A stretch of 64,000 nt of DNA from Bacteriovorax sp. MedPE-SWde (GTDB lineage: Bacteria > Bdellovibrionota > Bacteriovoracia > Bacteriovoracales > Bacteriovoracaceae): positions 310,001-374,000 of the forward strand of contig MPCU01000004.1 of NCBI GenBank assembly GCA_001874305.1, given 5' to 3'. This document shows positions 1 to 64,000 of this stretch, one piece after another. Position 1 is the first letter of the stretch, and every line of letters begins with the position of its first letter. The notes beneath the pieces are model-generated. The model was given only the letters and a program-made list of their open reading frames with translations. It searched no databases and was not told the DNA's origin. The position numbers and the translations under genes are program-made.

Positions 1-2
1 CA

Positions 3-260
3 TTAATCTCTGGTTATGTTGCGAAAGAAGCTCAAGTAATTGATCTCATTGGAACATTTCTACAGAAGAGAAGCTTTTCTTCAATTGGAAATATTGAAAA
101 AGCCGTTCTTACTCTTGGTGTATACGAACTACAGTTTACAGAGACTCCAAGTAAAGTTGTAATCAATGAGTACATCAACTTAGCAAAGAAATTTGGAACT
201 AAAGAGTCATTTGCATTTATCAATGGTATCCTTGATAAAGTGAACAAAGAGACAAAGTAG
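3..260 (+). CDS. nusB: NusB transcription antitermination factor, 3' part only
   Basis: The reading frame is open from the window edge and ends with TAG, giving 85 C-terminal residues. The run ...VYELQF...VVINEYINLAKKFG...FINGILDK matches the conserved end of NusB (VAINEAIELAKSFG...FVNGVLDK in E. coli, from memory). NusB is an all-helical cytoplasmic protein that binds boxA RNA with NusE (S10) and prevents premature termination in rRNA operons. The N-terminal half lies outside the window. The next gene starts 2 bases downstream, so they are probably co-transcribed. Confidence 0.9.
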   Translation, partial: LISGYVAKEAQVIDLIGTFLQKRSFSSIGNIEKAVLTLGVYELQFTETPSKVVINEYINLAKKFGTKESFAFINGILDKVNKETK

Positions 261-262
261 TA

Positions 263-673
263 ATGAATTCAGAACTCTATAATAATATACTGGCCCATAT
301 AAATACTGATACTGTCGGTGTTATATGGTTCAGTGAAAGCACTCTCTCTGAACCAACAGAAGTTAATGAGATATTTGACTATATTGTGGATGGACAACTG
401 AGAGAGTTCGTAGAGTTTACAAAAGAAAATAATATAGAGACTGAAAAAGAAAATAACTTTTTCATTTCCCACAATTTTGATTCTCCTTTCATTTTATTCA
501 ACACATGCATCTCTCATGAGTTCTCTAAGAAAGACTTCAATGACTTCAAAATGATACTATCTAAACTTGGTAATCATAGTCAGAAGAACCTTGCCGTAAT
601 TTACCCTAAGAGCTTCAAACTCCCAGAAGTTGTTAAGAAGAGTGACCTCACAATTAGAGAGTTTTCTTACTAA
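263..673 (+). CDS. Hypothetical protein downstream of nusB
   Basis: A 136-residue, acidic, soluble-looking protein without signal peptide or membrane segment; I do not recognise a family. ATG lies 2 bases after the nusB stop with no good Shine-Dalgarno sequence, so translation is probably coupled to nusB. The composition (FENNIETEKENN, many Asp/Glu/Ser) suggests a small mixed alpha/beta cytoplasmic protein. Its 3' end overlaps the convergent rlmN gene by 4 bases. A housekeeping role linked to nusB is only a guess from position. Confidence 0.7.
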   Translation: MNSELYNNILAHINTDTVGVIWFSESTLSEPTEVNEIFDYIVDGQLREFVEFTKENNIETEKENNFFISHNFDSPFILFNTCISHEFSKKDFNDFKMILSKLGNHSQKNLAVIYPKSFKLPEVVKKSDLTIREFSY

Positions 674-1701
674 TCAGCTGTATTCAATTGACCACAGGCG
701 GCCAGAACATCATCACCCTTTGTCGTTCTAATAAGAGTAGGTATTTTATAAGTATCAAGGACCTCTTTAAAGGCCTCTACACGACTTTGACTCGGTCTCT
801 TATACTCTGATCCAGGAAATGGATTAAATGGAATAAGGTTAATATAGGCACGTTTACCGGCCAATAACTTCCCCGTAATGTGAGCATCTTCTTCACTATC
901 ATTAAATTGATCTATTAAAAGATATTCATAGGTAACAAATTGCTTCTTCTTAAGAGGAATATCATCAATATATTTGAGGACTTCATCTAATGGGAAGCGC
1001 TTATTTATTGGGATTAACTCATTTCTCTTTTCTTCAAATGGGGAATGCAGGGATAGAGCGAGATTTACTCCAGGAATTTCATCCTTCCATCTCTTTAGTC
1101 CTGGAAGGTAGCCCGAAGTTGAAATAGTTATTTTCTGTGTTCCAATACTAGTCCCCTCTTGCGCTTGAAAAATTTCACAAGCTTTTTTTACTGTATCGAA
1201 ATTATGGAGAGGCTCTCCTTGACCCATAAAGACAATATTTAAAATTCTCTCTTCACCGGGTCTATTCTCTCTTAGCCACTTCCATGCTCCAAGAAATTGT
1301 CCAACGACTTCCTCAGTCTCAAGATTTCTCTTAAGTCCTTGGGTACCTGTAAAACAAAATGAGCAATTCATTGCGCAGCCAACTTGTGAAGACAAACAGA
1401 TAGAATATTTATTATGAAATGGAATTAAAACAGACTCAACCTTACGACCATCTTTTAGTTCAAAGAGAAACTTAACCGTTTTGTCATCGGCCATATGAAC
1501 TGTATCTATTTTAGGAAGATCAAATTGAAAATTCTCTTCTAAAAAGACTTGAGTCGTTTTAGAAAGATCCTTCCTACACACATCAAAGTTCTTCTTCTTG
1601 TAATGCCAATTAAAGAGTAGATTTGCCCCACTAATATTTAGACCTTCAACTTGAAGAAGCTCCTTTAATTCGGAATAATTTAATGAATAGAATGATCGCA
1701 T
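670..1701 (-). CDS. rlmN: 23S rRNA/tRNA adenine-C2 methyltransferase RlmN (radical SAM)
   Basis: 343 residues, full length for the family. The radical-SAM cluster motif CxxxCxxC is seen as GCAMNCSFCF (Cys109, 113, 116), with the GQGEPLHNF motif and a C-terminal VLAACGQL that carries the conserved cysteine (about 336) methylated during catalysis. RlmN methylates C2 of A2503 in 23S rRNA and A37 of some tRNAs, using two SAM molecules. No ribosome binding site is visible before the ATG, and a TATAGT hexamer (minus strand, 1715-1710) lies 8 bases upstream, so the mRNA may have almost no leader. Confidence 0.95.
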   Translation of the reverse strand: MRSFYSLNYSELKELLQVEGLNISGANLLFNWHYKKKNFDVCRKDLSKTTQVFLEENFQFDLPKIDTVHMADDKTVKFLFELKDGRKVESVLIPFHNKYSICLSSQVGCAMNCSFCFTGTQGLKRNLETEEVVGQFLGAWKWLRENRPGEERILNIVFMGQGEPLHNFDTVKKACEIFQAQEGTSIGTQKITISTSGYLPGLKRWKDEIPGVNLALSLHSPFEEKRNELIPINKRFPLDEVLKYIDDIPLKKKQFVTYEYLLIDQFNDSEEDAHITGKLLAGKRAYINLIPFNPFPGSEYKRPSQSRVEAFKEVLDTYKIPTLIRTTKGDDVLAACGQLNTAD

Positions 1702-1884
1702 GCGCGCATACTATATGATGTCATCTCTCTTAGAAAGTAGTTTTATTATTAGCTTGCCCTTACACCGTCTAAGCATCCCATTAGTTTGAATTTAATCCAT
1801 ACAAAATCAATTTTCTAACAATAAAAACAAGTAGTTAATTTCAGTTACTTAGCGAATTCTGAACAGTAAAAAAATTTCACGGAT

Positions 1885-1949
1885 CGATCTAAATGTAGCT
1901 AAATGCCTAGAGATTCGATATAAGGACGAAGTATATAAAATTTAGATCG
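1885..1949 (+). promoter_or_regulatory. 10-bp inverted repeat in the leader of the porin-like gene
   Basis: CGATCTAAAT (1885-1894) and ATTTAGATCG (1940-1949) are perfect reverse complements 45 bases apart; the second arm ends 8 bases before the AAGGAG ribosome binding site (1958-1963). The 267-base gap 1702-1968 holds no other gene I can see. The repeat could form an mRNA stem that stabilises or controls an abundant envelope-protein transcript, or be a spaced operator; sequence alone does not decide. Confidence 0.45.
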
Positions 1950-1968
1950 CATGGACTAAGGAGCTCCC

Positions 1969-3333
1969 TTGAATTTCAAAACTATCGGTACGTCTGCACT
2001 CGTTACACTACTATCAACAGGAGCCTTTGCTGCTGAAGAGCCAATTGAAAAAATCTTTGTAGATTATGCTAACTACGAAGAGTATATCTATTCAGATTCA
2101 AAGAAAACTGAAGTTGGTGATCAAGTAGAACTTGAAATGGCACTAAAGTACAACTTCAACAAAGACACTTTTGCAAAATTAAGATTTGAAACAAGACCAG
2201 AAGATAACAGATTTGATAATAAGACATCAAAGTTTGAAACTCGTGTAGGTCATAAATATAACGCTTTCACTATCCAACTAGATGGTGAATTTCAAACAAA
2301 TGAAGACTCTTCAGGTGGAACATCATTTGGACTAGATCTTGATTCTGAAGCAACTTATATCTCGTATGATATCAACAGTAACTTCAACCTTACATTCTTC
2401 CCATTTAACTTTGACGGAGAAGTTGGTGAAGAGTTTAACACTTGGGATGTAACAAGAATCTACTTCATCGATGGACAACCAAGTGCTATCGCTGGAACAC
2501 AAAGTGGTGACGAGAAAGTCGCAGAAAAAACTGTTCCAGGTTTCGTACTAACATTCGCAAAAGACGACTATAAAGCATATGCAGGTATCGGTAAGGCGAC
2601 TTACGAATACCCAGTAAATGCATCATATGATCTTGTTAACAATGCAGTTGCTACAAGATGGGAAAGAAGAGAAGACACAGGTTATAAATTTGGTTTCTCT
2701 TACGATAACGACAAATCACTTAAGCTAACATTTGACTATGTAACTCACACAGAAGCTGAGGAAGCAGGTTCTCTACTTGAAACTGCAGCATCTGCTAACC
2801 TTTTAATGAAACTACCAAAGAATATTCTTTTAGAAGCTGAAGTAACTTACTCTAAAGCTGGTAAAGCTCCTTGGAATGTTTCAAGAAGTGGTAACTGGTT
2901 TAATGAAACTGCACCATTTCAACCAATCTACGCTGACACTTCAAGCAATGTTCAGGACTGGGTTGGAAAATCAGATACAGCATTTGCTATTAAGGCAGGA
3001 GTTGTTATGGAAAAACAAACTCCATACGTATTTGTAAGACAACAGGGTGAGCACTTTGTATTCATTGAAAGAGAATCAGCACACAGACTAAGAACTGCAG
3101 ATGATTCACTATCTCACGGTGGTCTAACAAGATACGGACTTGGTACTAAGATCAGAGCTGGTAACTTCTCAATCAATCCAGAATTTGAAGTTTTAAAAGC
3201 TAAGAATCCAGTATTTACTAATTCTTCTGATTTAAGAGCAGACAGAATTAACAGCTCATTTGTTAAAAATGATTACTTACTATATTTAGAAGTTAACTAT
3301 GATTTTGGAGGTCAGGAACTTTTTAGTTTCTAG
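1969..3333 (+). CDS. Outer-membrane beta-barrel protein, porin-like
   Basis: 454 residues starting with TTG, 5 bases after an AAGGAG site. Residues 1-22 form a signal peptide (ending STGAFAA). The mature part alternates polar and hydrophobic residues in 9-12 residue strands rich in Tyr, Phe, Thr and Asn and ends YLEVNYDFGGQELFSF with a terminal Phe, as in BAM-assembled outer-membrane proteins. The size suits a 16-18-stranded porin. The substrate is unknown, but the next two genes encode lipoproteins, one a nucleotidase/nuclease, so uptake of nucleotides or phosphate is possible. Codon choice is regular, suggesting high expression. Confidence 0.75.
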   Translation: MNFKTIGTSALVTLLSTGAFAAEEPIEKIFVDYANYEEYIYSDSKKTEVGDQVELEMALKYNFNKDTFAKLRFETRPEDNRFDNKTSKFETRVGHKYNAFTIQLDGEFQTNEDSSGGTSFGLDLDSEATYISYDINSNFNLTFFPFNFDGEVGEEFNTWDVTRIYFIDGQPSAIAGTQSGDEKVAEKTVPGFVLTFAKDDYKAYAGIGKATYEYPVNASYDLVNNAVATRWERREDTGYKFGFSYDNDKSLKLTFDYVTHTEAEEAGSLLETAASANLLMKLPKNILLEAEVTYSKAGKAPWNVSRSGNWFNETAPFQPIYADTSSNVQDWVGKSDTAFAIKAGVVMEKQTPYVFVRQQGEHFVFIERESAHRLRTADDSLSHGGLTRYGLGTKIRAGNFSINPEFEVLKAKNPVFTNSSDLRADRINSSFVKNDYLLYLEVNYDFGGQELFSF

Positions 3334-3352
3334 ATCATACTTGGAGATCCAA

Positions 3353-5338
3353 ATGAGATCATTATTATTAAGCGCTCTACTTTTATCGACATCAATTGGA
3401 ATGACTTCTTGTTCAAATGACAAAGAAGTTATCCACGACAAGTACGAGTATATTGGACTAAGTACAGGTGAAGCTGCAAATATTTCATCATCTATTAAAG
3501 AAGGTGAGAATATTCAAAAGCTGATCTCTCAAGGGAATATTCTTTCTGGTTCGGCCGAAGTAGATAAGAGTGCGATAGTAGTGGCCATAAGAAGATCACT
3601 TGGTTCTCTTAGAAAGTTAAGAGTCGACAGCAATAATAAATATGCAGTTGAGCAGCTAATCCAACAAATTGAGCTATTTAATAATACAGATACTGAAGTA
3701 AGAGATGGTGATACTATTCCTCTATTCTTTGAAAAGATTGGAAAGATTGCCTTTTCAATTGGAGCAAGAATTGGTGTAGATCGTGGAAACACAACATCAA
3801 GAGCCTACTTTAATGACTTCATTGACGATATGAGAGAATTCACTGTCCACAAAGAAGGTGGATCTTGGGAACTTTCTGCAAGAAATGAAGACACGATGAT
3901 TTCATCAAAGGGATCTGGGGAAACGTGGTTAATCTCACCGACTTTCAATCTTGATGGTGCAGGTCTTGCTGACTTAGTTATAACTCATCAAACAAGATTC
4001 GAAGCATCAAGAGGACGTACACTAGAGGCCGATGCAGCAAATAAGACTTTCCAAATACTAGTTAGTACAGATTATATTAAAGGTGATCCAAACTCTGAAG
4101 AAGTTACTTGGACTTCTTTAAATGATAAATCAGTTTTTCCTACATCCTCTCTTCCTTCAGGAAGAAATAATCATACGATTGAATCTAAGTTTAACTTAAA
4201 TGATTTTATAAACGAAGACGTTGTCATTGCTTTTAAGTTTAAGCCAGTTGCTAACCTCTTTAATCCTTACTGGAGTCTTTATAACTTTTCTCTAAATACT
4301 CAAAAGACTTTTAACTCTATTGTTAAAAGAGAAGCTCCAATTGATTTATTCATAGAAAATTTTGCTCAAGATTTTGGACTATTCAATAGTACAAAGACTC
4401 AGTCTTGGAGACATGATGGTCAAAGAGGTAATGCAAACGTAAAGGTCACAGATCTTAAATCTGCAGTACTACTTTCTCCTAGAATAAAGATGAAAAATGC
4501 TGAAGAAGTAAAGATCAGCATTATTAATCAAGCTAGAGAACTTCAAAGTAAAAGAATTAAAATTCAAATTAGTTCAGATTACGAAAATGGAGATATGAGC
4601 TTAAAGACTTGGAAAGATGTTGAGTTCGATATTCCAAAGAAGGATGTTTTCACAAACTGGGAATCTTTCTTTATCAACCTTAAACTTGATCAAGAAGATA
4701 TTGAGAAGCCATTTGTAGTACGTTTCTTTATCGATGAATTAAAGGGAGCTAGTGCTGATGAAATTTGGCAGATTGGTTCTTTCGAAATTCAAGCAAAGAA
4801 GGGATCTATAGAAAGCCTTACAAAGGTAGAAAATCCTTTTGACAGCACAGCGGTTGCTCCAATTAAGATTGAAGAGTCTCTTGAGTTTAAAAAGGTTGTT
4901 AACTGTGGAAGTAAAGATATCACGAAGATTTTTGACTACGAGATAAAGTTCAATGCCCACAGATGTAGCGAACAGGCAGAAGGCCTAAACTTCGTTACTA
5001 CAAAAACAATTACAAAGAGTTCATTAACTGCAAATGGACTAAAGATTAAGCAATCTGTTCTTCATGGGTCTGATTTAAAAGTTAAGGCCGCGGCAATTTA
5101 TCTTATTCCTTCATCTTATTCTTCAGTAAGTGAGATTGAAGAAGTTATTACAGATAACCCAGGTGTCCTTAAGAAATTTGAGATTAGAAATAAAGAAGGT
5201 AATAAAGATATTAAACTTGAAGATATCCCGTTTGATGACTTTAGAGTTGTATTTGCTTACAAGCCTTTTATAAATGATGGAAGTTATACATACTTTTCTT
5301 GGAATATTAAAGGTGTTGATATGGGAGAAACAAAGTGA
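3353..5338 (+). CDS. Lipoprotein with two jelly-roll (choice-of-anchor J-like) domains
   Basis: ATG at 3353 is chosen because TTGGAG (3341-3346) lies 6 bases upstream and the product begins with a lipoprotein signal (LLLSTSIGMTSC), giving 661 residues. Two similar regions, each with a pattern of the type GxxWLISPxxxLxxA...ADLVITHQ...ILVSTDY..., resemble the choice-of-anchor J/MAM-like beta-sandwich found in secreted adhesins and hydrolases; they sit at about residues 150-310 and 340-490. The C-terminal third is unrecognised. The gene starts 19 bases after the porin gene and its stop overlaps the next GTG start (GTGA), so the three form one operon. It is probably surface-exposed. Confidence 0.65.
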   Translation: MRSLLLSALLLSTSIGMTSCSNDKEVIHDKYEYIGLSTGEAANISSSIKEGENIQKLISQGNILSGSAEVDKSAIVVAIRRSLGSLRKLRVDSNNKYAVEQLIQQIELFNNTDTEVRDGDTIPLFFEKIGKIAFSIGARIGVDRGNTTSRAYFNDFIDDMREFTVHKEGGSWELSARNEDTMISSKGSGETWLISPTFNLDGAGLADLVITHQTRFEASRGRTLEADAANKTFQILVSTDYIKGDPNSEEVTWTSLNDKSVFPTSSLPSGRNNHTIESKFNLNDFINEDVVIAFKFKPVANLFNPYWSLYNFSLNTQKTFNSIVKREAPIDLFIENFAQDFGLFNSTKTQSWRHDGQRGNANVKVTDLKSAVLLSPRIKMKNAEEVKISIINQARELQSKRIKIQISSDYENGDMSLKTWKDVEFDIPKKDVFTNWESFFINLKLDQEDIEKPFVVRFFIDELKGASADEIWQIGSFEIQAKKGSIESLTKVENPFDSTAVAPIKIEESLEFKKVVNCGSKDITKIFDYEIKFNAHRCSEQAEGLNFVTTKTITKSSLTANGLKIKQSVLHGSDLKVKAAAIYLIPSSYSSVSEIEEVITDNPGVLKKFEIRNKEGNKDIKLEDIPFDDFRVVFAYKPFINDGSYTYFSWNIKGVDMGETK

Positions 5339-7872
5339 AATTACTAAGACCACTAGTTTACTTATTCATAGGTACAGCTCTTCTATCTAGCTGCTCAGAA
5401 CAAAAGAGCTATAGACTTGATGATAGCAATATCGCAATTGATGCCCTAAATGGTACTCAAGGATCTTCTACTGCTGGAAACTTAATGGCCACAGCAATTA
5501 AGGAAGAGAACAAGCTCGATGTCGTTCTCTACCCTACTGAAGAGATACGTTCTCCTGAGTCAATTACAACTCTTTCAGTTTCCCCAGGTGAATCAACAAT
5601 AAATAATATTCAAAGTCTCTTTCCTCAACTTGGTCAAAAAGATCAGTTTAGAGTCGGAACGATGAAAGGAAAGGACATTAAGTCTTTTATCTTCGAAAGA
5701 GCTACAGAGAAGTATAATAATCCATTTCAAGTTGCTGGTATTCAATATCACATTCACTTTGTAGGTGGTGTCCCTAGATTTAAGAACTTCTCTAAAAAGA
5801 GAGGAAAACTTGAAGATAACAAAAGATATAAAGTAGCGATAAACGAGTACTACTATAAGAATGGAAATGTATTCCCTAGATATGAGTACAGAAACTCTAT
5901 GAGTTATAGATTTAGATACTCTGGTAGAAAAATCTCTGCTCAAAAATCTCTTCAAAGCTACTTAAGTAAATTCGAAGAGATGCCAATTCTTAAAGAAGAA
6001 AGAGCGAAAGTTACAAAGTTCGTTCTTGGAAATGCTGGAAAAATGACAATCCCTCAAATCCAAGGAAAGAGATTCACTTCTGAGCACTACGGAAAAACTG
6101 TAACGACTAAAGGAATTATTACTTCCCTAGGAAATGTACAATGGTTTCCTAAAGGTCTTGAGATCTATATCCAAAACCCAAATGGTGATGGGGATGCCAA
6201 AACCTCTGATGCTATCATGGTCTATCTACCATCATCTAGCTACTTTCATAAGTATGTTGGAAAAGATGAAACGTATAAGCTTGGAGATGAGATCGAAGTT
6301 ACTGGTGTCATCTATGAAGGAATTAGACCTACTGGTTTAAGTCTAACTTCGATTCGTGAAGTAACAGCTGTTAAGACATTAACTAGAGGTAACCCTCTTC
6401 CAGAAGCAGTGCTAATTGGACAAGGCGGAAGAGAGATCCCTAAGAAAGTATTCTCTAATTATAACGGAAACCTAAATGACAAAAAAGAGCTAGACCTTAG
6501 ACAAGGACTAGACTTCAACGAAAGTTTAGAAGGTATGAGAGTTGCTGTTAATAACCCAAGAATCTTAGGATTTAGAGGTGGTAAGACAGACGTTACCGAT
6601 AAGAACGCGAAAAGACACCTTACATTATATGCAAGAGCTGATGGACATCTAAAATCAGATAACGAAACTGATGCAGGTGGAATAATTATCAATGAAGATA
6701 CTAATGACTATAATCCAGAGGTTTTTTCAATTGCAACAAGTGATCACACTGTTGGACTTGAAATGAATCACTTCTACAAAGTTGGTGATACAATTGAAGG
6801 TAGAATTGAAGGATTATTTACTTACCAGAAAAACCTTTTTGGTGGTGGTGAATATACTCTAGTTCTTCCTGAAGAGCAGAAGCCTCTATCCGAGATCAAA
6901 AGAAATAACACAGGCTTCAAATTTAGTGACAGGCCTAAGACAACTCTAGTTTCAGATGAAAACTCAGTGACTATTGCTGCATTTAATATCGAGAACCTTG
7001 CAGGAAATAAAGCTGCAAGCGAAAGACTAGCGAACTTAGCAAGAGTTATTGAAACGAACTTAAAATGTCCTGATATTCTAACTCTTGTTGAAGTACAAGA
7101 TGATAACGGTGAGAACTTTAACGGTGGATCATCTGCATACAGAACACTAACTAAGATCATCAGTAATATTAACTGTGCCGGTAATTATCAAATGGCCAAC
7201 ATTGATCCAGTTGTACACGCAGAAGGTGGACAACCAGGTGGTAATATCCGTGTTGCACTAATTTATAATTCTTCGAAGCTAGGATTTAACCCAAGAAGTA
7301 ATCTGGACCCATTAGCTGATACAGTAGTTATGAATAATGGTTCTATATCGAATAACCCAGGACGTGTATTCCCTAACCATAGGGCCTTTAAGGGCTCAAG
7401 AAAGAGTATCGTTACAGAGTTTACTTTTAAGGGAGAAAAACTCTTCGTTATCGGTAACCACCTTAACTCTAAACTTGGTGATAGAGATAGAAATGGAGCG
7501 ATCCAACCATTTGTTTCAGGTTCTGAAACAAAGAGGGTTCCAAAAGGAAGAATGCTTAATCAATTCGTGAATACGATAAAAGCGAAAAGCCCTGGTTCTC
7601 ACGTATTCGTTATGGGTGACTTCAATGCTAATATGAAAGAGAACTCGATGCGAGTACTTGAAGGAAACGTCTTAGTTAATATGATGAGAATGCTTCCACC
7701 AAAAAAGAGGTACTCTACAAACTTCAATGGTAACTCTCAAGCTCTTGACTATATTTTTGCAACGAAAGAGATTCTTGAAAGAGATGCAAAGTTTGAAGTA
7801 CTTCATATCAACTCAGATTATATGGGTAGAACTTCGGATCACGATCCAGTTATTGGAAAGTTTAACTTCTAG
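5335..7872 (+). CDS. Lipoprotein nuclease: 5'-nucleotidase C-terminal-like, OB-fold and EEP phosphodiesterase domains
   Basis: 845 residues from a GTG overlapping the previous stop. The signal LLSSCSEQ marks a lipoprotein. Residues about 40-210 resemble the C-terminal domain of 5'-nucleotidases (VGTMKGKDIKSFI... NKRYKVAINEYYYKNG) without the catalytic N-terminal domain. About 235-350 is an OB-like segment (KTVTTKGIITSLG). About 540-845 is an endonuclease/exonuclease/phosphatase domain with AAFNIENLAG, LVEVQDD, GNHLNSK, VMGDFNAN and TSDHDPVIG, so the metal and catalytic residues are intact. Similar architectures occur in extracellular nucleases. Likely role: hydrolysis of extracellular DNA/RNA next to a porin. 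Confidence 0.8.
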   Translation: MKLLRPLVYLFIGTALLSSCSEQKSYRLDDSNIAIDALNGTQGSSTAGNLMATAIKEENKLDVVLYPTEEIRSPESITTLSVSPGESTINNIQSLFPQLGQKDQFRVGTMKGKDIKSFIFERATEKYNNPFQVAGIQYHIHFVGGVPRFKNFSKKRGKLEDNKRYKVAINEYYYKNGNVFPRYEYRNSMSYRFRYSGRKISAQKSLQSYLSKFEEMPILKEERAKVTKFVLGNAGKMTIPQIQGKRFTSEHYGKTVTTKGIITSLGNVQWFPKGLEIYIQNPNGDGDAKTSDAIMVYLPSSSYFHKYVGKDETYKLGDEIEVTGVIYEGIRPTGLSLTSIREVTAVKTLTRGNPLPEAVLIGQGGREIPKKVFSNYNGNLNDKKELDLRQGLDFNESLEGMRVAVNNPRILGFRGGKTDVTDKNAKRHLTLYARADGHLKSDNETDAGGIIINEDTNDYNPEVFSIATSDHTVGLEMNHFYKVGDTIEGRIEGLFTYQKNLFGGGEYTLVLPEEQKPLSEIKRNNTGFKFSDRPKTTLVSDENSVTIAAFNIENLAGNKAASERLANLARVIETNLKCPDILTLVEVQDDNGENFNGGSSAYRTLTKIISNINCAGNYQMANIDPVVHAEGGQPGGNIRVALIYNSSKLGFNPRSNLDPLADTVVMNNGSISNNPGRVFPNHRAFKGSRKSIVTEFTFKGEKLFVIGNHLNSKLGDRDRNGAIQPFVSGSETKRVPKGRMLNQFVNTIKAKSPGSHVFVMGDFNANMKENSMRVLEGNVLVNMMRMLPPKKRYSTNFNGNSQALDYIFATKEILERDAKFEVLHINSDYMGRTSDHDPVIGKFNF

Positions 7873-7883
7873 TATAATCAACA

Positions 7884-7906
7884 CTTGCGGAGACACTCTC
7901 CGCAAG
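7884..7906 (+). terminator. Perfect 10-bp hairpin after the nuclease operon, without U-tract
   Basis: CTTGCGGAGA (7884-7893), loop CAC, TCTCCGCAAG (7897-7906). It begins 12 bases after the stop codon. No run of T follows, so it is either a terminator of unusual type or a 3'-end stabilising stem. Two further stems follow in the same gap: TGGCCT/AGGCCA (7939-7956) and AGTGCGA/TCGCACT (7966-7988), the last ending 7 bases from the stop of the convergent gene. Confidence 0.5.
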
Positions 7907-7994
7907 AATATTCATCAATATCATTATAATTTCTAGACTGGCCTTGAACTAGGCCATTTCACTTGAGTGCGACTAAGAAAATCGCACTGAATAG

Positions 7995-8789
7995 TTAAGG
8001 CATTGCTGCAATATAAGTAACCCAAGACTCACAGTTTTCTTCATCTTTAGAAGAATAGAATTCACCGTCTCCAGTACCATCATCATCAGTACCTTCCCAA
8101 TATGTAACAACATTAGAAAAGCCTGCATCAAGCATTGCATCTTTTATTTCTCCAACACTCCACATACGCCAATCGTACGTAAAGGCCTTTCTATACATTT
8201 TACCGTCTTTGTGGTCTTTGAAGTGAATATAGTAAAGAACTTCTTCAGTTAAAGTATTGTAGCTATCACAGTCCCAGAAGTAAGTGTGGTTGTCGTGTTC
8301 AGTTTCCTCTTGAAGCTCTTGTCTTGCTTCTGTTCCACCAAAAATATCTACAAAGAATACACCGTCTTTACTTAGTCCTTCTTTTACCTTTGCAAAGTAC
8401 TCAACAAGAAGTCTACGCTCTTTAAAGATAAAATATGAAAAGTTAAATGCAACCGTAATATCTGCTTTAAAAGGATAGTCCGCTAGAACATTTCCTTCTA
8501 TATATTCCATTCTACTTTTTTGATTATCATTTAATCTCGAGTAATGGTTCTCTTTTCCATAAGCTATTGGCTCAGGGTCTAAGTCAATACCCCATGCTTT
8601 GTGATCTGGACTTTGCTTTACCCAATCACAGGCCATTGCAGCTGTCCCACCAAAGTCTTCTCTAAAAGTTAGAGCTGGCTTCTTAAAGAATTTCTTATAT
8701 TGCTTATTGATAAATTCAATATCACACTCATGGTTTTGTACCGATGATTCATATAGTTGATACTTGAGATTTGATGGAATCTTACTCAT
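7995..8789 (-). CDS. Class I SAM-dependent methyltransferase, substrate unknown
   Basis: 264 residues, cytoplasmic. The SAM-binding motif I is visible as LTFREDFGGTAAMACDW, followed by WGIDLDPEPIAYG (acidic residue at the end of strand 2), a motif-II-like ADITVAFNFSYF, and FFVDIFGG at strand 5, all typical of Rossmann-fold methyltransferases. The C-terminal half (YYIHFKDHKDGKMYRKAFTY) is a beta-rich insert as in small-molecule methyltransferases. An AAGGGC site precedes the ATG. It lies downstream of a DUF6165-like gene and greB on the same strand with a 13-base gap. I cannot name its substrate. Confidence 0.8.
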   Translation of the reverse strand: MSKIPSNLKYQLYESSVQNHECDIEFINKQYKKFFKKPALTFREDFGGTAAMACDWVKQSPDHKAWGIDLDPEPIAYGKENHYSRLNDNQKSRMEYIEGNVLADYPFKADITVAFNFSYFIFKERRLLVEYFAKVKEGLSKDGVFFVDIFGGTEARQELQEETEHDNHTYFWDCDSYNTLTEEVLYYIHFKDHKDGKMYRKAFTYDWRMWSVGEIKDAMLDAGFSNVVTYWEGTDDDGTGDGEFYSSKDEENCESWVTYIAAMP

Positions 8790-8802
8790 GTTTTGCCCTT
8801 TC

Positions 8803-9189
8803 TTAGCCCTTATAGGATTTCACTTCTTTAATCTCAGAATTGTAACCCATATTGATTGAATTTTTAACCTCAAATCTTTGATCATTTGTAATATAAACAG
8901 AGCGCGCCAAGTCAATAAACTCCTGATCAAATACATTATCACTTTCTTTTAGACGTATATCGTCTTCAATCACCCAAAGTTTCTCATTTATCTGCTTCAA
9001 CTCACCTCTTAAATTCGACAAGTTTTCTTTATTATCGAGGTTTAGTTCATTTAACTGAAGTGTAAGCTGTTCATGTTCGTTCTTCGCATTTTCAACCTTA
9101 GTAATGTCATTTATGCGCTCAATTTTAATTTCCAAAATCGTAAGCTTATCAATTAACTCCCCAAGAGAGACTGAACAATAAATTTTCAT
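8803..9189 (-). CDS. DUF6165-like helical protein
   Basis: 128 residues, predicted mostly alpha-helical with a coiled-coil middle (about 20-90, rich in Glu, Leu, Asn, Lys). The opening SVSLGELIDKLTILEIKIERI and the ending with ...IDLARSVYITNDQRFEVK resemble the DUF6165 family, whose members I recall near polysaccharide or glycosyltransferase genes; its function is unknown. Here it overlaps the greB stop by 4 bases and is therefore part of the same operon. The AAAGGACT site before the ATG supports this start. Confidence 0.65.
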   Translation of the reverse strand: MKIYCSVSLGELIDKLTILEIKIERINDITKVENAKNEHEQLTLQLNELNLDNKENLSNLRGELKQINEKLWVIEDDIRLKESDNVFDQEFIDLARSVYITNDQRFEVKNSINMGYNSEIKEVKSYKG

Positions 9190-9683
9190 ACTGAGTCCTT
9201 TATTTCGATATATTTAACTTCTAAAATTTCTAATTCTAAAAGACCACTTGGTGTCTTTATAGTCACCTCATCACCTTCTTCTTTACCAAGTAAGCATTTA
9301 CCTATTGGTGATCTCCAGCTAACTAAACCAAGAGAAGGGTTCGATTCATCAATCCCTACGATACTATAAACTTTTTCAAATCCATCCTCATCAATAGTTT
9401 TAACAGTTGCTGCAAACTGAATTTTATCAGATGTTATTTCTAATGGATCAACAACCACGGCATCTTCAATTCGTGCTGTAAGAAATCGAATTCTCTTATC
9501 AATTTCTCTTAACTTCATTTTCCCGTACTTATAGTCAGCGTTTTCCGACCTATCTCCTAATGAAGCTGCCCACGTTACAACTTTTGTAACTTCAGGCCTC
9601 TCTACTTTGACGAGATGATTCAGCTCCGAGCGGTATTTTTCAAAACCGTTCTTAGTCGTATAGTTCTTCTTACTACTTTTCAT
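9186..9683 (-). CDS. greB: Transcript cleavage factor GreB
   Basis: 165 residues, the usual length. The N-terminal coiled coil carries the diagnostic run ERPEVTKVVTWAASLGDRSE and ENADYKYGKMKLREIDKRI, nearly identical to E. coli GreB (WAASLGDRSENADYQY, from memory), including the acidic tip residues (D and E of GDRSENAD) that act in the RNA polymerase active site. The C-terminal FKBP-like domain (about 85-160) follows. GreB rescues backtracked polymerase by stimulating RNA cleavage. It overlaps the upstream phosphatase gene by 11 bases. Confidence 0.93.
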   Translation of the reverse strand: MKSSKKNYTTKNGFEKYRSELNHLVKVERPEVTKVVTWAASLGDRSENADYKYGKMKLREIDKRIRFLTARIEDAVVVDPLEITSDKIQFAATVKTIDEDGFEKVYSIVGIDESNPSLGLVSWRSPIGKCLLGKEEGDEVTIKTPSGLLELEILEVKYIEIKDSV

Positions 9684-10140
9684 AGGACTTGATTATACCC
9701 TTGATTCCATCCTCTACAATATCAAGAACATCCTCAAAACCTTTTGCTCCCCCATAGTAAGGATCTGGAACCTCGGTCTCATTTCGATTACTACAGTAAT
9801 CACAGAATAGTTTTATTTTGGCCGAATTAAGACCTGAAGAATCCATACTTTTTAAATCACGAAAGTTCTTCTTATCCATTGCAAGAATAAGATCAAACTT
9901 CTCAAAATCTTCAGATGAATTAAAAGCACGTGAAATACTAGGAAGCTCAATACCTCTTTTCATTGCATGACTACGCATTCTTTTATCTGCAGGCTCTCCC
10001 ACATGATGCGCGCTAGTTCCACAAGAATCGATAAGATAGTTTGCCTCTAGACCAAGCCTTTTAAGCTCGTGAAGCATTACTCCATCAGCAGCTGGAGAGC
10101 GACAAATATTTCCTAGGCAAACGAAGAGAATTTTCCTCAA
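9673..10140 (-). CDS. Low-molecular-weight protein-tyrosine phosphatase
   Basis: The P-loop CLGNICRSP (catalytic Cys8, Arg14) and the general-acid segment VPDPYYGG identify the family; length 155 residues is normal. I choose the TTG at 10140, because AGGAG lies 6 bases upstream of it, whereas the GTG two codons earlier overlaps that site. The enzyme dephosphorylates phosphotyrosine or small phosphates, in many bacteria controlling exopolysaccharide tyrosine kinases; no kinase is seen here. It is the first gene of the PTP-greB-DUF6165 operon. Confidence 0.9.
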   Translation of the reverse strand: MRKILFVCLGNICRSPAADGVMLHELKRLGLEANYLIDSCGTSAHHVGEPADKRMRSHAMKRGIELPSISRAFNSSEDFEKFDLILAMDKKNFRDLKSMDSSGLNSAKIKLFCDYCSNRNETEVPDPYYGGAKGFEDVLDIVEDGIKGIIKSYEK

Positions 10141-10177
10141 GGGCACTCCTAAAGATCAATAAGTAATAGCTACTATA

Positions 10178-10206
10178 TTTTCACTCGGAGTGCGCGAAAC
10201 TGTCAA
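10178..10206 (-). promoter_or_regulatory. Candidate promoter of the phosphatase-greB operon
   Basis: On the minus strand a TTGACA (10206-10201) lies 17 bases before TGAAAA (10183-10178), a perfect -35 with a poor -10. The spacer and the edge of the -10 contain the palindrome CACTCCGAGTG (10192-10182), a possible repressor site. A TATAGT farther downstream (10177-10172) is the better -10 hexamer but would need a 23-base spacer, so the exact start is unsure. Confidence 0.35.
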
Positions 10207-10212
10207 AAGAAA

Positions 10213-11652
10213 TTACTTTCCTGGGCAACCACCAAAAGAAGATGATTCAAGGATAAAGTACTTACAATTTCTATTCTTATAAGTATTTTTAAAGATCCCA
10301 GGAGCAAGCTTAAAAATTGTACTTCTGACTTTAGATACTTCAGACCATGTAAGAGAAATGGCCTTTTGATTATGTAGGTATACCAACCCTTTATAGGCCG
10401 TTGTCATCTTTCTATAGATTGACTTAGAAGGCTTATCTGATTCATCACGGTTGAGATTCCAAAGGTTATCAAACTCAGCTTTGAAAGCTTTGTGTAATTG
10501 AGAGAACTCATTTCCTTTATATATGACTTGATTATCAAATTGATTATGCTCAGCAGTTCTCGATATATTATGAGACCCTGATATTAGGACTGTATTTGAT
10601 AGATCTTGTTCGTTGTAGTCTATAAGAAGATACTTATGATGATTTAACTTCCAATACATTGGAGATGGAGCTAGAGAGTAATACTTCACTCTAACTGGTG
10701 CTTCCTTAGACTTATTTCCAGGAAGTTTCTTCCAAAGAGATACAAATAATGGGGTTTTCTCTTTTGCCTTTAAAGACTTTTTAAACTCTTGATTATCAAC
10801 AACCATTCTAACATCGATACCACGCTTAGATGCTGCGACAAGTGCTCTGGCAACGCTTTCAATATTAAGGTGATTGAGATTTAAAAAGATATTAGTTTTT
10901 GCAGCGTTTATTTCATCAATAATTTTCTGAGTTACATTCCATGTCTGGTTTTTCTTTCCACCTCTTCGAGAAAGAGCAATATACTTCCCAGATATATATG
11001 CTTTAGAGCTTTGCTTATAATCTTTAATAGTAAAGTTAGTAGATGATGAATATAAAGAAGGATTTCCAGCTTTAGGAAGATTTGTATTATCCTTAATCAC
11101 TAGAGATTCAGCATTCTCTTCTCCATTAGAATAATAATCTTTTGAAGAGTTCCAAAGAACAGCAAATTCATCATTAAATTCATTTACCAATTTCTTCATT
11201 GATACTGAGTCACCTTTATGAAAAATAAAATTCTCACTATAGCGTGACTTTGCTCCACCTGACATATTTGCACTTGAGTTCATTAACCACTGATCATCAA
11301 CAATGATAAACTTCTCGTGCATATTCATTTTGGCTATTTTAACGTCAGCACCTAGGCCTTCTAATTCATTAATATAACCAATAACTCTCTTCTTCTTAGA
11401 AAGTGATGGATGAAGGATAATTTTTACTTCTGAGTTATTATTAAGAGCTTCTTTAAAGGCGTCTCTTACCTTTGAGTCTGACCAGCTATATATAGTTGCA
11501 TAAACTTTTGATTTTGCAGCACCGACCCTATCGTAAATTCTCTGAAAGGCCTCTTCCCCTTGATGTGGAGAAAATAACGCACTGAATCCTGTTTCAGCCC
11601 CATATGTCAAAAATGAAATAGATACTAAGATTAAACTAATAATGCTTTTCAT
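10213..11652 (-). CDS. Secreted phospholipase-D-family protein with two HKD motifs
   Basis: The ATG at 11652 is chosen: GGGAGA lies 5 bases upstream and the product starts with a signal peptide (MKSIISLILVSISFLTYGA), 479 residues. HKD motif 1 is HEKFIIVDD (His112) followed by NSSANMSGG; motif 2 is HHKYLLIDY (about 337) followed by SGSHNISRTA. Both catalytic His/Lys/Asp sets are intact, so it should hydrolyse or transfer phosphodiesters, as phospholipase D, cardiolipin synthases or Nuc-type endonucleases do. The C-terminus (SSFGGCPGK) contains one Cys pair with NRNCKY. It is divergent from the EEP nuclease at 11851, another exported phosphodiesterase. Confidence 0.82.
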   Translation of the reverse strand: MKSIISLILVSISFLTYGAETGFSALFSPHQGEEAFQRIYDRVGAAKSKVYATIYSWSDSKVRDAFKEALNNNSEVKIILHPSLSKKKRVIGYINELEGLGADVKIAKMNMHEKFIIVDDQWLMNSSANMSGGAKSRYSENFIFHKGDSVSMKKLVNEFNDEFAVLWNSSKDYYSNGEENAESLVIKDNTNLPKAGNPSLYSSSTNFTIKDYKQSSKAYISGKYIALSRRGGKKNQTWNVTQKIIDEINAAKTNIFLNLNHLNIESVARALVAASKRGIDVRMVVDNQEFKKSLKAKEKTPLFVSLWKKLPGNKSKEAPVRVKYYSLAPSPMYWKLNHHKYLLIDYNEQDLSNTVLISGSHNISRTAEHNQFDNQVIYKGNEFSQLHKAFKAEFDNLWNLNRDESDKPSKSIYRKMTTAYKGLVYLHNQKAISLTWSEVSKVRSTIFKLAPGIFKNTYKNRNCKYFILESSSFGGCPGK

Positions 11653-11850
11653 ACTGTCTCCCATCAAATTTATGATTACATATCGCACAAGACACACCAT
11701 GGCAAAGAGTAAATAAAGTTTTTACATAGGGGCCCTCACTAATACCGATTTATCAAGTACTTAGGTTCGACTTAAGTATAGGAAATTTTAGAAATAATAC
11801 TTGGACAGACCAGATAGCCTTTCCTACAATTTTTAGGACAAGGATGTTCA

Positions 11851-12711
11851 ATGAAGAAGTCTCTTCAGTTAATTACTCTATTACTACTCTCACTTAGCTG
11901 TTTTGCTAAGGGAGCGAACTTCAATATCATTACTTTCAATGTGAAATGGTTTGGTCTTGGTGGAGAAATGGCCGGAGCAATTGGAGATGAGTATAGGTCA
12001 CGTTGGATAAAAGAATATCTCGAAACTAACTTTCCTAATACTAAAGGAATTCTCTTTCAAGAGATTGTCGATATAAGTGCACTTAATGAGATGATGGATG
12101 ACCTCAATATGTCATGTATCTCTTATGATCACTCCAAAAAGAAACATCAGCACATAGCTCTATGCTTAGATAATGATTATGAGTTATTAAAAGAGAACTC
12201 AGACGACAACTTCATTCTTGAAGAAGTCGATGTTACAAATGGCTGGTTAAGACCTGCTATTCACGGAATTGTATCCTATAGAAAAAGTCAGAAGAAATTA
12301 TTCCATATTATTGGTCTACATCTGAAGGCGAATAATAGTGATTCAAAAACGAGAATCAAACAAATAAATATCGTAAAAGAGTCTATCGATAAAATACAAG
12401 ACAATATACCAGTTGTTGTTCTTGGAGATTTCAACTCATACGGAACAGACGTTCAAGAGTTTGAAACAATATTGTCTAAAGCTAATCTTGGCAAAGTTAA
12501 ACATAACTATAAATATTCATTCAAAAGTAGATCTAATAGACTTCTTCTAGATCATGCCTGGCTTTCTAAGGGCCTTGAGTATAGTGATGTTGTCATAGGT
12601 AAGACTTGTAATATTTATTCAAAGAGAGCAACGCGATTTGCAAACTCATCTTTTTATAATCGATTTGTTTCTGATCACTGCCCTCTTTCATTCAAACTTA
12701 TATTCAAATAA
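11851..12711 (+). CDS. Secreted endonuclease/exonuclease/phosphatase-family protein
   Basis: 286 residues: signal peptide (SLSCFAKGA, about 1-22), then an EEP (DNase I-like) domain filling the rest. Visible motifs are ITFNVKWFG, the metal-binding Glu in LFQEIVD, the His in IIGLHLKAN, VVLGDFNSYG (Asp and Asn) and SDHCPLSF at the end (catalytic His). Substrate could be DNA, RNA or a phospholipid head group; the family cannot be narrowed by eye. Peptide deformylase follows 13 bases later in the same direction. Confidence 0.8.
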   Translation: MKKSLQLITLLLLSLSCFAKGANFNIITFNVKWFGLGGEMAGAIGDEYRSRWIKEYLETNFPNTKGILFQEIVDISALNEMMDDLNMSCISYDHSKKKHQHIALCLDNDYELLKENSDDNFILEEVDVTNGWLRPAIHGIVSYRKSQKKLFHIIGLHLKANNSDSKTRIKQINIVKESIDKIQDNIPVVVLGDFNSYGTDVQEFETILSKANLGKVKHNYKYSFKSRSNRLLLDHAWLSKGLEYSDVVIGKTCNIYSKRATRFANSSFYNRFVSDHCPLSFKLIFK

Positions 12712-12724
12712 ATTCGGAGTATAT

Positions 12725-13285
12725 ATGACGATCAAAAAAGTTCTAAGAATGGGACATCCCACATTAAGAGAATTGGCCAAGCCAATGTCAAAAGAAGAGA
12801 TTCTCTCTGATGAAACAAAGGAGCTTCTTCAAGACATGATCGACACCATGGAGGCCGAAGGTGGTATAGGGATTGCTGCTCCACAAATTGGAATATCTAA
12901 ACAAGTCACACTTATAGCAATCGACTCAGAACAAACTCGATACGAAGAAGCTGAATCAACTCCTCTACTTGTTATATTTAATCCAGTTATAACGACAATC
13001 AATGAAGAGCTACAAGGTTTTTGGGAAGGTTGTCTGTCTGTTCCAGGGCTACGTGGTTATGTTCAAAGACCTAAACAGGTACGAATAGAGTATCTTGATC
13101 AACATGCAAAGCCTCAAGTCATAGAGCCAGAAGGTTTCCTGGCCACTGTCTTTCAACATGAATTAGACCACCTATTTGGGGCGCTATATATTGATAAGAT
13201 ATCTGATATTTCGAAGCTCTCATATATTGAGGAATTTGAGCAATTTTGGCTTGAACCTCAAGAAGAAACACCTCCAAGAGAGTAA
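12725..13285 (+). CDS. def: Peptide deformylase
   Basis: The ATG at 12725 has GGAG five bases upstream and gives 186 residues beginning MTIKKVLRMGHPTLRELAKP. The three family motifs are present: GIAAPQIG (49-56), EGCLSVPG (about 101) and QHELDHLFG (about 145). Cys and the two His bind the metal (Fe or Zn) and Glu is catalytic. The enzyme removes the N-formyl group from new proteins. The usual fmt partner is not adjacent; instead the gene follows a secreted nuclease, so the pairing is probably only transcriptional. Confidence 0.95.
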   Translation: MTIKKVLRMGHPTLRELAKPMSKEEILSDETKELLQDMIDTMEAEGGIGIAAPQIGISKQVTLIAIDSEQTRYEEAESTPLLVIFNPVITTINEELQGFWEGCLSVPGLRGYVQRPKQVRIEYLDQHAKPQVIEPEGFLATVFQHELDHLFGALYIDKISDISKLSYIEEFEQFWLEPQEETPPRE

Positions 13286-13377
13286 GTAACCGAATTCACA
13301 TAACCGTGAACAATGCTCAAGTATTTCTCTCCTTCAACCGATAAGCCAGAATAGAGACAAACTCTAACTGGAGATCA

Positions 13378-14661
13378 ATGTTGAAGCCAATGCATCAATT
13401 TAAATGGACAGCACTACTTGTTGCAGTTGTTTACGCCAACTATGTCGCGTATGACCAATTCTTTAGGCCTGAACCTGGACCTTATTATCAAAACCAGAGC
13501 AAAGCCAGGGGTCCTGCTTCATTATCGGATACGAAGTTACCTGCTCTCGATGTCATGACTGATTACTTTCAGCACGATACATATGCGGGCTATGTAAACT
13601 ATGATCTTGGTGTTAATTTTTGGACCGATAAAGGTGAAAAGTATTTTGCTAGAAATGGAAAAAAAGCCCTTGAAGAAGGTCTTAAAAATTCTTTCTATGA
13701 AATAATTAAAAATAATAATAAGGGTGATAAGAAGCTACCTTCGGAAGCACCAAAACAAATCATGAAATCATTTCTTAAAAGATTTGTTTATACAATTAAG
13801 GCCGTAAAGCTAATTGACACAAATTTTGAATTAGACTTTACATTCTCTCCTCGAAATATCCATAACTCTGACTATAAGAATGAGCTAGCTTCAAACCAAC
13901 TTGTTCATCTAGAAAATAAAGGTCAACTACTAAAGAGTTTAAATAAAATAGAACAGACACTTCCAGAGAAAGTCTTAGCTGCAAATATTCCAAGTACAGG
14001 ACATATGTTTCAATACGTTGGAGGTGCAATTACTTTATCTGCCGAAGTTCTAGATACTAACTGGAGAATATCTCAACCGATTCCTGAAACTAAGAAGAAT
14101 GCAGTTAAAGGACAAGTTAGGTTTAGAAAGTACTATAGAGTTAACCATACAGCAGACCTTGATGTTTCATCTTTATTAGACTCAAGAAACCTAAAGGGAT
14201 CACAAACTCATTTCAAAAAAAGAAAGGGGCACACATCTCCTTACATTACAGTTGATGTAATTTACAAATACAACCTTGCTAATTTAATGCCTCAAAAAGA
14301 AAAGGTTATTATCCACCTTGGAGAAGTCGTTTCGCTAGACAAGTCACATGACAATCTTATTAAGCGAATTTTCTCTATTCTTAAAAAGAGTAATGACATT
14401 AAAACTGCAGATTATTACGTAGAAGGTAAATTTTCATCAATGGCAAAAAATCACAAGTTTAAAACTAAGATTAAGAAACTTGTCTATGACTTCAAAGATA
14501 AGAAATTTGAATCACGTTCTCAGTTCAGAACTCACTCAGATACATCATCTATAAATGGACAAATTTCTAGAAAAATTAAAAAGATTCTCCTTAAAGAAAA
14601 GGAAGATGATTTTATAAAAGCACTTAAGCTTGAACAACTAATCCAAAGTAAAAAAATATAA
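13378..14661 (+). CDS. Membrane-anchored periplasmic protein of unknown function
   Basis: 427 residues, ATG after GGAGATCA. Residues 9-25 (WTALLVAVVYANYVAY) are one hydrophobic helix, probably an uncleaved anchor or a signal peptide, followed by a Pro/Gly-rich linker (FFRPEPGPYY). The rest is predicted beta-rich with strongly basic stretches (KKRKGH, KFKTKIKKL). No family recognised. It lies 11 bases before a PLD-family gene, so the two may act together in the periplasm, for example as a substrate-presenting partner; this is inference from position only. Confidence 0.65.
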   Translation: MLKPMHQFKWTALLVAVVYANYVAYDQFFRPEPGPYYQNQSKARGPASLSDTKLPALDVMTDYFQHDTYAGYVNYDLGVNFWTDKGEKYFARNGKKALEEGLKNSFYEIIKNNNKGDKKLPSEAPKQIMKSFLKRFVYTIKAVKLIDTNFELDFTFSPRNIHNSDYKNELASNQLVHLENKGQLLKSLNKIEQTLPEKVLAANIPSTGHMFQYVGGAITLSAEVLDTNWRISQPIPETKKNAVKGQVRFRKYYRVNHTADLDVSSLLDSRNLKGSQTHFKKRKGHTSPYITVDVIYKYNLANLMPQKEKVIIHLGEVVSLDKSHDNLIKRIFSILKKSNDIKTADYYVEGKFSSMAKNHKFKTKIKKLVYDFKDKKFESRSQFRTHSDTSSINGQISRKIKKILLKEKEDDFIKALKLEQLIQSKKI

Positions 14662-14672
14662 GAGAGATAACG

Positions 14673-16814
14673 ATGAAGATTAAGACAAATTTAATTCTAG
14701 CGGCATTACTCTCCTCAACATGTTTTGGTGCGAGCTTCAACATAGAAGATAGAGTTTTATCCCAGAAAGTACTTCTTGATAATTATAAATCAGTTTTTGG
14801 GCAAAGAGACTTTGCACATAAAACGACATTTCTAAAGAAAATAGAAAGAATGTCACATTTTAAAAAGAAACCTGTCCTGAAGTTTATAAAAGGCGTAGAC
14901 GATATCTTTCCAGATAAAATTGCGAGAGCTCTTATACACTGGAGACACATCAATAAGAACCCAGGAAATGTCTCTGACGTTCTTCATTACTATATGGTTT
15001 ATAAAACGTTTATTTTAAGAGACCATATTGATAATCCTCTTACTTCATCGCAAGGAAAGGCACTTGCTCTAAAGAAGCTGAGAGATCTTGTTGGCGATAG
15101 TACTGTCGACAGTAATAGTATCTCACTTCATTTTAATAAATTAAGACGTATTTCAAATGCTCTTGCAAATATAAAGAATGATAACTCATTCATTCAGGCA
15201 GTTAAGTCTGACAATATTATTTCTGAAGACATTGAAACTTCAATTCCAGGAATTACTCCATACTCTCTTTCAGCAGTAGGATTTATTCCAGGTAATAAGA
15301 CTGAAATTGTTTCAGAAAATGTAAGTTCACTTGAAAGAATTGATTGGTTTAATGACAGAGTTATATTTTCAGGTGGTAAGCTTGATTTCGATGCACCTTA
15401 TGTAAAAATGCCTACGAAAGAAGACCCTACTGGAAATGTTGTTTTCCAGGAAGACCCAATCTATATGAAAATTAGAGAGATGATTGATAGAGCAGAAAAG
15501 TCTGTCTTCATTGATATTTTTCTCTTTGGTGGTACTCTTGGTGCAACTCTTTCCGAATATCTACTTGATGAAACGATTAAGAAGGTAAAAGCCAATCCAG
15601 ACTTTAAAGTAATGATACTTCATGACTATGCAACAAACTATAATATGGTTGAAGAAATGGTTCCTATTTTTCAATATATCCAAAAGAGGATTAAAGAAGA
15701 ACCATTATTGAATAAGTCTGTATCAATGCTACAAGCAAATATTCAGAGACACCCACCAGGTATCCCTTTTGGTATAACTGAGCTGATTCCAAAAACACCT
15801 GACTCATTTAAATACTTTGAGGGTGGAAATACTTATTACGAATCTAAGATTGATCACTCTAAGGTAATTGTTGTCGATGGAAATCACGATGATGCTGAAG
15901 CTTATTTTGGCTCTAAGAACTGGACTGATCATAGTGGTGGTTATTATTACGATGATGCGATCTATGTTACAGGTCCCGCAGCAGGTCTTGTTCAAGCATC
16001 CTACTACAGGGATATTGAAGCAGCACTTACTGAAGATAAATTTGAGCTTAGCCGTTTTTACTATAAAGAGCTAAAGCTAGATAATGTTGAATATCTACCA
16101 AAGAAACAGGCATTACTAGATCAAATTAAAATCACTAAGAAAGAGTATAAGTACAATGGAGATAGTGTCATTCGTATAACAGAGGCCGATGTTGATGGTA
16201 CGATTAAGAACGTACGAAATATGTTAGTTGATATGATTATGCGTGCAGAGAAGAATATTTATATGGAACAACTCTTTCTCTATGATCCATATATTACCGA
16301 CGTTCTTCTTAAGAAGAAAGCGCAGAGTCCTGATATTGATATTAGATTAGTTATTGATCACAATGGAAACTTCGGTCTCAATGGTTTACCGAATACCATT
16401 TTTATCAAGGAGCTTGTTGATGCCGGTATCGCCGTTAGGGCAAGAAAAACATACGGGATAGAAGCACACTTTCCGGATGGAACGAAGAAAGAATATCACC
16501 AAGAAAACCACAGAAAAATCACTTCTGTTGATGGAAAGATTGTATTAGGAGGTTCTTCAAATATTAATCCTGATACTCTTCAAGGAAGCTTTAGAGAGTT
16601 TGGGGCTCAAGTCTATGATCAAAAAGAAGTCCTAGCATTTGAAAAACGATTTAAAAAAGATTGGAGAGATGCTGAGAAAATGGAAAAGCTAGATATTGAA
16701 AACTTTAAAGCTAACCTACTTGGAAAGCTTTTAGACAAGAAAACGTCTGCTTTACTTAACTCTGTCTTAGCTAAAATACTAAGAGCGAAGGACGAACTTG
16801 AAAAGAGATTCTAG
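14673..16814 (+). CDS. Secreted PLD-family protein with two HKD motifs
   Basis: 713 residues with a signal peptide (AALLSSTCFGA). An N-terminal helical region of about 250 residues precedes two PLD half-domains: HSKVIVVDG followed by GSKNWTDHSGG, and HRKITSVDG followed by GGSSNINPD. Both HxKx4D motifs are complete. The half-domain openings (SVFIDIFLFGG; EKNIYMEQLFLYDP) resemble cardiolipin-synthase-like enzymes, but there is no membrane anchor after the signal. Probable activity: periplasmic or extracellular phosphodiesterase/transferase. The stop overlaps the convergent permease gene by 4 bases. Confidence 0.8.
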   Translation: MKIKTNLILAALLSSTCFGASFNIEDRVLSQKVLLDNYKSVFGQRDFAHKTTFLKKIERMSHFKKKPVLKFIKGVDDIFPDKIARALIHWRHINKNPGNVSDVLHYYMVYKTFILRDHIDNPLTSSQGKALALKKLRDLVGDSTVDSNSISLHFNKLRRISNALANIKNDNSFIQAVKSDNIISEDIETSIPGITPYSLSAVGFIPGNKTEIVSENVSSLERIDWFNDRVIFSGGKLDFDAPYVKMPTKEDPTGNVVFQEDPIYMKIREMIDRAEKSVFIDIFLFGGTLGATLSEYLLDETIKKVKANPDFKVMILHDYATNYNMVEEMVPIFQYIQKRIKEEPLLNKSVSMLQANIQRHPPGIPFGITELIPKTPDSFKYFEGGNTYYESKIDHSKVIVVDGNHDDAEAYFGSKNWTDHSGGYYYDDAIYVTGPAAGLVQASYYRDIEAALTEDKFELSRFYYKELKLDNVEYLPKKQALLDQIKITKKEYKYNGDSVIRITEADVDGTIKNVRNMLVDMIMRAEKNIYMEQLFLYDPYITDVLLKKKAQSPDIDIRLVIDHNGNFGLNGLPNTIFIKELVDAGIAVRARKTYGIEAHFPDGTKKEYHQENHRKITSVDGKIVLGGSSNINPDTLQGSFREFGAQVYDQKEVLAFEKRFKKDWRDAEKMEKLDIENFKANLLGKLLDKKTSALLNSVLAKILRAKDELEKRF

Positions 16815-17899
16815 CCACAACAGCCAGAACTCTTTGAAGACTTTTTAGAAGTAATCATTTTTATAAGCTTGGGAAGTTCCTTCATCACAAGGGACTTTCC
16901 AAGTAAAATAATAAACGAGACTGTTAAAGCTAACTCAAGCCAAGAAGACCCCTCATGAGCGTGTGCATGAATATTAAAATTTAAAGGCCAAGCAAACATA
17001 GCATAGAGATAATCAACTAAGAACGACATACCTAAGGCTACCCCAGCAATCGCAATAATATTTAATATGACACCTTTCTTTCCAATATACTGAGCTATTA
17101 CTAATAGATTTGAAATATTTGTAGCTGGTCCAACTAATAGAATTAAAAGTGAAGTTCCCGGACTCATTCCCTTCATTACAAGAGATGCAGCAATTGGCGT
17201 AGTCGCTGATGCACAGATATATAATGGTATTCCAATCCCAAGAATAATGAGTCTTCCACTCCAACCACTTAGGCTTTCAAAGAAGTTTGGCGGAACGATG
17301 AAATCAATAAATGCTCCAGCAACGATTCCAAGAGTTAGCCAAAATGCAAAGTCATCAATTAGTTCAAAGAATGAAAACTTAAATACTTTATTCATCTTGG
17401 AACCAAAGCTCTCTTTTACTTCTTCTGAGTCACAACTTTTCTTCGCACAACAACCAGTACTCTTGGCCTCTTTCTCATTTTCAACAGGGGCCACATCTTC
17501 AGAGTTAAATATTATCTGCAGAACACCGGCCACGAAAGCAGAAAAGAAGGCAGCAACTGGACGGATGATTGTCATCGGTAAATCCATCATTCCATATGTC
17601 ATAGCAATAGAATCAACACCAGATTCAGGAGTGGAAATTAAGAAAGAAGAAGTCGCACTATTTGAAGCGCCATTCTTTTTTAAAGTTACGGCAGTTGGCA
17701 CAACTGCACAGCTACATAAAGGCAGAGGTATTCCGAATAGTGATGCTTTAATTACACCAAAAATTCCTTTACCACCAAGAGACTTCTTTATTCTTTCAGT
17801 AGAAACGAATACATGAATTAGTCCAGATATAAATAATCCAAACATTAAAAATGGTGCCGCAGTTAGCGTGTATTTCCAAAGAGCTTGTATGAACTCCAT
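16811..17899 (-). CDS. Permease of the ArsP/DUF318 (SO_0444 Cu/Zn efflux-like) family
   Basis: Start at 17899 follows GAAGGA by 7 bases and gives 362 residues; an upstream extension is possible but lacks a site. Eight or so hydrophobic helices are seen. The conserved PLPLCSCAVVP motif with two cysteines in the membrane is typical of PF03773 permeases. A cytoplasmic loop between helices carries STGCCAKKSCD and the C-terminus SSGCCG, likely metal-binding. Relatives export copper, zinc or organoarsenicals. It is divergent from a TauE-type transporter with a 70-base gap, suggesting shared control. Confidence 0.8.
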   Translation of the reverse strand: MEFIQALWKYTLTAAPFLMFGLFISGLIHVFVSTERIKKSLGGKGIFGVIKASLFGIPLPLCSCAVVPTAVTLKKNGASNSATSSFLISTPESGVDSIAMTYGMMDLPMTIIRPVAAFFSAFVAGVLQIIFNSEDVAPVENEKEAKSTGCCAKKSCDSEEVKESFGSKMNKVFKFSFFELIDDFAFWLTLGIVAGAFIDFIVPPNFFESLSGWSGRLIILGIGIPLYICASATTPIAASLVMKGMSPGTSLLILLVGPATNISNLLVIAQYIGKKGVILNIIAIAGVALGMSFLVDYLYAMFAWPLNFNIHAHAHEGSSWLELALTVSFIILLGKSLVMKELPKLIKMITSKKSSKSSGCCG

Positions 17900-17969
17900 A
17901 ATTTTTCCTTCGTCAATTTGCCGTAGTAACGATACTATCTTATCTACATCATTAAAGGGGTTATTCCAA

Positions 17970-18782
17970 GTGACGTTTATATTTCTTATATTAGCAGGGC
18001 TTTTCATTGGAATCTTTGCTCCTGTATTTGGAGTCGGAGGTGGAATCATAGCCGTACCTTCAATGCACGCAGTCGCTTCAGGCCTCCCTGCTCAGACTAT
18101 TGTTGGCTGTTCCCTGTTCATGATTTGCCTAAACAGCATCATAAACACCTGGAAATTCAAAAGAAATAACGTTGAAATCAAGTTAAACATCGCAGGTGTA
18201 ATTTCATGTGCAATGACAATAGGAGTAATCCTTGGTGGAAAATTTGTTCTTCAACTTGATGCCCAGACAATAAAATTAATTTTCGCTACGATCATCTTAC
18301 TCATCGCTGTTAAAATTATTGTCTTTAAGAAGAAGCAAACTTCCGAGCTACCAAGCGTACTCACAGGAATGTTTTGGTTTAAGTGCGTTCTTACTGGCTT
18401 TATTGGTGGAGTCGTCTCTGGCTTAACAGGCCTTGGTGGCGGAGCTGTCCTGGTCCCATTAATGATCACTTTACTAAGCCTACCCCTAAAACTCATTTCA
18501 CCCTATAGTCAGTTCTCCATGGCAGTAGGTACACTATTTGGCTCACTTGCCTATTTTAATGCAGCAACGCCTACCCTTCCAGGAGACCTTGCAATTATTC
18601 AAAGTTTTCAAATAGGTCAAATCAATATAGCTATAACTCTAGCTCTTGTTCTGGGAGCAATGACGACATCGGGTTATGGGGTAAAATTCTCCAAGAAAAT
18701 GCCAGAGAAATTAGCTAAGAAACTTTTCGCAGGGCTTCTAACTATCGTTTCTTTAAAAATATTTTATTCGCAATTATTTTAA
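17970..18782 (+). CDS. TauE/SafE-family membrane transporter
   Basis: 270 residues from GTG 17970, preceded by AAGGGG (17955-17960). Eight to nine hydrophobic helices are present in two repeated halves, with the family motifs FGVGGGIIAVPSM near the start and GLTGLGGGAVLVPLM in the middle. Members export sulfite, sulfoacetate or other organic anions, or act in metal homeostasis. The divergent metal permease suggests thiol- or metal-linked transport, but the substrate cannot be read from sequence. A strong tRNA promoter begins 8 bases downstream. Confidence 0.82.
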   Translation: MTFIFLILAGLFIGIFAPVFGVGGGIIAVPSMHAVASGLPAQTIVGCSLFMICLNSIINTWKFKRNNVEIKLNIAGVISCAMTIGVILGGKFVLQLDAQTIKLIFATIILLIAVKIIVFKKKQTSELPSVLTGMFWFKCVLTGFIGGVVSGLTGLGGGAVLVPLMITLLSLPLKLISPYSQFSMAVGTLFGSLAYFNAATPTLPGDLAIIQSFQIGQINIAITLALVLGAMTTSGYGVKFSKKMPEKLAKKLFAGLLTIVSLKIFYSQLF

Positions 18783-18790
18783 AAAAAGTA

Positions 18791-18819
18791 TTGACGGATA
18801 AAAAGAGCTCCCCTATATT
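18791..18819 (+). promoter_or_regulatory. Sigma-70 promoter of tRNA-Asp
   Basis: TTGACG (18791-18796) and TATATT (18814-18819) are separated by exactly 17 bases, near consensus. Transcription should begin at about 18826, 14 bases before the mature tRNA. It lies immediately after the TauE stop codon. Confidence 0.75.
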
Positions 18820-18839
18820 AAGTCTTACAAAAGCAATGC

Positions 18840-18916
18840 GGGGGCGTAGTTAAGCTGGTTATAACGTCTGCCTGTCACGCAGAAGGCCGAGGGTTCGAGT
18901 CCCTTCGCTCCCGCCA
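18840..18916 (+). tRNA. tRNA-Asp (GTC)
   Basis: 77 bases including an encoded CCA. The acceptor arms GGGGGCG and CGCTCCC pair over 7 bp (one G-U). The anticodon stem TCTGC/GCAGA encloses the loop CTGTCAC with anticodon GTC; the T arm GAGGG/CCCTT encloses TTCGAGT; discriminator base is G. This is a complete and apparently functional aspartate tRNA with its own promoter and terminator. Confidence 0.97.
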
Positions 18917-18956
18917 TTTTCTTTTGTTTCTTTGATCGCTTCTGCGGTCTTTTTTT
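18908..18956. repeat. Direct repeat copy 1: tRNA-Asp 3' end, spacer and terminator
   Basis: From CTCCCGCCA of the tRNA through its terminator. Copy 2 is at 20959-21007. Over 49 bases I count three mismatches, all in the 17-base T-rich spacer; CTCCCGCCA and the terminator hairpin are identical. The copies are 2051 bases apart and bound four genes. Confidence 0.85.
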
Positions 18957-18958
18957 TT
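18934..18958 (+). terminator. Rho-independent terminator of tRNA-Asp
   Basis: GATCGC, loop TTCT, GCGGTC (6 bp with one U-G pair) followed by nine T. A nearly identical copy occurs at 20985-21007 (see the direct repeat). Confidence 0.85.
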
Positions 18959-18994
18959 GCCTTTTTTCCGTGATACTTTCCTGAGCGGCGCGTA

Positions 18995-19498
18995 TTAAAA
19001 TATATCTTCTAAGAAGTAGGCTTGAAACTCTCCCTTATTTGATAATTTAGATTTTTGATAAATTGATGAGAGTTGATGGCGAACGGTTTTTTCAGCACTT
19101 CCTCTTGTCAGGGCCATATCTTTTGTAGACATGCCTTTTAAAAGTAGAAAGGCAACATCCTGCTCAGCAATGGTCAATGACCACTCTTGCATGTCTTTTA
19201 CAACACGATTATGAATTCCTTCTTTGATTTCTTTAATATCCAAACTAACCTTATTGAGCTCTTCTTTAGTTTCAACTAAAGAACTTTTTAAAATCTCACT
19301 CTTAGTTCTAAGTAATAAGGCCACCATAACTATCGCCAAAACCCCTGACGTGACAATTCCTATCTCAACTATAATGTGAGATAGAGATACTCCTTCTTTT
19401 AAGTCTGCAAAGACATCAAATAAAGTTAATGTCGGTGCAATAAAAAGAATTAAAAGAACAAACTTTTTCTCATCAATTCGTGAAAAGAACTCTCCCAT
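18995..19498 (-). CDS. Membrane-anchored LuxR-type transcription regulator
   Basis: 167 residues from ATG 19498 (AGGAT about 8 bases upstream). Two hydrophobic helices (LLILFIAPTLTLFDVF and VTSGVLAIVMVALLL, about 14-60) are followed by a coiled coil (about 65-100) and a C-terminal LuxR/GerE helix-turn-helix (TIAEQDVAFLLLKGMSTKDMA...SAEKTVRHQLSSIYQKSKL). A regulator tethered to the membrane could sense an envelope or redox state. It is divergent from the b561-like/YceI/PepSY-like operon with a large inverted repeat between them, which it may bind. Confidence 0.82.
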   Translation of the reverse strand: MGEFFSRIDEKKFVLLILFIAPTLTLFDVFADLKEGVSLSHIIVEIGIVTSGVLAIVMVALLLRTKSEILKSSLVETKEELNKVSLDIKEIKEGIHNRVVKDMQEWSLTIAEQDVAFLLLKGMSTKDMALTRGSAEKTVRHQLSSIYQKSKLSNKGEFQAYFLEDIF

Positions 19499-19518
19499 AC
19501 GACATCCTATTTTCAAAC

Positions 19519-19566
19519 ACTTAGATCATTATAGGTCATTTGTCCGATAGATAAAATGATCTAAGT
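19519..19566. promoter_or_regulatory. 12-bp perfect inverted repeat in the divergent promoter region
   Basis: ACTTAGATCATT (19519-19530) and AATGATCTAAGT (19555-19566), 24 bases apart. The minus-strand TATAAT (19533-19528) overlaps the left arm and is well placed as the -10 of the LuxR-type gene, so binding there would autoregulate it. The right arm with flanks reads ATGATCTAAGTCAA, which also resembles a loose Crp/Fnr-type half-site pair (TGAT-N4-GTCA). Confidence 0.55.
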
Positions 19567-19600
19567 CAAATAAGTTTAAATGAACAAAGAAGGAGAATAC

Positions 19601-20134
19601 ATGAAGATGTTTATTATCTTATCAATCATGCAATTAATTAGCTCAATTAGTTATGCTAAGGAAATCACTCTAGAGGATCTAAGCTTTTCAAATCAAGACC
19701 TATCGACATCAACCCTATTACAAGATCTTCAGACAAAAAGGGCCGGTATGCTAGAGACGCATCAGAACCTAGGCTATCTTACAGCGGCATTACTTACAGC
19801 GACTATGATCACAGGCAAGGAAGGAGATGTCACAAACACTCACAAATACCTCGGGATCACAGCAGGTCTTTCATATTACGCAACAGCTTATTATGCAATC
19901 AATGCTCCCGAAGTAGAAGGTGCTACAAAATCAGGCTCAAGTCTCTGGCATAAGAGACTCGCATGGATTCATGGACCACTAATGATTTTAGCTCCTGCTC
20001 TTGGAGTTATTGCAGAAAGACAATTGAATAAGGGTGAAGATATTCACGGTATAGCCAAGCTACATAAGCCTCTCGCTGCTGTAGCCTTTTATTCTTTTCT
20101 TTCATCGCTAGCCGTTATTACTTTCGATTTCTAG
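19601..20134 (+). CDS. Membrane protein, cytochrome-b561-like
   Basis: 177 residues from ATG 19601 (AAGGAG 6 bases upstream). A signal peptide (ISSISYAKE) is followed by about four hydrophobic helices. Histidines sit at helix ends in a pattern typical of b-haem ligands: ETHQNLGYL, NTHKYLGI, WHKRLAWIHG and KLHKPLA. I infer a b561-like quinone- or periplasm-facing electron carrier, but no family signature is certain. First gene of a tight three-gene operon with the YceI-like and PepSY-like genes (gaps 8 and 1 bases). Confidence 0.6.
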   Translation: MKMFIILSIMQLISSISYAKEITLEDLSFSNQDLSTSTLLQDLQTKRAGMLETHQNLGYLTAALLTATMITGKEGDVTNTHKYLGITAGLSYYATAYYAINAPEVEGATKSGSSLWHKRLAWIHGPLMILAPALGVIAERQLNKGEDIHGIAKLHKPLAAVAFYSFLSSLAVITFDF

Positions 20135-20142
20135 GAGACACC

Positions 20143-20652
20143 ATGAAATATATAATACTCTTATTCATAAGCCTAACGGCCTTCACCAAAGACTATACTG
20201 TTCAAGAAGGAAGCCTTACTTACACAGTAAATCACCCTTTAAAAACTATTTATGCAACGTCTACTAATGTAAAAGGTAAAATAGATTGTACGGATCTAGA
20301 ATGTAGCTTCTTAGCTGCTACTCCAACAAAATCATTTGTCTCGAAAGATGGGAATCGCGACGTAAAAATGTGGCATCTTTTAAAAGCTAATCAGTTTCCT
20401 ATAATTACAGTCTCGGGAAAGAGCAATGATAAAAACTTCTCTAAAATCCAAGTCTCAATAATGAACAAAAAGTACTTTTATACTGATAAAGACTTTAAAA
20501 TCAAACTTCAAGACACTCATGCAAAAGGCTTCTTAAATATAAAGTTAAGCCACTTCGATATAGAGCAACCTTCTCTTTTTGGATTCTCCATTGAAGATCA
20601 GATTCGCGTTAATTTTGACTTAAAACTAAAGAATACTTCACAAGGACTATAA
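20143..20652 (+). CDS. YceI-like periplasmic protein
   Basis: 169 residues with a short signal peptide (LFISLTAFTK). The remainder is a beta-rich lipocalin-like domain: YTVQEGSLTYTVNHPL at the start, DVKMWHLLKANQFP in the middle (YceI proteins have R...hL...dFFd-x-xxyP here) and FNIEQPSLFG...IRVNFDL at the end. YceI proteins bind polyisoprenoids such as ubiquinone and are often encoded with cytochrome b561, as here. The similarity is moderate by eye. Preceded by GGAG. Confidence 0.62.
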   Translation: MKYIILLFISLTAFTKDYTVQEGSLTYTVNHPLKTIYATSTNVKGKIDCTDLECSFLAATPTKSFVSKDGNRDVKMWHLLKANQFPIITVSGKSNDKNFSKIQVSIMNKKYFYTDKDFKIKLQDTHAKGFLNIKLSHFDIEQPSLFGFSIEDQIRVNFDLKLKNTSQGL

Positions 20653-20653
20653 T

Positions 20654-20905
20654 ATGAAACGCTCTTCTATCTTAAAAATTCACAAAAAATTAGGTGTTAT
20701 TTTCGCACCATTTTTCATTCTCTCAAGTCTAACAGCAATCCCCCTATTCTTCAGAAAGGATGATCTCTATTCTAAAGAAGTTAAGGGCCTCTTAATAGGG
20801 CTTCACAATTGGGAATATGGAGCAAAGTATATTGGTATAGTTTTGGCCTTAGCACTATTAGCTATAAGCTCAACAGGCTTATTTTTATATTTTAGAAGAA
20901 GATAA
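20654..20905 (+). CDS. Small two-helix membrane protein, PepSY-TM-like
   Basis: 83 residues with two hydrophobic helices (GVIFAPFFILSSLTAIPLFF; YIGIVLALALLAISSTGLFLY) and a basic end FRRR. The opening KIHKKLGVIFAPFF and GLHNWEYG place one His before or between helices, as in PepSY-associated membrane domains of ferric reductases and siderophore-utilisation proteins, but the periplasmic PepSY domain itself is missing. Probably a partner of the b561-like protein in electron transfer. It is the last gene before the second tRNA-end repeat. Confidence 0.55.
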   Translation: MKRSSILKIHKKLGVIFAPFFILSSLTAIPLFFRKDDLYSKEVKGLLIGLHNWEYGAKYIGIVLALALLAISSTGLFLYFRRR

Positions 20906-20958
20906 AGAACACTAAAACTAGAATGAATGATACCTTGTCTCGCTATCAAGTCTGACCA

Positions 20959-21007
20959 CTCCCGCCATTCTCTTTTTCTTCTTTGATCGCTTCTGCGGTC
21001 TTTTTTT
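20959..21007. repeat. Direct repeat copy 2: tRNA-Asp 3' end remnant and terminator
   Basis: Contains CTCCCGCCA and the same hairpin GATCGC-TTCT-GCGGTC (20985-21000) with seven T, able to terminate the PepSY-like operon. The bases just upstream (20932-20958: CCTTGTCTCGC...TCAAGTC) resemble the anticodon and T-arm of the tRNA-Asp with a deletion, so a decayed tRNA copy is possible. Otherwise it would be the far attachment site of an element inserted at the tRNA 3' end. Confidence 0.8.
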
Positions 21008-21097
21008 ACCTAAAGTCCCAGTTAACAATATGTATTTATTTCAACTCAATAGATTACTTCGAGAAATCGGACTACACAGCACTCTCAGGAGAAATTT

Positions 21098-21571
21098 ATG
21101 AAAAAATATATTGTTTTAATACTATCTGTACTTAGTACGTCTGCTTTTTCTTACGATAATAACGGATGTGAATCGATTAAGAATTTAGCGTATAAGTGTA
21201 ATCAAATAATTTCATTATCTGGCCAAGATCGAAATATTTCAGACGTTGAAGTCTGTATTGGTTCTGGTGGACTTCAAAGTGAAATGTATCTAACTTCTGA
21301 AAATCTTTCTGACGATATATTCAACTGGAAAAAAAGAAATATTACTAATGTTATAAAGAACAATAGTAAAGTACTTAAACTAAGAGATAAGTCTAAATCG
21401 ATAACTGGCTGTATTCTTAACCCTGGGTCTGCTTGTTACCGTGAAGAAGTAGCCGTGTTAGATAAAGAAGCAATGACACTTACTTTTGATTTGAAGTTTT
21501 CAACAAGTAAGTTCTTTCTTGGTGGCTGGACAAATGATGTGTCTTTAAAGTTATCGTGTGAAAAGCTCTAG
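21098..21571 (+). CDS. Small secreted protein of unknown function
   Basis: 157 residues with a clear signal peptide (LSVLSTSAFSYD). The mature part has six cysteines (CESIKNLAYKC; EVCIG; TGCI; SACYREE; LSCEKL) and ends in a beta-rich segment (TMTLTFDLKFS). No family recognised. ATG follows AGGAG by 8 bases. A weak stem CTAGT-TCAT-ACTAG (21568-21581) with a later T6 may end transcription. Confidence 0.65.
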   Translation: MKKYIVLILSVLSTSAFSYDNNGCESIKNLAYKCNQIISLSGQDRNISDVEVCIGSGGLQSEMYLTSENLSDDIFNWKKRNITNVIKNNSKVLKLRDKSKSITGCILNPGSACYREEVAVLDKEAMTLTFDLKFSTSKFFLGGWTNDVSLKLSCEKL

Positions 21572-21586
21572 TTCATACTAGGGCGA

Positions 21587-22075
21587 TTACTTTTTTGACT
21601 CAAGTAGAAACCTATAACCCTTCTTATCCTCTCCAGATAGTTTAAAACCAACTTTCTCCAACACCTTAATTGACGCTTGATTATTTCTATCTGTACGAGC
21701 AATAATTTTATCTATACCAAACTCAGTAATAGCTAGATTACATAAGTACTTTGAAAGCTCTGTAGCATATCCTTTTCCCCAATATTCTTTTGCAATCATA
21801 AATCCAAGTTCAGGTATATTCTCTTTCGTTTTCACTAACATAAACCAGCCAATAAGCTTGTTGGTCTCCCTTTCTATAGGCGCCCAAAATCCCATAACTT
21901 CCGACTCTGGGATATACTCTAAGACTTTCTTTAGCCTAATCTCAGACTCAGAAAATGACTGTGCCCTTCCTGGACCAGTAAACTTCATAACTTCTTGGTC
22001 CCCTTCCATTTTATGAAGTTCATCTAGATCTTCAACTCGGAACCTTCTAAATATAAATTTATCTGACTTAAACAT
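21587..22075 (-). CDS. GNAT-family N-acetyltransferase (RimJ/RimL-like)
   Basis: 162 residues, cytoplasmic. The GNAT acetyl-CoA-binding segment is visible as ELGFMIAKEYWGKGYATELSKYL, followed by VMDKIIARTDRNNQASIKVLEKVGF-type text (here FGIDKIIARTDRNNQASIKV), which is diagnostic for the RimJ/RimL branch. The opening FIFRRFRVEDLDELHKMEGD fits the family. Targets vary (ribosomal proteins, small amines), so the substrate is not predictable. Confidence 0.88.
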   Translation of the reverse strand: MFKSDKFIFRRFRVEDLDELHKMEGDQEVMKFTGPGRAQSFSESEIRLKKVLEYIPESEVMGFWAPIERETNKLIGWFMLVKTKENIPELGFMIAKEYWGKGYATELSKYLCNLAITEFGIDKIIARTDRNNQASIKVLEKVGFKLSGEDKKGYRFLLESKK

Positions 22076-22171
22076 GTTATCCCTTAAGATATCGGCTAGT
22101 TAAACGATCTGTACACGTATAAAGATTACTTGTTAACAGACACATTTGACCTCTTTCTATTATACATAACT

Positions 22172-22624
22172 ATGAAATTACTTTTGATTATCTTTTCACT
22201 TTTTTCACTAAATACATTCGCCTTTGAAGAGTGCCAGAATCTCCTATCTGATTGTGAGTACTACACATGTATTAATAAAATCAAAAAATGTGGAAAGCGC
22301 TCATATTTCGAGAGCTTTGGTAGAAAGTATTGTCATAAGTTTGCGAAATGGGAGCATAAATTTTCCTCACAAGGAAAGAACTGGATTGAGGACACTAAAA
22401 CTTGTCTCATTACTAGTATAGATGAACTTGAAGAAGGCCTTAACTGTAAGCAGTTTAAAAGGGCCGCCGTTTCTCAGCATGTCCCTTGTTATATAAATTC
22501 TGGATATTGTGAGCTTTCAAACAAAGATAAGGCAAGAGTCACAGCAACAGTGATTGCAACAATGTGGCGACCTGACTTAATAAAAGCAGCAATGCAAGTT
22601 CTATCATCATGTAGGAAGAAATGA
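22172..22624 (+). CDS. Secreted cysteine-rich protein with stanniocalcin-like cysteine pattern
   Basis: 150 residues from ATG 22172, where a signal peptide (LLIIFSLFSLNTFAF) begins; no Shine-Dalgarno is visible. Ten cysteines (21, 28, 33, 40, 54, 78, 92, 106, 113, 147) are spaced 6-4-6-13-23-13-13-6-33. Vertebrate stanniocalcin-1, recalled from memory, has 8-4-5-8-23-15-13-6-34. Shared positions include CxxF...FxxQGK (54-69), the C at +23, CxxFxR (92-97) and CY-x5-C (106-113). In animals these are secreted glycoproteins that inhibit the metalloprotease pappalysin. The stop overlaps the next start (ATGA), so it is translationally coupled to a zinc-protease gene. Homology is my inference. Confidence 0.6.
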   Translation: MKLLLIIFSLFSLNTFAFEECQNLLSDCEYYTCINKIKKCGKRSYFESFGRKYCHKFAKWEHKFSSQGKNWIEDTKTCLITSIDELEEGLNCKQFKRAAVSQHVPCYINSGYCELSNKDKARVTATVIATMWRPDLIKAAMQVLSSCRKK

Positions 22625-23568
22625 TCTTAAGTCGTCTTATACTCTTATTTCTCATTACCTTTCACGTATGTGCATCTGTCTTAATTAATATAGAAGATAG
22701 AAATCAAACTCTGACTAAATCAGAAAAAAGCTTCCTAGAATTAAGTATTAGAAATGCTCACGCACATTTTCAAAAAATCATACCGACTGATTTCCCTATA
22801 AATATTTTAATAAATCCTCAAAATTGTTTTAGGACAGGATATAACTACAATAAGAAAGTAATCAATTTCTGCTCAAGTAAAAGTACTTTAAGAATGGGGA
22901 TAAACTCATTAGATATAATTCATCACGAAGCATTCCACTATTTATTATGTCGATCTCTTCCTGATTTTTGTAACGAGAATATGATTGGAAATATACATAT
23001 TCAATCTATCCACGAAGGACTTGCCGATTACTTCTCTTATCAGTTGTCACCAGATAATTTCTTTGGAGAGAATTATAGAATAGACTTCCCTTTTCTAAGA
23101 TTTTATAAGAATGAGCTTTGCTACAATCTTGTATCGACACCTCATTTGAAAGGTAGCGCACTTTCCTCGTTTCTTATTAAAAATAACTATAATTGGAAAG
23201 ATATTATTAGCTTTATTAAGGAAGGTTCTAAACTAGGAAGTTTCACTAAATCTGCATGTTTCTTAAGGTCTACGGAACAGACGATATTGACTCCAAGAAG
23301 TAGAAAACTGAGCAAATCGAATCGCTACTGGATCAATAAGGGTGAGGATATTGTTTTCGAATTCAAAGTTGCCAAGAAAATATTAAAGCACTTTAAAGAA
23401 GTAAAGTTCAAAGTAAACCATAGTTCAGATCTATTTAGCTATAGGCTTACTTCAGACACTCTCACTTTTTCTTCGAAAGGCCCAACAGGTTTTAATAAAA
23501 TAATAGTAGATATTTACTCTCATGAACTCAAAATTGGCGAAGTAAAACTTTATCTTGGTGTGAGATAG
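22621..23568 (+). CDS. Secreted zinc metalloprotease-like protein (HExxH, gluzincin type)
   Basis: 315 residues with a signal peptide (LILLFLITFHVCASV). The zinc motif HEAFH (His102, Glu103, His106) follows DIIH, and HEGLADYFSY (Glu132) supplies the likely third ligand, the gluzincin arrangement. The enzyme-like part is about 30-210; the C-terminal 80 residues are beta-rich and could bind substrate. Six cysteines suggest disulfides. It overlaps the stanniocalcin-like gene by 4 bases, so the two are made together. The substrate is unknown. Two other proteins in this window (25219-25956 and 32523-33389) share the HExxH...EGxADYF layout. Confidence 0.75.
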   Translation: MILSRLILLFLITFHVCASVLINIEDRNQTLTKSEKSFLELSIRNAHAHFQKIIPTDFPINILINPQNCFRTGYNYNKKVINFCSSKSTLRMGINSLDIIHHEAFHYLLCRSLPDFCNENMIGNIHIQSIHEGLADYFSYQLSPDNFFGENYRIDFPFLRFYKNELCYNLVSTPHLKGSALSSFLIKNNYNWKDIISFIKEGSKLGSFTKSACFLRSTEQTILTPRSRKLSKSNRYWINKGEDIVFEFKVAKKILKHFKEVKFKVNHSSDLFSYRLTSDTLTFSSKGPTGFNKIIVDIYSHELKIGEVKLYLGVR

Positions 23569-23574
23569 TATGGA

Positions 23575-24378
23575 TTATAATTGAGATCCAGGTGTTGCTC
23601 CAAAGTAAGTTAGTGCCATTGCTCCATATTGATTAGAACCTTCTAATAAGTTTTCAATAGTTTCACCATTTGAGTAACCATGAATGAATCGAGAAAGATA
23701 GGCATCACCTGCACCAGTTGTATCAACGATATTTTCAGAGACTAATGGTGTGCAGTCGTACTTAACTCCATTTATAAATAATTCAGAACCAAGACTTCCT
23801 AGAGTGATAGAAATAATGACATCACTCATTTTAGAAGTACGAATATAGAACTCATCAGACTCAAACTTATTTCCAAAGTGGAGAATTTTAACCTTACTAG
23901 CAAGCTCGTTAAATCTCTCCAAAGAAATATGTTTAACTTCGTGAAGATCTAATACTACTTTGTCTCCATGTAGGTCTATAATCGAATCTACCATAGGTCG
24001 AATTTCTTCAAAGTATGGAGCTATTAATAGATCAGCTGAGTCTAGCTTTTCTATTTCACTAGTCTTCCACTGAAATTCTCTTAAAAGTTTATCTTCAAAA
24101 TGTCCAAAAGCCTTCTCTCCATCAGTGTGAGTAATCTTCAGAGTTAAATTATCTTCAGTTCTTTTAAGAGGTATGAAAGGTATATTATGCGATTCAATCT
24201 TTTCGATGAGCTTACCTGTCCATCGGTCTAGGCCAAGTGTTCCTATTAAAGTTACCTTATTAGATCCAAGTTCATTTAATAAGAACGCAACATTATAAGC
24301 ACAACCACCAATATAGCTCTTGTGCTCGTTTGGATAGGTATCAATACCAACATCTCCAACACAGAAAATATTAAGCAC
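23575..24378 (-). CDS. PfkB-family carbohydrate kinase
   Basis: 267 residues from GTG 24378 (AGGAGA upstream). Motifs: IGGCAYNVAFLLNELG near the N-terminus (sugar-binding Gly-Gly) and VDTTGAGDAYLSRFIHGY with the anion hole and catalytic Asp of the ribokinase family. Members phosphorylate ribose, fructose, adenosine, pseudouridine and similar substrates. It overlaps the BtpA-family gene by 8 bases; this pairing suggests a catabolic pathway for a sugar or nucleoside that the TIM-barrel enzyme handles next. Confidence 0.85.
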   Translation of the reverse strand: MLNIFCVGDVGIDTYPNEHKSYIGGCAYNVAFLLNELGSNKVTLIGTLGLDRWTGKLIEKIESHNIPFIPLKRTEDNLTLKITHTDGEKAFGHFEDKLLREFQWKTSEIEKLDSADLLIAPYFEEIRPMVDSIIDLHGDKVVLDLHEVKHISLERFNELASKVKILHFGNKFESDEFYIRTSKMSDVIISITLGSLGSELFINGVKYDCTPLVSENIVDTTGAGDAYLSRFIHGYSNGETIENLLEGSNQYGAMALTYFGATPGSQL

Positions 24379-25168
24379 GTACTCTCCTAACCATGTCCAT
24401 GAATGGCGCTATTTTCTCGTAGTCCATTCTATTATCATTTGTCATAAATGCCGTTCCTACTATTGCGCCATCACAGACTGGCATTAGCTCAGCAATATTA
24501 TCTAGAGCTAAACCTGAACCGATAATAAGAGGTATATCAGTACTTCCCTTTCGTGCCTCTAAAAGGTCACTCACTTGTGGTGCAACTCCAGTTATTCTTC
24601 CAGAAATAACTGCTCCATCACTACCTTTTTCAAAGGCTTCTTTTGCACTCTCGCCTAAGGTCTTTTCCTCTAGCATTGTTGCATATTTAACTTGGATATC
24701 TGAGAAGAAGGCAATATCACTCGCTCCAATTCTATTTTTAAAGTTCATAACTTCTTCAGGATTAATTCTCATCTCTCCCCCATACTCTTCTCGGCTCATT
24801 CTATCGACAAAGTAATCTGTCCTTATAAAGGAGCAGCCACTGGCTTTAGCGACCGCAAGAGAAGCTTCAGGATCATTAATAAGAAACTCTGACCCTAGAA
24901 CAATATCACTTGAACAATGTTTAATAATTTCATTAGCAGTAACACTCATAGAAGCGATAACTTCAGGACCAGCGAGGACTGTATACGGACGATCATTTTC
25001 ATTCTCAAGAAGGGCACCTTCAACACCACATTTTTTTAAGACCTCAAGATCTTCCACTGCCAAGTCTATAACTTGACTCATCCCTGGATGATTTGCATAT
25101 CCCAGTGATGGAGCAAGATAAATTACGCCAATGATTGGTTTTAAAGAGTTAAAGCCTTTTACTTTCAA
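24371..25168 (-). CDS. BtpA/SgcQ-family TIM-barrel protein
   Basis: 265 residues from TTG 25168, preceded by a strong AGGAGGAC site. The sequence follows the BtpA pattern: PIIGVIYLAPSLGY at the start (GMIHLLPLPG in the family), VEGALLENENDRPY, ASGCSFIRTDYFVD, FSDIQVKYATML and DGAVISGRITG, then IIGSGLALDNIAELM and GAIVGTAFM. BtpA affects photosystem I stability in cyanobacteria, while SgcQ belongs to sugar operons; the biochemical activity is unsettled. The coupled PfkB kinase favours a metabolic role. Confidence 0.82.
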   Translation of the reverse strand: MKVKGFNSLKPIIGVIYLAPSLGYANHPGMSQVIDLAVEDLEVLKKCGVEGALLENENDRPYTVLAGPEVIASMSVTANEIIKHCSSDIVLGSEFLINDPEASLAVAKASGCSFIRTDYFVDRMSREEYGGEMRINPEEVMNFKNRIGASDIAFFSDIQVKYATMLEEKTLGESAKEAFEKGSDGAVISGRITGVAPQVSDLLEARKGSTDIPLIIGSGLALDNIAELMPVCDGAIVGTAFMTNDNRMDYEKIAPFMDMVRRVRA

Positions 25169-25218
25169 GATAGTCCTCCTGCTTGTCAGATTACTATCCT
25201 ACCAAAGCTCAATTCATT

Positions 25219-25956
25219 TTAAAACAGTTCTCTATACCAACAGGACGGTCTTTTCCCTCCGGATGAAGAGAATGTCATTTGAAAGTTAAATGTCTTATAT
25301 GAGTTACTAGAAATTGCCCCAGCAATAAATGTATCGAGACGACACTGAGGATTATTCTGATACAAGTAAGTTAATGGAACTTTAAAAGTGTCGACACTCT
25401 CAAAGGAGATATCTTCAAAGCCTCCAATAACTTCTAATGCTTCTTTTGAGACTATTGAAAGAGCTTGGCACGTTTTTCCAACACAGCCTCGAACAGTCAA
25501 TGACCTTATATCCTCTAAAGCTATTTGGTCATGGATCGATTCGATTTCATTAACGTCAATTAATCGTTTCATACAATTCTTAGTCGTAAAATAGTCTGCT
25601 TGCCCTTCTGTTGATATCTTTCTATTGTCTCCGGCAAATTCTATGACATATGGAGCACCACCAACAATATGACCAAGCTCGTGACAAAATAAATTATACA
25701 AGTGCGTTTTTTTAAGATTAGGAAGATCAAGTAAGCTCGAAGATATATATAGTTCACGGGGCCTAGTAGAGCTCATCGCGGCAACTGAAGTAATTTCTTC
25801 ATTAGTCCAAATAACCTTTACGGTTTCATCTAAATCTTTTAACTCTTCAAAGAAAGCAATATTAACATCTTTCCAAGCAGAGAGAATTTCTTTCTTATCC
25901 ATAGAATAAGATTTAAAAGAAAAAAGTATTAGTAGTACTGTTACAAACTTTAGCAC
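25219..25956 (-). CDS. Secreted HExxH metalloprotease-like protein
   Basis: 245 residues from GTG 25956 (GAGG five bases upstream). Signal peptide LLILFSFKSYSM. Zinc motif HELGH (His92, Glu93, His96) followed by VGGAPY, and TEGQADYF (Glu117) as third ligand. The C-terminal QCRLDTFIAGA...RPSCWY is shared with the protein at 32523-33389, so the two are paralogues. Cysteine pairs suggest an exported, disulfide-bonded protein. The substrate is unknown. The start overlaps the stop of the upstream desaturase by 1 base. Confidence 0.75.
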   Translation of the reverse strand: MLKFVTVLLILFSFKSYSMDKKEILSAWKDVNIAFFEELKDLDETVKVIWTNEEITSVAAMSSTRPRELYISSSLLDLPNLKKTHLYNLFCHELGHIVGGAPYVIEFAGDNRKISTEGQADYFTTKNCMKRLIDVNEIESIHDQIALEDIRSLTVRGCVGKTCQALSIVSKEALEVIGGFEDISFESVDTFKVPLTYLYQNNPQCRLDTFIAGAISSNSYKTFNFQMTFSSSGGKRPSCWYRELF

Positions 25957-26765
25957 TAAGACCTCTTTAACGGGTTGTTCATAAAATGAGCTGTATTCAC
26001 AACGACTCTATCATCGATGTTAGGAAGTTTATTTGTAACATCCTCTATTTTCGTCCAATGAACTGTTGGAGCGTAATGATGCTCTTGATGATATCCATTA
26101 TTAAACCAAAGAATATTATATAAACGACTATAACAACTAACTGAATCCGTCTTTCGATCTCCAGGAGCTGCACCATAGTGCTCAAAGTAGTTTTCCATCA
26201 AGGCCGCAACTTGTCCAAGATACCAAACAGGTAAGTAAAAAAAGACAAAGAATTTCCAACTAATAGCAACCAGAACTAGCCAAAAAGAAAGGACACCCAA
26301 AATCTCCATAACAAGAAGTTGCTTATCGGCGCTCTTCTTAGTTTTCTTTGCTAACGCTAATAGGTCTATCCTAAAAAAACCTATGAATGAGTAAGATAGT
26401 ATTCCCTCTTCTTTATCATTCTTTGAATGCGTGAATAATGACGATATATCTTTTTCACCATTAGTATGGCGATGATGATTCATATGATGATGATAGTATA
26501 GAGTTTGCGGAAGCCCCATTGCCATTGAGTTTATTATTGAGAAAACCTTATTAAGTATCCCAGATTTAAAGAAATTATTATGAATAAAATTATGTGAAAC
26601 ACATTGGTAGTTTGTGCAGTAGAATGCGACTAGAGCAACTCCTGCAAGAATGTTTTGAATAACACTTAGCTCATTAAAAAATAATGCTCCAAACACAAGC
26701 AGTGTAATATTGGAGAAGCATATTAATACAAGCAGTAAATCTTTATTAGAATGTTTAAAAATCAT
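25956..26765 (-). CDS. Fatty-acid desaturase-family membrane protein
   Basis: 269 residues with four hydrophobic helices. Three histidine boxes are visible: SHNFIHNNF, YYHHHMNHHRHTNGEKD and HQEHHYAP, which bind the di-iron centre of acyl-lipid or sphingolipid desaturases and hydroxylases. No ribosome binding site precedes the ATG, while a minus-strand TAGTAT (26777-26772) ends 6 bases upstream, so the mRNA may be leaderless. A perfect palindrome lies at 26825-26839. Confidence 0.83.
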   Translation of the reverse strand: MIFKHSNKDLLLVLICFSNITLLVFGALFFNELSVIQNILAGVALVAFYCTNYQCVSHNFIHNNFFKSGILNKVFSIINSMAMGLPQTLYYHHHMNHHRHTNGEKDISSLFTHSKNDKEEGILSYSFIGFFRIDLLALAKKTKKSADKQLLVMEILGVLSFWLVLVAISWKFFVFFYLPVWYLGQVAALMENYFEHYGAAPGDRKTDSVSCYSRLYNILWFNNGYHQEHHYAPTVHWTKIEDVTNKLPNIDDRVVVNTAHFMNNPLKRS

Positions 26766-26824
26766 AGAGTTATACTAGCATTAGATAGCTCTACGCTTTG
26801 ATTTTTTGAAATATCTTTAATACC

Positions 26825-26839
26825 GTCTAAAGTTTAGAC
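26825..26839. promoter_or_regulatory. 15-bp palindrome GTCTAAA-G-TTTAGAC
   Basis: A perfect 7+1+7 palindrome between the desaturase start (26765) and the response-regulator stop (26842), 48-62 bases upstream of the desaturase -10. It could be an operator for the desaturase operon or a small hairpin ending the response-regulator mRNA. Confidence 0.4.
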
Positions 26840-26841
26840 AA

Positions 26842-27231
26842 TTATGATGAAATTCTCTCTTCAATCATGCTCGCAACCCTTTCAAAATCAACTGGCTTTG
26901 GAAGGAATTCTATCGCCCCAAGGTCTCGACCCTTACACTTGTAGTCGTTGGTATCATAGGCACTACAAAGAGCAACCTCTACCTTTTGAAAGCTCTCTTT
27001 CAGGTTCTTCAAAAGTGTAAAACCATCCATGACTGGCATATTAATATCAGTAATAACAAATACCTTATCTTCAGGAGTACAGTTATTTTGCATAAACTTC
27101 ATGCATTCTTCACCATTAAGGAAGAAGTGAAATTTGAAGTCCTTACCCAGTATATTTGAAAGAAAAATCTCATAGATTTCTCTAATATCCGGCTCATCAT
27201 CAACCAATAGAAACTTGTACTTTCCTGTCAT
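26842..27231 (-). CDS. Single-domain response regulator (CheY-like)
   Basis: 129 residues, a receiver domain alone. Acidic pocket Asp11-Asp12, phosphoacceptor Asp62 (ITDINMPVMDG), Ser90 (ALCSAYD) and Lys112 (FLPKPVDF) are all present, so it should be phosphorylatable. No output domain. TTGGAG precedes the ATG. No kinase is adjacent; the histidine kinase at 53298 is far away. Single-domain regulators may control motility or act in phosphorelays. Confidence 0.92.
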   Translation of the reverse strand: MTGKYKFLLVDDEPDIREIYEIFLSNILGKDFKFHFFLNGEECMKFMQNNCTPEDKVFVITDINMPVMDGFTLLKNLKESFQKVEVALCSAYDTNDYKCKGRDLGAIEFLPKPVDFERVASMIEERISS

Positions 27232-27417
27232 AGCAACTCCAATTTGTTCTCATTCAGTATAAACTAAATTTAGCGAAGCTCCGAAAATTCATCTTTTCCC
27301 GATATACCAAGCCTAAGTGTCTGATATCAAATTGAAGTAATATAAGGTACTTAGATGAGTATTTGGCCATCATATATGGCAGTTGGCAAAAGTAACTCAT
27401 TCGTATAAAAAGTTAGT

Positions 27418-28074
27418 ATGAAAAGAATTGAAGTCCTATATTGGGATGAGCACTACATAGCCGTAACTAAGCCTGCTGGCCTACTCGTTCACCCATTCAA
27501 AGAGCGCTCAAAAGATAGAAGTCATCTCATGAGATCTGTAAAAAAGCAGACTGACCTCTATCTCTACCCTGTTCATAGACTTGATAAACCGGTCTCTGGA
27601 GTTGTTCTCTTTGGTCTTTCAAAAGAGGCGACAAGAAGGATAAAAGAACAGTGGAATACTGAGCTTACACAAAAGAGATATATCACTCTATGTCGTGGTG
27701 AGATTGATGAAGAAGGAAAATTCGACTTCGACTTAAAAGGCGATAGGGGCCCTCAAGAGGCACTAACACTCTATAAGAGAATCGCCACAAATGGTGAATA
27801 TAGTCTTGTTGATGTTGAAATCAAGACAGGCAGGATGCATCAAATCAGGCGGCACTTTTCCCGTAGAATGTTCAATATCATTGGAGACTCTAAGTACGGA
27901 AGAAGCGCAATCAACAATATCTTTAAAATGAAGTACAAGTTCTATAGACTTTTTCTTCACTCTTATGAGTTCAAGTTTTTCCACCCCTTCGATAATAAAT
28001 GGGTAACAATTAGATCCTCAATTCCTGACGAGTTAAACCATATAATTGACGATTTAGATCTGCGAAATCCTTAA
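27418..28074 (+). CDS. truC: tRNA pseudouridine synthase TruC-like
   Basis: 218 residues. The catalytic motif VHRLDKPVSGVVLFGLS carries the conserved Asp; GRMHQIRRHFSRRMFNIIGDSKYG is the second family motif and has the RRH form seen in TruC (tRNA U65) rather than RluA/RluD. Length is slightly below E. coli TruC (260). No Shine-Dalgarno is seen before the ATG; a TATAAA ends 8 bases upstream. The gap 27232-27417 holds only this promoter-like sequence and a short stem. Confidence 0.82.
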   Translation: MKRIEVLYWDEHYIAVTKPAGLLVHPFKERSKDRSHLMRSVKKQTDLYLYPVHRLDKPVSGVVLFGLSKEATRRIKEQWNTELTQKRYITLCRGEIDEEGKFDFDLKGDRGPQEALTLYKRIATNGEYSLVDVEIKTGRMHQIRRHFSRRMFNIIGDSKYGRSAINNIFKMKYKFYRLFLHSYEFKFFHPFDNKWVTIRSSIPDELNHIIDDLDLRNP

Positions 28075-28107
28075 AGTTTTCAAGTCCTTAGGACGATAAG
28101 TAGTGAG

Positions 28108-29652
28108 ATGAAGCGACTACTCACTATTATAACTATATGTTTATACTCATTTTCTATTTGGGCCACTCCATCTTTACTGGCCCCTCGCCATAGTGTAACG
28201 CTCCAAGACCCTAAATCAGGAAGACAGCATCAGTTTATGTCTGATGGATTTACATATCTAAAAGTAGAAACAAACCCTAAAGAAATGGCCAATAACCCAA
28301 GTTGGTTTGTCGAAGTTAGTATGATGACTAAGGCCGGAACTAAAGTAAATAACAAGAAGTATAAGACGAGTAAGAAAACATTGATGGAAAATGTTGCGCT
28401 CTCTCTTCCACCATCACAAAAAGTTGCAGATACTTTAAACAAAGAAAATGTTCTCCCTAAGAAGGACTTAAACTTTGTTGTCGAAGGGCGCTATGTAAAA
28501 AATGGTTGGGACTATTTACAGATATACTTTGTAGATAGTGACGGAAGAAATGTTGATCACAATGGTATTGCTCCACCAGATGCACCTTTCAGATATTATA
28601 GACTTTCTACTAAGATATTTGATTATCATATGGCGGAAGGAATGATTAACAATTTAAATAAAGTTAATAGCGACCCTTTTGATACTTTCTATTGCCCAAC
28701 AAACTTCAGTGTTCCACTTCTTGATAGCTACACTGATCTCGGAGCAAATGTACAGGCGCCTCTAAAAGTTCAAGCTTCACCAGTAAAGAAGCCGAAACCT
28801 GTTGTTGCAAAGAAACCTGTTCCTAAGCCAAAACCTAAACCAAAGAAGAAATTAAAATCTACCTATGAAACGATGATGGAAAAAAGGGCCTGGTTTCTAA
28901 AGACCTATCCAACAGTAGGTAAATGTCTTTCAGCTCTTCGTAACTACGAAAAGAAGAGAAATGGTAATATTTGGGGAAGTGATGTCAGTCTCAAAAAGAG
29001 AGCATCCGAAATCTATAAACAATCTAAGGCTACGTTTTCGAAGTTAATTAATCATTCGAAGGTAACAAAGAAGAAATCAAATAGTACAGGCTTTGGAGAA
29101 ACACATAATCCTCATATGATTCATCCACTTCTTTCGCCTGAGCTAATGTCTTGTATTGCTTTTCAAGAGACGAAGGGAAAACTCGATCCACAGGCGATGA
29201 ACTACAGCTACTGTGAACAAAGAAACCCGATGAGATCAACCGCTTTTGGTTTATCAATGATCACGAGAACAACTCTCTCAGATCTAAGATATTATAAACC
29301 TCACAAAAAGGCCGTAAATCAACTTCCTATAACAACAGTAAGTGAAGTGAATGGACTAAAGCTAAAGCCAAATATGAGTGTTGATAAGATGATTTATGCG
29401 CTAAGTGATAGCAAGGAAGTTCAAATGGAATTAATGGCCAGAACTTTAAACTACACTCTCAAGCATTACAATTGGCAGAAGAAGTTAAAGTCAAATGTTC
29501 AAAAGACTCTCGAATGGGGAGTTCTTAAATATGATGGTGATGATAAAGAAGCTTATCTTAAGAATGTTGTTCGAACATGTGTTCCATGTATGAAGAATAT
29601 TAAAAAGAATGGCGGAGATCCTGTCTCTTGTCACAACAAGATGGTGAAATAA
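28108..29652 (+). CDS. Secreted lysozyme-like (lytic transglycosylase-type) protein with Pro-Lys linker
   Basis: 514 residues. A signal peptide (LYSFSIWAT) is followed by an unknown beta-rich domain (about 25-215), a linker with repeated KPKP (about 227-250) and a C-terminal domain (about 255-510). In the last, CIAFQETKGKLDPQAMN and STAFGLSMITRTTL resemble the catalytic Glu and the downstream S-x-x-GL-xQ region of SLT-type lysozymes. It would cut peptidoglycan in the periplasm or in prey. The lysozyme assignment rests on two short motifs. The stop overlaps the next start by 1 base (TAATG). Confidence 0.6.
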   Translation: MKRLLTIITICLYSFSIWATPSLLAPRHSVTLQDPKSGRQHQFMSDGFTYLKVETNPKEMANNPSWFVEVSMMTKAGTKVNNKKYKTSKKTLMENVALSLPPSQKVADTLNKENVLPKKDLNFVVEGRYVKNGWDYLQIYFVDSDGRNVDHNGIAPPDAPFRYYRLSTKIFDYHMAEGMINNLNKVNSDPFDTFYCPTNFSVPLLDSYTDLGANVQAPLKVQASPVKKPKPVVAKKPVPKPKPKPKKKLKSTYETMMEKRAWFLKTYPTVGKCLSALRNYEKKRNGNIWGSDVSLKKRASEIYKQSKATFSKLINHSKVTKKKSNSTGFGETHNPHMIHPLLSPELMSCIAFQETKGKLDPQAMNYSYCEQRNPMRSTAFGLSMITRTTLSDLRYYKPHKKAVNQLPITTVSEVNGLKLKPNMSVDKMIYALSDSKEVQMELMARTLNYTLKHYNWQKKLKSNVQKTLEWGVLKYDGDDKEAYLKNVVRTCVPCMKNIKKNGGDPVSCHNKMVK

Positions 29653-30155
29653 TGAAATACTTTCTCTTAATAGCTCTAAGCTTCAATTTATTGGCAATGA
29701 CTCCTAAGGAAATTGAATCTAAAGGAGTTCTTCATTATGAAACTGTTATTCATGGAGAAGTTCCCTATAAGTTCTTGATTACGAAGAATCAAGGAATGGC
29801 AAAATTAAGTGTCTACAATGAAAGCGAAAAGCTCATTCTAACGAGAGAGAGAGCTCTTGCACTTGAAGGCTTTAAGAAGCTTAAAATAAAGAGTCTAATA
29901 TCAGACAACTCAAAGTACCTCATTACCTTTTGGAAGAAGGGTGCACATGGTACAACCGTTGAAGTTTTCGACCTTTCTAAGAAAGGCTCAAAGCCAATAA
30001 AAATCATTAACTCTTACCTCTCAATTGACTACCAAGAGACTTTAGATTCGTTTTCAGTTGTTTACGATAAGAAACTTAAGGGCGGGGACCTCTCTCCTAT
30101 TAAGCACAAAGTCATTTTTAGCGCGAACGGTCAAATTTCAGAGCACAAGCTTTAA
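29652..30155 (+). CDS. Secreted protein of unknown function
   Basis: 167 residues from ATG 29652 (TAATG overlap with the lysozyme-like gene), giving a signal peptide (LLIALSFNLLAMT). The mature part is beta-rich, with alternating charged and hydrophobic residues (ITKNQGMAKLSVYNESEKL) and no cysteine. No family recognised. Coupling to the lysozyme-like gene suggests a periplasmic helper role, but nothing in the sequence proves it. Confidence 0.65.
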   Translation: MKYFLLIALSFNLLAMTPKEIESKGVLHYETVIHGEVPYKFLITKNQGMAKLSVYNESEKLILTRERALALEGFKKLKIKSLISDNSKYLITFWKKGAHGTTVEVFDLSKKGSKPIKIINSYLSIDYQETLDSFSVVYDKKLKGGDLSPIKHKVIFSANGQISEHKL

Positions 30156-30208
30156 CATTGCTTAATTAATATGCTATCTTCAAGAGATACCACTTTTGGA
30201 GATTATTT

Positions 30209-30469
30209 ATGAAAGTTTTCCATATTGTCGCATCAATGATGACAATCCTAGCAATTCTATTTCTTTTTGCCCCTGTGATCAGAAAACGTGAAATTGCAAA
30301 AACTCAACTAGAAAGAGATTATTTTAAACTACTTTCAGAATATAAAAAGAATCAAAGTAATGAAGTTCTTGACCAGCTTACTGCAGTTGGAATGAAGCTA
30401 TTTAATCTTAAAGATAAAGAGCTTGCTAACAAGAAAGTAAATGAAGACCTTCAACAATTCGGAGCTTAA
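30209..30469 (+). CDS. Small membrane-anchored protein
   Basis: 86 residues: one N-terminal hydrophobic helix (VASMMTILAILFLFAPV) followed by a basic, helical, probably cytoplasmic tail (REIAKTQLERDYFKLLSEYKK). Preceded by TTGGAG. No family recognised. It is separated from the next gene by 1 base, so the three genes 30209-31213 form an operon. Confidence 0.6.
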   Translation: MKVFHIVASMMTILAILFLFAPVIRKREIAKTQLERDYFKLLSEYKKNQSNEVLDQLTAVGMKLFNLKDKELANKKVNEDLQQFGA

Positions 30470-30470
30470 A

Positions 30471-30797
30471 ATGACTGACGATACACCAAAGAATGAAGAT
30501 CAAGACCTGCTTGAAAGACTTCAAAATGATATAGATGAAGCAATTTGGGAAATTATTGAACCTCACCATAATAGAGAATCGGCCTACCTTCTCTCATCAG
30601 ATCTAGAGCTTGCTCCTGTTGGTATGGCAATGGCCAAAGATCAGATTGAATATATTAGAGGTTGGTTAACAGATGGAAGTATGGCCCGCCCAAATGAAGA
30701 ACAAATTAAAGTATGGAAAGAACAAGACGTTAAGTTCAATTACTTAATTGTTCAACCTTATGTTCTTATTCAAGTTAAACAAGATGAGCTTCAATGA
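30471..30797 (+). CDS. Small acidic cytoplasmic protein, unknown
   Basis: 108 residues from ATG 30471, where CGGAGC lies six bases upstream and the previous stop ends 1 base before. The protein is acidic (TDDTPKNEDQDLLERLQNDIDEA) with a short conserved-looking core (PVGMAMAKDQIEYIRGWLTDG). No motif recognised. It overlaps the lipoprotein gene by 4 bases. Confidence 0.62.
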   Translation: MTDDTPKNEDQDLLERLQNDIDEAIWEIIEPHHNRESAYLLSSDLELAPVGMAMAKDQIEYIRGWLTDGSMARPNEEQIKVWKEQDVKFNYLIVQPYVLIQVKQDELQ

Positions 30798-31213
30798 AAT
30801 CGATTTTAATAATACTATCTCTTATAACACTAACATCATGTAAAGAGTTTGAAGTTACTCAAAGTAAAATGCTAGGTAGTTTTATTTGTCAGTCAAAGGA
30901 GAATTGTCTTTCAAGTAAAGAAACAGGCGAGAAAAATATCCTAGCTTTTAAAATGATGGGAGAAAATGAACAACAAAATATCCTTAATATTTCAAAACTT
31001 ATTAGAAAGATGGGCGATATCAAAATTGTTAAGCTTGAAGGGAATTACCTCTATGCATTCACTGAGCGTACTCACCTAGAGTTTATAGCAAATCAAAAAG
31101 ATCGTAAGATCCACATTAGATCGCAAGTTTCTAAAGGTTCAATATTTGGAAATGATAAGGGTAAGAAGTTGATAGAAGAGATCAGATTTAAATTCTACCA
31201 AAACGACTACTAA
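30794..31213 (+). CDS. Small lipoprotein, unknown
   Basis: 139 residues starting in an ATGA overlap. Lipoprotein signal ILSLITLTSC with lipid-modified Cys16. The mature part is basic with a beta-strand-rich middle and one further Cys pair (FICQSKENCLS). It has no recognised domain. As the exported member of the three-gene operon it may link the small anchored protein to the envelope. Confidence 0.65.
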   Translation: MKSILIILSLITLTSCKEFEVTQSKMLGSFICQSKENCLSSKETGEKNILAFKMMGENEQQNILNISKLIRKMGDIKIVKLEGNYLYAFTERTHLEFIANQKDRKIHIRSQVSKGSIFGNDKGKKLIEEIRFKFYQNDY

Positions 31214-31242
31214 TTTTTTCCAAGTCTCCGATACGCAAGTAT

Positions 31243-32526
31243 ATGAAAACTCTATATATTTGCGTAAAACATGATGGCCTAGATAGTCTTTTAGAAATGG
31301 CCCTTTCAGGCCATAAAGAACTTCAAGTCTTCATGGAAAAAGATACTGCTTCCCTAATGAATACAATCGACTTTATCGGAGTACCACAACTTCTCATTGT
31401 GGATGAAGACCACTACTCTACACTTGATCAGTCAAAGCTGAATGCAATCCCAAAGAAAATTCTCTTTAATAAGACAAATAGTGTTGTTCCAGATTGGGAC
31501 TGCTTTGAAAAATCCTCATGGCAAGAGGTCTGCAAAGGAATTGTAGATGAGCTTGATGCTACAGATGAGCCTCTTGAATACTCAACAGTTCCATTTCACT
31601 TACTAAAGTCTATCGAGACTCCTGTCTGTGATATATATTTAGAGATTACCAAAGATGGAAAACCACATCATATCAAGCTATTTCACAAGAATGAAAAGAT
31701 TGATTTAGTGACAGTAGAAAAGTACCTCGACAAAGGTGTATCCCACGCAAATATCTTAACTGATGATAAATTACAATTTCTCAATACTATATCTAATAAC
31801 CTGTACTCTCAAATGATAGAGAGTCCAACAGAACAAGTTGTAGGAAAGTCCCTAGATGTATCCATAACATTACTAAAAGAAATAGGTTTTAACTCTACTT
31901 CTACTCAGCTGCTAGACGGCGTCATTGATAATATAAACAAGTCTCTGACAAAGAAGAAAGGAAAAGATCTAAGTATAATTAAAGATCTTCTAAACTCTAA
32001 ATCCTCTAGGTATTACAAACTTGCAAACCTTACGTCTCTACTCTCTATGAGGATTTTACAAATGTCTTCCTGGAGTACCCATACGCATCAAGAAATTTTA
32101 ATCTACACGGCACTACTTGGTAATGTCACTCTCCCAAAAGAAGAGATGATTTTTATTACTGATGAGCAAAACCTTTTAAAGTCTAGCTTTAGTGATGAAG
32201 AAAAGAAGAATATTTATCATCATGCTTTAGATGCATTCAATCTTGTTCAGGCCGATAAAGACAAGCCTCAAGATGCCGATATGTTTATATTAGAACATCA
32301 TGGAAATAAGACAGGGGTTGGATTTTCTAGTCAGTTATCCACACAAAACCATAAGTTGATTATTATATTTAGAATTTGTGAAGACTTCTCTATCGAGCTT
32401 TTAAAGAGAAAAGAAATGAATGAAGCCATTAAGCTTAAAGAGATATTTCAATTCTTATATTCAAAGCACGATAAAAAAATCCTTCACCAAACAATTGATC
32501 TTCTAAAGAAGTGTTTTATAAATTAA
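31243..32526 (+). CDS. Degenerate HD-GYP-like protein with receiver-like N-terminus
   Basis: 427 residues. The N-terminal 110 residues look like a receiver fold (LYICVKHDGLDSLLEMA...QLLIVDEDHYS) without the usual Asp pocket. The C-terminal part follows the HD-GYP plan: TSLLSMRILQMS...IYTALLGNVTLP where active enzymes have LLHDIGK, and LEHHGNKTGVGFSSQL where they have HHE-x-x-D-G-x-G-Y-P. The metal ligands are thus mostly lost, so it probably binds rather than cleaves cyclic di-GMP, or has another role. No Shine-Dalgarno before the ATG. Confidence 0.58.
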   Translation: MKTLYICVKHDGLDSLLEMALSGHKELQVFMEKDTASLMNTIDFIGVPQLLIVDEDHYSTLDQSKLNAIPKKILFNKTNSVVPDWDCFEKSSWQEVCKGIVDELDATDEPLEYSTVPFHLLKSIETPVCDIYLEITKDGKPHHIKLFHKNEKIDLVTVEKYLDKGVSHANILTDDKLQFLNTISNNLYSQMIESPTEQVVGKSLDVSITLLKEIGFNSTSTQLLDGVIDNINKSLTKKKGKDLSIIKDLLNSKSSRYYKLANLTSLLSMRILQMSSWSTHTHQEILIYTALLGNVTLPKEEMIFITDEQNLLKSSFSDEEKKNIYHHALDAFNLVQADKDKPQDADMFILEHHGNKTGVGFSSQLSTQNHKLIIIFRICEDFSIELLKRKEMNEAIKLKEIFQFLYSKHDKKILHQTIDLLKKCFIN

Positions 32527-33389
32527 TAAGACTCTGGAGAGAACCAACACAGTGGTCTTGCTCCAGGTTGTCCCCTGTCTCTAATACATGCACCTATTGA
32601 GTGGTCCGAGTTATCAAAATCGGAATACTTTTCTTCATCACATAGAAGACCTGCTACAAAAGTATCGAATCGACACTGAGGCTCAGGGTGCTTGTAGAAA
32701 GTATTATCAACAACGACCTTAGACTTCCCATTAACTTTAGGCGGATGCCAGTCATACTTTAATGAAGCAAATACTCTCCCTAAAGCTAAAGCTGCAACCG
32801 AAGTTCTCTTACAACTTTCACTCATACAAACTTTCTCAATTTCAGACATAGTCATCTTATCAGCGAAGTTAACTGATTTATTATCGTTATTTTCCTCAAT
32901 CAATTTCCTCATACACTTATTCGAAGCAAAGTAATCTGCCTGACCTTCAGCGGATGACCAACTTCTTCGAGTTGACTTACCTCTAAAGTTCTTTGGTGCT
33001 CCCCCATAGTGGTGTCCTAGTTCATGACACATAATTAGTAAGAGTGAATCAGGACTCATATCACGATGCCTAGCAAGGCCACCGTTGATAACGATTACTG
33101 GGTTATTATCATCATCACGAGTCGCATGGGCGTTAACCCTAGCTTCATCCCACAATCTTTCGACCTTAAGATCTTTTCCATACTTCTCTTTTACAATAGG
33201 TTTCCAAACTCTTTCAAATTGATCAATCACTTGATGAAATTGAAACTGAGCGATACCACCTCCACCAAAGGACTTTAGCCCTGTAGGGATTTTAACATTA
33301 TTTTCAGGAAAACAATTTTCAACCGCTAAACTATTTAGAGGAAGAAAGGCCATGGATAGAATGATTGAAATAAATGAAAGTTTTTGCAT
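32523..33389 (-). CDS. Secreted HExxH metalloprotease-like protein (paralogue of 25219-25956)
   Basis: 288 residues from ATG 33389, with AAGGAG five bases upstream (the GTG at 33395 overlaps that site). Signal peptide IILSMAFLPLNSLAVE. Zinc motif HELGHHYGGAP (His122, Glu123, His126) and AEGQADYF (Glu148). The C-terminus PQCRFDTFVAGLL...RPLCWF matches the paralogue. Eight or so cysteines. It is convergent with the HD-GYP-like gene, with 4 overlapping bases. The substrate is unknown. Confidence 0.76.
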   Translation of the reverse strand: MQKLSFISIILSMAFLPLNSLAVENCFPENNVKIPTGLKSFGGGGIAQFQFHQVIDQFERVWKPIVKEKYGKDLKVERLWDEARVNAHATRDDDNNPVIVINGGLARHRDMSPDSLLLIMCHELGHHYGGAPKNFRGKSTRRSWSSAEGQADYFASNKCMRKLIEENNDNKSVNFADKMTMSEIEKVCMSESCKRTSVAALALGRVFASLKYDWHPPKVNGKSKVVVDNTFYKHPEPQCRFDTFVAGLLCDEEKYSDFDNSDHSIGACIRDRGQPGARPLCWFSPESY

Positions 33390-33457
33390 ATGCACTCCTT
33401 GTTAAATAGTGACTATACTACTCGAATGCATAGTGCCATTTAGTCAAAAAGGTGTAC

Positions 33458-33490
33458 CTGATATAGATCAGATTTTTTAGATCCTATAAT
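33458..33490 (+). promoter_or_regulatory. Promoter with perfect -10 and an FNR-like palindrome over the -35
   Basis: TATAAT at 33485-33490 has no good -35; instead CTGAT-ATAG-ATCAG (33458-33471) covers that position. TGAT-N4-ATCA is the core of Crp/Fnr-type sites. A small stem TTCACT-TAG-AGTGAA (33526-33540) lies in the leader. The promoter would serve the gene at 33577. Confidence 0.42.
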
Positions 33491-33576
33491 CAATTTTATT
33501 TATCTCCTACAACAGATACGACTCGTTCACTTAGAGTGAATATATGTTTGTAAGAAATCAAAGGGAGGAACCTAAA

Positions 33577-34269
33577 ATGAAAGCAAAAAAACTATTATTA
33601 CCATTACTGATGATTGGAGCACTAAGTGCACAAGCGGTAAAGTTTGAAGCAGTTCCAATTAATCATGTCTATTCACCAAAAGGATACAACTCCAATGACG
33701 ATGTAGAAGTTGTTGTTGAAGGAGTACTCCCAAACCTATGTTATAAAAATGTAAAATCTGAAGTTAGGATTGATGGAAAAGATGTCATCATCGACATTAA
33801 GGCCCAAAAGAATAATAACCCAAATGTTGCTTGTGCAGAGATGGTAGTACCATTCTTAAAAGGAGCAAAGGTTGGACTTCTTGATAAAGGCTGGTACCGA
33901 GTCATGATCAACGGAGAACAAAGATCAGATCTTCATGTTGAAGAGTTTGATTCAAATGGATTAGAAGATGAAATCCTAGCAAATGTTGAAGTTGTCGAAG
34001 TTGAGGAAGGAAGTAGAATCATTAAACTTAAAGGACAAAATGCAAGTGACTGTCTAGTACAAGATAGAATCGATGTAGAGTCTAATAACAAAGATGCCTA
34101 CTCTATCAAACCTCAAATGAAACAAGTCTCTGACTTCTGTCCAATGAAGATGGTTCCTTTTGAACTTGAAATGATTGTTCCAGATGAAATCGAAAAAGAG
34201 AAAATACTACTACACGTTAGATCTCTCGAGGGTAAATCAATTAATAAGCTCTTCAAGAATAATCTCTAA
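33577..34269 (+). CDS. Secreted protein, unknown, with two beta-rich repeats
   Basis: 230 residues from ATG 33577, with GGGAGG upstream. Signal peptide (LLMIGALSAQA). Two similar beta-rich halves each end in a Cys and a MV-PF segment (ACAEMVVPFLKGA and CPMKMVPFELEM), suggesting a duplicated domain; four cysteines could form two disulfides. Highly acidic. It is single, with its own promoter and terminator. No family recognised. Confidence 0.66.
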   Translation: MKAKKLLLPLLMIGALSAQAVKFEAVPINHVYSPKGYNSNDDVEVVVEGVLPNLCYKNVKSEVRIDGKDVIIDIKAQKNNNPNVACAEMVVPFLKGAKVGLLDKGWYRVMINGEQRSDLHVEEFDSNGLEDEILANVEVVEVEEGSRIIKLKGQNASDCLVQDRIDVESNNKDAYSIKPQMKQVSDFCPMKMVPFELEMIVPDEIEKEKILLHVRSLEGKSINKLFKNNL

Positions 34270-34291
34270 CGACCTTATAGATTTACCTTTT

Positions 34292-34321
34292 AAGCTCCCG
34301 TTCTCCACGGGGGCTTTTTTT
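34292..34321 (+). terminator. Rho-independent terminator
   Basis: AAGCTCCCGT, loop TCTCC, ACGGGGGCTT (10 bp, one U-G) running into seven T. It terminates the gene at 33577 and overlaps the last bases of the convergent gene. Confidence 0.88.
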
Positions 34322-34841
34322 ATAGCCTCACGACATTATTTAAAAATTCATTCTTTGCGACTATATAAGTCTTGTAATGATTTGAGTACTTCTCTATTTC
34401 TTCTTCAGTTAGCTGTCTCTTTACCTTGGCCGGAGAACCAATAATAAAACTCCCAGGAGGATATGATTTTCCAGGAGGAACAACACTTCCCGCAGCAACT
34501 AAGGAGTTCTCTCCAATCTCAGCACCATCAAGAATCGTTGAGCCCATACCAATTAGACAACCATCACCTACTTTACAGGCATGAAGAGTTACAGAGTGAC
34601 CGACACTAACATTCTTGCCGATAATTAACTTAAACTCATCAACAACATGAAGCATGCAAAGGTCTTGAATATTTGTATTTTCACCAACATGAATCTCGTT
34701 CACATCTCCTCTAGCAACTGTAGAGAACCATAGATTTGAATTTGCACCAAGAAAGACTTTTCCTATAATATCCGCCGAGTCAGCTATAAAGCATCCTTCA
34801 CCAACTTCCGGACTTATACCTTTAAAAGAGTATTGAGACAT
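34320..34841 (-). CDS. Gamma-carbonic-anhydrase-like hexapeptide-repeat protein (YrdA type)
   Basis: 173 residues from ATG 34841 (GGGA 7 bases upstream; an upstream TTG is possible). Left-handed beta-helix repeats are visible (SNLWFSTVARGD, GENTNIQDLCMLHV, GKNVSVGHSVTLHACKVGDGCLIGMGSTILDGAEIGENSLVAAGSVV). The three His (HV, GHSVTLH) lie where the gamma-class zinc ligands are. Relatives are common and often lack proven carbonic anhydrase activity. Two bases separate it from the upstream lipoprotein gene. Confidence 0.88.
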   Translation of the reverse strand: MSQYSFKGISPEVGEGCFIADSADIIGKVFLGANSNLWFSTVARGDVNEIHVGENTNIQDLCMLHVVDEFKLIIGKNVSVGHSVTLHACKVGDGCLIGMGSTILDGAEIGENSLVAAGSVVPPGKSYPPGSFIIGSPAKVKRQLTEEEIEKYSNHYKTYIVAKNEFLNNVVRL

Positions 34842-34843
34842 AT

Positions 34844-35236
34844 CTAATCCCAACCAACTATTTCATAGCCCTTTCTGGCCAAGCACTTATTCGTATATCT
34901 TTGCTTTAAAACATCTGGGGTAATTGCCGAACCAGCAGCTCCACCGGTACCACCAATTGCAGCTCCAGAAATTGCGGCCTTCTTGAAGTCACCAAAGAGC
35001 AAACCTGAAACAGCTCCCATCGCTGCACCAACAAAGGCCCCTTTACCTGCGCCCTTAAGCATCTTCTTCCCTTTGCTTGATTCAATAAACTTATCAGCAT
35101 CGGCCATACACTTATCGGCATCTTTTTTCGCAGCTTCCTTCCCTACCTTCTTATACTTTTTATTAGGGTATAAGACAGGGTTAGATGAACACGATACTAA
35201 TGAGACCAGTAATATAAATGGTAGAATTTTCTTCAT
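34844..35236 (-). CDS. Glycine-zipper lipoprotein
   Basis: 131 residues from ATG 35236 (AGGAG upstream). Lipoprotein signal (ILLVSLVSC, Cys16). A lysine/aspartate-rich segment is followed by a glycine zipper of small-residue repeats (GAGKGAFVGAAMGAVSGLL and AISGAAIGGTGGAAGSA, about 60-110), as in SlyB/OmpA-anchor type lipoproteins that insert into or span a membrane. Two late cysteines (KCMADA, KCLARKG). It probably acts in envelope integrity. It is coupled to the gamma-carbonic-anhydrase-like gene. Confidence 0.78.
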   Translation of the reverse strand: MKKILPFILLVSLVSCSSNPVLYPNKKYKKVGKEAAKKDADKCMADADKFIESSKGKKMLKGAGKGAFVGAAMGAVSGLLFGDFKKAAISGAAIGGTGGAAGSAITPDVLKQRYTNKCLARKGYEIVGWD

Positions 35237-35279
35237 TATTTCTCCTGTTAGGAGAATTATATCATAGATTTGAAGGCAC

Positions 35280-35305
35280 AAAAAAAGGGAGCGATTAGCT
35301 CCCTT
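35280..35305 (-). terminator. Rho-independent terminator of the cytochrome c gene
   Basis: Read on the minus strand: AAGGGAGC, loop TAATC, GCTCCCTT (perfect 8 bp) followed by a T run (complement of 35280-35286). It starts 28 bases after the cytochrome stop. Confidence 0.85.
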
Positions 35306-35332
35306 CCAATATATTGTGAATTTCTTTTTACA

Positions 35333-35821
35333 TTACCAAGGTAACTTAGAGATAAAAACTGAAAGGTCTTTAATATCTTCAACTGAAAGTTTCGAAACGA
35401 CAGTCGCCATATTCTTATTAACTCTTATCTTCGACTTCATATCAGATAGTTGCTTTTCTACATACCAATCCATCTGTCCACCAATCTTAGGTGCCTTATT
35501 TGCTTTCTTTCCTTCACCAGATTTTCCGTGACAAGAAATACATTGCTTATAAAGTTTATTAGCTCTTACAAGTTGTGGAGTATCTAGAGGAATAATTGTT
35601 TTCTCTACGATTTCAACATCATCAGAGATAACTTTTGGAGTCGTAGCTTCAAGGTGCATCTTAGCAAGTTCTTTTAGCTCTTTTACATGTAGAGCGTGAC
35701 CTTCTTGAGCCTTCTTTATATCAAAACGCTTATTATCTATCTTTACATCATTGTAGCTTGAAAGATTCATTACAAGTGTAAGTCCACCAAGAAATAGACA
35801 AAAAATTACCAAACGTGTCAT
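35333..35821 (-). CDS. Monohaem cytochrome c, membrane-anchored or periplasmic
   Basis: 162 residues. An N-terminal hydrophobic segment (LVIFCLFLGGLTLVM) is a signal or anchor. The haem motif CISCHGKSGEGKK (CxxCH) begins the domain in the C-terminal half; the distal Met is probably in NKNMATVV, and KLSVEDIKDLSVFISKL is the typical last helix. A class-I cytochrome carrying electrons in the periplasm. GGAG precedes the ATG. The N-terminal 85 residues are an unrecognised linker. Confidence 0.88.
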   Translation of the reverse strand: MTRLVIFCLFLGGLTLVMNLSSYNDVKIDNKRFDIKKAQEGHALHVKELKELAKMHLEATTPKVISDDVEIVEKTIIPLDTPQLVRANKLYKQCISCHGKSGEGKKANKAPKIGGQMDWYVEKQLSDMKSKIRVNKNMATVVSKLSVEDIKDLSVFISKLPW

Positions 35822-35925
35822 CGTTTCTCCAAAAAATTAAAAAATTATGCCTTATAAGTTCAACAGTATAAGCCAAGGCCTTAGAATTGGCAACCAAATG
35901 AGTCCCTCAATTCTTTCGTGATGCA

Positions 35926-37734
35926 TCACTTTAAAAATCTAAGTCCATCTAGTTTCTTCTCATAAGTATAAGAGAAATACTCTCTCAATAAGATACTTTC
36001 ATTATTAAAGTTGTAGTCCTTGTGGGACTTCTTAAACTCACCTTTAGCTTTTGCACTTAGACCGCCCCAATCCTTCTTTGCTAAGGACTTTGCCTCAGGA
36101 GAAAGTGAATAAATAGCATGGAGAAGCTCATGATTTAAAGATCTCTGCCAATTCTCTTTATAATGACGCGCCCCATCCCCAAGAATGGTATAAGGATTAA
36201 TCAAAATGAGATGACTACTTGAAAAATACTTTTCCAAGTTACCATCAACTTTCTGACCTACAGTTTCTTCTACCGCTCTTTGGCACGCAAGCCCATCAGA
36301 AGAACTCAGCCACTTCCTATATGAGTCTAGTTTCTTATTAGAAAGACTCAGCCCTTTTACTGATAGTCCAAATAAAGGAGCAGGTAGAGAACTCATACTT
36401 ACAATCCCTTGAGATATGGCATAACAATAAAAGTCCCTTGTTAACATAACCGGGTTTGTAACCTTTAGAGCTGTAATGTTATTGTTGTATTTATTTAGTA
36501 TTCCCTTTAGAGAAATTTTATCAAATTTCTTCGCATAGAAACTCTGATTTACTTCACTTAATTTGTACCAACAAAAATTGTAACGAACAGGCTTATATCT
36601 TAGCTCTGATACAAGTCTCGCAATTGAGCAATCCCTAGTTTGAACTGGAAACATATATCCAACAAAGTCATCAAAGTTTCGTCTTGTCTCTTTAAAGACA
36701 CACAACTTTTTTCCTTCTATTTCACAAAGTTTACTCATGCAATCTTGAAACTGACTATTTTTGGCACATGAGTTTATAGTAAGTGCGACGGCCTGGTTAA
36801 TGATTGAGCGGTGACCTTTAACAAAATTAAACTTTGTATCGTACTCGAAACTTTTTCCAGGAACTTTAAAATCAAGAGGTTTATTTCTCACCCAAATAGC
36901 ATTATTTTGAAGGTCTAATATATATCTATCCCCCAACAGGTGAGCTCCAACATTTCCATCTATAAACTTATGGGATAGTGCTCCTTTTGAGCCATAGAAG
37001 TACGTAGAGCTAAGTTTAGGAATTTTAAGTTCTCCACATTCGAGGTCGTTTAAATTAAAGAATGGTAGACCTCCACCGTGATACCCTTGGGAAAACATCT
37101 GCTCTCTTAGAAGTAGTTTATCAACCTCATGCGTATGGAAAATCACAGGGACTTCACTTCCAGAATCGAGTCGAAAACTAAATTTATGATTATCTAAAGA
37201 GCATTCAAATGTAATAACATTCTTTCCTTTCATAATTATAGGAAGTCTCTTCCACTTTCCTTTTAATTTAAATTCTTTGTGGATCGTTATTACTTTCTTT
37301 TTTATATTTACTTCAACTGGGTATTTCTTTAAAAAATCTATTCCAAGGATTCCATCACAACAATTAATCCCGTCCTGCTCTTCGTTAAACTTATTAGTCG
37401 ACATAGCATAACTGAGCATGTCCTTGTAGAGAAAATCCCCTAGCTTTAAATCAATCGTATATGCTTCGGACTTTTGTTTTCCAGCAAAGGTATTTACGTA
37501 AGTATCTTTTTCAGGTTTCCGAGTTAATATCTTTCTAAAGTTTTTACCTGATGAAGGTTCGATAAAGTTTGCATTCGAACCTGTATCAAGAAGAAACTTA
37601 TAGTCTTTTCCATCAATTTTAAATTGAGTTATAACTAGTGGCCCAACAGCTTTTATTATTGGAAGTTCGAGGGTCTTTCCCAGTGTTGAAATACTTAGTA
37701 ATATTGTAAACGCAACGCAAAAAGCGGTTCTCAT
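35926..37734 (-). CDS. Secreted tandem retropepsin-like aspartic protease with C-terminal HExxH domain
   Basis: 602 residues, signal peptide about 1-20. Two retropepsin-like halves carry LLDTGSNANF (Asp50) and RLDSGSEVPV (Asp190), each followed by a flap/end motif (GILGIDFL; NVGAHLLGDRYILDL). About 300-510 is unrecognised and has eleven or so cysteines. The C-terminal part has HELLHAIY (His535, Glu536, His539) and LLREYFSY (Glu585), a gluzincin-like set. If real, one polypeptide carries an aspartic and a zinc protease. Preceded by AGGGGA. Confidence 0.68.
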   Translation of the reverse strand: MRTAFCVAFTILLSISTLGKTLELPIIKAVGPLVITQFKIDGKDYKFLLDTGSNANFIEPSSGKNFRKILTRKPEKDTYVNTFAGKQKSEAYTIDLKLGDFLYKDMLSYAMSTNKFNEEQDGINCCDGILGIDFLKKYPVEVNIKKKVITIHKEFKLKGKWKRLPIIMKGKNVITFECSLDNHKFSFRLDSGSEVPVIFHTHEVDKLLLREQMFSQGYHGGGLPFFNLNDLECGELKIPKLSSTYFYGSKGALSHKFIDGNVGAHLLGDRYILDLQNNAIWVRNKPLDFKVPGKSFEYDTKFNFVKGHRSIINQAVALTINSCAKNSQFQDCMSKLCEIEGKKLCVFKETRRNFDDFVGYMFPVQTRDCSIARLVSELRYKPVRYNFCWYKLSEVNQSFYAKKFDKISLKGILNKYNNNITALKVTNPVMLTRDFYCYAISQGIVSMSSLPAPLFGLSVKGLSLSNKKLDSYRKWLSSSDGLACQRAVEETVGQKVDGNLEKYFSSSHLILINPYTILGDGARHYKENWQRSLNHELLHAIYSLSPEAKSLAKKDWGGLSAKAKGEFKKSHKDYNFNNESILLREYFSYTYEKKLDGLRFLK

Positions 37735-37839
37735 TTTATCCCCTCTCCAAAGGCCTAAAACCTTTTTAAAACTTATTCTTTCTGATAGTATCGGATGACT
37801 TTTAGTTTAGATCAAATAGATAATTTTTGCGAGGAAATG

Positions 37840-40248
37840 ATGCAGTACAACTTTGGTGATATTGAAAAAAAATGGCAGCAATACTGGGAAGAAAACCAGA
37901 CTTTTAAGACGGACTCAAGTGACCGTTCTAAACCAAAGTACTATGCCCTAGATATGTTTCCATTTCCTTCAGGAGCTGGTCTCCATGTTGGACACCCAGA
38001 AGGTTATACAGCGACAGATATTATGTCTCGCTACAAGAGAATGAATGGATATAACGTTCTTCATCCTATGGGATGGGATTCATTTGGTCTTCCAGCTGAA
38101 AACTACGCTATAAAAACAGGAACTCATCCAGAAGAAACTACTCAAAAGAATATTGGTACATTTACAAGACAACTTAAAACACTTGGCTTCTCTTACGATT
38201 GGTCGAGAGAAATTGCTACGAGTAATGTTGATTACTACAAGTGGACGCAGTGGATATTTGTTCAACTCTATAATAAGGGTCTTGCATACGAAGATGAAAT
38301 TTCAGTTAACTGGTGCCCTGAACTTAAAACAGTTCTCGCCAATGAAGAAGTTGTCGATGGAAAGTCTGAGGTCGGAGGACATCCGGTAGAAAGACGCCCA
38401 ATGAAACAGTGGATGCTAAAAATTACTGAATATGCTGACAGACTTATTGACGATCTTGATGATGTTGATTGGCCAGAAGGTATTAAAGAACTTCAAAGAA
38501 ACTGGATCGGAAGAAGTGAAGGTGCCACAGTTAAATTTTCAGTAGATGGTGGACACGGAGAACTAGAGGTTTTCACAACTCGCCCAGATACTCTCTTTGG
38601 TGCTACTTATATGGTAGTTGCTCCAGAGCACGATCTTGTTTCAAAAATTACAACTGAAGAGAACAAATCTTCAGTTGAAGCATACTTAAAGAAAACAGCT
38701 CTTAAGTCTGATCTTGAAAGAACAGATCTTAACAAAGATAAGTCAGGTGTATTCACTGGCGCTTATGCTACGAATCCAGTAAATGGAAAGAAAGTTCCTA
38801 TTTGGGTAGCAGATTATGTACTAATCTCGTACGGAACAGGGGCCATTATGGCAGTTCCTGCTCACGACGAAAGAGACTGGGAATTTGCTAAGAAGTACGA
38901 CCTACCAATTATTGAAGTTCTCAAAGGTGGAGATGTAAATGAAGCGGCATTTACTGGAGACGGCGAGCACGTTAACTCTGACTTCCTAGACGGACTTGGT
39001 AAAGAAGAAGCCGTTTCTAAAGCTATCTCTTGGCTTGAAGAAAAGGATCTTGGAACTAAGAAAATTAATTATAAGCTTAGAGACTGGTTATTCTCTCGCC
39101 AAAGATATTGGGGTGAACCATTCCCAGTTCTTAAGTATGAAGATGGATCTGTAAGATGCCTCGATGAAGATGAACTACCAGTAGTTCTTCCAGAAGTTGA
39201 AAAGTATGAACCATCAGGAACTGGTGAATCTCCACTAGCGAAAATTGATGAGTGGTTATATATCACAGATCCTAAAACAGGAAAGAAAGCTAAACGTGAG
39301 ACTAATACAATGCCTAACTGGGCAGGGTCTTGTTGGTACTATCTAAGATATATCGATCCAAAGAATCCAGATAAGCCGTGGGATGAAGATTTAGAAAAAT
39401 ACTGGATGCCAGTTGATCTCTATGTTGGTGGAATTGAACATGCTGTTCTACACCTACTCTATGCTAGATTCTGGCACAAAGTTCTTTTTGATCTAGGCTT
39501 TGTTTCGACAAAAGAGCCTTTTAAGAAACTAGTCAACCAAGGAATGATTCTTGCTCCAGATGGAGAAAAGATGAGTAAGTCTCGTGGTAATGTTATCAAC
39601 CCAGATGATATTGTTAATGAGTTTGGAGCTGATTCACTAAGACTATATGAAATGTTCATGGGTCCACTTGAAAAAGTTAAACCATGGCAAACAAAAGGTG
39701 TAAAAGGTGTTCATACATTCCTTAGGAAATCTTATGGATTCTATGGAAATAAAGAGAATACTTACGAAGGTGAAGAGAAAGATCAAGACACATTAAAGAC
39801 TCTTCATAAAACAATTAAGAAAGTAACTGAAGATATTGAGAACATGAGATTTAATACTGCTATCTCTGCTCTAATGGTAATGAATAACGAAGTTATTAAA
39901 AAAGGAAATGTTTCTGTAGAAACAGCTAAGAGTTTTGCTCTTCTTCTAAGTCCTATGGCACCACATGCTGCGGAAGAGATCTGGGCAAACCTTGGAGAAA
40001 AGGAAACTTTAGCTTATGCACAATGGCCAAAGTTTGATGCGGCACTTGCTAAAGATGATCTAATAACAATGGCAGTTCAAGTTAATGGTAAGACTAGAAC
40101 AACTATTGAAGTTCCTGCTGATATTTCAAAAGAAGATTTTCTCGCTCAAGCAAAAGCGGATGAAAAAGTAAGTAAATTCCTTACAGGTAATATTGTTAAA
40201 GAAATCTATGTTCCAGGAAGAATCTGTAACATCGTAGTAAAAGGTTAA
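37840..40248 (+). CDS. leuS: Leucyl-tRNA synthetase
   Basis: 802 residues from the second ATG of GAGGAAATGATG, where GAGG has proper spacing; the protein then opens [20 protein letters not shown], the usual LeuRS start. An ATG at 37795 would add 15 unlike residues. [12 protein letters not shown] (HIGH motif, about 49) and KMSKSRGN (about 576), the editing-domain run [14 protein letters not shown] and the C-terminal anticodon-binding domain are all present. Aminoacylates tRNA-Leu. metG follows 6 bases later. Confidence 0.97.
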
Positions 40249-40254
40249 TTAGAA

Positions 40255-41733
40255 ATGACAAATAAATTCTACTGCACAACTGCAATTGATTATCCAAACG
40301 GTAGACCACATATAGGTCACGCATATGAAAAGATTGTAACTGATAGTTATAACCGTTGGTACAAAATGAAGGGAATGGACACTCACTTCCTAACAGGTAC
40401 TGACGAGAATGGACAAAAGCTTATTGAGTCTGCTGAGGCGGCAGGTAAAGATACAGCAGCATTTGTTTCTGAGAATGTAGAAATTTTTAAAGAGCTATGT
40501 GTAAGAGCTAATATTCAGTATGATGATTTTATTAGAACAACTGAGCAAAGACATCATGTTGCAGCTAAAGACATTTGGACAAAACTTGAATCTAAAGGAC
40601 TTGTATATCATGGTCATTACTCAGGAATGTATTGCATTGCCTGTGAATCATTCTACACTGAACTTCAAGCACCAGAGGGTGACTGCCCAGAACATCACAA
40701 GCCACTAGAGAAGAAAGAAGAAGAAGGTTACTTCTTTAAACTATCCGACTATCACTCATGGATTGTTGATCACCTTAAGGCCAACCCAGATTTTATCGTT
40801 CCAAAATCAAGATATAAAGAAATCCTAAGTAGACTTGAAGCAGACGACTTAAGAGATCTTGCGATTTCAAGACCAACTCAAAACTGGGGAGTTCCAGTTC
40901 CGGGTAATGACAAATTTGTTATGTATACTTGGTTTGATGCTCTAATTAATTACTACTCGGCACTTTCTAAAGAACAAAGAGAGTTCTGGCCAGCAGACAT
41001 GCACGTTATTGGTAAGGACATTCTTTGGTTTCACTCAGTAATCTGGCCATGTATGCTAAAGGCTGCTGACCTACCTCTTCCAAAGCAAGTCTATGTTCAT
41101 GGAATGATCTTGGCAGAAGATGGAAAGAAAATGAGTAAGTCTCTTGGTAATGTTGTTGACCCATTTGATATGCTTGATAGGTTTCCAGTTGATACTGTTC
41201 GCTACTACCTCCTTAGAAATATTTCAGCTAACTCTGACGGTAAGTTCTCTGTTGATGAGCTCATAGCAAAGCATAATGCCGAGCTTGGAAATGATTACGG
41301 AAACTTATTAATGAGAGTTATTAAACTCGCAAGAAAGGTTATGCCTGACACTGTTTTTACAGGAGAAGGAATCAAGCAAGAAATAGAAGTTGAAGATATT
41401 GTAAAAAGAGCAAGTGAGTTCATGGACAAACGTGAGCACAACAAAGCAATGGATACAATCTGGGAGCTAGTTAATCACATGAATCAGTATGTGAATGAGA
41501 AAGCTCCGTGGAAGTTCAAAGAAGACATAGAGAACTTTACCCCAATTATCTATAACTGCCTCTACGGAATGAGTGCTGCGACTTACCTTCTTCAGGCATT
41601 TGTCCCTCAAACAACAGAAACTGCTACAACATATATCGGAGCAGATATTGAAGGAAGTGACCTTCTAGAGTTTGGTAAGGCCAAATATACGCTTCAACAC
41701 CCGGAAGCTCTATTTCCAAAAATCGACAAATAA
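40255..41733 (+). CDS. metG: Methionyl-tRNA synthetase
   Basis: 492 residues. HIGH motif PHIGHAYEK (19-22) and KMSKSLGN (about 291) identify class I MetRS. A knuckle CIACESFY...CPEHH in the connective peptide could bind zinc. There is no C-terminal tRNA-binding (Trbp111/EMAP-like) domain, so this is the short form. Start is 6 bases after leuS, so the two synthetases form an operon closed by a large hairpin. Confidence 0.97.
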   Translation: MTNKFYCTTAIDYPNGRPHIGHAYEKIVTDSYNRWYKMKGMDTHFLTGTDENGQKLIESAEAAGKDTAAFVSENVEIFKELCVRANIQYDDFIRTTEQRHHVAAKDIWTKLESKGLVYHGHYSGMYCIACESFYTELQAPEGDCPEHHKPLEKKEEEGYFFKLSDYHSWIVDHLKANPDFIVPKSRYKEILSRLEADDLRDLAISRPTQNWGVPVPGNDKFVMYTWFDALINYYSALSKEQREFWPADMHVIGKDILWFHSVIWPCMLKAADLPLPKQVYVHGMILAEDGKKMSKSLGNVVDPFDMLDRFPVDTVRYYLLRNISANSDGKFSVDELIAKHNAELGNDYGNLLMRVIKLARKVMPDTVFTGEGIKQEIEVEDIVKRASEFMDKREHNKAMDTIWELVNHMNQYVNEKAPWKFKEDIENFTPIIYNCLYGMSAATYLLQAFVPQTTETATTYIGADIEGSDLLEFGKAKYTLQHPEALFPKIDK

Positions 41734-41740
41734 CGCATCT

Positions 41741-41780
41741 ATACTGAAGCTTGCCCTATCAAATGGGCAAGTTTCAGTAT
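41741..41780 (+). terminator. 16-bp hairpin after leuS-metG, without U-tract
   Basis: ATACTGAAGCTTGCCC (41741-41756), loop TATCAAAT, GGGCAAGTTTCAGTAT (41765-41780): 16 pairs with a single G-U. It starts 7 bases after the metG stop. No T run follows, so it is a terminator of non-canonical type or an RNA 3'-end protecting stem. Confidence 0.6.
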
Positions 41781-41906
41781 AAATCTCTACAAAAAATAGT
41801 GAACACTAAATACTATCTCACTAAAGTTTTACAGCATTACAACTATTTATGACTTCAACATAAATTTACCTAAAATATATTCTAGATTTTGCCGAAGACC
41901 CTCTAC

Positions 41907-41924
41907 AATCAAGAAATCTTGATT
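41907..41924 (+). promoter_or_regulatory. Inverted repeat in front of the small gene at 41938
   Basis: AATCAAG-AAAT-CTTGATT sits directly before the AAAGGG ribosome binding site (41925-41930). It may be a leader stem or a repressor site. The remainder of 41781-41906 is AT-rich without visible features. Confidence 0.35.
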
Positions 41925-41937
41925 AAAGGGACTAACG

Positions 41938-42192
41938 ATGATGACCAAAGAAACCATTGAGGATATTGCAAAAGGGCTGGAGGCACTTATGAAGAAGTAC
42001 CGAAGGAACGCAATACCTGGAGACAAGGAAAGGTACGACGCCACAAAGCAGGCCCATACTGCAATTAGAAAAGTGATTATGACCATGGAAATCAAGGGCG
42101 ATATTAGAGACATAGCACCTATCAAAAAAGGTGAAAAATGTGGATGGACTGTAACTGATATGGAAAATAATCTTAAGAACTACGGGGCCTAA
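41938..42192 (+). CDS. Small basic protein, unknown
   Basis: 84 residues, cytoplasmic, helical (KGLEALMKKYRRNAIPGD...YDATKQAHTAIRKVIM) and ending GWTVTDMENNLKNYGA. AAAGGG lies 7 bases before the ATG; the second codon is also ATG. No family recognised. Ends one base before the convergent nuclease gene. Confidence 0.6.
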   Translation: MMTKETIEDIAKGLEALMKKYRRNAIPGDKERYDATKQAHTAIRKVIMTMEIKGDIRDIAPIKKGEKCGWTVTDMENNLKNYGA

Positions 42193-43770
42193 TTAATCAT
42201 CATCTTGCTGATTTGAGCAATTCATAAATACTGGCAAGTGGTCGCTGATTGTTTCTTGAAAGTAGCGGTAGTACGATCGCTCAAACAACTGAGGCTCAAT
42301 TAGTTTTCTAACTACATCCTCGGCCTTTTTTTCAAGGTCAAATCTTGGAACAATCTCACCTCTTCTAACAGTATATTTACTCTTTAATCTCTTAACAATT
42401 TTCTCAGTAATTTTAAGGGCCTTGTTCTTACCCTTTTGATCGAGATAGAACATATCAAGACCTGTATCAGGATGAACATAGGCATTATCTGTTCTTACGA
42501 GGTATTTCTTATCAATTAATTTTCTAAAAGAGTTCTCTAGAAAGTTAAAGATTTTAGCATTCTTCTTTCCAGCACATTGTGAAGTTATCTTTGTATCAAG
42601 AACAAAGTGATCATAGTTATTAGATGTTCCATGAGTACTACTTCCGTCAGACAGAGTCTTCGATTGTGATAATGAAGTCGCTCCTTCAATCTTTATCTCC
42701 ATTCCTGGATTTTCATCAAAGAGAGCTTTCCAGTATGGGTTTTTGGCCTCGAGATTAAAGTCTCCAAGAAGAATAAGATCATTCTCTTTAAAACTCATTT
42801 TATAATTTCTCATAAAATTTAATATATGAGTCATTTCAGCAAATCTTGCATAGGTTCTTGAAGTAACACCCTCGCCTATCTCAGTATAGTGATCAACACC
42901 AAAAGCAGCTTTAATGATTCTCTTTCTAAGGTTTTCATCTGATGGTGCATTGAAAACAACATGAGTAGTAACTAGCGTGAAATCAAAGTTTCCACTCTTA
43001 AAACTTCCGATAAAAGGTCTTCTTGCAAATAGATCTGCAACGTCATGTCCGTAAGTTTCTTTATTAAACTTTGGATAACAACCATATGCCTTAGAAAATT
43101 TATAATACTTCTTACAATACTCGTTGATCACTGGCTTAACACTAGATGATCTATAGAAGTAACCTGAAAGCTCTCTTATTGTAGCTGTCTTAGTTCCTTC
43201 AGTATTTCCAGATAAGAGAAGTGACCAAGAAGGGTCTAGTTTTTGAAGTTCTGTAAGAATTTTTACATAACCAGGTAATTCATACTGCTTCTTTAAAAGA
43301 GATATCTTAGATAATACTTTAGATTGTTCTTTCTTAGGTGCTTTTGTCTTCACTAATTCTCTATAGTGCTGAAGTAGCTTCTTATAGTGATTTGTTACTG
43401 CTTCATTATGGCGTTTATCAATCCCAATAACGTTGACTAGTTCAGTAGTACCAATCACGTCCCAATGGTTAATCATCTTCGCCATCAACTCATAGTCTTT
43501 GAACTCAGTTCTAGTTGAACCGGCCTGATAAACATTGAAAGTTGAAATTCGAACCTGTCTCTTAGTTAGAGAGTTCTGTGTTGTATAAAAGTTTCGAGAT
43601 CCACTAGAGTTAAAGTGGTGGTACTGATCAAGGCAATCGATATCGCCAAGCTTAGAATTTAAAAATCCTCTCAGTTCCTGGCATTGCTCAATTTCGAGTT
43701 CACCCGCATTCGCAATGAACGCAAAAGTAAACATCACTAATGTTGCCCTAAGGCCTTTTAGTAAAAGCAA
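42193..43770 (-). CDS. Secreted EEP-family (DNase I-like) nuclease
   Basis: 525 residues from TTG 43770 (GGGGAGAG upstream). Signal peptide (LVMFTFAFIANA). The EEP fold runs from about 70: RISTFNVYQAG, GTTELVNVIG (metal Glu region), VTTHVVFNAP (His), LILLGDFNLEAKN (Asp/Asn) and ISDHLPVF (final Asp-His) near the C-terminus. Compared with compact relatives it has insertions (about 120-180 and 390-490). Exported DNase, RNase or phosphodiesterase; third EEP protein of the window. Confidence 0.8.
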   Translation of the reverse strand: MLLLKGLRATLVMFTFAFIANAGELEIEQCQELRGFLNSKLGDIDCLDQYHHFNSSGSRNFYTTQNSLTKRQVRISTFNVYQAGSTRTEFKDYELMAKMINHWDVIGTTELVNVIGIDKRHNEAVTNHYKKLLQHYRELVKTKAPKKEQSKVLSKISLLKKQYELPGYVKILTELQKLDPSWSLLLSGNTEGTKTATIRELSGYFYRSSSVKPVINEYCKKYYKFSKAYGCYPKFNKETYGHDVADLFARRPFIGSFKSGNFDFTLVTTHVVFNAPSDENLRKRIIKAAFGVDHYTEIGEGVTSRTYARFAEMTHILNFMRNYKMSFKENDLILLGDFNLEAKNPYWKALFDENPGMEIKIEGATSLSQSKTLSDGSSTHGTSNNYDHFVLDTKITSQCAGKKNAKIFNFLENSFRKLIDKKYLVRTDNAYVHPDTGLDMFYLDQKGKNKALKITEKIVKRLKSKYTVRRGEIVPRFDLEKKAEDVVRKLIEPQLFERSYYRYFQETISDHLPVFMNCSNQQDDD

Positions 43771-43903
43771 AAATCTCTCCCCGAGTGTGATTTTTCTTAT
43801 GCGAAAAGCATACCCTCACGACAATGGATGAGCAAATTCATCTGATACTCTAAGTTACTGAAATTACCTTTTAATTGACACTTTATTATTACATTTATCA
43901 ACA

Positions 43904-43918
43904 TTTTGCGCTGCAAAA
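43904..43918. promoter_or_regulatory. 15-bp palindrome TTTTGC-GCT-GCAAAA
   Basis: A perfect 6+3+6 palindrome in the divergent gap between the nuclease (43770) and the secreted helical protein (43991). Likely an operator or small stem; I see no clear -10/-35 pair around it. The rest of 43771-43990 is AT-rich without visible features. Confidence 0.38.
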
Positions 43919-43990
43919 ACTAAAGACTTTCTGCAAATACCCGAAAAGATATGGAGAACAATTTTGATGTCACAAATAGGAGTACAATAA

Positions 43991-44953
43991 ATGAAGTTTT
44001 TAAAGGCAATAACACTCTCTGCACTACTAAGCTTTTCTATCACTGCCCAGGCTTCGGTAATAAAAGTTTTCGATGTCTTGCTAGATAAGTCACAGTTTGA
44101 AGTTCTTCTAAACTCTAGAGGAATCATGAACCGAGGGGTTATTGGACAAGTGAGAAAGAATGTTCGCTACTCTCTTCAAGATATCGCAAAGTCAGGAACT
44201 GCTTCGATGAGCGACGTCAAAGCAATGAGAAAGTATATTAAGTCTCCGCAGGACGTTAAAAGATACAACAAAATGATGAAGAGTTTTTCAAAAGATTCTT
44301 CAAAGGTAACAAGATCTGAATTAGTAGATTCAATCAATAGTCTTGTTTTTCTATCTCAGAGATATGGATTAAAGAAGAAAGCAATTCTTGCATGTGCACC
44401 TTGTGTTAACAAAGAACTTTCAGAAGCTGGATTCTCATTCACTCTAAATGAGTTAAAGGGTGCTTCATCTAAGAAGATCTTTGCTGAAATGAGTAGAAAA
44501 GCTAAAAACCCGACAACTTCAGCAAAATTTATTAATACGCAAATTAGAAAGCAGAAAGTTGGAAAGGTTGCCAATGTAAAGGCACACGAAGAAGAAGCGC
44601 TAATTTATATGCTTCTAATTCCAAGACACGGAACTGCTGATCAAAAAAGAGTATATAATTCAATGCTAAAAGTAAGTAAGACTAAAAATGGAGCGACTGA
44701 TCTATTTGACCCAGACAATGGTCATAAGTTCTTTAATATCTTTTCAGATAACTTAAGTTCATCTGAGCTAAACCTTTGGGAAGAGCTACTTGATGACACT
44801 GCTAAAGTTATGGATGATGAGAACCTAGGAACAATTGATGCTTTCTACTCTGTTCTACAAAAGAGAGCTGATGGCGTAACAGATGAAGCTGAAAAAGCTG
44901 ATCTACTAGCAAAGCTTGATTTTATAAAAAAAGAAGGTTGTTTTTCAAAATAA
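43991..44953 (+). CDS. Secreted helical protein, unknown
   Basis: 320 residues with a clear signal peptide (LSALLSFSITAQA). Almost entirely helical by composition, strongly basic in the middle (KAKNPTTSAKFINTQIRKQKVGK) and with a CAPC motif (about 137-140). No family recognised. GGAG precedes the ATG. It is convergent with the 1544-residue secreted protein and is separated from it by a terminator. Confidence 0.65.
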   Translation: MKFLKAITLSALLSFSITAQASVIKVFDVLLDKSQFEVLLNSRGIMNRGVIGQVRKNVRYSLQDIAKSGTASMSDVKAMRKYIKSPQDVKRYNKMMKSFSKDSSKVTRSELVDSINSLVFLSQRYGLKKKAILACAPCVNKELSEAGFSFTLNELKGASSKKIFAEMSRKAKNPTTSAKFINTQIRKQKVGKVANVKAHEEEALIYMLLIPRHGTADQKRVYNSMLKVSKTKNGATDLFDPDNGHKFFNIFSDNLSSSELNLWEELLDDTAKVMDDENLGTIDAFYSVLQKRADGVTDEAEKADLLAKLDFIKKEGCFSK

Positions 44954-44956
44954 TAT

Positions 44957-44985
44957 AAGGCCCTCACTACGAGGGCTTTTTTTTT
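44957..44985 (+). terminator. Rho-independent terminator
   Basis: AAGGCCCTC, loop ACTAC, GAGGGCTTT (9 bp, one G-U) followed by a T run to 44985. It ends the gene at 43991 and touches the stop codon of the convergent gene. Confidence 0.86.
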
Positions 44986-47900
44986 AGAATATTTCTACGT
45001 TACCTAGAGCGCTTCCGTCTCTAATCATAAGTACCTTCACAGCATTTAAGTATTTCTGAAGTCCTATTACAGAAGAGTCTGACATCTTCTCCCTCATTAC
45101 TTTATAAGCTAAGAATTGAAACTCATCTTTAGCAAAAACCTTTTCAAGATCAACTAGTCCCCAAAGCATATCAGAGAGAGTTTCCCCTTTAATCGTTTTA
45201 GCATTAAAAAGTAACTCGTTTAATAGCTTCTTATTCACTTTTCCATCAATAAAGATATTAACGCCTTCTTTTTCTAAGAGTTGTATATACTTTGGATGCT
45301 TTGATAGTGCAGTAAACATCTCATTAGCAACATGCATTCTAACTGTTGCAAGTTCCTTTAGTGCTTTTGCTCCTTCTTTACCACCTAGCCTCTTTGCCTC
45401 TTCTCTTGAAGCACTATAGAAGCCTTTAAAGATATTAGATAGAGTGTCAGCAACAACAACTTTCTTCATTCCAAGTAATGATCTTGCTTGGGCCTTAGCA
45501 GCTTCAGATATAAGTCTTGCTCTTGCATTAAATATCTTTCTTACAACTACAGCTTCACCAATTTCTTGTAATCCAGGAATTCGTCTTCCCTTAAGTAGTC
45601 CTCCAAGATGTGGTCCACCTTGAATTAGTAAGTATGGAAAGTCTCTCTTTCTAAGTGGTGATTTAACAAATACATCAGTTAGATCATCCATATTTTTTAG
45701 AAGGTAGCTTTCAAACTCTCCCTTTGGAAGCTTTGATAACTCGTCAAAGATTCTAAGATACTTTGCTCTATTCTTTGCCATGTTATAAGTATTCTCATAC
45801 CACGCCTGGCGAATCCAGTTAGTACCCTTTAAGTACCTTCCCTGTTTTGCTTTAATATAACCTGCTCTTGCTTTTGCTAGATAAGAAGATTTTGCAGTTC
45901 CAAAAATTCCCTTCTTTGGATAGAACTTCTTAATATAAGTTCCCATGAATCCTCTTAACTCAGAAGGGTTTCCCCCAAAGTACTTTGCAACAGTTTTTGC
46001 AGTATTTGTATCAACAGACTTGAATCCAATATTAGTTGATACTGTACTCGTGTACTTATAAAGAGCATTTGGATTCTTAGCTAGTTGCTCTCTAATTTCT
46101 TTCATTAGCTTATTAGTTAAAGACTTAACTTTCTTATTACTAATTCGACCAGTTGCCTGAAGCTTCTTAATACGAGTTATTTTTGATTGTATCTTTGCTG
46201 CAGAATCTGCTGGCATATCTACATTTCTCAATGCTTTTGATGCATCTTCAATATCAACGCCTTTAAATACCGCTTTAATTTTATCTTTATAACTTCTAAA
46301 GCCAAGAACTAGTTTTGATAGTTCTACATCGGCTTCATCGGCAACAGTTCTTGCGGCCTTTCCACCCATTTTATAAGCGTTTTTAAAACCTACTTTCTTT
46401 GAGTTGATGACAATTGTCTTTATTGCTTGTTTTGTCATCTTAGAGCCCATTGCAACTCCCCTAGTGAAAAGCCCCACTAGCGGAATAATACTAACTCCTT
46501 CAATTATTGCCCATGCCCAACTTCTTGATACATTCTCTGAAGCTGTTGAGTTTGAATATCCAAGATCCGCCATCTCATCAACATGAGATACTGCTTCATT
46601 TGCTCTAAGCTTCATATCAACTTCACTATTAAATACATACCCTTGCATTCCAACAGCAGAACCAACCATTCCCACAACAAGAATTCCACATAGTCCACCA
46701 GTTAATACAGCACATGATCCAGCTAACATGACTCCGGCCATTCCAACAATGAATCCACCCATTGCAAGTCCAGCATTCATAAGTTCTTCAAAACTTTGAG
46801 AATTGATCTGATCCATTAATGCTTTTGGAGCAGCAGGAAGTCCAATCATCTGATTTAAACTATCCTGAATCTTCATTGTTCCATAAAAAGATTCTCTTAA
46901 GCCTTCATGATCAGACTCGTCTGATAGACAAATATCATTAAGCTTCTTCATTGTTTCTTTCTTTCTAATTGCAGCAGACTTCTTTAGAACATCTCTATAA
47001 AGGTGTCTCTTTAGAGACATATCTACAGCTAGTACTTGCTCTTTTAATGTTAAGTCGTCATCAATTCCAAAGTCCTTAGCTCTATCTAAGTACATTTCTT
47101 TTCTTTTTTCGTGATTCTTAGTTTCCATTAACTCTTTAAAGAAAGAGATTCTATCAACTTCTTGGTTATCTAGATCTTCATCTATTGCATCTCTTGTTTC
47201 ACCAGAGATATCTCCTTCTAAAATATCGTTTACAGCATTATCTACCTGGCGATCATCTAAAATAGTTTTATAAGAAATCTTCTCTACGAAGTCATAAACT
47301 TTTTTACCATTGAATTTTGCAGTAAATAGTTGAGAACTATTACCGTTAGCACCATCAACAATTTTTCCCCAAAGCTCTTTATAGTCATCTTTAGAAACAA
47401 ACTTTGTTAAAAAGTTTGGAGATAGAGGCTTATTTAGTAGTAGCTTTGAAGCTGCTTCATCTAGTCTATCGATTTGAGATCCAACATTTGCTTGAAAACA
47501 AGTGTAGTCGTGATTTACTCTTCTTCCTCTAGCTGTCTGCTTATATGTTGGAAGCTTTCCTGCCTTAAGGCTTAGAAGTTCCTGTCTAGCAAGAAGGTAT
47601 CCTAGTCTCATTCTTGCGATTGGATTAAGAGCTCCCATTTGATCAATAAGGTAGTTATATTCTACAACCTTAGCTTCTGGAATAATTTTTAAGTTATCTC
47701 TGAACTGTCTCCATAATTGTGACAGTAGTGTATACATTCCCTTTAAATTCTTTTCTTCTAGTTTTTGAATAGGCATGAACCTACCGTCTATAGCAAGAGA
47801 ATCTAGGTAACTCTCTAACTCTGCATAGAGATCTTTCCCACGGTTTTCAGCACAGAATGTTGATCGAGACATTATACAAGCATTAGTAATTGCCCTAGTC

Positions 47901-49618
47901 GTTTTAAGATCTTTACTACCTTTAAGAGAAGCAACTGCCTGCTGAAGTCTTCTTAATCCCCAGTTTCTGTTAGCACTTGGAGAATAAAGAGTTGGCATAT
48001 CCATATTGATAATATTTCTCTTTAACTTCTTTTCTGTTGCTGTATCAATTAGCTCTTCAATATTATCTGTACCTAACTGAATCATCTTATTAGTTAAATA
48101 TGGAGATGCGTTAAGAACAAATGGTCTAACTTGTTCTTTTCGATCACCTTCTTTTAGTTTCTTTGTAATCTCTACAAATTTATAAGGACTTTCTTCACCA
48201 ATGATTTCTTGGAATAGCTCTGCATCCTTAAAAGTTCTCATATGTGACTTCTTCTTAATTCGAGAACGTCCATTTGCTTTACTTTCAAACTTATAAACCC
48301 ATTCCGCTTGTGGCTTCTTCATCTCAAAGTAATCTTTCCATGCTGTTACATCATCAAAAGATGGCTTAATAGCTACACTATAATAGTTATTTCCATTTAG
48401 GGCTTCATTCCCATTAGTGTAATTATTGAATTCGACACTTCCAAAAAGAGCATCTTTAAGTGGGTTAACTGAAGAGTCTTCAAGAAAGTAGTTAAGAACA
48501 AGGTCATTACTGTAGTTATAAAATAGCCCATGATTCTCTAGTACAGAATCTAAGTAACCTTCACTCAACTCATCTTTAATCTTTATATTAAGTTCTTTTG
48601 GCCATACTCCATTTTCTTTTCGAGTAGTACATGACTTTGGCATTACAACTGGTGCCTTATTATTTCCCATAAGAACATCATATGTTTTAACCTGTGACAC
48701 CATCATCTGAATTGTCATAAGTCTTAAAGCATAGAGATAGTTCTTTGCCAGTGGGTATTGAAGAATTGTTTGAATATCTCTCTTAATCATAGAGTGCTCA
48801 TCAAAAACGAGCTTTGTGATATCACCATCTACTACCAGTTCAATAAATATTGGATCTTGAGCTGGGTTCTTACCAGATAGTAAGAAGTCATGCTCATCAG
48901 TAAATTCTTCAAATAGATCTGTTGGTATTGTAATTAGGTAATTATTTGCAAACTTATTAGCAAGTCTAGAGTTTGGCTTAAGTACGACATAAAGATCTCT
49001 CATACTTACAGCAACATTTTCAATGTACTCAAGTACTAGCTTTCTTTTCTCATCTTCATCTGCACCACTATTAACAAAGTTTTGAACTTCTGCTCTATAT
49101 CTTGCAGCCTTTCTAAGAATTGTTGAAATTAATCTATCATATTTCTTTAGGTCAAGTTCCTTACTTACATCTTCTACTTCTAACTTTGAAAGCTCCTTTA
49201 CAAGTTTCTCAACAACGGATCTTCCTTTCTTACAATCATCCGCTTCTTCTTGTTCGTATCCTGCATCTGCTGTTGATTTTTGAGCATGACAAGCATTCTT
49301 CTTTAGGTCTTCAATGAAGCTACCATATGAGCTATTAACAGAAGTCATTACTTCGTCTTCACTAGAGTCGATTATCTCTTCTAACTCTTCATCAACTGTT
49401 TGATCAGAATTATCTTCTTCCTCTTTGGATTCTGAAGCAGCATCACAAACAGGCTCGCCTCTTACAACTTCTTTAAAAGCAGTCATTGCTTCGTAAAGCT
49501 CTTCTGTATCCATAGCATTTTCGTATCTTCTCAAATTCGATGCTGATTCAGCAAAGGCCATTTGAAATGAACAAAGACAGATAATAAGTGTAGTAATTAG
49601 TTTACTAATAACTTTCAT
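44984..49618 (-). CDS. Very large secreted protein of unknown function (1544 aa)
   Basis: Signal peptide (LIICLCSFQMAFAES). Residues about 30-940 are acidic and mostly helical. Two hydrophobic regions follow: a glycine-rich one (about 945-990: GLAMGGFIVGMAGVMLAG...GILVVGMVGSAVGM) and a second (about 1030-1055: AWAIIEGVSIIPLVGLF). The last 480 residues are basic, helical and Lys/Arg-rich. An acidic head, paired hydrophobic hairpins and a basic tail would suit a protein that enters or crosses a membrane, such as a toxin or effector, but no known domain is recognised. SD AGGGGA before ATG; a sigma-54-type promoter precedes it. Confidence 0.72.
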   Translation of the reverse strand: MKVISKLITTLIICLCSFQMAFAESASNLRRYENAMDTEELYEAMTAFKEVVRGEPVCDAASESKEEEDNSDQTVDEELEEIIDSSEDEVMTSVNSSYGSFIEDLKKNACHAQKSTADAGYEQEEADDCKKGRSVVEKLVKELSKLEVEDVSKELDLKKYDRLISTILRKAARYRAEVQNFVNSGADEDEKRKLVLEYIENVAVSMRDLYVVLKPNSRLANKFANNYLITIPTDLFEEFTDEHDFLLSGKNPAQDPIFIELVVDGDITKLVFDEHSMIKRDIQTILQYPLAKNYLYALRLMTIQMMVSQVKTYDVLMGNNKAPVVMPKSCTTRKENGVWPKELNIKIKDELSEGYLDSVLENHGLFYNYSNDLVLNYFLEDSSVNPLKDALFGSVEFNNYTNGNEALNGNNYYSVAIKPSFDDVTAWKDYFEMKKPQAEWVYKFESKANGRSRIKKKSHMRTFKDAELFQEIIGEESPYKFVEITKKLKEGDRKEQVRPFVLNASPYLTNKMIQLGTDNIEELIDTATEKKLKRNIINMDMPTLYSPSANRNWGLRRLQQAVASLKGSKDLKTTRAITNACIMSRSTFCAENRGKDLYAELESYLDSLAIDGRFMPIQKLEEKNLKGMYTLLSQLWRQFRDNLKIIPEAKVVEYNYLIDQMGALNPIARMRLGYLLARQELLSLKAGKLPTYKQTARGRRVNHDYTCFQANVGSQIDRLDEAASKLLLNKPLSPNFLTKFVSKDDYKELWGKIVDGANGNSSQLFTAKFNGKKVYDFVEKISYKTILDDRQVDNAVNDILEGDISGETRDAIDEDLDNQEVDRISFFKELMETKNHEKRKEMYLDRAKDFGIDDDLTLKEQVLAVDMSLKRHLYRDVLKKSAAIRKKETMKKLNDICLSDESDHEGLRESFYGTMKIQDSLNQMIGLPAAPKALMDQINSQSFEELMNAGLAMGGFIVGMAGVMLAGSCAVLTGGLCGILVVGMVGSAVGMQGYVFNSEVDMKLRANEAVSHVDEMADLGYSNSTASENVSRSWAWAIIEGVSIIPLVGLFTRGVAMGSKMTKQAIKTIVINSKKVGFKNAYKMGGKAARTVADEADVELSKLVLGFRSYKDKIKAVFKGVDIEDASKALRNVDMPADSAAKIQSKITRIKKLQATGRISNKKVKSLTNKLMKEIREQLAKNPNALYKYTSTVSTNIGFKSVDTNTAKTVAKYFGGNPSELRGFMGTYIKKFYPKKGIFGTAKSSYLAKARAGYIKAKQGRYLKGTNWIRQAWYENTYNMAKNRAKYLRIFDELSKLPKGEFESYLLKNMDDLTDVFVKSPLRKRDFPYLLIQGGPHLGGLLKGRRIPGLQEIGEAVVVRKIFNARARLISEAAKAQARSLLGMKKVVVADTLSNIFKGFYSASREEAKRLGGKEGAKALKELATVRMHVANEMFTALSKHPKYIQLLEKEGVNIFIDGKVNKKLLNELLFNAKTIKGETLSDMLWGLVDLEKVFAKDEFQFLAYKVMREKMSDSSVIGLQKYLNAVKVLMIRDGSALGNVEIF

Positions 49619-49643
49619 AGATTTCCCCTAGTGGGTTATATAT

Positions 49644-49660
49644 TGCAAGAGAAGGGCCAA
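49644..49660 (-). promoter_or_regulatory. Sigma-54-type promoter of the 1544-residue protein
   Basis: On the minus strand: TTGGCCCTTCTCTTGCA. The consensus is YTGGCACG-N4-TTGCW; 11 of 13 fixed positions match and GG and GC are 10 bases apart. Start would be near 49633, leaving a 15-base leader that contains the AGGGGA site. Such promoters need an AAA+ activator, none of which is encoded here. Confidence 0.65.
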
Positions 49661-49765
49661 CTCAGCACTATCCCCATCACACGTAAACAGCTGAAATCAC
49701 CGTATAAAACAACCTAACTATTGTTAATAATTAGTCGCTGTCAAAAGTTTAATCAGTATGAAATT

Positions 49766-49794
49766 TTGTCAATTTCTCTAGGATGGACTAATAT
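49766..49794 (+). promoter_or_regulatory. Sigma-70 promoter giving a leaderless mRNA
   Basis: TTGTCA (49766-49771), 17 bases, TAATAT (49789-49794). The ATG at 49801 is the seventh base after the -10, so transcription should begin at the start codon itself. No Shine-Dalgarno is present. Confidence 0.7.
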
Positions 49795-49800
49795 TGAAGC

Positions 49801-50367
49801 ATGAGAAGAACGAAGATATCAATTTTAATGGCCCTTACTTTATTTACTCAAAATGTACTCAGCTCACCAGAGCTATCGAAGTCCAATTTCTTTAAGAAAG
49901 TAATGCCAAAGCTAACTGATACAGTCTCTATTAAAATCCCTGATCCAATTAGCGATAAGCCCATAAACACAGTGGTTTACAAGGCCCTTGATAAAGAAAA
50001 GAATATCCTTGGCTATATTCGAGAAGTTAAAACTACAACAGGCTGTGATAGCGCCTGTCTCCCAGTAGTTTTTACGCTCTTTTACTCTAAAGAAGTTGTT
50101 CTTAAGAAATTGAAATCACATCCAGGACTTACCAAGAAGTTCCATGCTCCATTTCTAGACAAAGACTATGATTCACTAGATGTAATTCTCATGCTCAACC
50201 CATCGATATTTCAAACAGTTAAGCACCCAACAGAGATGGTTGATGGACTAACTGGAGCAACGAAGAAAGAGTTCATCCCCCATGTTGTCAAAGACGCTGC
50301 CTACACAAGTCTTCGTGTAAATCTCTATCATCAGCAGACATTAAAATTTCTCAAGTCACTTAAGTAA
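49801..50367 (+). CDS. Secreted protein with FMN-binding-like TGAT motif
   Basis: 188 residues with a signal peptide (LMALTLFTQNVLSS). It contains MVDGLTGATKK (about 141-150), which resembles the D-x-x-(S/T)GAT flavinylation motif of FMN_bind proteins such as RnfG, where ApbE attaches FMN to the Thr. Residues 25-110, beta-rich and with CDSAC (81-85), would fit that fold. I rate the family assignment as tentative. Translation probably starts on a leaderless mRNA. Confidence 0.5.
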   Translation: MRRTKISILMALTLFTQNVLSSPELSKSNFFKKVMPKLTDTVSIKIPDPISDKPINTVVYKALDKEKNILGYIREVKTTTGCDSACLPVVFTLFYSKEVVLKKLKSHPGLTKKFHAPFLDKDYDSLDVILMLNPSIFQTVKHPTEMVDGLTGATKKEFIPHVVKDAAYTSLRVNLYHQQTLKFLKSLK

Positions 50368-50417
50368 TTATTCTATAGTCGCTTGTAGCGCTATATTCGC
50401 TTTGCTAGAACTAACCT

Positions 50418-51167
50418 GTGAAAGTTATTCTCATTCTCCTATTCATACAAGCTTCAGTACTCGCAAACCATAAGAGTCTCTGTAAAGAAGACAATCGTAA
50501 ACTATCGTTTGATAGCAAAATTGCAAGAATAAGATCATCAGCTAAGTCGATGCATCCATGTACGGCAACTCTAATTAGCGAAAGTTGTCTTATTACTGCA
50601 GGCCACTGTTATGAAGAAGGACAAGAGACAGGGTTAATTGAATTTGATGTTCCTCTATCAGATAGTGACACTGGAAAACTCATGCCCTCTCTTGAAGAAA
50701 ACTCATTCTCTCTGAAAAAAATATTTGGAAGAAAGAATGCTCATCACGGTAAAGACTGGATGGTATTTTCAGTAAATCCTAATGAGGTTACAGGTCTTAA
50801 CCCTGGTCAAGAAAGAGGGTTTTATGAAGTTGAAACTGAATCTGTCACGAAGCTATCGATGTTAACAGTCACAGGTTATGGACTAACGGCCAGTGATGAA
50901 AAGAGAAATGTTCAGCAAAGCTCACATGGGGATTTACTGGCCACTGACCAAAAGAAAAAAACAATTCAACACAAGGTTGATACAACGGCAGGAAACTCCG
51001 GCTCAGCGATAATTGAAAACTTAACTAATAGAATTATAGGGATTCATACCCATGGTGGCTGTCGAAAAATAAATACCGACACCTGGCAGGGAAATATTGG
51101 AACTTTAATTGTTGGTAATATTGAATTAATAGATGCAATAAAGAAGTGTATTAATAATAAAGATTAA
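50418..51167 (+). CDS. Secreted trypsin/V8-like serine protease
   Basis: 249 residues from GTG 50418 with a signal peptide (LILLFIQASVLA). Catalytic triad: His63 in LITAGHCYE, Asp113 in GKDWMVF and Ser about 195 in TTAGNSGSAII. The GNSGSA form and overall layout are closer to the V8/glutamyl-endopeptidase branch than to GDSGGP trypsins. Cysteines CKED...HPC, ESC/GHC suggest disulfides. Probably exported for protein degradation. Followed by a bidirectional terminator. Confidence 0.86.
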   Translation: MKVILILLFIQASVLANHKSLCKEDNRKLSFDSKIARIRSSAKSMHPCTATLISESCLITAGHCYEEGQETGLIEFDVPLSDSDTGKLMPSLEENSFSLKKIFGRKNAHHGKDWMVFSVNPNEVTGLNPGQERGFYEVETESVTKLSMLTVTGYGLTASDEKRNVQQSSHGDLLATDQKKKTIQHKVDTTAGNSGSAIIENLTNRIIGIHTHGGCRKINTDTWQGNIGTLIVGNIELIDAIKKCINNKD

Positions 51168-51197
51168 AAAAAAGGCCGGAATAAATCCGGCCATTTT
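51166..51197. terminator. Bidirectional rho-independent terminator
   Basis: GGCCGGA (51174-51180), ATAAA loop, TCCGGCC (51186-51192). The preceding A8 and the following TTTT give U-tracts on both strands, so it serves the protease gene and the convergent fadD. Confidence 0.88.
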
Positions 51198-51199
51198 AT

Positions 51200-52861
51200 C
51201 TACTGACCTCTTAGGTCTTTTCTTAAAATTTTTCCTACATTTGACTTCGGAAGCTCTGTTCTAAATTCAAAAATCTTAGGAACTTTATAACCTGTTAGGT
51301 TTTCTTTACAGTAAGCTTTAAGTTCTGCTTCTGTTAGAGTGTCATCATTTTTTACTACGAATAGTTTTACGATTTCACCTGACTTAGCATCTGGTGCACC
51401 AACTGCAGCACACTCAAAAACTTTATCATAACCACAAATTACATCTTCAATTTCATTTGGATATACATTGAATCCAGACACAAGAATCATATCTTTCTTA
51501 CGATCTACAATCTTAAAGAAACCTTTCTCATCCATAATTCCAATATCACCAGACTTGAAGTATCCATCTGAAGTCATAACTTTCTCAGTTTCTTCAGGTC
51601 TATTCCAATAACCTCTCATTACTTGAGGCCCTTTGATACAGATTTCTCCGATCTCACCAGCTCCTAATGTTTTTTCATCATCATCTTTAATACATACTTC
51701 TGTTGAAGAAATAGGAAGTCCGATATTTCCATTATACTCTGGTAGGTCCATTGGGTTTATACAAGCAGCAGGAGATGTTTCAGTCAGTCCGTATGCCTCA
51801 ATTAGAGGAGACTTTGTTACTTCCTTCCACTTATCTGCAACAGGTCTTTGAACGGCCATTCCACCACCTAAAGTTAACTTTAGTGAAGAGAAATCAACAT
51901 TCTTAAACTCTGGATTATTTAACATTCCATTAAATAGTGTGTTTACACCTGTAAATGCCGTAAACTTCCAATTCTTAAGTTCTTTAATAAACCCTGGAAT
52001 ATCTCTTGGGTTTGTAATTAAAATATTAAGTGCCCCAATTGTAGAGAACGTAAAGCAGTTCGCAGTCAATGAGAAGATATGATAAAGAGGAAGAGGAGTA
52101 ATAATAATCTCTTTTCCTTCTTCAGTCTTTTGAGAAATCCAAGCCTTTGCTTGAGTTAAGTTTGCAACGATATTTCTATGAGTAAGGTCTGCTCCCTTAG
52201 AAACACCAGTTGTTCCACCCGTGTACTGAAGAAAAGCCGTTTCATCATTTTTAATTTCTACTCTTTGAAACTTAGACTCGTCACCTTCATCTAGAGTTCT
52301 TAGAAATGGAATTGTATTTTTAATATTCCACTTTGGAACCATCTTCTTAACGTGCTTAATAACAAAGTTAACAATTAGTGATTTTGGGAACTTTAACATG
52401 TCACCAATTTGAGTAACAAGAACGTGCTCTACAGGAGTTTTATCAATAACTTCTTCGAGAACACTCATAGAGTTTTCAAAGATTATAATAGTCTTAGCTC
52501 CAGAGTCTTTTAACTGATGTTCAAGCTCTCTCGCTGTATACAGAGGGTTAACATTTACACAAACCATACCTGCTCTAAGAATTCCAAAAAGAGCTACTGG
52601 GTACTGAAGAATATTAGGCATCATAATAGCAACTCTGTCGCCCTTCTTAAGACCTAAATTATTCTGTAGGTAAGATGCAAACTTTCTAGAAAGATAATCT
52701 ATCTCTCCATAAGTTAAAGTCTTCCCCATACAGTGAAAAGCATCGTTCTTTGCAAATTTCTCAAAACTTTCTTCAAGAATCTCTGGAATAGAGTTATATG
52801 CATCCGCGTTAATTTCGTGAGGTACCCCACTTTCATATTCATTAAGCCATGGTTTTCCCAT
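51200..52861 (-). CDS. fadD: Long-chain fatty-acid-CoA ligase
   Basis: 553 residues. The AMP-binding motif QYTGGTTGVSKGADLTHRN, EAYGLTETSPAA, GEICIKGPQVMRGYW and the C-terminal DRKKDMILVSGFNVYPNEIED with the catalytic Lys in KSNVGKILRKDL identify the adenylating acyl-CoA synthetase superfamily, closest to FadD. It activates exogenous fatty acids. GAGG precedes the ATG. No other beta-oxidation gene is nearby. The upstream gap 52862-53103 is AT-rich. Confidence 0.9.
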   Translation of the reverse strand: MGKPWLNEYESGVPHEINADAYNSIPEILEESFEKFAKNDAFHCMGKTLTYGEIDYLSRKFASYLQNNLGLKKGDRVAIMMPNILQYPVALFGILRAGMVCVNVNPLYTARELEHQLKDSGAKTIIIFENSMSVLEEVIDKTPVEHVLVTQIGDMLKFPKSLIVNFVIKHVKKMVPKWNIKNTIPFLRTLDEGDESKFQRVEIKNDETAFLQYTGGTTGVSKGADLTHRNIVANLTQAKAWISQKTEEGKEIIITPLPLYHIFSLTANCFTFSTIGALNILITNPRDIPGFIKELKNWKFTAFTGVNTLFNGMLNNPEFKNVDFSSLKLTLGGGMAVQRPVADKWKEVTKSPLIEAYGLTETSPAACINPMDLPEYNGNIGLPISSTEVCIKDDDEKTLGAGEIGEICIKGPQVMRGYWNRPEETEKVMTSDGYFKSGDIGIMDEKGFFKIVDRKKDMILVSGFNVYPNEIEDVICGYDKVFECAAVGAPDAKSGEIVKLFVVKNDDTLTEAELKAYCKENLTGYKVPKIFEFRTELPKSNVGKILRKDLRGQ

Positions 52862-53068
52862 CTTTATTCCTCTCTCTATTAAAGTTGTCTCATCCTAATT
52901 AAAATAAATATTCTCTATATTATTAGAGTTTTAACACTTCTTCAATAAGCATCGAATGCCTGCAAGTCATTGATAATAGCAATAAAATCATTTTAGTTCT
53001 TGCACTTACTAGTTTCGGAGGCTATAAACGTCTCGTTTTAGGATAAAACAAACACACACATCTTTATG

Positions 53069-53091
53069 AGGGCCCTTTGAATAAGGGGCCT
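53069..53091 (+). promoter_or_regulatory. Leader stem before the small Cys-rich gene
   Basis: AGGGCCCTTT and AAGGGGCCT pair over nine positions with one bulge. It lies 13 bases before the ATG at 53104 and may be a leader hairpin; no further element is visible in 52862-53068. Confidence 0.3.
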
Positions 53092-53103
53092 AAGTAATCT
53101 ACA

Positions 53104-53301
53104 ATGATCATTATGACTAAGCCAAAAATTCAAAAAAAGTTCTGTTGTAAGAGTGGCTGCGAAGACTGTCCGTTTGGATTCTCGGCCTCAGAAGTTGACC
53201 CAAATACTCCAGTTGAACTTCTCGGTAAAGACCAAGTTGAAGTCTCTGATCAAGATATTGCGGAAGAACTTCTCGAAAAATACGGTGATTTAGATATTTA
53301 G
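53104..53301 (+). CDS. Small cysteine-rich DUF5522-like protein
   Basis: 65 residues. The motif KFCCKSGCEDCPFGF resembles DUF5522 (CCxxGCxxCPYG), a short four-cysteine putative metal-binding family of unknown function that is often fused or adjacent to other genes. The rest is acidic (LGKDQVEVSDQDIAEELLEKYGDLDI). Start may be ATG 53104 or 53113; no clear ribosome site. Overlaps the histidine-kinase stop by 4 bases. Confidence 0.68.
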   Translation: MIIMTKPKIQKKFCCKSGCEDCPFGFSASEVDPNTPVELLGKDQVEVSDQDIAEELLEKYGDLDI

Positions 53302-54761
53302 GAAATATTACCTGACTTTTTTAAAGTAAGTACAAACTGCGTATTTTCACAATCTTCATTTATTAAAAGATCACCGCCCATTTGTCCCATTGCATCCTTA
53401 GAAATTGAGAGCCCTAGACCTGTCCCCTTTCCAACATCTTTAGTCGTATAGAATGGATTAAAGATTTTCTGAGTAGCATCCTGTCCGATACCAGAGCCAG
53501 AATCAGTGATTCTTATAAAGACATGACTTTCGTTCTCATCAATATCAACATTTATCCATTTATTAGGATTATCACAAATAGCATCATTTGCGTTATTCAT
53601 TATATTAACAAGAACCTGGCAAAGCTCCACTTCTCTGACACTAACAGTAACTGGATTTCCAAAGCTAACATTAAAACTAATATCGGCTTTTCTAAATTTC
53701 TCTTCGTAATATTCTAGTGTATCAAAAATAAGATCTTTTAAAACAATATCGCTTAGCGCCTCTTGGCTTCCATCACGTGATATCTTTTTCATATTTCGTA
53801 TTATTTTAGTAATTCTCTCAACAGCAGTATCAATTTTTCCAAAAGTTTTTAGAATACTTTCATTGTTTATATCCACACCAGATCTAATCTTCTTAGTTAT
53901 TGCGTGGACATTCCCTTTTACAATTGTAAGAGGGTTATTAATCTCGTGTGCAATACCTGCGGCCATCTCACCTAAAGAAGCCAGTCGTGCAGCATTCTGA
54001 GCCTTGGCTTCCTGTTGTCTTTTTTCATTATTTGCCGCCGTTAATAAGTCTGCATTCTCTTTATTTATCTGGGAGATCCGTTGATACATCTCTTCAATCT
54101 GATGCTGTAAAATGGTAATCTCATCTTCACCTTCTCTTTTTTTGGGAAAGAGTGTGCTCTCCTTTGTCGAAGAAAGCTTCAGCCCTTTTAGTACAGACGA
54201 TATATTTACCAGGTCATTGGTAATAAGTTTTTCATAGAGTAGAACAAGTAGGAATGAAACAAAGAATGTCTTAGCAGCTTGAGAGATAAAGACAATCAAT
54301 GCTCTTCGAATAACTTCTTTATAAATATGTTCACGAGAATAATTAATAAGAAGTTTCCCACCATATATTCTCTGTCCATCAATCTCAAAGTAAAGAGGAT
54401 ACGTCTTTTTAAATGAGCTAAAACTAAGCCCTTTTCCCGCATTTCTCACACTTTTCTTTTCAAAGAGAGTTGCACTACTTTCGTCGATTAGCTGAACCCA
54501 AGTAATACCTTCTACCTCAGCAAGGTCAGTCAGCTGAACCTGAATAATCTTCATATTCAAGTCCCAAAGAGCTCCCTTTAATGAGCCAAGAGTCGTTATT
54601 TCTATATTCCTTATCCTTTGATCCATTTTCTTAACACCAAGCTTATAATCCACGGATAAGGAGATGAATGTGAAAATGGTACTAAGTATCGAACTTACAA
54701 GAATTGTAAGTAAGAGAATTCGATGCTTTAAAGAGTATTTACGAAATAATTTCACTTTCAC
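53298..54761 (-). CDS. Membrane sensor histidine kinase
   Basis: 487 residues from GTG. Two membrane helices (about 13-36 and 155-175) flank a 115-residue periplasmic sensor region. A coiled coil (about 225-255) leads to the HisKA domain with GEMAAGIAHEINNPLTI (phosphorylated His about 272), N box NIMNNANDAI, then DSGSGIG and GKGTGLGLSISK ATP-binding boxes. The signature resembles NtrB/AtoS-type kinases that partner with sigma-54 activators. No response regulator adjoins it. The small gene at 54945 with a sigma-54-type promoter is divergent. Confidence 0.88.
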   Translation of the reverse strand: MKVKLFRKYSLKHRILLLTILVSSILSTIFTFISLSVDYKLGVKKMDQRIRNIEITTLGSLKGALWDLNMKIIQVQLTDLAEVEGITWVQLIDESSATLFEKKSVRNAGKGLSFSSFKKTYPLYFEIDGQRIYGGKLLINYSREHIYKEVIRRALIVFISQAAKTFFVSFLLVLLYEKLITNDLVNISSVLKGLKLSSTKESTLFPKKREGEDEITILQHQIEEMYQRISQINKENADLLTAANNEKRQQEAKAQNAARLASLGEMAAGIAHEINNPLTIVKGNVHAITKKIRSGVDINNESILKTFGKIDTAVERITKIIRNMKKISRDGSQEALSDIVLKDLIFDTLEYYEEKFRKADISFNVSFGNPVTVSVREVELCQVLVNIMNNANDAICDNPNKWINVDIDENESHVFIRITDSGSGIGQDATQKIFNPFYTTKDVGKGTGLGLSISKDAMGQMGGDLLINEDCENTQFVLTLKKSGNIS

Positions 54762-54809
54762 TATCTTACAGGAGTATCAACTTTATTTCTTTAAAAAACT
54801 TGCCCTATT

Positions 54810-54836
54810 TTTTGACAATTCTTTTTACTGTCAAAA
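54810..54836. promoter_or_regulatory. Inverted repeat TTTTGACA-N11-TGTCAAAA, possible activator site
   Basis: A perfect 8-bp inverted repeat centred about 90 bases upstream of the predicted sigma-54 start. That is the usual distance for an enhancer-binding protein site. The right arm, read on the minus strand, also supplies a TTGACA -35 for the divergent kinase gene. Confidence 0.5.
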
Positions 54837-54885
54837 CTTTAGACAGAGAAGATTGTTATAACCCCTCAATATCACAATTTCAAAG

Positions 54886-54902
54886 TTGGTACGATACTTG
54901 CT
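54886..54902 (+). promoter_or_regulatory. Sigma-54-type promoter of the small secreted protein
   Basis: TTGGTACGATACTTGCT differs from YTGGCACG-N4-TTGCW at one fixed base (C to T). GG (54888-54889) and GC (54900-54901) are ten bases apart. The start should be near 54913, giving a 32-base leader with GGGGAT before ATG 54945. Confidence 0.78.
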
Positions 54903-54944
54903 CTTAATAGAATGAATACTATGAACACTCATCAAGGGGATAAG

Positions 54945-55277
54945 ATGAAAAAAATACTACTCACAACATTACTAATTTCAGCTTCCATGAGCTTTGCAGC
55001 ACCAATTAAAGTAAAGTGCTCGACTCCTAGAAGTAATGTAGTTATCAAAATTAATGGAAATAATCTTTCACTTGATGGACGCTTCCCAGCAGAAACTGTT
55101 GCTCAAAGAACAAAGTTATCAGGAAGTTCAATTACAAAAATATTCTATGTGGCCGGTGAGAAACACACTATTCACCTTAATGATAAAAATAGCTTTAACG
55201 AATTAGAAGATTTCGTAAATATCAAGTCACGTAAAGGTCACGAAATGACTTTTCCTCTTACTTGTAAAAAGTACTAA
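54945..55277 (+). CDS. Small secreted basic protein under sigma-54-type control
   Basis: 110 residues from ATG 54945 (GGGGATAAG upstream). Signal peptide (LLTTLLISASMSFAAP). The mature part is basic, probably a small beta-sandwich, with two cysteines (VKCSTPR and LTCKK) near the ends that may pair. No family recognised. The adjacent sigma-54-type promoter and inverted repeat suggest strong, signal-dependent expression. Confidence 0.68.
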   Translation: MKKILLTTLLISASMSFAAPIKVKCSTPRSNVVIKINGNNLSLDGRFPAETVAQRTKLSGSSITKIFYVAGEKHTIHLNDKNSFNELEDFVNIKSRKGHEMTFPLTCKKY

Positions 55278-55279
55278 AC

Positions 55280-56080
55280 TTAATTCCAACGAAAGAGCTT
55301 CATCTTATCCACATCTTCTTCTTTCGTTGGGATCTTAAATCCTTCGCAACCAGAAATCTGTCTTCTTTTTTCCGATGTAATATTTGCAGACTCTACAAGT
55401 TCTATATAATTACTCTTCTTCTTCTTATTCTTGTGATTATAAAGAGCAATCTCAACAGTGTACTCACCTTCGATTGAAGCTCCACCATTGAGAATATTTC
55501 CACTATATCCGAACTCTGTTACCTTTGGGCCTATATACGACTCCTCAAGTGCGCCAGCGTAGATCTGGTCGAGGTTAAGTGCCCTCTTGTGAATTTCAAC
55601 CTTATCGATATAGCGGTCATGCTCAAAAGCAGGACATTCAAATCCCTCAAACCTTTTTGAAATCGCCGCAGCAGAGTAATAGATAGAAAACGCACCCTTT
55701 TTAATTTGATGCCTTCTATGCTTATTTCTTCCTTGAGTTCCCGGAATAACCAAAGGGATATAGAGATAACCTAAGACCGTATTAACAGAAAATGATCTCT
55801 TCCTAACTTTAACAAGCCAAGAATCAATTCCGTACTTAGAGATTAATTTTTCAAGGTCTGGTCTTTTAAGCTGAGGAAAGGAGATGAACACTGTTACTCC
55901 CTTAGATAACTCTTGCTTTCGAAGTGGTCCAACTCTCCACTTCTCAATTCGGTAATCGCTTAGACCAGTACTCTCTGGATTGATATAGAATGCATTATCA
56001 GTGAACTTAATTTCAGAGTGTTTAGTACAAGATTGTGCCAGGATAATAATTCCACATAGTAAAATAACTCTTCCTAACAT
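55280..56080 (-). CDS. Lipoprotein, unknown
   Basis: 266 residues from ATG 56080, with GGGG six bases upstream (a TTG two codons earlier is possible). Lipoprotein signal (GIIILAQSC). The rest is basic and beta-rich (SWLVKVRKRSFSVNT; HRRHQIKKGAFSIYYSA) with a late Cys (SGCEGFKIP). No family recognised. The gene starts 11 bases after manA and is probably co-transcribed with it. Confidence 0.66.
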   Translation of the reverse strand: MLGRVILLCGIIILAQSCTKHSEIKFTDNAFYINPESTGLSDYRIEKWRVGPLRKQELSKGVTVFISFPQLKRPDLEKLISKYGIDSWLVKVRKRSFSVNTVLGYLYIPLVIPGTQGRNKHRRHQIKKGAFSIYYSAAAISKRFEGFECPAFEHDRYIDKVEIHKRALNLDQIYAGALEESYIGPKVTEFGYSGNILNGGASIEGEYTVEIALYNHKNKKKKSNYIELVESANITSEKRRQISGCEGFKIPTKEEDVDKMKLFRWN

Positions 56081-56091
56081 GTCCAACCCCT

Positions 56092-57009
56092 TTAACTAAC
56101 AACTATAAACTTAGAATCTCCACTTAGTTTAACATAGAGATCATCTTTAATGTTGCTAACTGCCATACATTCATATTTTCCTAATTTTAACTCTCCTACT
56201 TCTAGGGAGCCTTCAATTAAAACGAGGGAAGATACTCTACTATTGCTTTCAAGTTTTAACTCTTCCCCTTTTTTCATATTGAAGCAGTCAACCTTAAAGT
56301 CAGCATGATTTGCGAGTTCAAGCGTACTCTCCTTCCAGCAATTCTCTTGATATTGAAAGTAACTATCTCTATTGTGATCCTTCGAAAAATCAATAACATC
56401 AAGCGCCTTTTCAACATGAAGCTCTCTTGGCTTTCCGTCAAGACCAAGCCTATTCCAATCCCAGACTCTATAAGTAATCCCTGAGCTCTGTTGAACCTCG
56501 CACAGGGTTACATTCTCCCCTATTGCGTGAATTGTTTGCGCCGGAACAAAGAAGAAATCCCCACTTTTCACTTCGTAGAAGTTAAGCAGCTCATTTACAT
56601 TCTTATTCTCTTTAATATATTTTTCAAATTGATCTTTTGTAACGCCTTCTTTTAGACCGAGATAAATTCCTGCACCTGGAGCAGCATCAATAATTATCCA
56701 ACACTCAGTCTTTCCAAGGTCATTCTCGTTCTTACGTGCATACGCATCATCAGGGTGTACCTGTACAGAGAGATTCGCCGCTGTATCGATAAACTTCACG
56801 AGATAAGGTAGCTCTTTTTCAGAGTAGAGCTCTGCCAGGCTTGCCCCATTCAAAGTCTTTGAACTTCCATCTCTATGCCTAGAAACCTCCCACGTCTCCC
56901 CAAGAGGATCGCTCTGTTCGCCTATCATTTTTGGCGACTTAAGTTTTTGAAGTTTCTCACCACCCCAAACTTTATACGTTAAATGTGGTACAAGTTTATC
57001 TATTTTCAA
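56092..57009 (-). CDS. manA: Mannose-6-phosphate isomerase, class I
   Basis: 305 residues from TTG 57009 (AGGAGA upstream). The class-I zinc site is visible: VQVHPDDAYARKNE, KTECWIIIDA and the VPAQTIHAIGENVTLCEVQQSSG segment with the last His and Glu. Interconverts fructose-6-phosphate and mannose-6-phosphate for mannose uptake or GDP-mannose supply. Shorter than the E. coli enzyme, like B. subtilis ManA. Confidence 0.92.
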   Translation of the reverse strand: MKIDKLVPHLTYKVWGGEKLQKLKSPKMIGEQSDPLGETWEVSRHRDGSSKTLNGASLAELYSEKELPYLVKFIDTAANLSVQVHPDDAYARKNENDLGKTECWIIIDAAPGAGIYLGLKEGVTKDQFEKYIKENKNVNELLNFYEVKSGDFFFVPAQTIHAIGENVTLCEVQQSSGITYRVWDWNRLGLDGKPRELHVEKALDVIDFSKDHNRDSYFQYQENCWKESTLELANHADFKVDCFNMKKGEELKLESNSRVSSLVLIEGSLEVGELKLGKYECMAVSNIKDDLYVKLSGDSKFIVVS

Positions 57010-57160
57010 CTAGTTCTCCTAAAGAATGTCTAATCAATATATGGCCTAGTTCTAAATCATCTCAATTACTGAACTTTCATGCAAGAGTAGATGCTAACTA
57101 GCTAATATAACCAATTTTATACTATCTTTACCTTTTTGCCATTGGGAATCGAGATACAAT

Positions 57161-57847
57161 ATGAACATGAGGCAGTTTCAAAAAGTCCCAGTCGTCACAT
57201 TGTCGAATGTTGTATTCTTTCCTAATACTTCACTGCCTTTGTATGTCGTCGATCCAATTTACGAGCAATTAATAAAAGATGCCATTGCTGATGGTTCCCC
57301 CGTGGCCGTATCACTCAATGCCGATGAGCACTCAATGGAAGGTGAATTCCAAGAGCCTTCTGAAATATGTGGAATTGGAACGCCCCTCATCCTAGAGAGA
57401 ATGGAAGATGGTGTCTTAAAAGTCCTTATGAAAGGAATTGGTAAAATTCGTCTAATTGAGCTTGAATATGAATCTCCCTACCCAGTCTACTGGTCAGAGG
57501 TTTTAAAAGATGACACCGAAGATACTCGTTGGGTCATGACGAAAATAGAAAGATTAAGGCTAATTCTTATTAATTGGCTCACTGAAAATGTGACCAATCA
57601 AACTGAGCGAGAACAATTCATCTCAACAATGAAGAGCGACAAGCATATCATAGACTATGTAACGACATTCCTCGTCAAAGATAAGCAAATCAGACAACTG
57701 TTACTTGAAAATAGTAGCTTCGTAGAAAGAGTCCATCTTCTTAATGCATTAATCAAAGATAGCCTTCCAATCCAAGAAGATCTATTGGTCTCTGATGCGA
57801 TGAAAGATTTTATGAGCATAGACAAAATCTCAAAATGTGCCCACTGA
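57161..57847 (+). CDS. LON substrate-binding-domain protein
   Basis: 228 residues, cytoplasmic. It has the N-terminal Lon domain alone: VPVVTLSNVVFFPNTSLPLYV at the start, ICGIGTPLILERMEDG and VLMKGIGKIRLIELE in the middle, with no ATPase or protease domain. Stand-alone forms are common and of unclear function, perhaps adaptor-like in proteolysis. It lies upstream of the MinD-like operon, but with a 130-base gap containing a promoter. Confidence 0.85.
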   Translation: MNMRQFQKVPVVTLSNVVFFPNTSLPLYVVDPIYEQLIKDAIADGSPVAVSLNADEHSMEGEFQEPSEICGIGTPLILERMEDGVLKVLMKGIGKIRLIELEYESPYPVYWSEVLKDDTEDTRWVMTKIERLRLILINWLTENVTNQTEREQFISTMKSDKHIIDYVTTFLVKDKQIRQLLLENSSFVERVHLLNALIKDSLPIQEDLLVSDAMKDFMSIDKISKCAH

Positions 57848-57937
57848 CTTTTCAAGAATACCCGACTAGTTTCATACACCTTTAAATTCCCTTAAGAAAG
57901 TTCATTAAAATGGTTTTCGAGGCCTTTTAAATAAGTC

Positions 57938-57943
57938 TATAAT
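57938..57943 (+). promoter_or_regulatory. -10 element of the MinD-like operon
   Basis: TATAAT (57938-57943) with TTTCGA 17 bases upstream, a perfect -10 and weak -35. Transcription should begin near 57950, leaving a leader of about 28 bases with AGGGGA before TTG 57978. Confidence 0.55.
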
Positions 57944-57977
57944 TAGTAGGCTATTAAAATTGCTAGGGGAATATTTT

Positions 57978-58934
57978 TTGAATAGTTCTACGAGTTCACA
58001 TATAAAAGATGCAAGTGACCTTCTCGGTACCCAAAATGGTAACCAAAAAATCTGGGCCATTGGTGGAGGAAAAGGTGGAGTTGGAAAAAGTCTAGTTACA
58101 TCAAACTTGGCAATTTGCCTCTCTCTACTTGGAATGAAAGTTATAGTTATCGACATGGACCTTGGTGGTGCCAATTTACACACTTGCCTAGGTTGTCCAA
58201 TACCTGAAAAAACTTTAAGCGATTACTTTCAAAAATCTCACACTAAATTATCTGAACTAATAACTCCTACTCCACTAAAGAACCTGAGCCTAATAAGTGG
58301 TGCTCAAGATGAAGTTGGAATAGCGAACCTTAGACAGGTACACAGAACAAAACTATTAAAACAACTTAGAGAACTAGATGCTGACTATATCCTTCTAGAT
58401 CTTGGAGCAGGTACAACTAATAATACTCTCGATTTCTTTCTGTACGCAGATCAAGGAATTTTAGTCACTCTTCCAGAACCTACATCTATTGAAAATACAT
58501 ATAGGTTTATTAAGTCTGTTTTCCATAGAAAACTAGCACTGCTTGAAGACTTTCTTGAAGTGTCACCAGTTATTGATAAAGTCCTTAACAGTAAACTTGG
58601 AGAGAATAATACTCCTGCTGAAATTATTGAAAAGGCAATGCAGATTGATCCTGTAATGGGAGAAAAGCTAAAGCGAGAAGTTCAATCATTCTCTCCAAAG
58701 CTTGTTATTAACCAAGTAAGAACTCAAGCAGATATAGACATTGGATTCTCGATGAAAATCATCTCAAAGAAGTACTTTGGTCTTAACTTAGACTACGTAG
58801 GCTTTCTTGAGTACGATGCAACAGTTTGGCAAAGTGTTAAAAAGAAGAGGCCTCTACTTTTAGAGTTTCCAAGTTCAACACTAGTAAAAAACTTTGAAAG
58901 TATTATTCATAGAATACTAAATCTTTCTAAATAA
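57978..58934 (+). CDS. MinD/ParA-family ATPase (FlhG-like)
   Basis: 318 residues from TTG 57978, since AGGGGA precedes it by 7 bases; the TTG at 57960 lacks a site. The deviant Walker A GGGKGGVGKS, VIDMDLGGANLHTCLG, and DYILLDLGAGTTNNTLDFFL (Walker B/switch II) are typical of FlhG/MinD. Such ATPases control flagellar number or cell division. There is no obvious amphipathic C-terminal helix. First gene of a six-gene operon that also carries rluD and pgeF; FlhF is not in view. Confidence 0.88.
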   Translation: MNSSTSSHIKDASDLLGTQNGNQKIWAIGGGKGGVGKSLVTSNLAICLSLLGMKVIVIDMDLGGANLHTCLGCPIPEKTLSDYFQKSHTKLSELITPTPLKNLSLISGAQDEVGIANLRQVHRTKLLKQLRELDADYILLDLGAGTTNNTLDFFLYADQGILVTLPEPTSIENTYRFIKSVFHRKLALLEDFLEVSPVIDKVLNSKLGENNTPAEIIEKAMQIDPVMGEKLKREVQSFSPKLVINQVRTQADIDIGFSMKIISKKYFGLNLDYVGFLEYDATVWQSVKKKRPLLLEFPSSTLVKNFESIIHRILNLSK

Positions 58935-58954
58935 GTAGGATAGGAGTCCTTAAC

Positions 58955-59605
58955 GTGAACGACGCTTTAAAAAACTATTATGAGGTTCTTGAAGTTCAAA
59001 CGAACGCATCAAACCAAGAAATACAACAGGCCTACACGAGAGCGAAGAATGCTTACACAGGTGATAGCCTCGCTCTTTACTCACTCCTCTCTCAAGATGA
59101 AGCAAGAAAAGTTCTGGAACTTATAGAAGAGGCCCACAATATTCTTAGTGATCCAACAAAGAGGAAACAATATAATATTGCAAGAGGAATTGAAACCGAT
59201 TCAGTAATATCTGCTATTGATCCTACTGATGAAGATTCAGACTTTAAGCAGAATAAAAACGCTAGCGGTGAAATGAATAAGCTTGTTGCAAAAAAGAGAT
59301 ATGGTCTCGAGTACCAAGAGAATAGCGAATTCGAAAAAGAGATTGAGCAGTGTACAGAGTTCACTGGTGAGTTCCTTAAGAAAATCAGAGAATATAAGAA
59401 TGTCGACATTAAGAGACTTGCCGACATGACTAAAATTTCTAAAACCTATATTAGATATATCGAAGAAGAAGAAATTACAAAGATGCCTGCAATTGTTTAT
59501 GTAAGAGGTTTTGTATATCAGTACGCAAAATGCTTAAAGCTAAACCCTGAATTAGTTGCTAACTCTTTTATTTATAGATTAAAGAAACTTAAAGAAGAAG
59601 CATAG
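58955..59605 (+). CDS. J-domain-like protein fused to a RodZ-type HTH domain
   Basis: 216 residues from GTG 58955 (GGAG upstream). Residues 8-70 have the J-domain outline (NYYEVLEVQTNASNQEIQQAYTR ... EAHNILSDPTKRKQYN) but the HPD signature is replaced by TGD, so DnaK stimulation is unlikely. Residues about 125-200 form a RodZ-like helix-turn-helix (LKKIREYKNVDIKRLADMTKIS ... YVRGFVYQYAKCLKLNP) without the transmembrane part. It follows the MinD-like ATPase by 20 bases and may be its partner. Confidence 0.78.
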   Translation: MNDALKNYYEVLEVQTNASNQEIQQAYTRAKNAYTGDSLALYSLLSQDEARKVLELIEEAHNILSDPTKRKQYNIARGIETDSVISAIDPTDEDSDFKQNKNASGEMNKLVAKKRYGLEYQENSEFEKEIEQCTEFTGEFLKKIREYKNVDIKRLADMTKISKTYIRYIEEEEITKMPAIVYVRGFVYQYAKCLKLNPELVANSFIYRLKKLKEEA

Positions 59606-59608
59606 AAT

Positions 59609-60574
59609 ATGGCCGAGTCAAAAGTCTCCAAACTAACAATTAGTGAAGAAGATGTGACTCGGTTTAAGAGATTAGATCAATTCCTTGCCCATTACCTCGT
59701 CGATCAAAGTAGATCATTTCTTAAAGAGCTCTTTTTAAAAGGACATGTCACAGCTCCGATAAAAATAGAGATAAAGAGACTTCCTCCTGTTGGAACGGAA
59801 GTAACTGTTGTTATTCCTCCTCCAAGAGAAGCTGATGCTCAACCTGAAAATATTCCCTTAGAAATAATTTACGAAGATGAACACCTTGTCTTTGTTAATA
59901 AACCAGCAGGAATGGTTACTCATCCAGCACCAGGAAACTATACGGGAACCTTAGTGAACGCAATACTTCACCATTGCCCTGATTTAAAGGGTGTTGGTGA
60001 TCAGAAACGTCCAGGAATTGTTCACAGACTAGACAAGGGAACAAGTGGAATAATGGTTGTGGCAAAAGAACAAAAGTGCCACGAAGGTCTTGTAAAGCTC
60101 TTCTCGACTCACGATATCGATAGAGTTTATGAAGCCCTTGTTATGGGAACTCGAATTGATGCAAGTGGAAGACTTGAATCTACAATTGCACGACACCCAC
60201 AAAATAGACTTAAGATGGCGGCCAATGTTAAAGGCGGAAAGAACGCTATCACTTATTTTAAAGCACTAGAATTCTATGACAAATTTAGTCGAATGGAAAT
60301 GAAGCTTGAAACCGGTAGAACTCATCAAATTAGAGTTCACCTAAGCCAGCTTCTAAAGCGCCCTATTCTCTGTGATCCTCTATATGGAAATCCAAAAGAA
60401 CATCTTAATAGGCTTGGTGGCGAATACAAGTCACTTATTAAAGATTATGAACATCCATTTCTTCATGCAAAGATACTTGGGTTAATTCACCCAATAACAA
60501 AAGAAAAACTTTTCTTTGAAGTGGATCCCCCTCAACTCTTTCAAGACGTTATTAGTCTAGCGAAGGGTGAATAA
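59609..60574 (+). CDS. rluD: 23S rRNA pseudouridine synthase RluD-type
   Basis: 321 residues. An N-terminal S4 RNA-binding domain (LDQFLAHYLVDQSRSFLKELFLKGHV) is followed by the RluA-type catalytic domain with HRLDKGTSGIMVVAK (catalytic Asp) and KLETGRTHQIRVHLSQL. Makes pseudouridines in helix 69 of 23S rRNA. The stop overlaps the next start (TAATG). The pgeF partner downstream is typical of rluD. Confidence 0.92.
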   Translation: MAESKVSKLTISEEDVTRFKRLDQFLAHYLVDQSRSFLKELFLKGHVTAPIKIEIKRLPPVGTEVTVVIPPPREADAQPENIPLEIIYEDEHLVFVNKPAGMVTHPAPGNYTGTLVNAILHHCPDLKGVGDQKRPGIVHRLDKGTSGIMVVAKEQKCHEGLVKLFSTHDIDRVYEALVMGTRIDASGRLESTIARHPQNRLKMAANVKGGKNAITYFKALEFYDKFSRMEMKLETGRTHQIRVHLSQLLKRPILCDPLYGNPKEHLNRLGGEYKSLIKDYEHPFLHAKILGLIHPITKEKLFFEVDPPQLFQDVISLAKGE

Positions 60575-61158
60575 TGACAAAATGCCTAAGTTCTCTACGT
60601 ATAAATAACTATGTAATTGAAACATATAGTGACCGTCCCGATTTCAAAGTTATTGAAGTCAATCAAGTTCATGAGAATGATATTCTTAACGACTTTGAAG
60701 TTAATTCTAACTCTAAAGCAGATGGAATTATTTCAAGTGATTTAAAAACACCTCTGGCAATTAGAACTGCAGATTGCCTTCCAATTATTTTCATTGGAGA
60801 GGAAGGTGTCGCAAATATTCATGCTGGTTGGAGAGGTCTTGCAAAAGAAATACTACTCAATGATCTCATTGAGCAGATTAAGCCAACTCATGTATATATT
60901 GGTGCCCATATAAGAGAAGTCTCTTTTGAGGTTAGTGATGACTTTAAAGAGAACTTTCCCAACTCTCCGTTCTTTAAAGAAAATAATGGAAAGTTATTTT
61001 TTAATATGGAAGAAGAAGCAATAAGACAAATTAAGAGTAAGTTTAAAAATATCGAGGTCATTACATCTAACGTATGTACCTACCAAGACCTAGAATACAA
61101 TAGCTATAGAAGAGATAAAACAAATATTAGAAACTGGAATATCATTAAAAGGAATTAA
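60574..61158 (+). CDS. pgeF: PgeF/YfiH multicopper-like (laccase-domain) enzyme
   Basis: 194 residues, shorter than the usual about 240; the N-terminal part is reduced. The conserved RTADCLPIIFIG, NIHAGWRGLAKEI and YIGAHIREVSFEVSDDF (His/Cys metal site) are present. The family hydrolyses mis-linked peptidoglycan precursors (PgeF) or acts as purine phosphorylase (LACC1). Pairing with rluD is common in bacteria. Start overlaps rluD by 1 base. Confidence 0.85.
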   Translation: MTKCLSSLRINNYVIETYSDRPDFKVIEVNQVHENDILNDFEVNSNSKADGIISSDLKTPLAIRTADCLPIIFIGEEGVANIHAGWRGLAKEILLNDLIEQIKPTHVYIGAHIREVSFEVSDDFKENFPNSPFFKENNGKLFFNMEEEAIRQIKSKFKNIEVITSNVCTYQDLEYNSYRRDKTNIRNWNIIKRN

Positions 61159-61160
61159 TC

Positions 61161-62309
61161 ATGACCGAAAAATCATTTTTCAAAAAGGCCACATTCAATC
61201 AGCAAGTTATATTCTTTGCTATGGGTGTACTTATGGCCATCTTTTCAATCTACCTAACGAGCCATTACTTCTCAGCGAAGTACCCTACTGGTTTTGAAGC
61301 TGGATCTATTTGTAACATCAGCTCATTCTTTAACTGTGATGCGACAACATTATCGGCCTTTGGAAATATTGCAGGAATACCAATTTCAATCTTTGGTATT
61401 TTAATGGGACTTTTTGTATCTCTATCTTTTCTTACTAAGAGTGAAGAAACAGAAGGTACTCTCTACACAATTCTAGCGGTAAATGTCGTTGGTTGTGTTG
61501 TATTATTCCTATACTCACTTATTGGCCTGGGTCACCTTTGTCCAATGTGCTCACTCTACTATGTTTGTTCAATTATAGCATTTGCTCTACTCCACAAGTT
61601 ATCTGACTGTAGATCGATTGCTCCGAAGCACTTATCAATCTACGCTGTTTCGACACTAGTTGTTGCCGGAGCAAGTTTTGGAATGATTAACAACTGGGAA
61701 GGAAAGCACGAACAAAGAGCTCAACAACTTGTAAAAATGTTCAACGAACTTCAAAGTCTTGGTGCACCTGAAAAATCATCACCTTTTAGACTAGTTTCAT
61801 CAACAGAGAAATTCACTGATGCTCCTATTCAGTTTTCAATATTCTCTGACTTTCAGTGTCCTGCTTGTAATGCATTTAATAAAATTATTCCTAAGATTAA
61901 GGAAAGATATAAAGGGAAGATTAATATTCAGTATTTCTTCTATCCACTAGATCATAATTGTAATCCAAGTATGGATCGCCCTCTTCACACTCTTGCTTGT
62001 AAAGCAGCATACTTTGCATCATGTGCAGGTCCAGAAAAATTCGCACGTATCCATGACGAAATTTTTGAGGCACAATCAAGCTTGTCGGAAACTTGGATTA
62101 ATGATTACGCAAAGAAGCTCAATGTAACTGAATGTATGAATAAACCAGAAACAAAACAAGCAGTTGTAGATATGATTAATCAAGCTGATAGCTTTACTGT
62201 TAAATCTACTCCTACTCAACTTCTAAATGGTGTTAAGATTGAAGGTGTTAGACAACTTCGTGACTACTATGCCTTTATGGATGATATCCTTAAGAAAGCT
62301 GGAAAATAA
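61161..62309 (+). CDS. Vitamin K epoxide reductase-DsbA fusion
   Basis: 382 residues. Four to five membrane helices (about 12-175) form a VKOR domain with CNISSFFNC (loop pair) and LCPMCSLYY (CxxC). A linker of about 25 residues joins a thioredoxin-like DsbA domain (about 205-380) with FQCPACNAF (Cys233, Cys236) and STPTQL with the cis-Pro. It oxidises disulfides of exported proteins and passes electrons to quinone, doing what DsbA plus DsbB do. Fits the many Cys-rich secreted proteins of this window. Confidence 0.9.
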   Translation: MTEKSFFKKATFNQQVIFFAMGVLMAIFSIYLTSHYFSAKYPTGFEAGSICNISSFFNCDATTLSAFGNIAGIPISIFGILMGLFVSLSFLTKSEETEGTLYTILAVNVVGCVVLFLYSLIGLGHLCPMCSLYYVCSIIAFALLHKLSDCRSIAPKHLSIYAVSTLVVAGASFGMINNWEGKHEQRAQQLVKMFNELQSLGAPEKSSPFRLVSSTEKFTDAPIQFSIFSDFQCPACNAFNKIIPKIKERYKGKINIQYFFYPLDHNCNPSMDRPLHTLACKAAYFASCAGPEKFARIHDEIFEAQSSLSETWINDYAKKLNVTECMNKPETKQAVVDMINQADSFTVKSTPTQLLNGVKIEGVRQLRDYYAFMDDILKKAGK

Positions 62310-63115
62310 TGAGTAAGAAAAAAAGAAAAGACATTCCTAAATACGATGTGGGTCTCATAGAGACCCATTGTCATTTAGATTATCTTTCAGATGATGAGCT
62401 AAAAAATATTATCCACAAATCCCATGAGCATTTTGTGGAAAAGATTGTAACTATTGCCGTTGCCCCAAAGAATCTTGCGACAGTTAGGCAACTCGTAACA
62501 GAGAATGAAACGGTTTACGGTACTCAGGGTGTTCATCCTCATGAAGCAAAGGAAGTGACTGACGAAGTGCTTCAAGAAATACGCTCACATATTAATGATC
62601 CAAAAATCATTGCTGTCGGAGAAATTGGTCTAGATTACTACTACGATAAGTCTCCACGAGAAAAGCAAATTGATGTATTTGAAAAGCAACTTCAAATAGC
62701 TTGTGACTATGACAAGCCTGTTGTTATTCATACGAGAGATGCTGACGAAGATACAATTGCCGTACTGTCTAACTTCTCTAGTACTTTAAAAAAGAAAGGT
62801 GTCATTCATAGCTTTACCTCTTCACTAGACTTAGCAAGGTTCTGTCTCAATGAAGGGTTCTCTCTTGGCTTTAATGGTATTATTACATTTAACAAGGCCG
62901 AGAATGTAAGAGAAGTACTTAGAGAAACTCCTCTCGATAGAATCTTAGTCGAGACGGATGCTCCATTTCTTACTCCTGTACCTTATAGAGGTAAAGAGAA
63001 TGCTCCATTCTATCTACCTTTTGTGGCCGAAAAGATTGCAGAAGAAAAAGATATAGATATTCAGGAAGTTTTAAAAGTTACAAAGCAGAACGCAATAGAA
63101 TTATTTAATCTCTAA
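62309..63115 (+). CDS. TatD-family hydrolase/DNase
   Basis: 268 residues, overlapping the VKOR-Dsb stop by 1 base. Metal ligands: ETHCHLDYLSDD (HxH), GEIGLDYYYD (Glu), VIHTRDA (His), GVIHSFTSS (His) and VETDAPFL (Asp). Family members are 3'-5' exonucleases/AP endonucleases (TatD, YcfH). Last gene of the six-gene operon from 57978. Its end overlaps the convergent protease by 4 bases. Confidence 0.9.
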   Translation: MSKKKRKDIPKYDVGLIETHCHLDYLSDDELKNIIHKSHEHFVEKIVTIAVAPKNLATVRQLVTENETVYGTQGVHPHEAKEVTDEVLQEIRSHINDPKIIAVGEIGLDYYYDKSPREKQIDVFEKQLQIACDYDKPVVIHTRDADEDTIAVLSNFSSTLKKKGVIHSFTSSLDLARFCLNEGFSLGFNGIITFNKAENVREVLRETPLDRILVETDAPFLTPVPYRGKENAPFYLPFVAEKIAEEKDIDIQEVLKVTKQNAIELFNL

Positions 63116-63999
63116 TATTCATCAAATATGATTTGGCTAGTTTCGGCCGCACACTCTTTAGCGTCCGATCTAGCTCCATATTCAGAACATTTTTTATCAA
63201 TATATAGACTTCTCTCACAGTGAAATTTTTCATCTTCAAAGCTTAAGCCTGTTATCTTTCCTATCCAGCAAGCAGAATCAAAGGCCAAAGAATAGTAAGC
63301 AGGAAATTCATTTTCACCACAAAGTCCGTCAGAACCACTAACAATACCTAAGACTTGATAGCCCGTTCTTGTCTTAATAAAGGCAGGAGCGCCACTATCA
63401 ACATAGCAAGAATCTTTACCGTCTGCTCTCGCATCTACTTCATGGTTATTAAAAGAAACGACAGGAACTGAAACTTTTCTCTTAACTCCATACTCGATGA
63501 TTCTCTCTGCAGTAGTATAGCCATAATCTTCACCTGTATAACCAAAGCCAACTATTGTAAGTTCTTTACCTACTACTAAGCTTTCTTTAATTGTTTCTAC
63601 TTTGGTCGCAATCTTGTAAGGCTTAATATTTAAGAAATTTCTATCAACAGTAAGAATTCCAACATCATTAGCGTTGAAGTCACCATAATTAGTAATTCCA
63701 TGATGAGGTTTAATATCTAGTTTTGGGAAGAACTTAACTCTGAGAACTTTATATTGTCCTTTTAAGTATCTTTGATGAGAAGGAAGTGAAACTCCATTCC
63801 CTGTTAAAATACTAAGTCCTGAATGATATTGATTAACTAAGCAATGAGCAGCAGTTAGAACTGTTCTCTTATCAATAACAACACCTGAACAAATGATGTC
63901 GCCACCTCTAACAATTGCTACCACTCCTTGAAACTCTTTTCCTTTTACCACTTCTCCACCAACTATCGCACTAGGACTCATGACAGTCGAAGCGTCTTT
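63112..63999 (-). CDS. Trypsin-like serine protease, N-terminus beyond the window
   Basis: 289 residues are seen from an internal ATG at 63981; the frame stays open to the edge (reading KDASTV), so the signal peptide lies outside. The mature N-terminus IVGGEVVKGKEF follows trypsin activation. Triad: His in LTAAHCLV, Asp in ANDVGILTV, Ser in CYVDSGAPAF. The last reads DSGAP, not DSGGP, but the Ser and oxyanion Gly remain. Cysteines CSG/AHC, CYV, LCG, CWIG form likely disulfides. Exported protease of predatory type. Confidence 0.86.
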   Translation of the reverse strand, partial: KDASTVMSPSAIVGGEVVKGKEFQGVVAIVRGGDIICSGVVIDKRTVLTAAHCLVNQYHSGLSILTGNGVSLPSHQRYLKGQYKVLRVKFFPKLDIKPHHGITNYGDFNANDVGILTVDRNFLNIKPYKIATKVETIKESLVVGKELTIVGFGYTGEDYGYTTAERIIEYGVKRKVSVPVVSFNNHEVDARADGKDSCYVDSGAPAFIKTRTGYQVLGIVSGSDGLCGENEFPAYYSLAFDSACWIGKITGLSFEDEKFHCERSLYIDKKCSEYGARSDAKECAAETSQIIFDEY

Positions 64000-64000
64000 A

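What the first reader, a model, noticed from the sequence alone, without database searches (positions are those of the whole stretch)
22172..23568. Bacterial stanniocalcin-like protein coupled to a secreted zinc metalloprotease
The 150-residue exported protein has ten cysteines spaced 6-4-6-13-23-13-13-6-33. Animal stanniocalcin-1, as I recall it, has 8-4-5-8-23-15-13-6-34. The central stretch aligns without gaps from CxxF through QGK to the next Cys, and CxxFxR and CY-x5-C are shared. Animal stanniocalcins bind and inhibit the zinc metalloprotease PAPP-A. Here the stop codon overlaps (ATGA) the start of a secreted HExxH...EGLADYF protein. This suggests a protease with its own inhibitor or chaperone, known so far from animals only as far as I recall. 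The protease here is of gluzincin type, unlike metzincin PAPP-A, so mechanism could differ.
Basis: partly seen in the sequence, partly recalled or inferred. Interest (0 to 1): 0.88.

Follow-up and report, generated by a model that had tools for sequence, protein, structure and literature searches.

The report
Bacterial relatives of stanniocalcin
A small secreted protein in predatory-type bacteria shares ancestry and fold with stanniocalcin, an animal hormone family thought to stand alone; the protease gene beside it here is probably a chance neighbour.

Summary
The 150-aa exported protein (22172-22624) belongs to a bacterial family found in 113 of 369 genomes of its phylum, and also in Myxococcota and scattered elsewhere.

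Three tests tie it to animal stanniocalcin (STC). A family profile finds only STC2 in the PDB (E=7e-6; next hit 0.75). PF03298 is hit by 23 of 30 members and by none of 10 Cys-preserving shuffles. An AlphaFold model (pLDDT 91) matches STC2 at Z=12.5 over 131 residues; the next unrelated fold scores 6.7. Eight cysteines are invariant in 120 homologues. C21 and C33 are usually lost together, as expected if they pair like C56-C70 of human STC2.

The protease coupling is not supported. The pairing occurs only in this genome, a same-genus relative keeps the protease locus without the STC gene, and HExxH neighbours are not clearly enriched. No PAPP-A-type (M43) protease was detected in the genome.

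New: nine diverged relatives in Burkholderiaceae and Acinetobacter sit beside VgrG with a signal-bearing gene downstream, as type VI effectors do. They keep a His that is invariant in the secreted family and is Gln in STC2. Function is untested; a secreted effector or binding domain is most likely.

The parts
22172..22624 (+). Exported 150-aa stanniocalcin-like protein, ten cysteines
22172..22222 (+). Signal peptide (about residues 1-17)
   Evidence: Read from the sequence; all 30 aligned relatives begin with a similar hydrophobic stretch
22478..22480 (+). His103 codon: invariant in 120 homologues, Gln in human STC2
22621..23568 (+). Secreted HEAFH...E putative zinc metalloprotease; start overlaps the stop of the previous gene (ATGA); adjacency not conserved

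Best explanation
The 150-aa protein is a bacterial member of the superfamily that includes animal stanniocalcins: an exported, disulfide-locked helical domain equivalent to the STC2 core (chain residues 47-184), without the C-terminal dimer cysteine and tail. This step is shown by sequence profile, predicted fold and cysteine pattern (about 0.95). It descends vertically in its genus and is a stand-alone gene whose position next to the protease arose, or was lost in relatives, recently (about 0.9). The mechanism is inferred (about 0.4). It most likely acts outside the cytoplasm as an effector or binding domain aimed at a macromolecule of a prey or competitor cell, with a functional face built around the invariant His103 and conserved aromatics. 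Diverged, largely cysteine-poor versions would do the same when carried by the type VI secretion spike VgrG.
For: Homology: the A2 profile against 177,635 PDB sequences hits only STC2 (7.4e-6, 7.5e-6, 2.5e-5; next 0.75); a wider 30-sequence profile from several phyla again hits only STC2 (1.5e-5). 23 of 30 members hit PF03298, best 1.8e-6, and single members pass Pfam's cut-off (24.4, 25.3, 25.7 bits against 23); cysteine-fixed shuffles give 0 of 10. Foldseek's four best hits are STC2, though none has E below 0.05; VIA Z is 12.5 against 6.7 for the next unrelated fold. Cysteines: eight invariant in 120 homologues; C21/C33 co-loss fits STC2 C56-C70. Distribution: 113 of 369 genomes of the phylum, 32 of 379 of a second phylum at E<=1e-18, 2 of 7 of a Flavobacteriales-titled order, a Cupriavidus chromosome. 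Vertical descent: groups with G012 and G057 of its own genus, support 0.88. Effector idea: nine VgrG-linked variants relate to the secreted family by profile-profile comparison (Prob 98.4, E 5e-15), and their model also matches STC2 best (Z 8.1 against 3.8). H103 and the Y107-type Tyr stay although the C106 and C113 equivalents are gone.
Against: The window protein alone scores 15 bits, below Pfam's cut-off of 23. I found no biochemical function for any bacterial member. H103 could be structural. The model of the VgrG-linked variant is weak overall (pLDDT 57.7) and was built with STC-like sequences in its alignment, which favours the STC2 match. The VgrG-linked gene could be an adaptor rather than the effector. 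Most secreted members show no link to secretion systems or toxins. Predatory lifestyle is inferred from taxonomy only.
Confidence: 0.65

Rival explanations
1. The STC-like protein is a general exported binder or inhibitor of an unlinked protein (a protease, a cell-surface protein or a metal-bearing ligand), working by exosite binding as STC2 does on PAPP-A.
For: Homology to STC2, whose known action is exosite binding (PMC9579167); stand-alone gene in varied neighbourhoods.
Against: No M43 protease detected in the genome and none of the five strong M43 genomes of the phylum has the STC-like gene; the PAPP-A-linking C120 and the dimer cysteine of STC2 are absent.
Confidence: 0.35
2. One reading: the STC-like protein is the dedicated inhibitor or chaperone of the adjacent zinc protease.
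For: Translational coupling ATGA; both exported; several other genera have some HExxH gene as direct neighbour.
Against: The pair is unique to this genome; the G089 locus has the protease without the STC gene; direct HExxH neighbours are 14 of 239 against 12 of 409 background, with 5 from one genus and 2 histidine-rich transporter-like ORFs.
Confidence: 0.08
3. The likeness to stanniocalcin is convergence on a cysteine-rich helical bundle, without common ancestry.
For: Identity in the structural alignment is only 14-15%; the single sequence is below the Pfam cut-off; Foldseek E-values are above 0.05.
Against: Profile matches extend over non-cysteine residues, and cysteine-fixed shuffles lose them; all PDB matches with E below 0.1 are STC2; Z stands far above unrelated helical folds.
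Confidence: 0.04

Closest known systems
Stanniocalcin-2 / stanniocalcin family (PF03298; PDB 8a7d, 8a7e, 7y5q, 8hgh)
   Same: Same order of ten core cysteines with near-identical spacing, same predicted helical fold (Z 12.5 over 131 residues), significant profile match, exported
   Different: Lacks C120, C197-C205, C211 and the chain beyond about STC2 residue 184; loop C40-C54 is five residues longer; has H103, Y45 and Y53 where STC2 has Gln, Leu and Ile; no PAPP-A-type protease detected in the host
Type VI secretion VgrG-linked effector-immunity gene groups
   Same: Diverged relatives lie downstream of vgrG and upstream of a gene with a signal anchor or lipoprotein signal
   Different: The window protein is exported by its own signal peptide and has no VgrG in the neighbourhood examined
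PAPP-A and other M43 pappalysins (STC targets in animals)
   Same: A zinc protease gene lies next to the STC-like gene in the window
   Different: That protease has an HEAFH...E arrangement of gluzincin type, not the HExxHxxGxxH of pappalysins; no M43 hit in the genome

Membership tests
Stanniocalcin family PF03298 | Profile score over the curated cut-off (23 bits) | tested here: not met
   Window protein 15 bits, E=0.017; but relatives L015 24.4, L018 25.3 and L126 25.7 bits pass, and 23 of 30 members hit
Stanniocalcin family PF03298 | Ten core cysteines in STC order and spacing | tested here: met
   6-4-6-13-23-13-13-6-33 against 8-4-5-8-23-15-13-6-34 derived from STC2; eight invariant in 120 homologues
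Stanniocalcin family PF03298 | STC disulfide pairing (56-70, 65-85, 76-125, 109-139, 146-181 in STC2) | tested here: inconclusive
   Co-loss supports only the C21-C33 pair; the model's S-S distances were not available
Stanniocalcin family PF03298 | STC helical fold | tested here: met
   AlphaFold model pLDDT 91.3; VIA Z 12.5, rmsd 3.6, 131 residues to 8a7d_P
Stanniocalcin family PF03298 | C-terminal intermolecular cysteine and tail (C211 in STC2) | tested here: not met
   The protein ends three residues after the last core cysteine, C147
Stanniocalcin family PF03298 | Inhibition of PAPP-A or a pappalysin | not testable with these tools
   No M43 hit in the genome; five strong M43 genomes in the phylum, none with the STC-like gene
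Protease-inhibitor or protease-chaperone gene pair | Conserved adjacency of the two genes | tested here: not met
   unique to this genome; same-genus locus without the STC gene
Type VI effector-immunity module (diverged relatives only) | Gene placed between vgrG and a signal-bearing gene | tested here: met
   L258-L260, L262 and L263 directly after VgrG; L265 after a VgrG split by a frameshift; L266 with an annotated VgrG further upstream; L261 has the same flanks, its ORF being masked in the list by an opposite-strand ORF; L264 has the downstream gene and a broken upstream reading. Not the case for the window protein
Type VI effector-immunity module (diverged relatives only) | Toxicity neutralised by the downstream gene | not tested
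   Needs the bench

The most novel reading that the evidence does not exclude
The stanniocalcin fold arose in bacteria as a secreted or type VI-delivered antagonism domain with an active site around the invariant His103 and conserved tyrosines. Animal stanniocalcins would be descendants that lost the His (Gln in STC2) and were turned into exosite-binding hormones.
Probability: 0.2. Interest if true: 0.93.

Novelty: new variant of a known kind. Interest (0 to 1): 0.8.

Why it matters
Stanniocalcin is a hormone family of animals with reported eukaryotic roots (Roch and Sherwood 2011; only the title was seen, in a reference list). When STC2 was solved, no protein of similar fold was found (PMC9579167). 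A bacterial family spanning several phyla, common in lineages known for predation, gives the fold a possible deep origin. It supplies well over 100 new sequences for judging which residues matter, and small proteins that should be easy to study. The VgrG-linked branch offers a direct test of whether the fold can be toxic.

Tried and rejected
Single-sequence PDB search with the window protein gave no STC hit; the profile was needed. A search of the own genome with PF03298 found nothing, because single copies score below threshold. A first scan of named genomes with the window protein alone found none. Alignment A1 was too diverse for the named-genome scan; A2 worked. Conserved neighbour genes: clusters follow genera only. 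Enrichment of HExxH neighbours looked promising (several different secreted metalloproteases, including a HELGHNLGLRH protein of up to 1,327 aa tail-to-tail in one genus) but falls to about background after collapsing by genus. A likeness of HxxCY to the phospholipase A2 motif HDxCY was considered and dropped: the Asp after His is absent. NCBIfam and PADLOC gave nothing useful. Fold search of the VgrG-linked model listed no convincing enzyme. A search for the VgrG-linked protein across a class returned nothing and is uninformative, as its centre genome lacks that branch. The one Bdellovibrio paper read (PMC12750041) was unrelated. Literature searches found no paper linking stanniocalcin to bacteria; subscription papers are not covered.

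Full report
WHAT IS THERE. Two ORFs overlap by ATGA: 22172-22624 (150 aa, signal peptide, ten cysteines) and 22621-23568 (315 aa, signal peptide, HEAFH and EGLADYF). All coordinates, lengths and spacings in the finding are correct, except that the shared motif is CxxFxK rather than CxxFxR.

IS THE LIKENESS TO STANNIOCALCIN REAL? Alone, the protein hits PF03298 first in all of Pfam but weakly (E=0.017, 15 bits, cut-off 23). Homologues occur in 38 of 95 genomes of its family. A profile of 20 of them, searched against all PDB sequences, returns only STC2 with E below 0.1 (7.4e-6 to 2.5e-5; next 0.75). Of 30 members, 23 hit PF03298; three of those looked at one by one exceed the cut-off. Ten members with cysteines held in place and other residues shuffled gave no stanniocalcin hit, while nine of the ten real ones did. 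An AlphaFold model from the family alignment has pLDDT 91.3. Foldseek ranks four STC2 chains first, with modest E-values (0.057 to 0.16), and VIA-align gives Z 12.5, rmsd 3.6 over 131 residues, with the next unrelated fold at 6.7.

CYSTEINES. In 120 homologues eight cysteines are essentially invariant; C21 and C33 vary together (both lost in 21, one lost in 7). The published disulfides of human STC2 are 56-70, 65-85, 76-125, 109-139 and 146-181 (PMC9780223 Table 1). Mapping by order puts C21 and C33 on 56 and 70. So the pair that the bacteria lose together is a bonded pair in the animal protein. The bacterial protein ends just after the last core cysteine; it has no equivalent of C120 (the link to PAPP-A) or of the dimer cysteine C211.

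DISTRIBUTION. The family is in 113 of 369 genomes and 51 of 182 genera of the phylum. Record titles of near relatives are Bacteriovoracaceae, Halobacteriovorax and Bdellovibrionales, so the window is most likely from a Bacteriovoracaceae-type bacterium (inference). One genome, G132, has a single contig of 3,782,950 bases, which I recall as the length of Bdellovibrio bacteriovorus HD100 (memory). Members also occur in a second phylum reached through a MAG titled Kofleriaceae, i.e. Myxococcota by that title (32 of 379 genomes at E<=1e-18), in 2 of 7 genomes of an order reached through a MAG titled Flavobacteriales, on the Cupriavidus necator UYPR2.512 chromosome and on an Alisedimentitalea plasmid.

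THE PROTEASE NEIGHBOUR. Of 40 loci with flanks, only the window's has the 315-aa protease. Homologues of the protease are in 7 of 125 family genomes, this one included. In G089, of the same genus, the order acetyltransferase - protease - PfkB kinase - BtpA-like - next gene is kept but the STC gene is absent between the first two. The tree places the window STC with G012 and G057 of its genus (support 0.88), yet those genes lie elsewhere. Immediate neighbours with HExxH make up 14 of 239, against 12 of 409 in other stretches of such genomes; two of the 14 are histidine-rich transporter-like ORFs and five come from one genus. No M43 protease was detected in the genome; the five strong M43 genomes of the phylum lack the STC-like gene. 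STC2 binds PAPP-A by C120 and by PAPP-A's C domain and leaves the active-site cleft accessible (PMC9579167), so inhibition of an unrelated small zinc protease does not follow from homology. I conclude that the adjacency is incidental; a recently formed functional link in this one species cannot be excluded.

AN UNEXPECTED BRANCH. The family profile also reached seven further Burkholderiaceae genomes weakly. These ~290-aa proteins have no signal peptide and have lost most cysteines, but keep the YY..YGYYYC, SxxGKxW and AFKTHPxAY motifs. They lie between a VgrG and a gene with a signal anchor (in L264 the upstream reading is broken). The same arrangement is on a Paraburkholderia plasmid; on an Acinetobacter plasmid an annotated VgrG lies further upstream and a lipoprotein-type gene directly downstream. 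Profile-profile comparison with the secreted family gives probability 98.4 and E 5e-15. A model is weak in the N-terminal half (mean pLDDT 57.7) but its best three matches are STC2 (Z 8.1, 8.1, 7.7; next 3.8); the alignment included STC-like rows, so this is supportive, not independent. H103 is invariant in the secreted family and its equivalent is invariant in the nine VgrG-linked variants; it aligns with Gln in STC2.

MECHANISM. Shown: export signal by reading, cysteine pattern, predicted fold, homology, non-obligate neighbourhood. Inferred: a role outside the cytoplasm, possibly on prey or competitors, with a functional site around H103. A general exported binder acting on an unlinked partner is nearly as likely. 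I do not file the protein as a stanniocalcin in the strict sense, because the Pfam cut-off (for this protein) and the dimer cysteine were tested and not met; it belongs to a new bacterial branch of the same superfamily.

Noticed in passing
L258-L264, L265:4992-5873, L266:4968-5864: Diverged stanniocalcin-like proteins beside VgrG with a downstream signal-bearing gene (BNR-type repeats by eye), in Burkholderiaceae and Acinetobacter: candidate type VI effectors.
   Followed up: partly
G000:C10:116753-117166 (L071:6596-7426), outside the window: The same genome carries a second, longer stanniocalcin-like protein (276 aa), 16 bp downstream of a secreted HEIGHAIYAQ protein; the arrangement recurs in two other genomes of the genus.
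   Followed up: partly
L036, L091-L094: In one genus the longer stanniocalcin-like gene lies tail-to-tail with a protein of up to 1,327 aa carrying the metzincin motif HELGHNLGLRH.
   Followed up: partly
25219-25956 (-) and 32523-33395 (-): Two exported proteins with HELGHxxGGAP...EGQADYF, a metallopeptidase-like family with relatives near stanniocalcin-like genes in other genera (cluster 31).
   Followed up: no
L239, L246-L250: Members from the second phylum (Kofleriaceae-titled) carry an extra cysteine-rich N-terminal stretch of about 100 residues, often with a lipoprotein-like signal.
   Followed up: no
21098-21571 (+): Small exported protein with six cysteines just upstream of the finding, without a significant Pfam match.
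   Followed up: no
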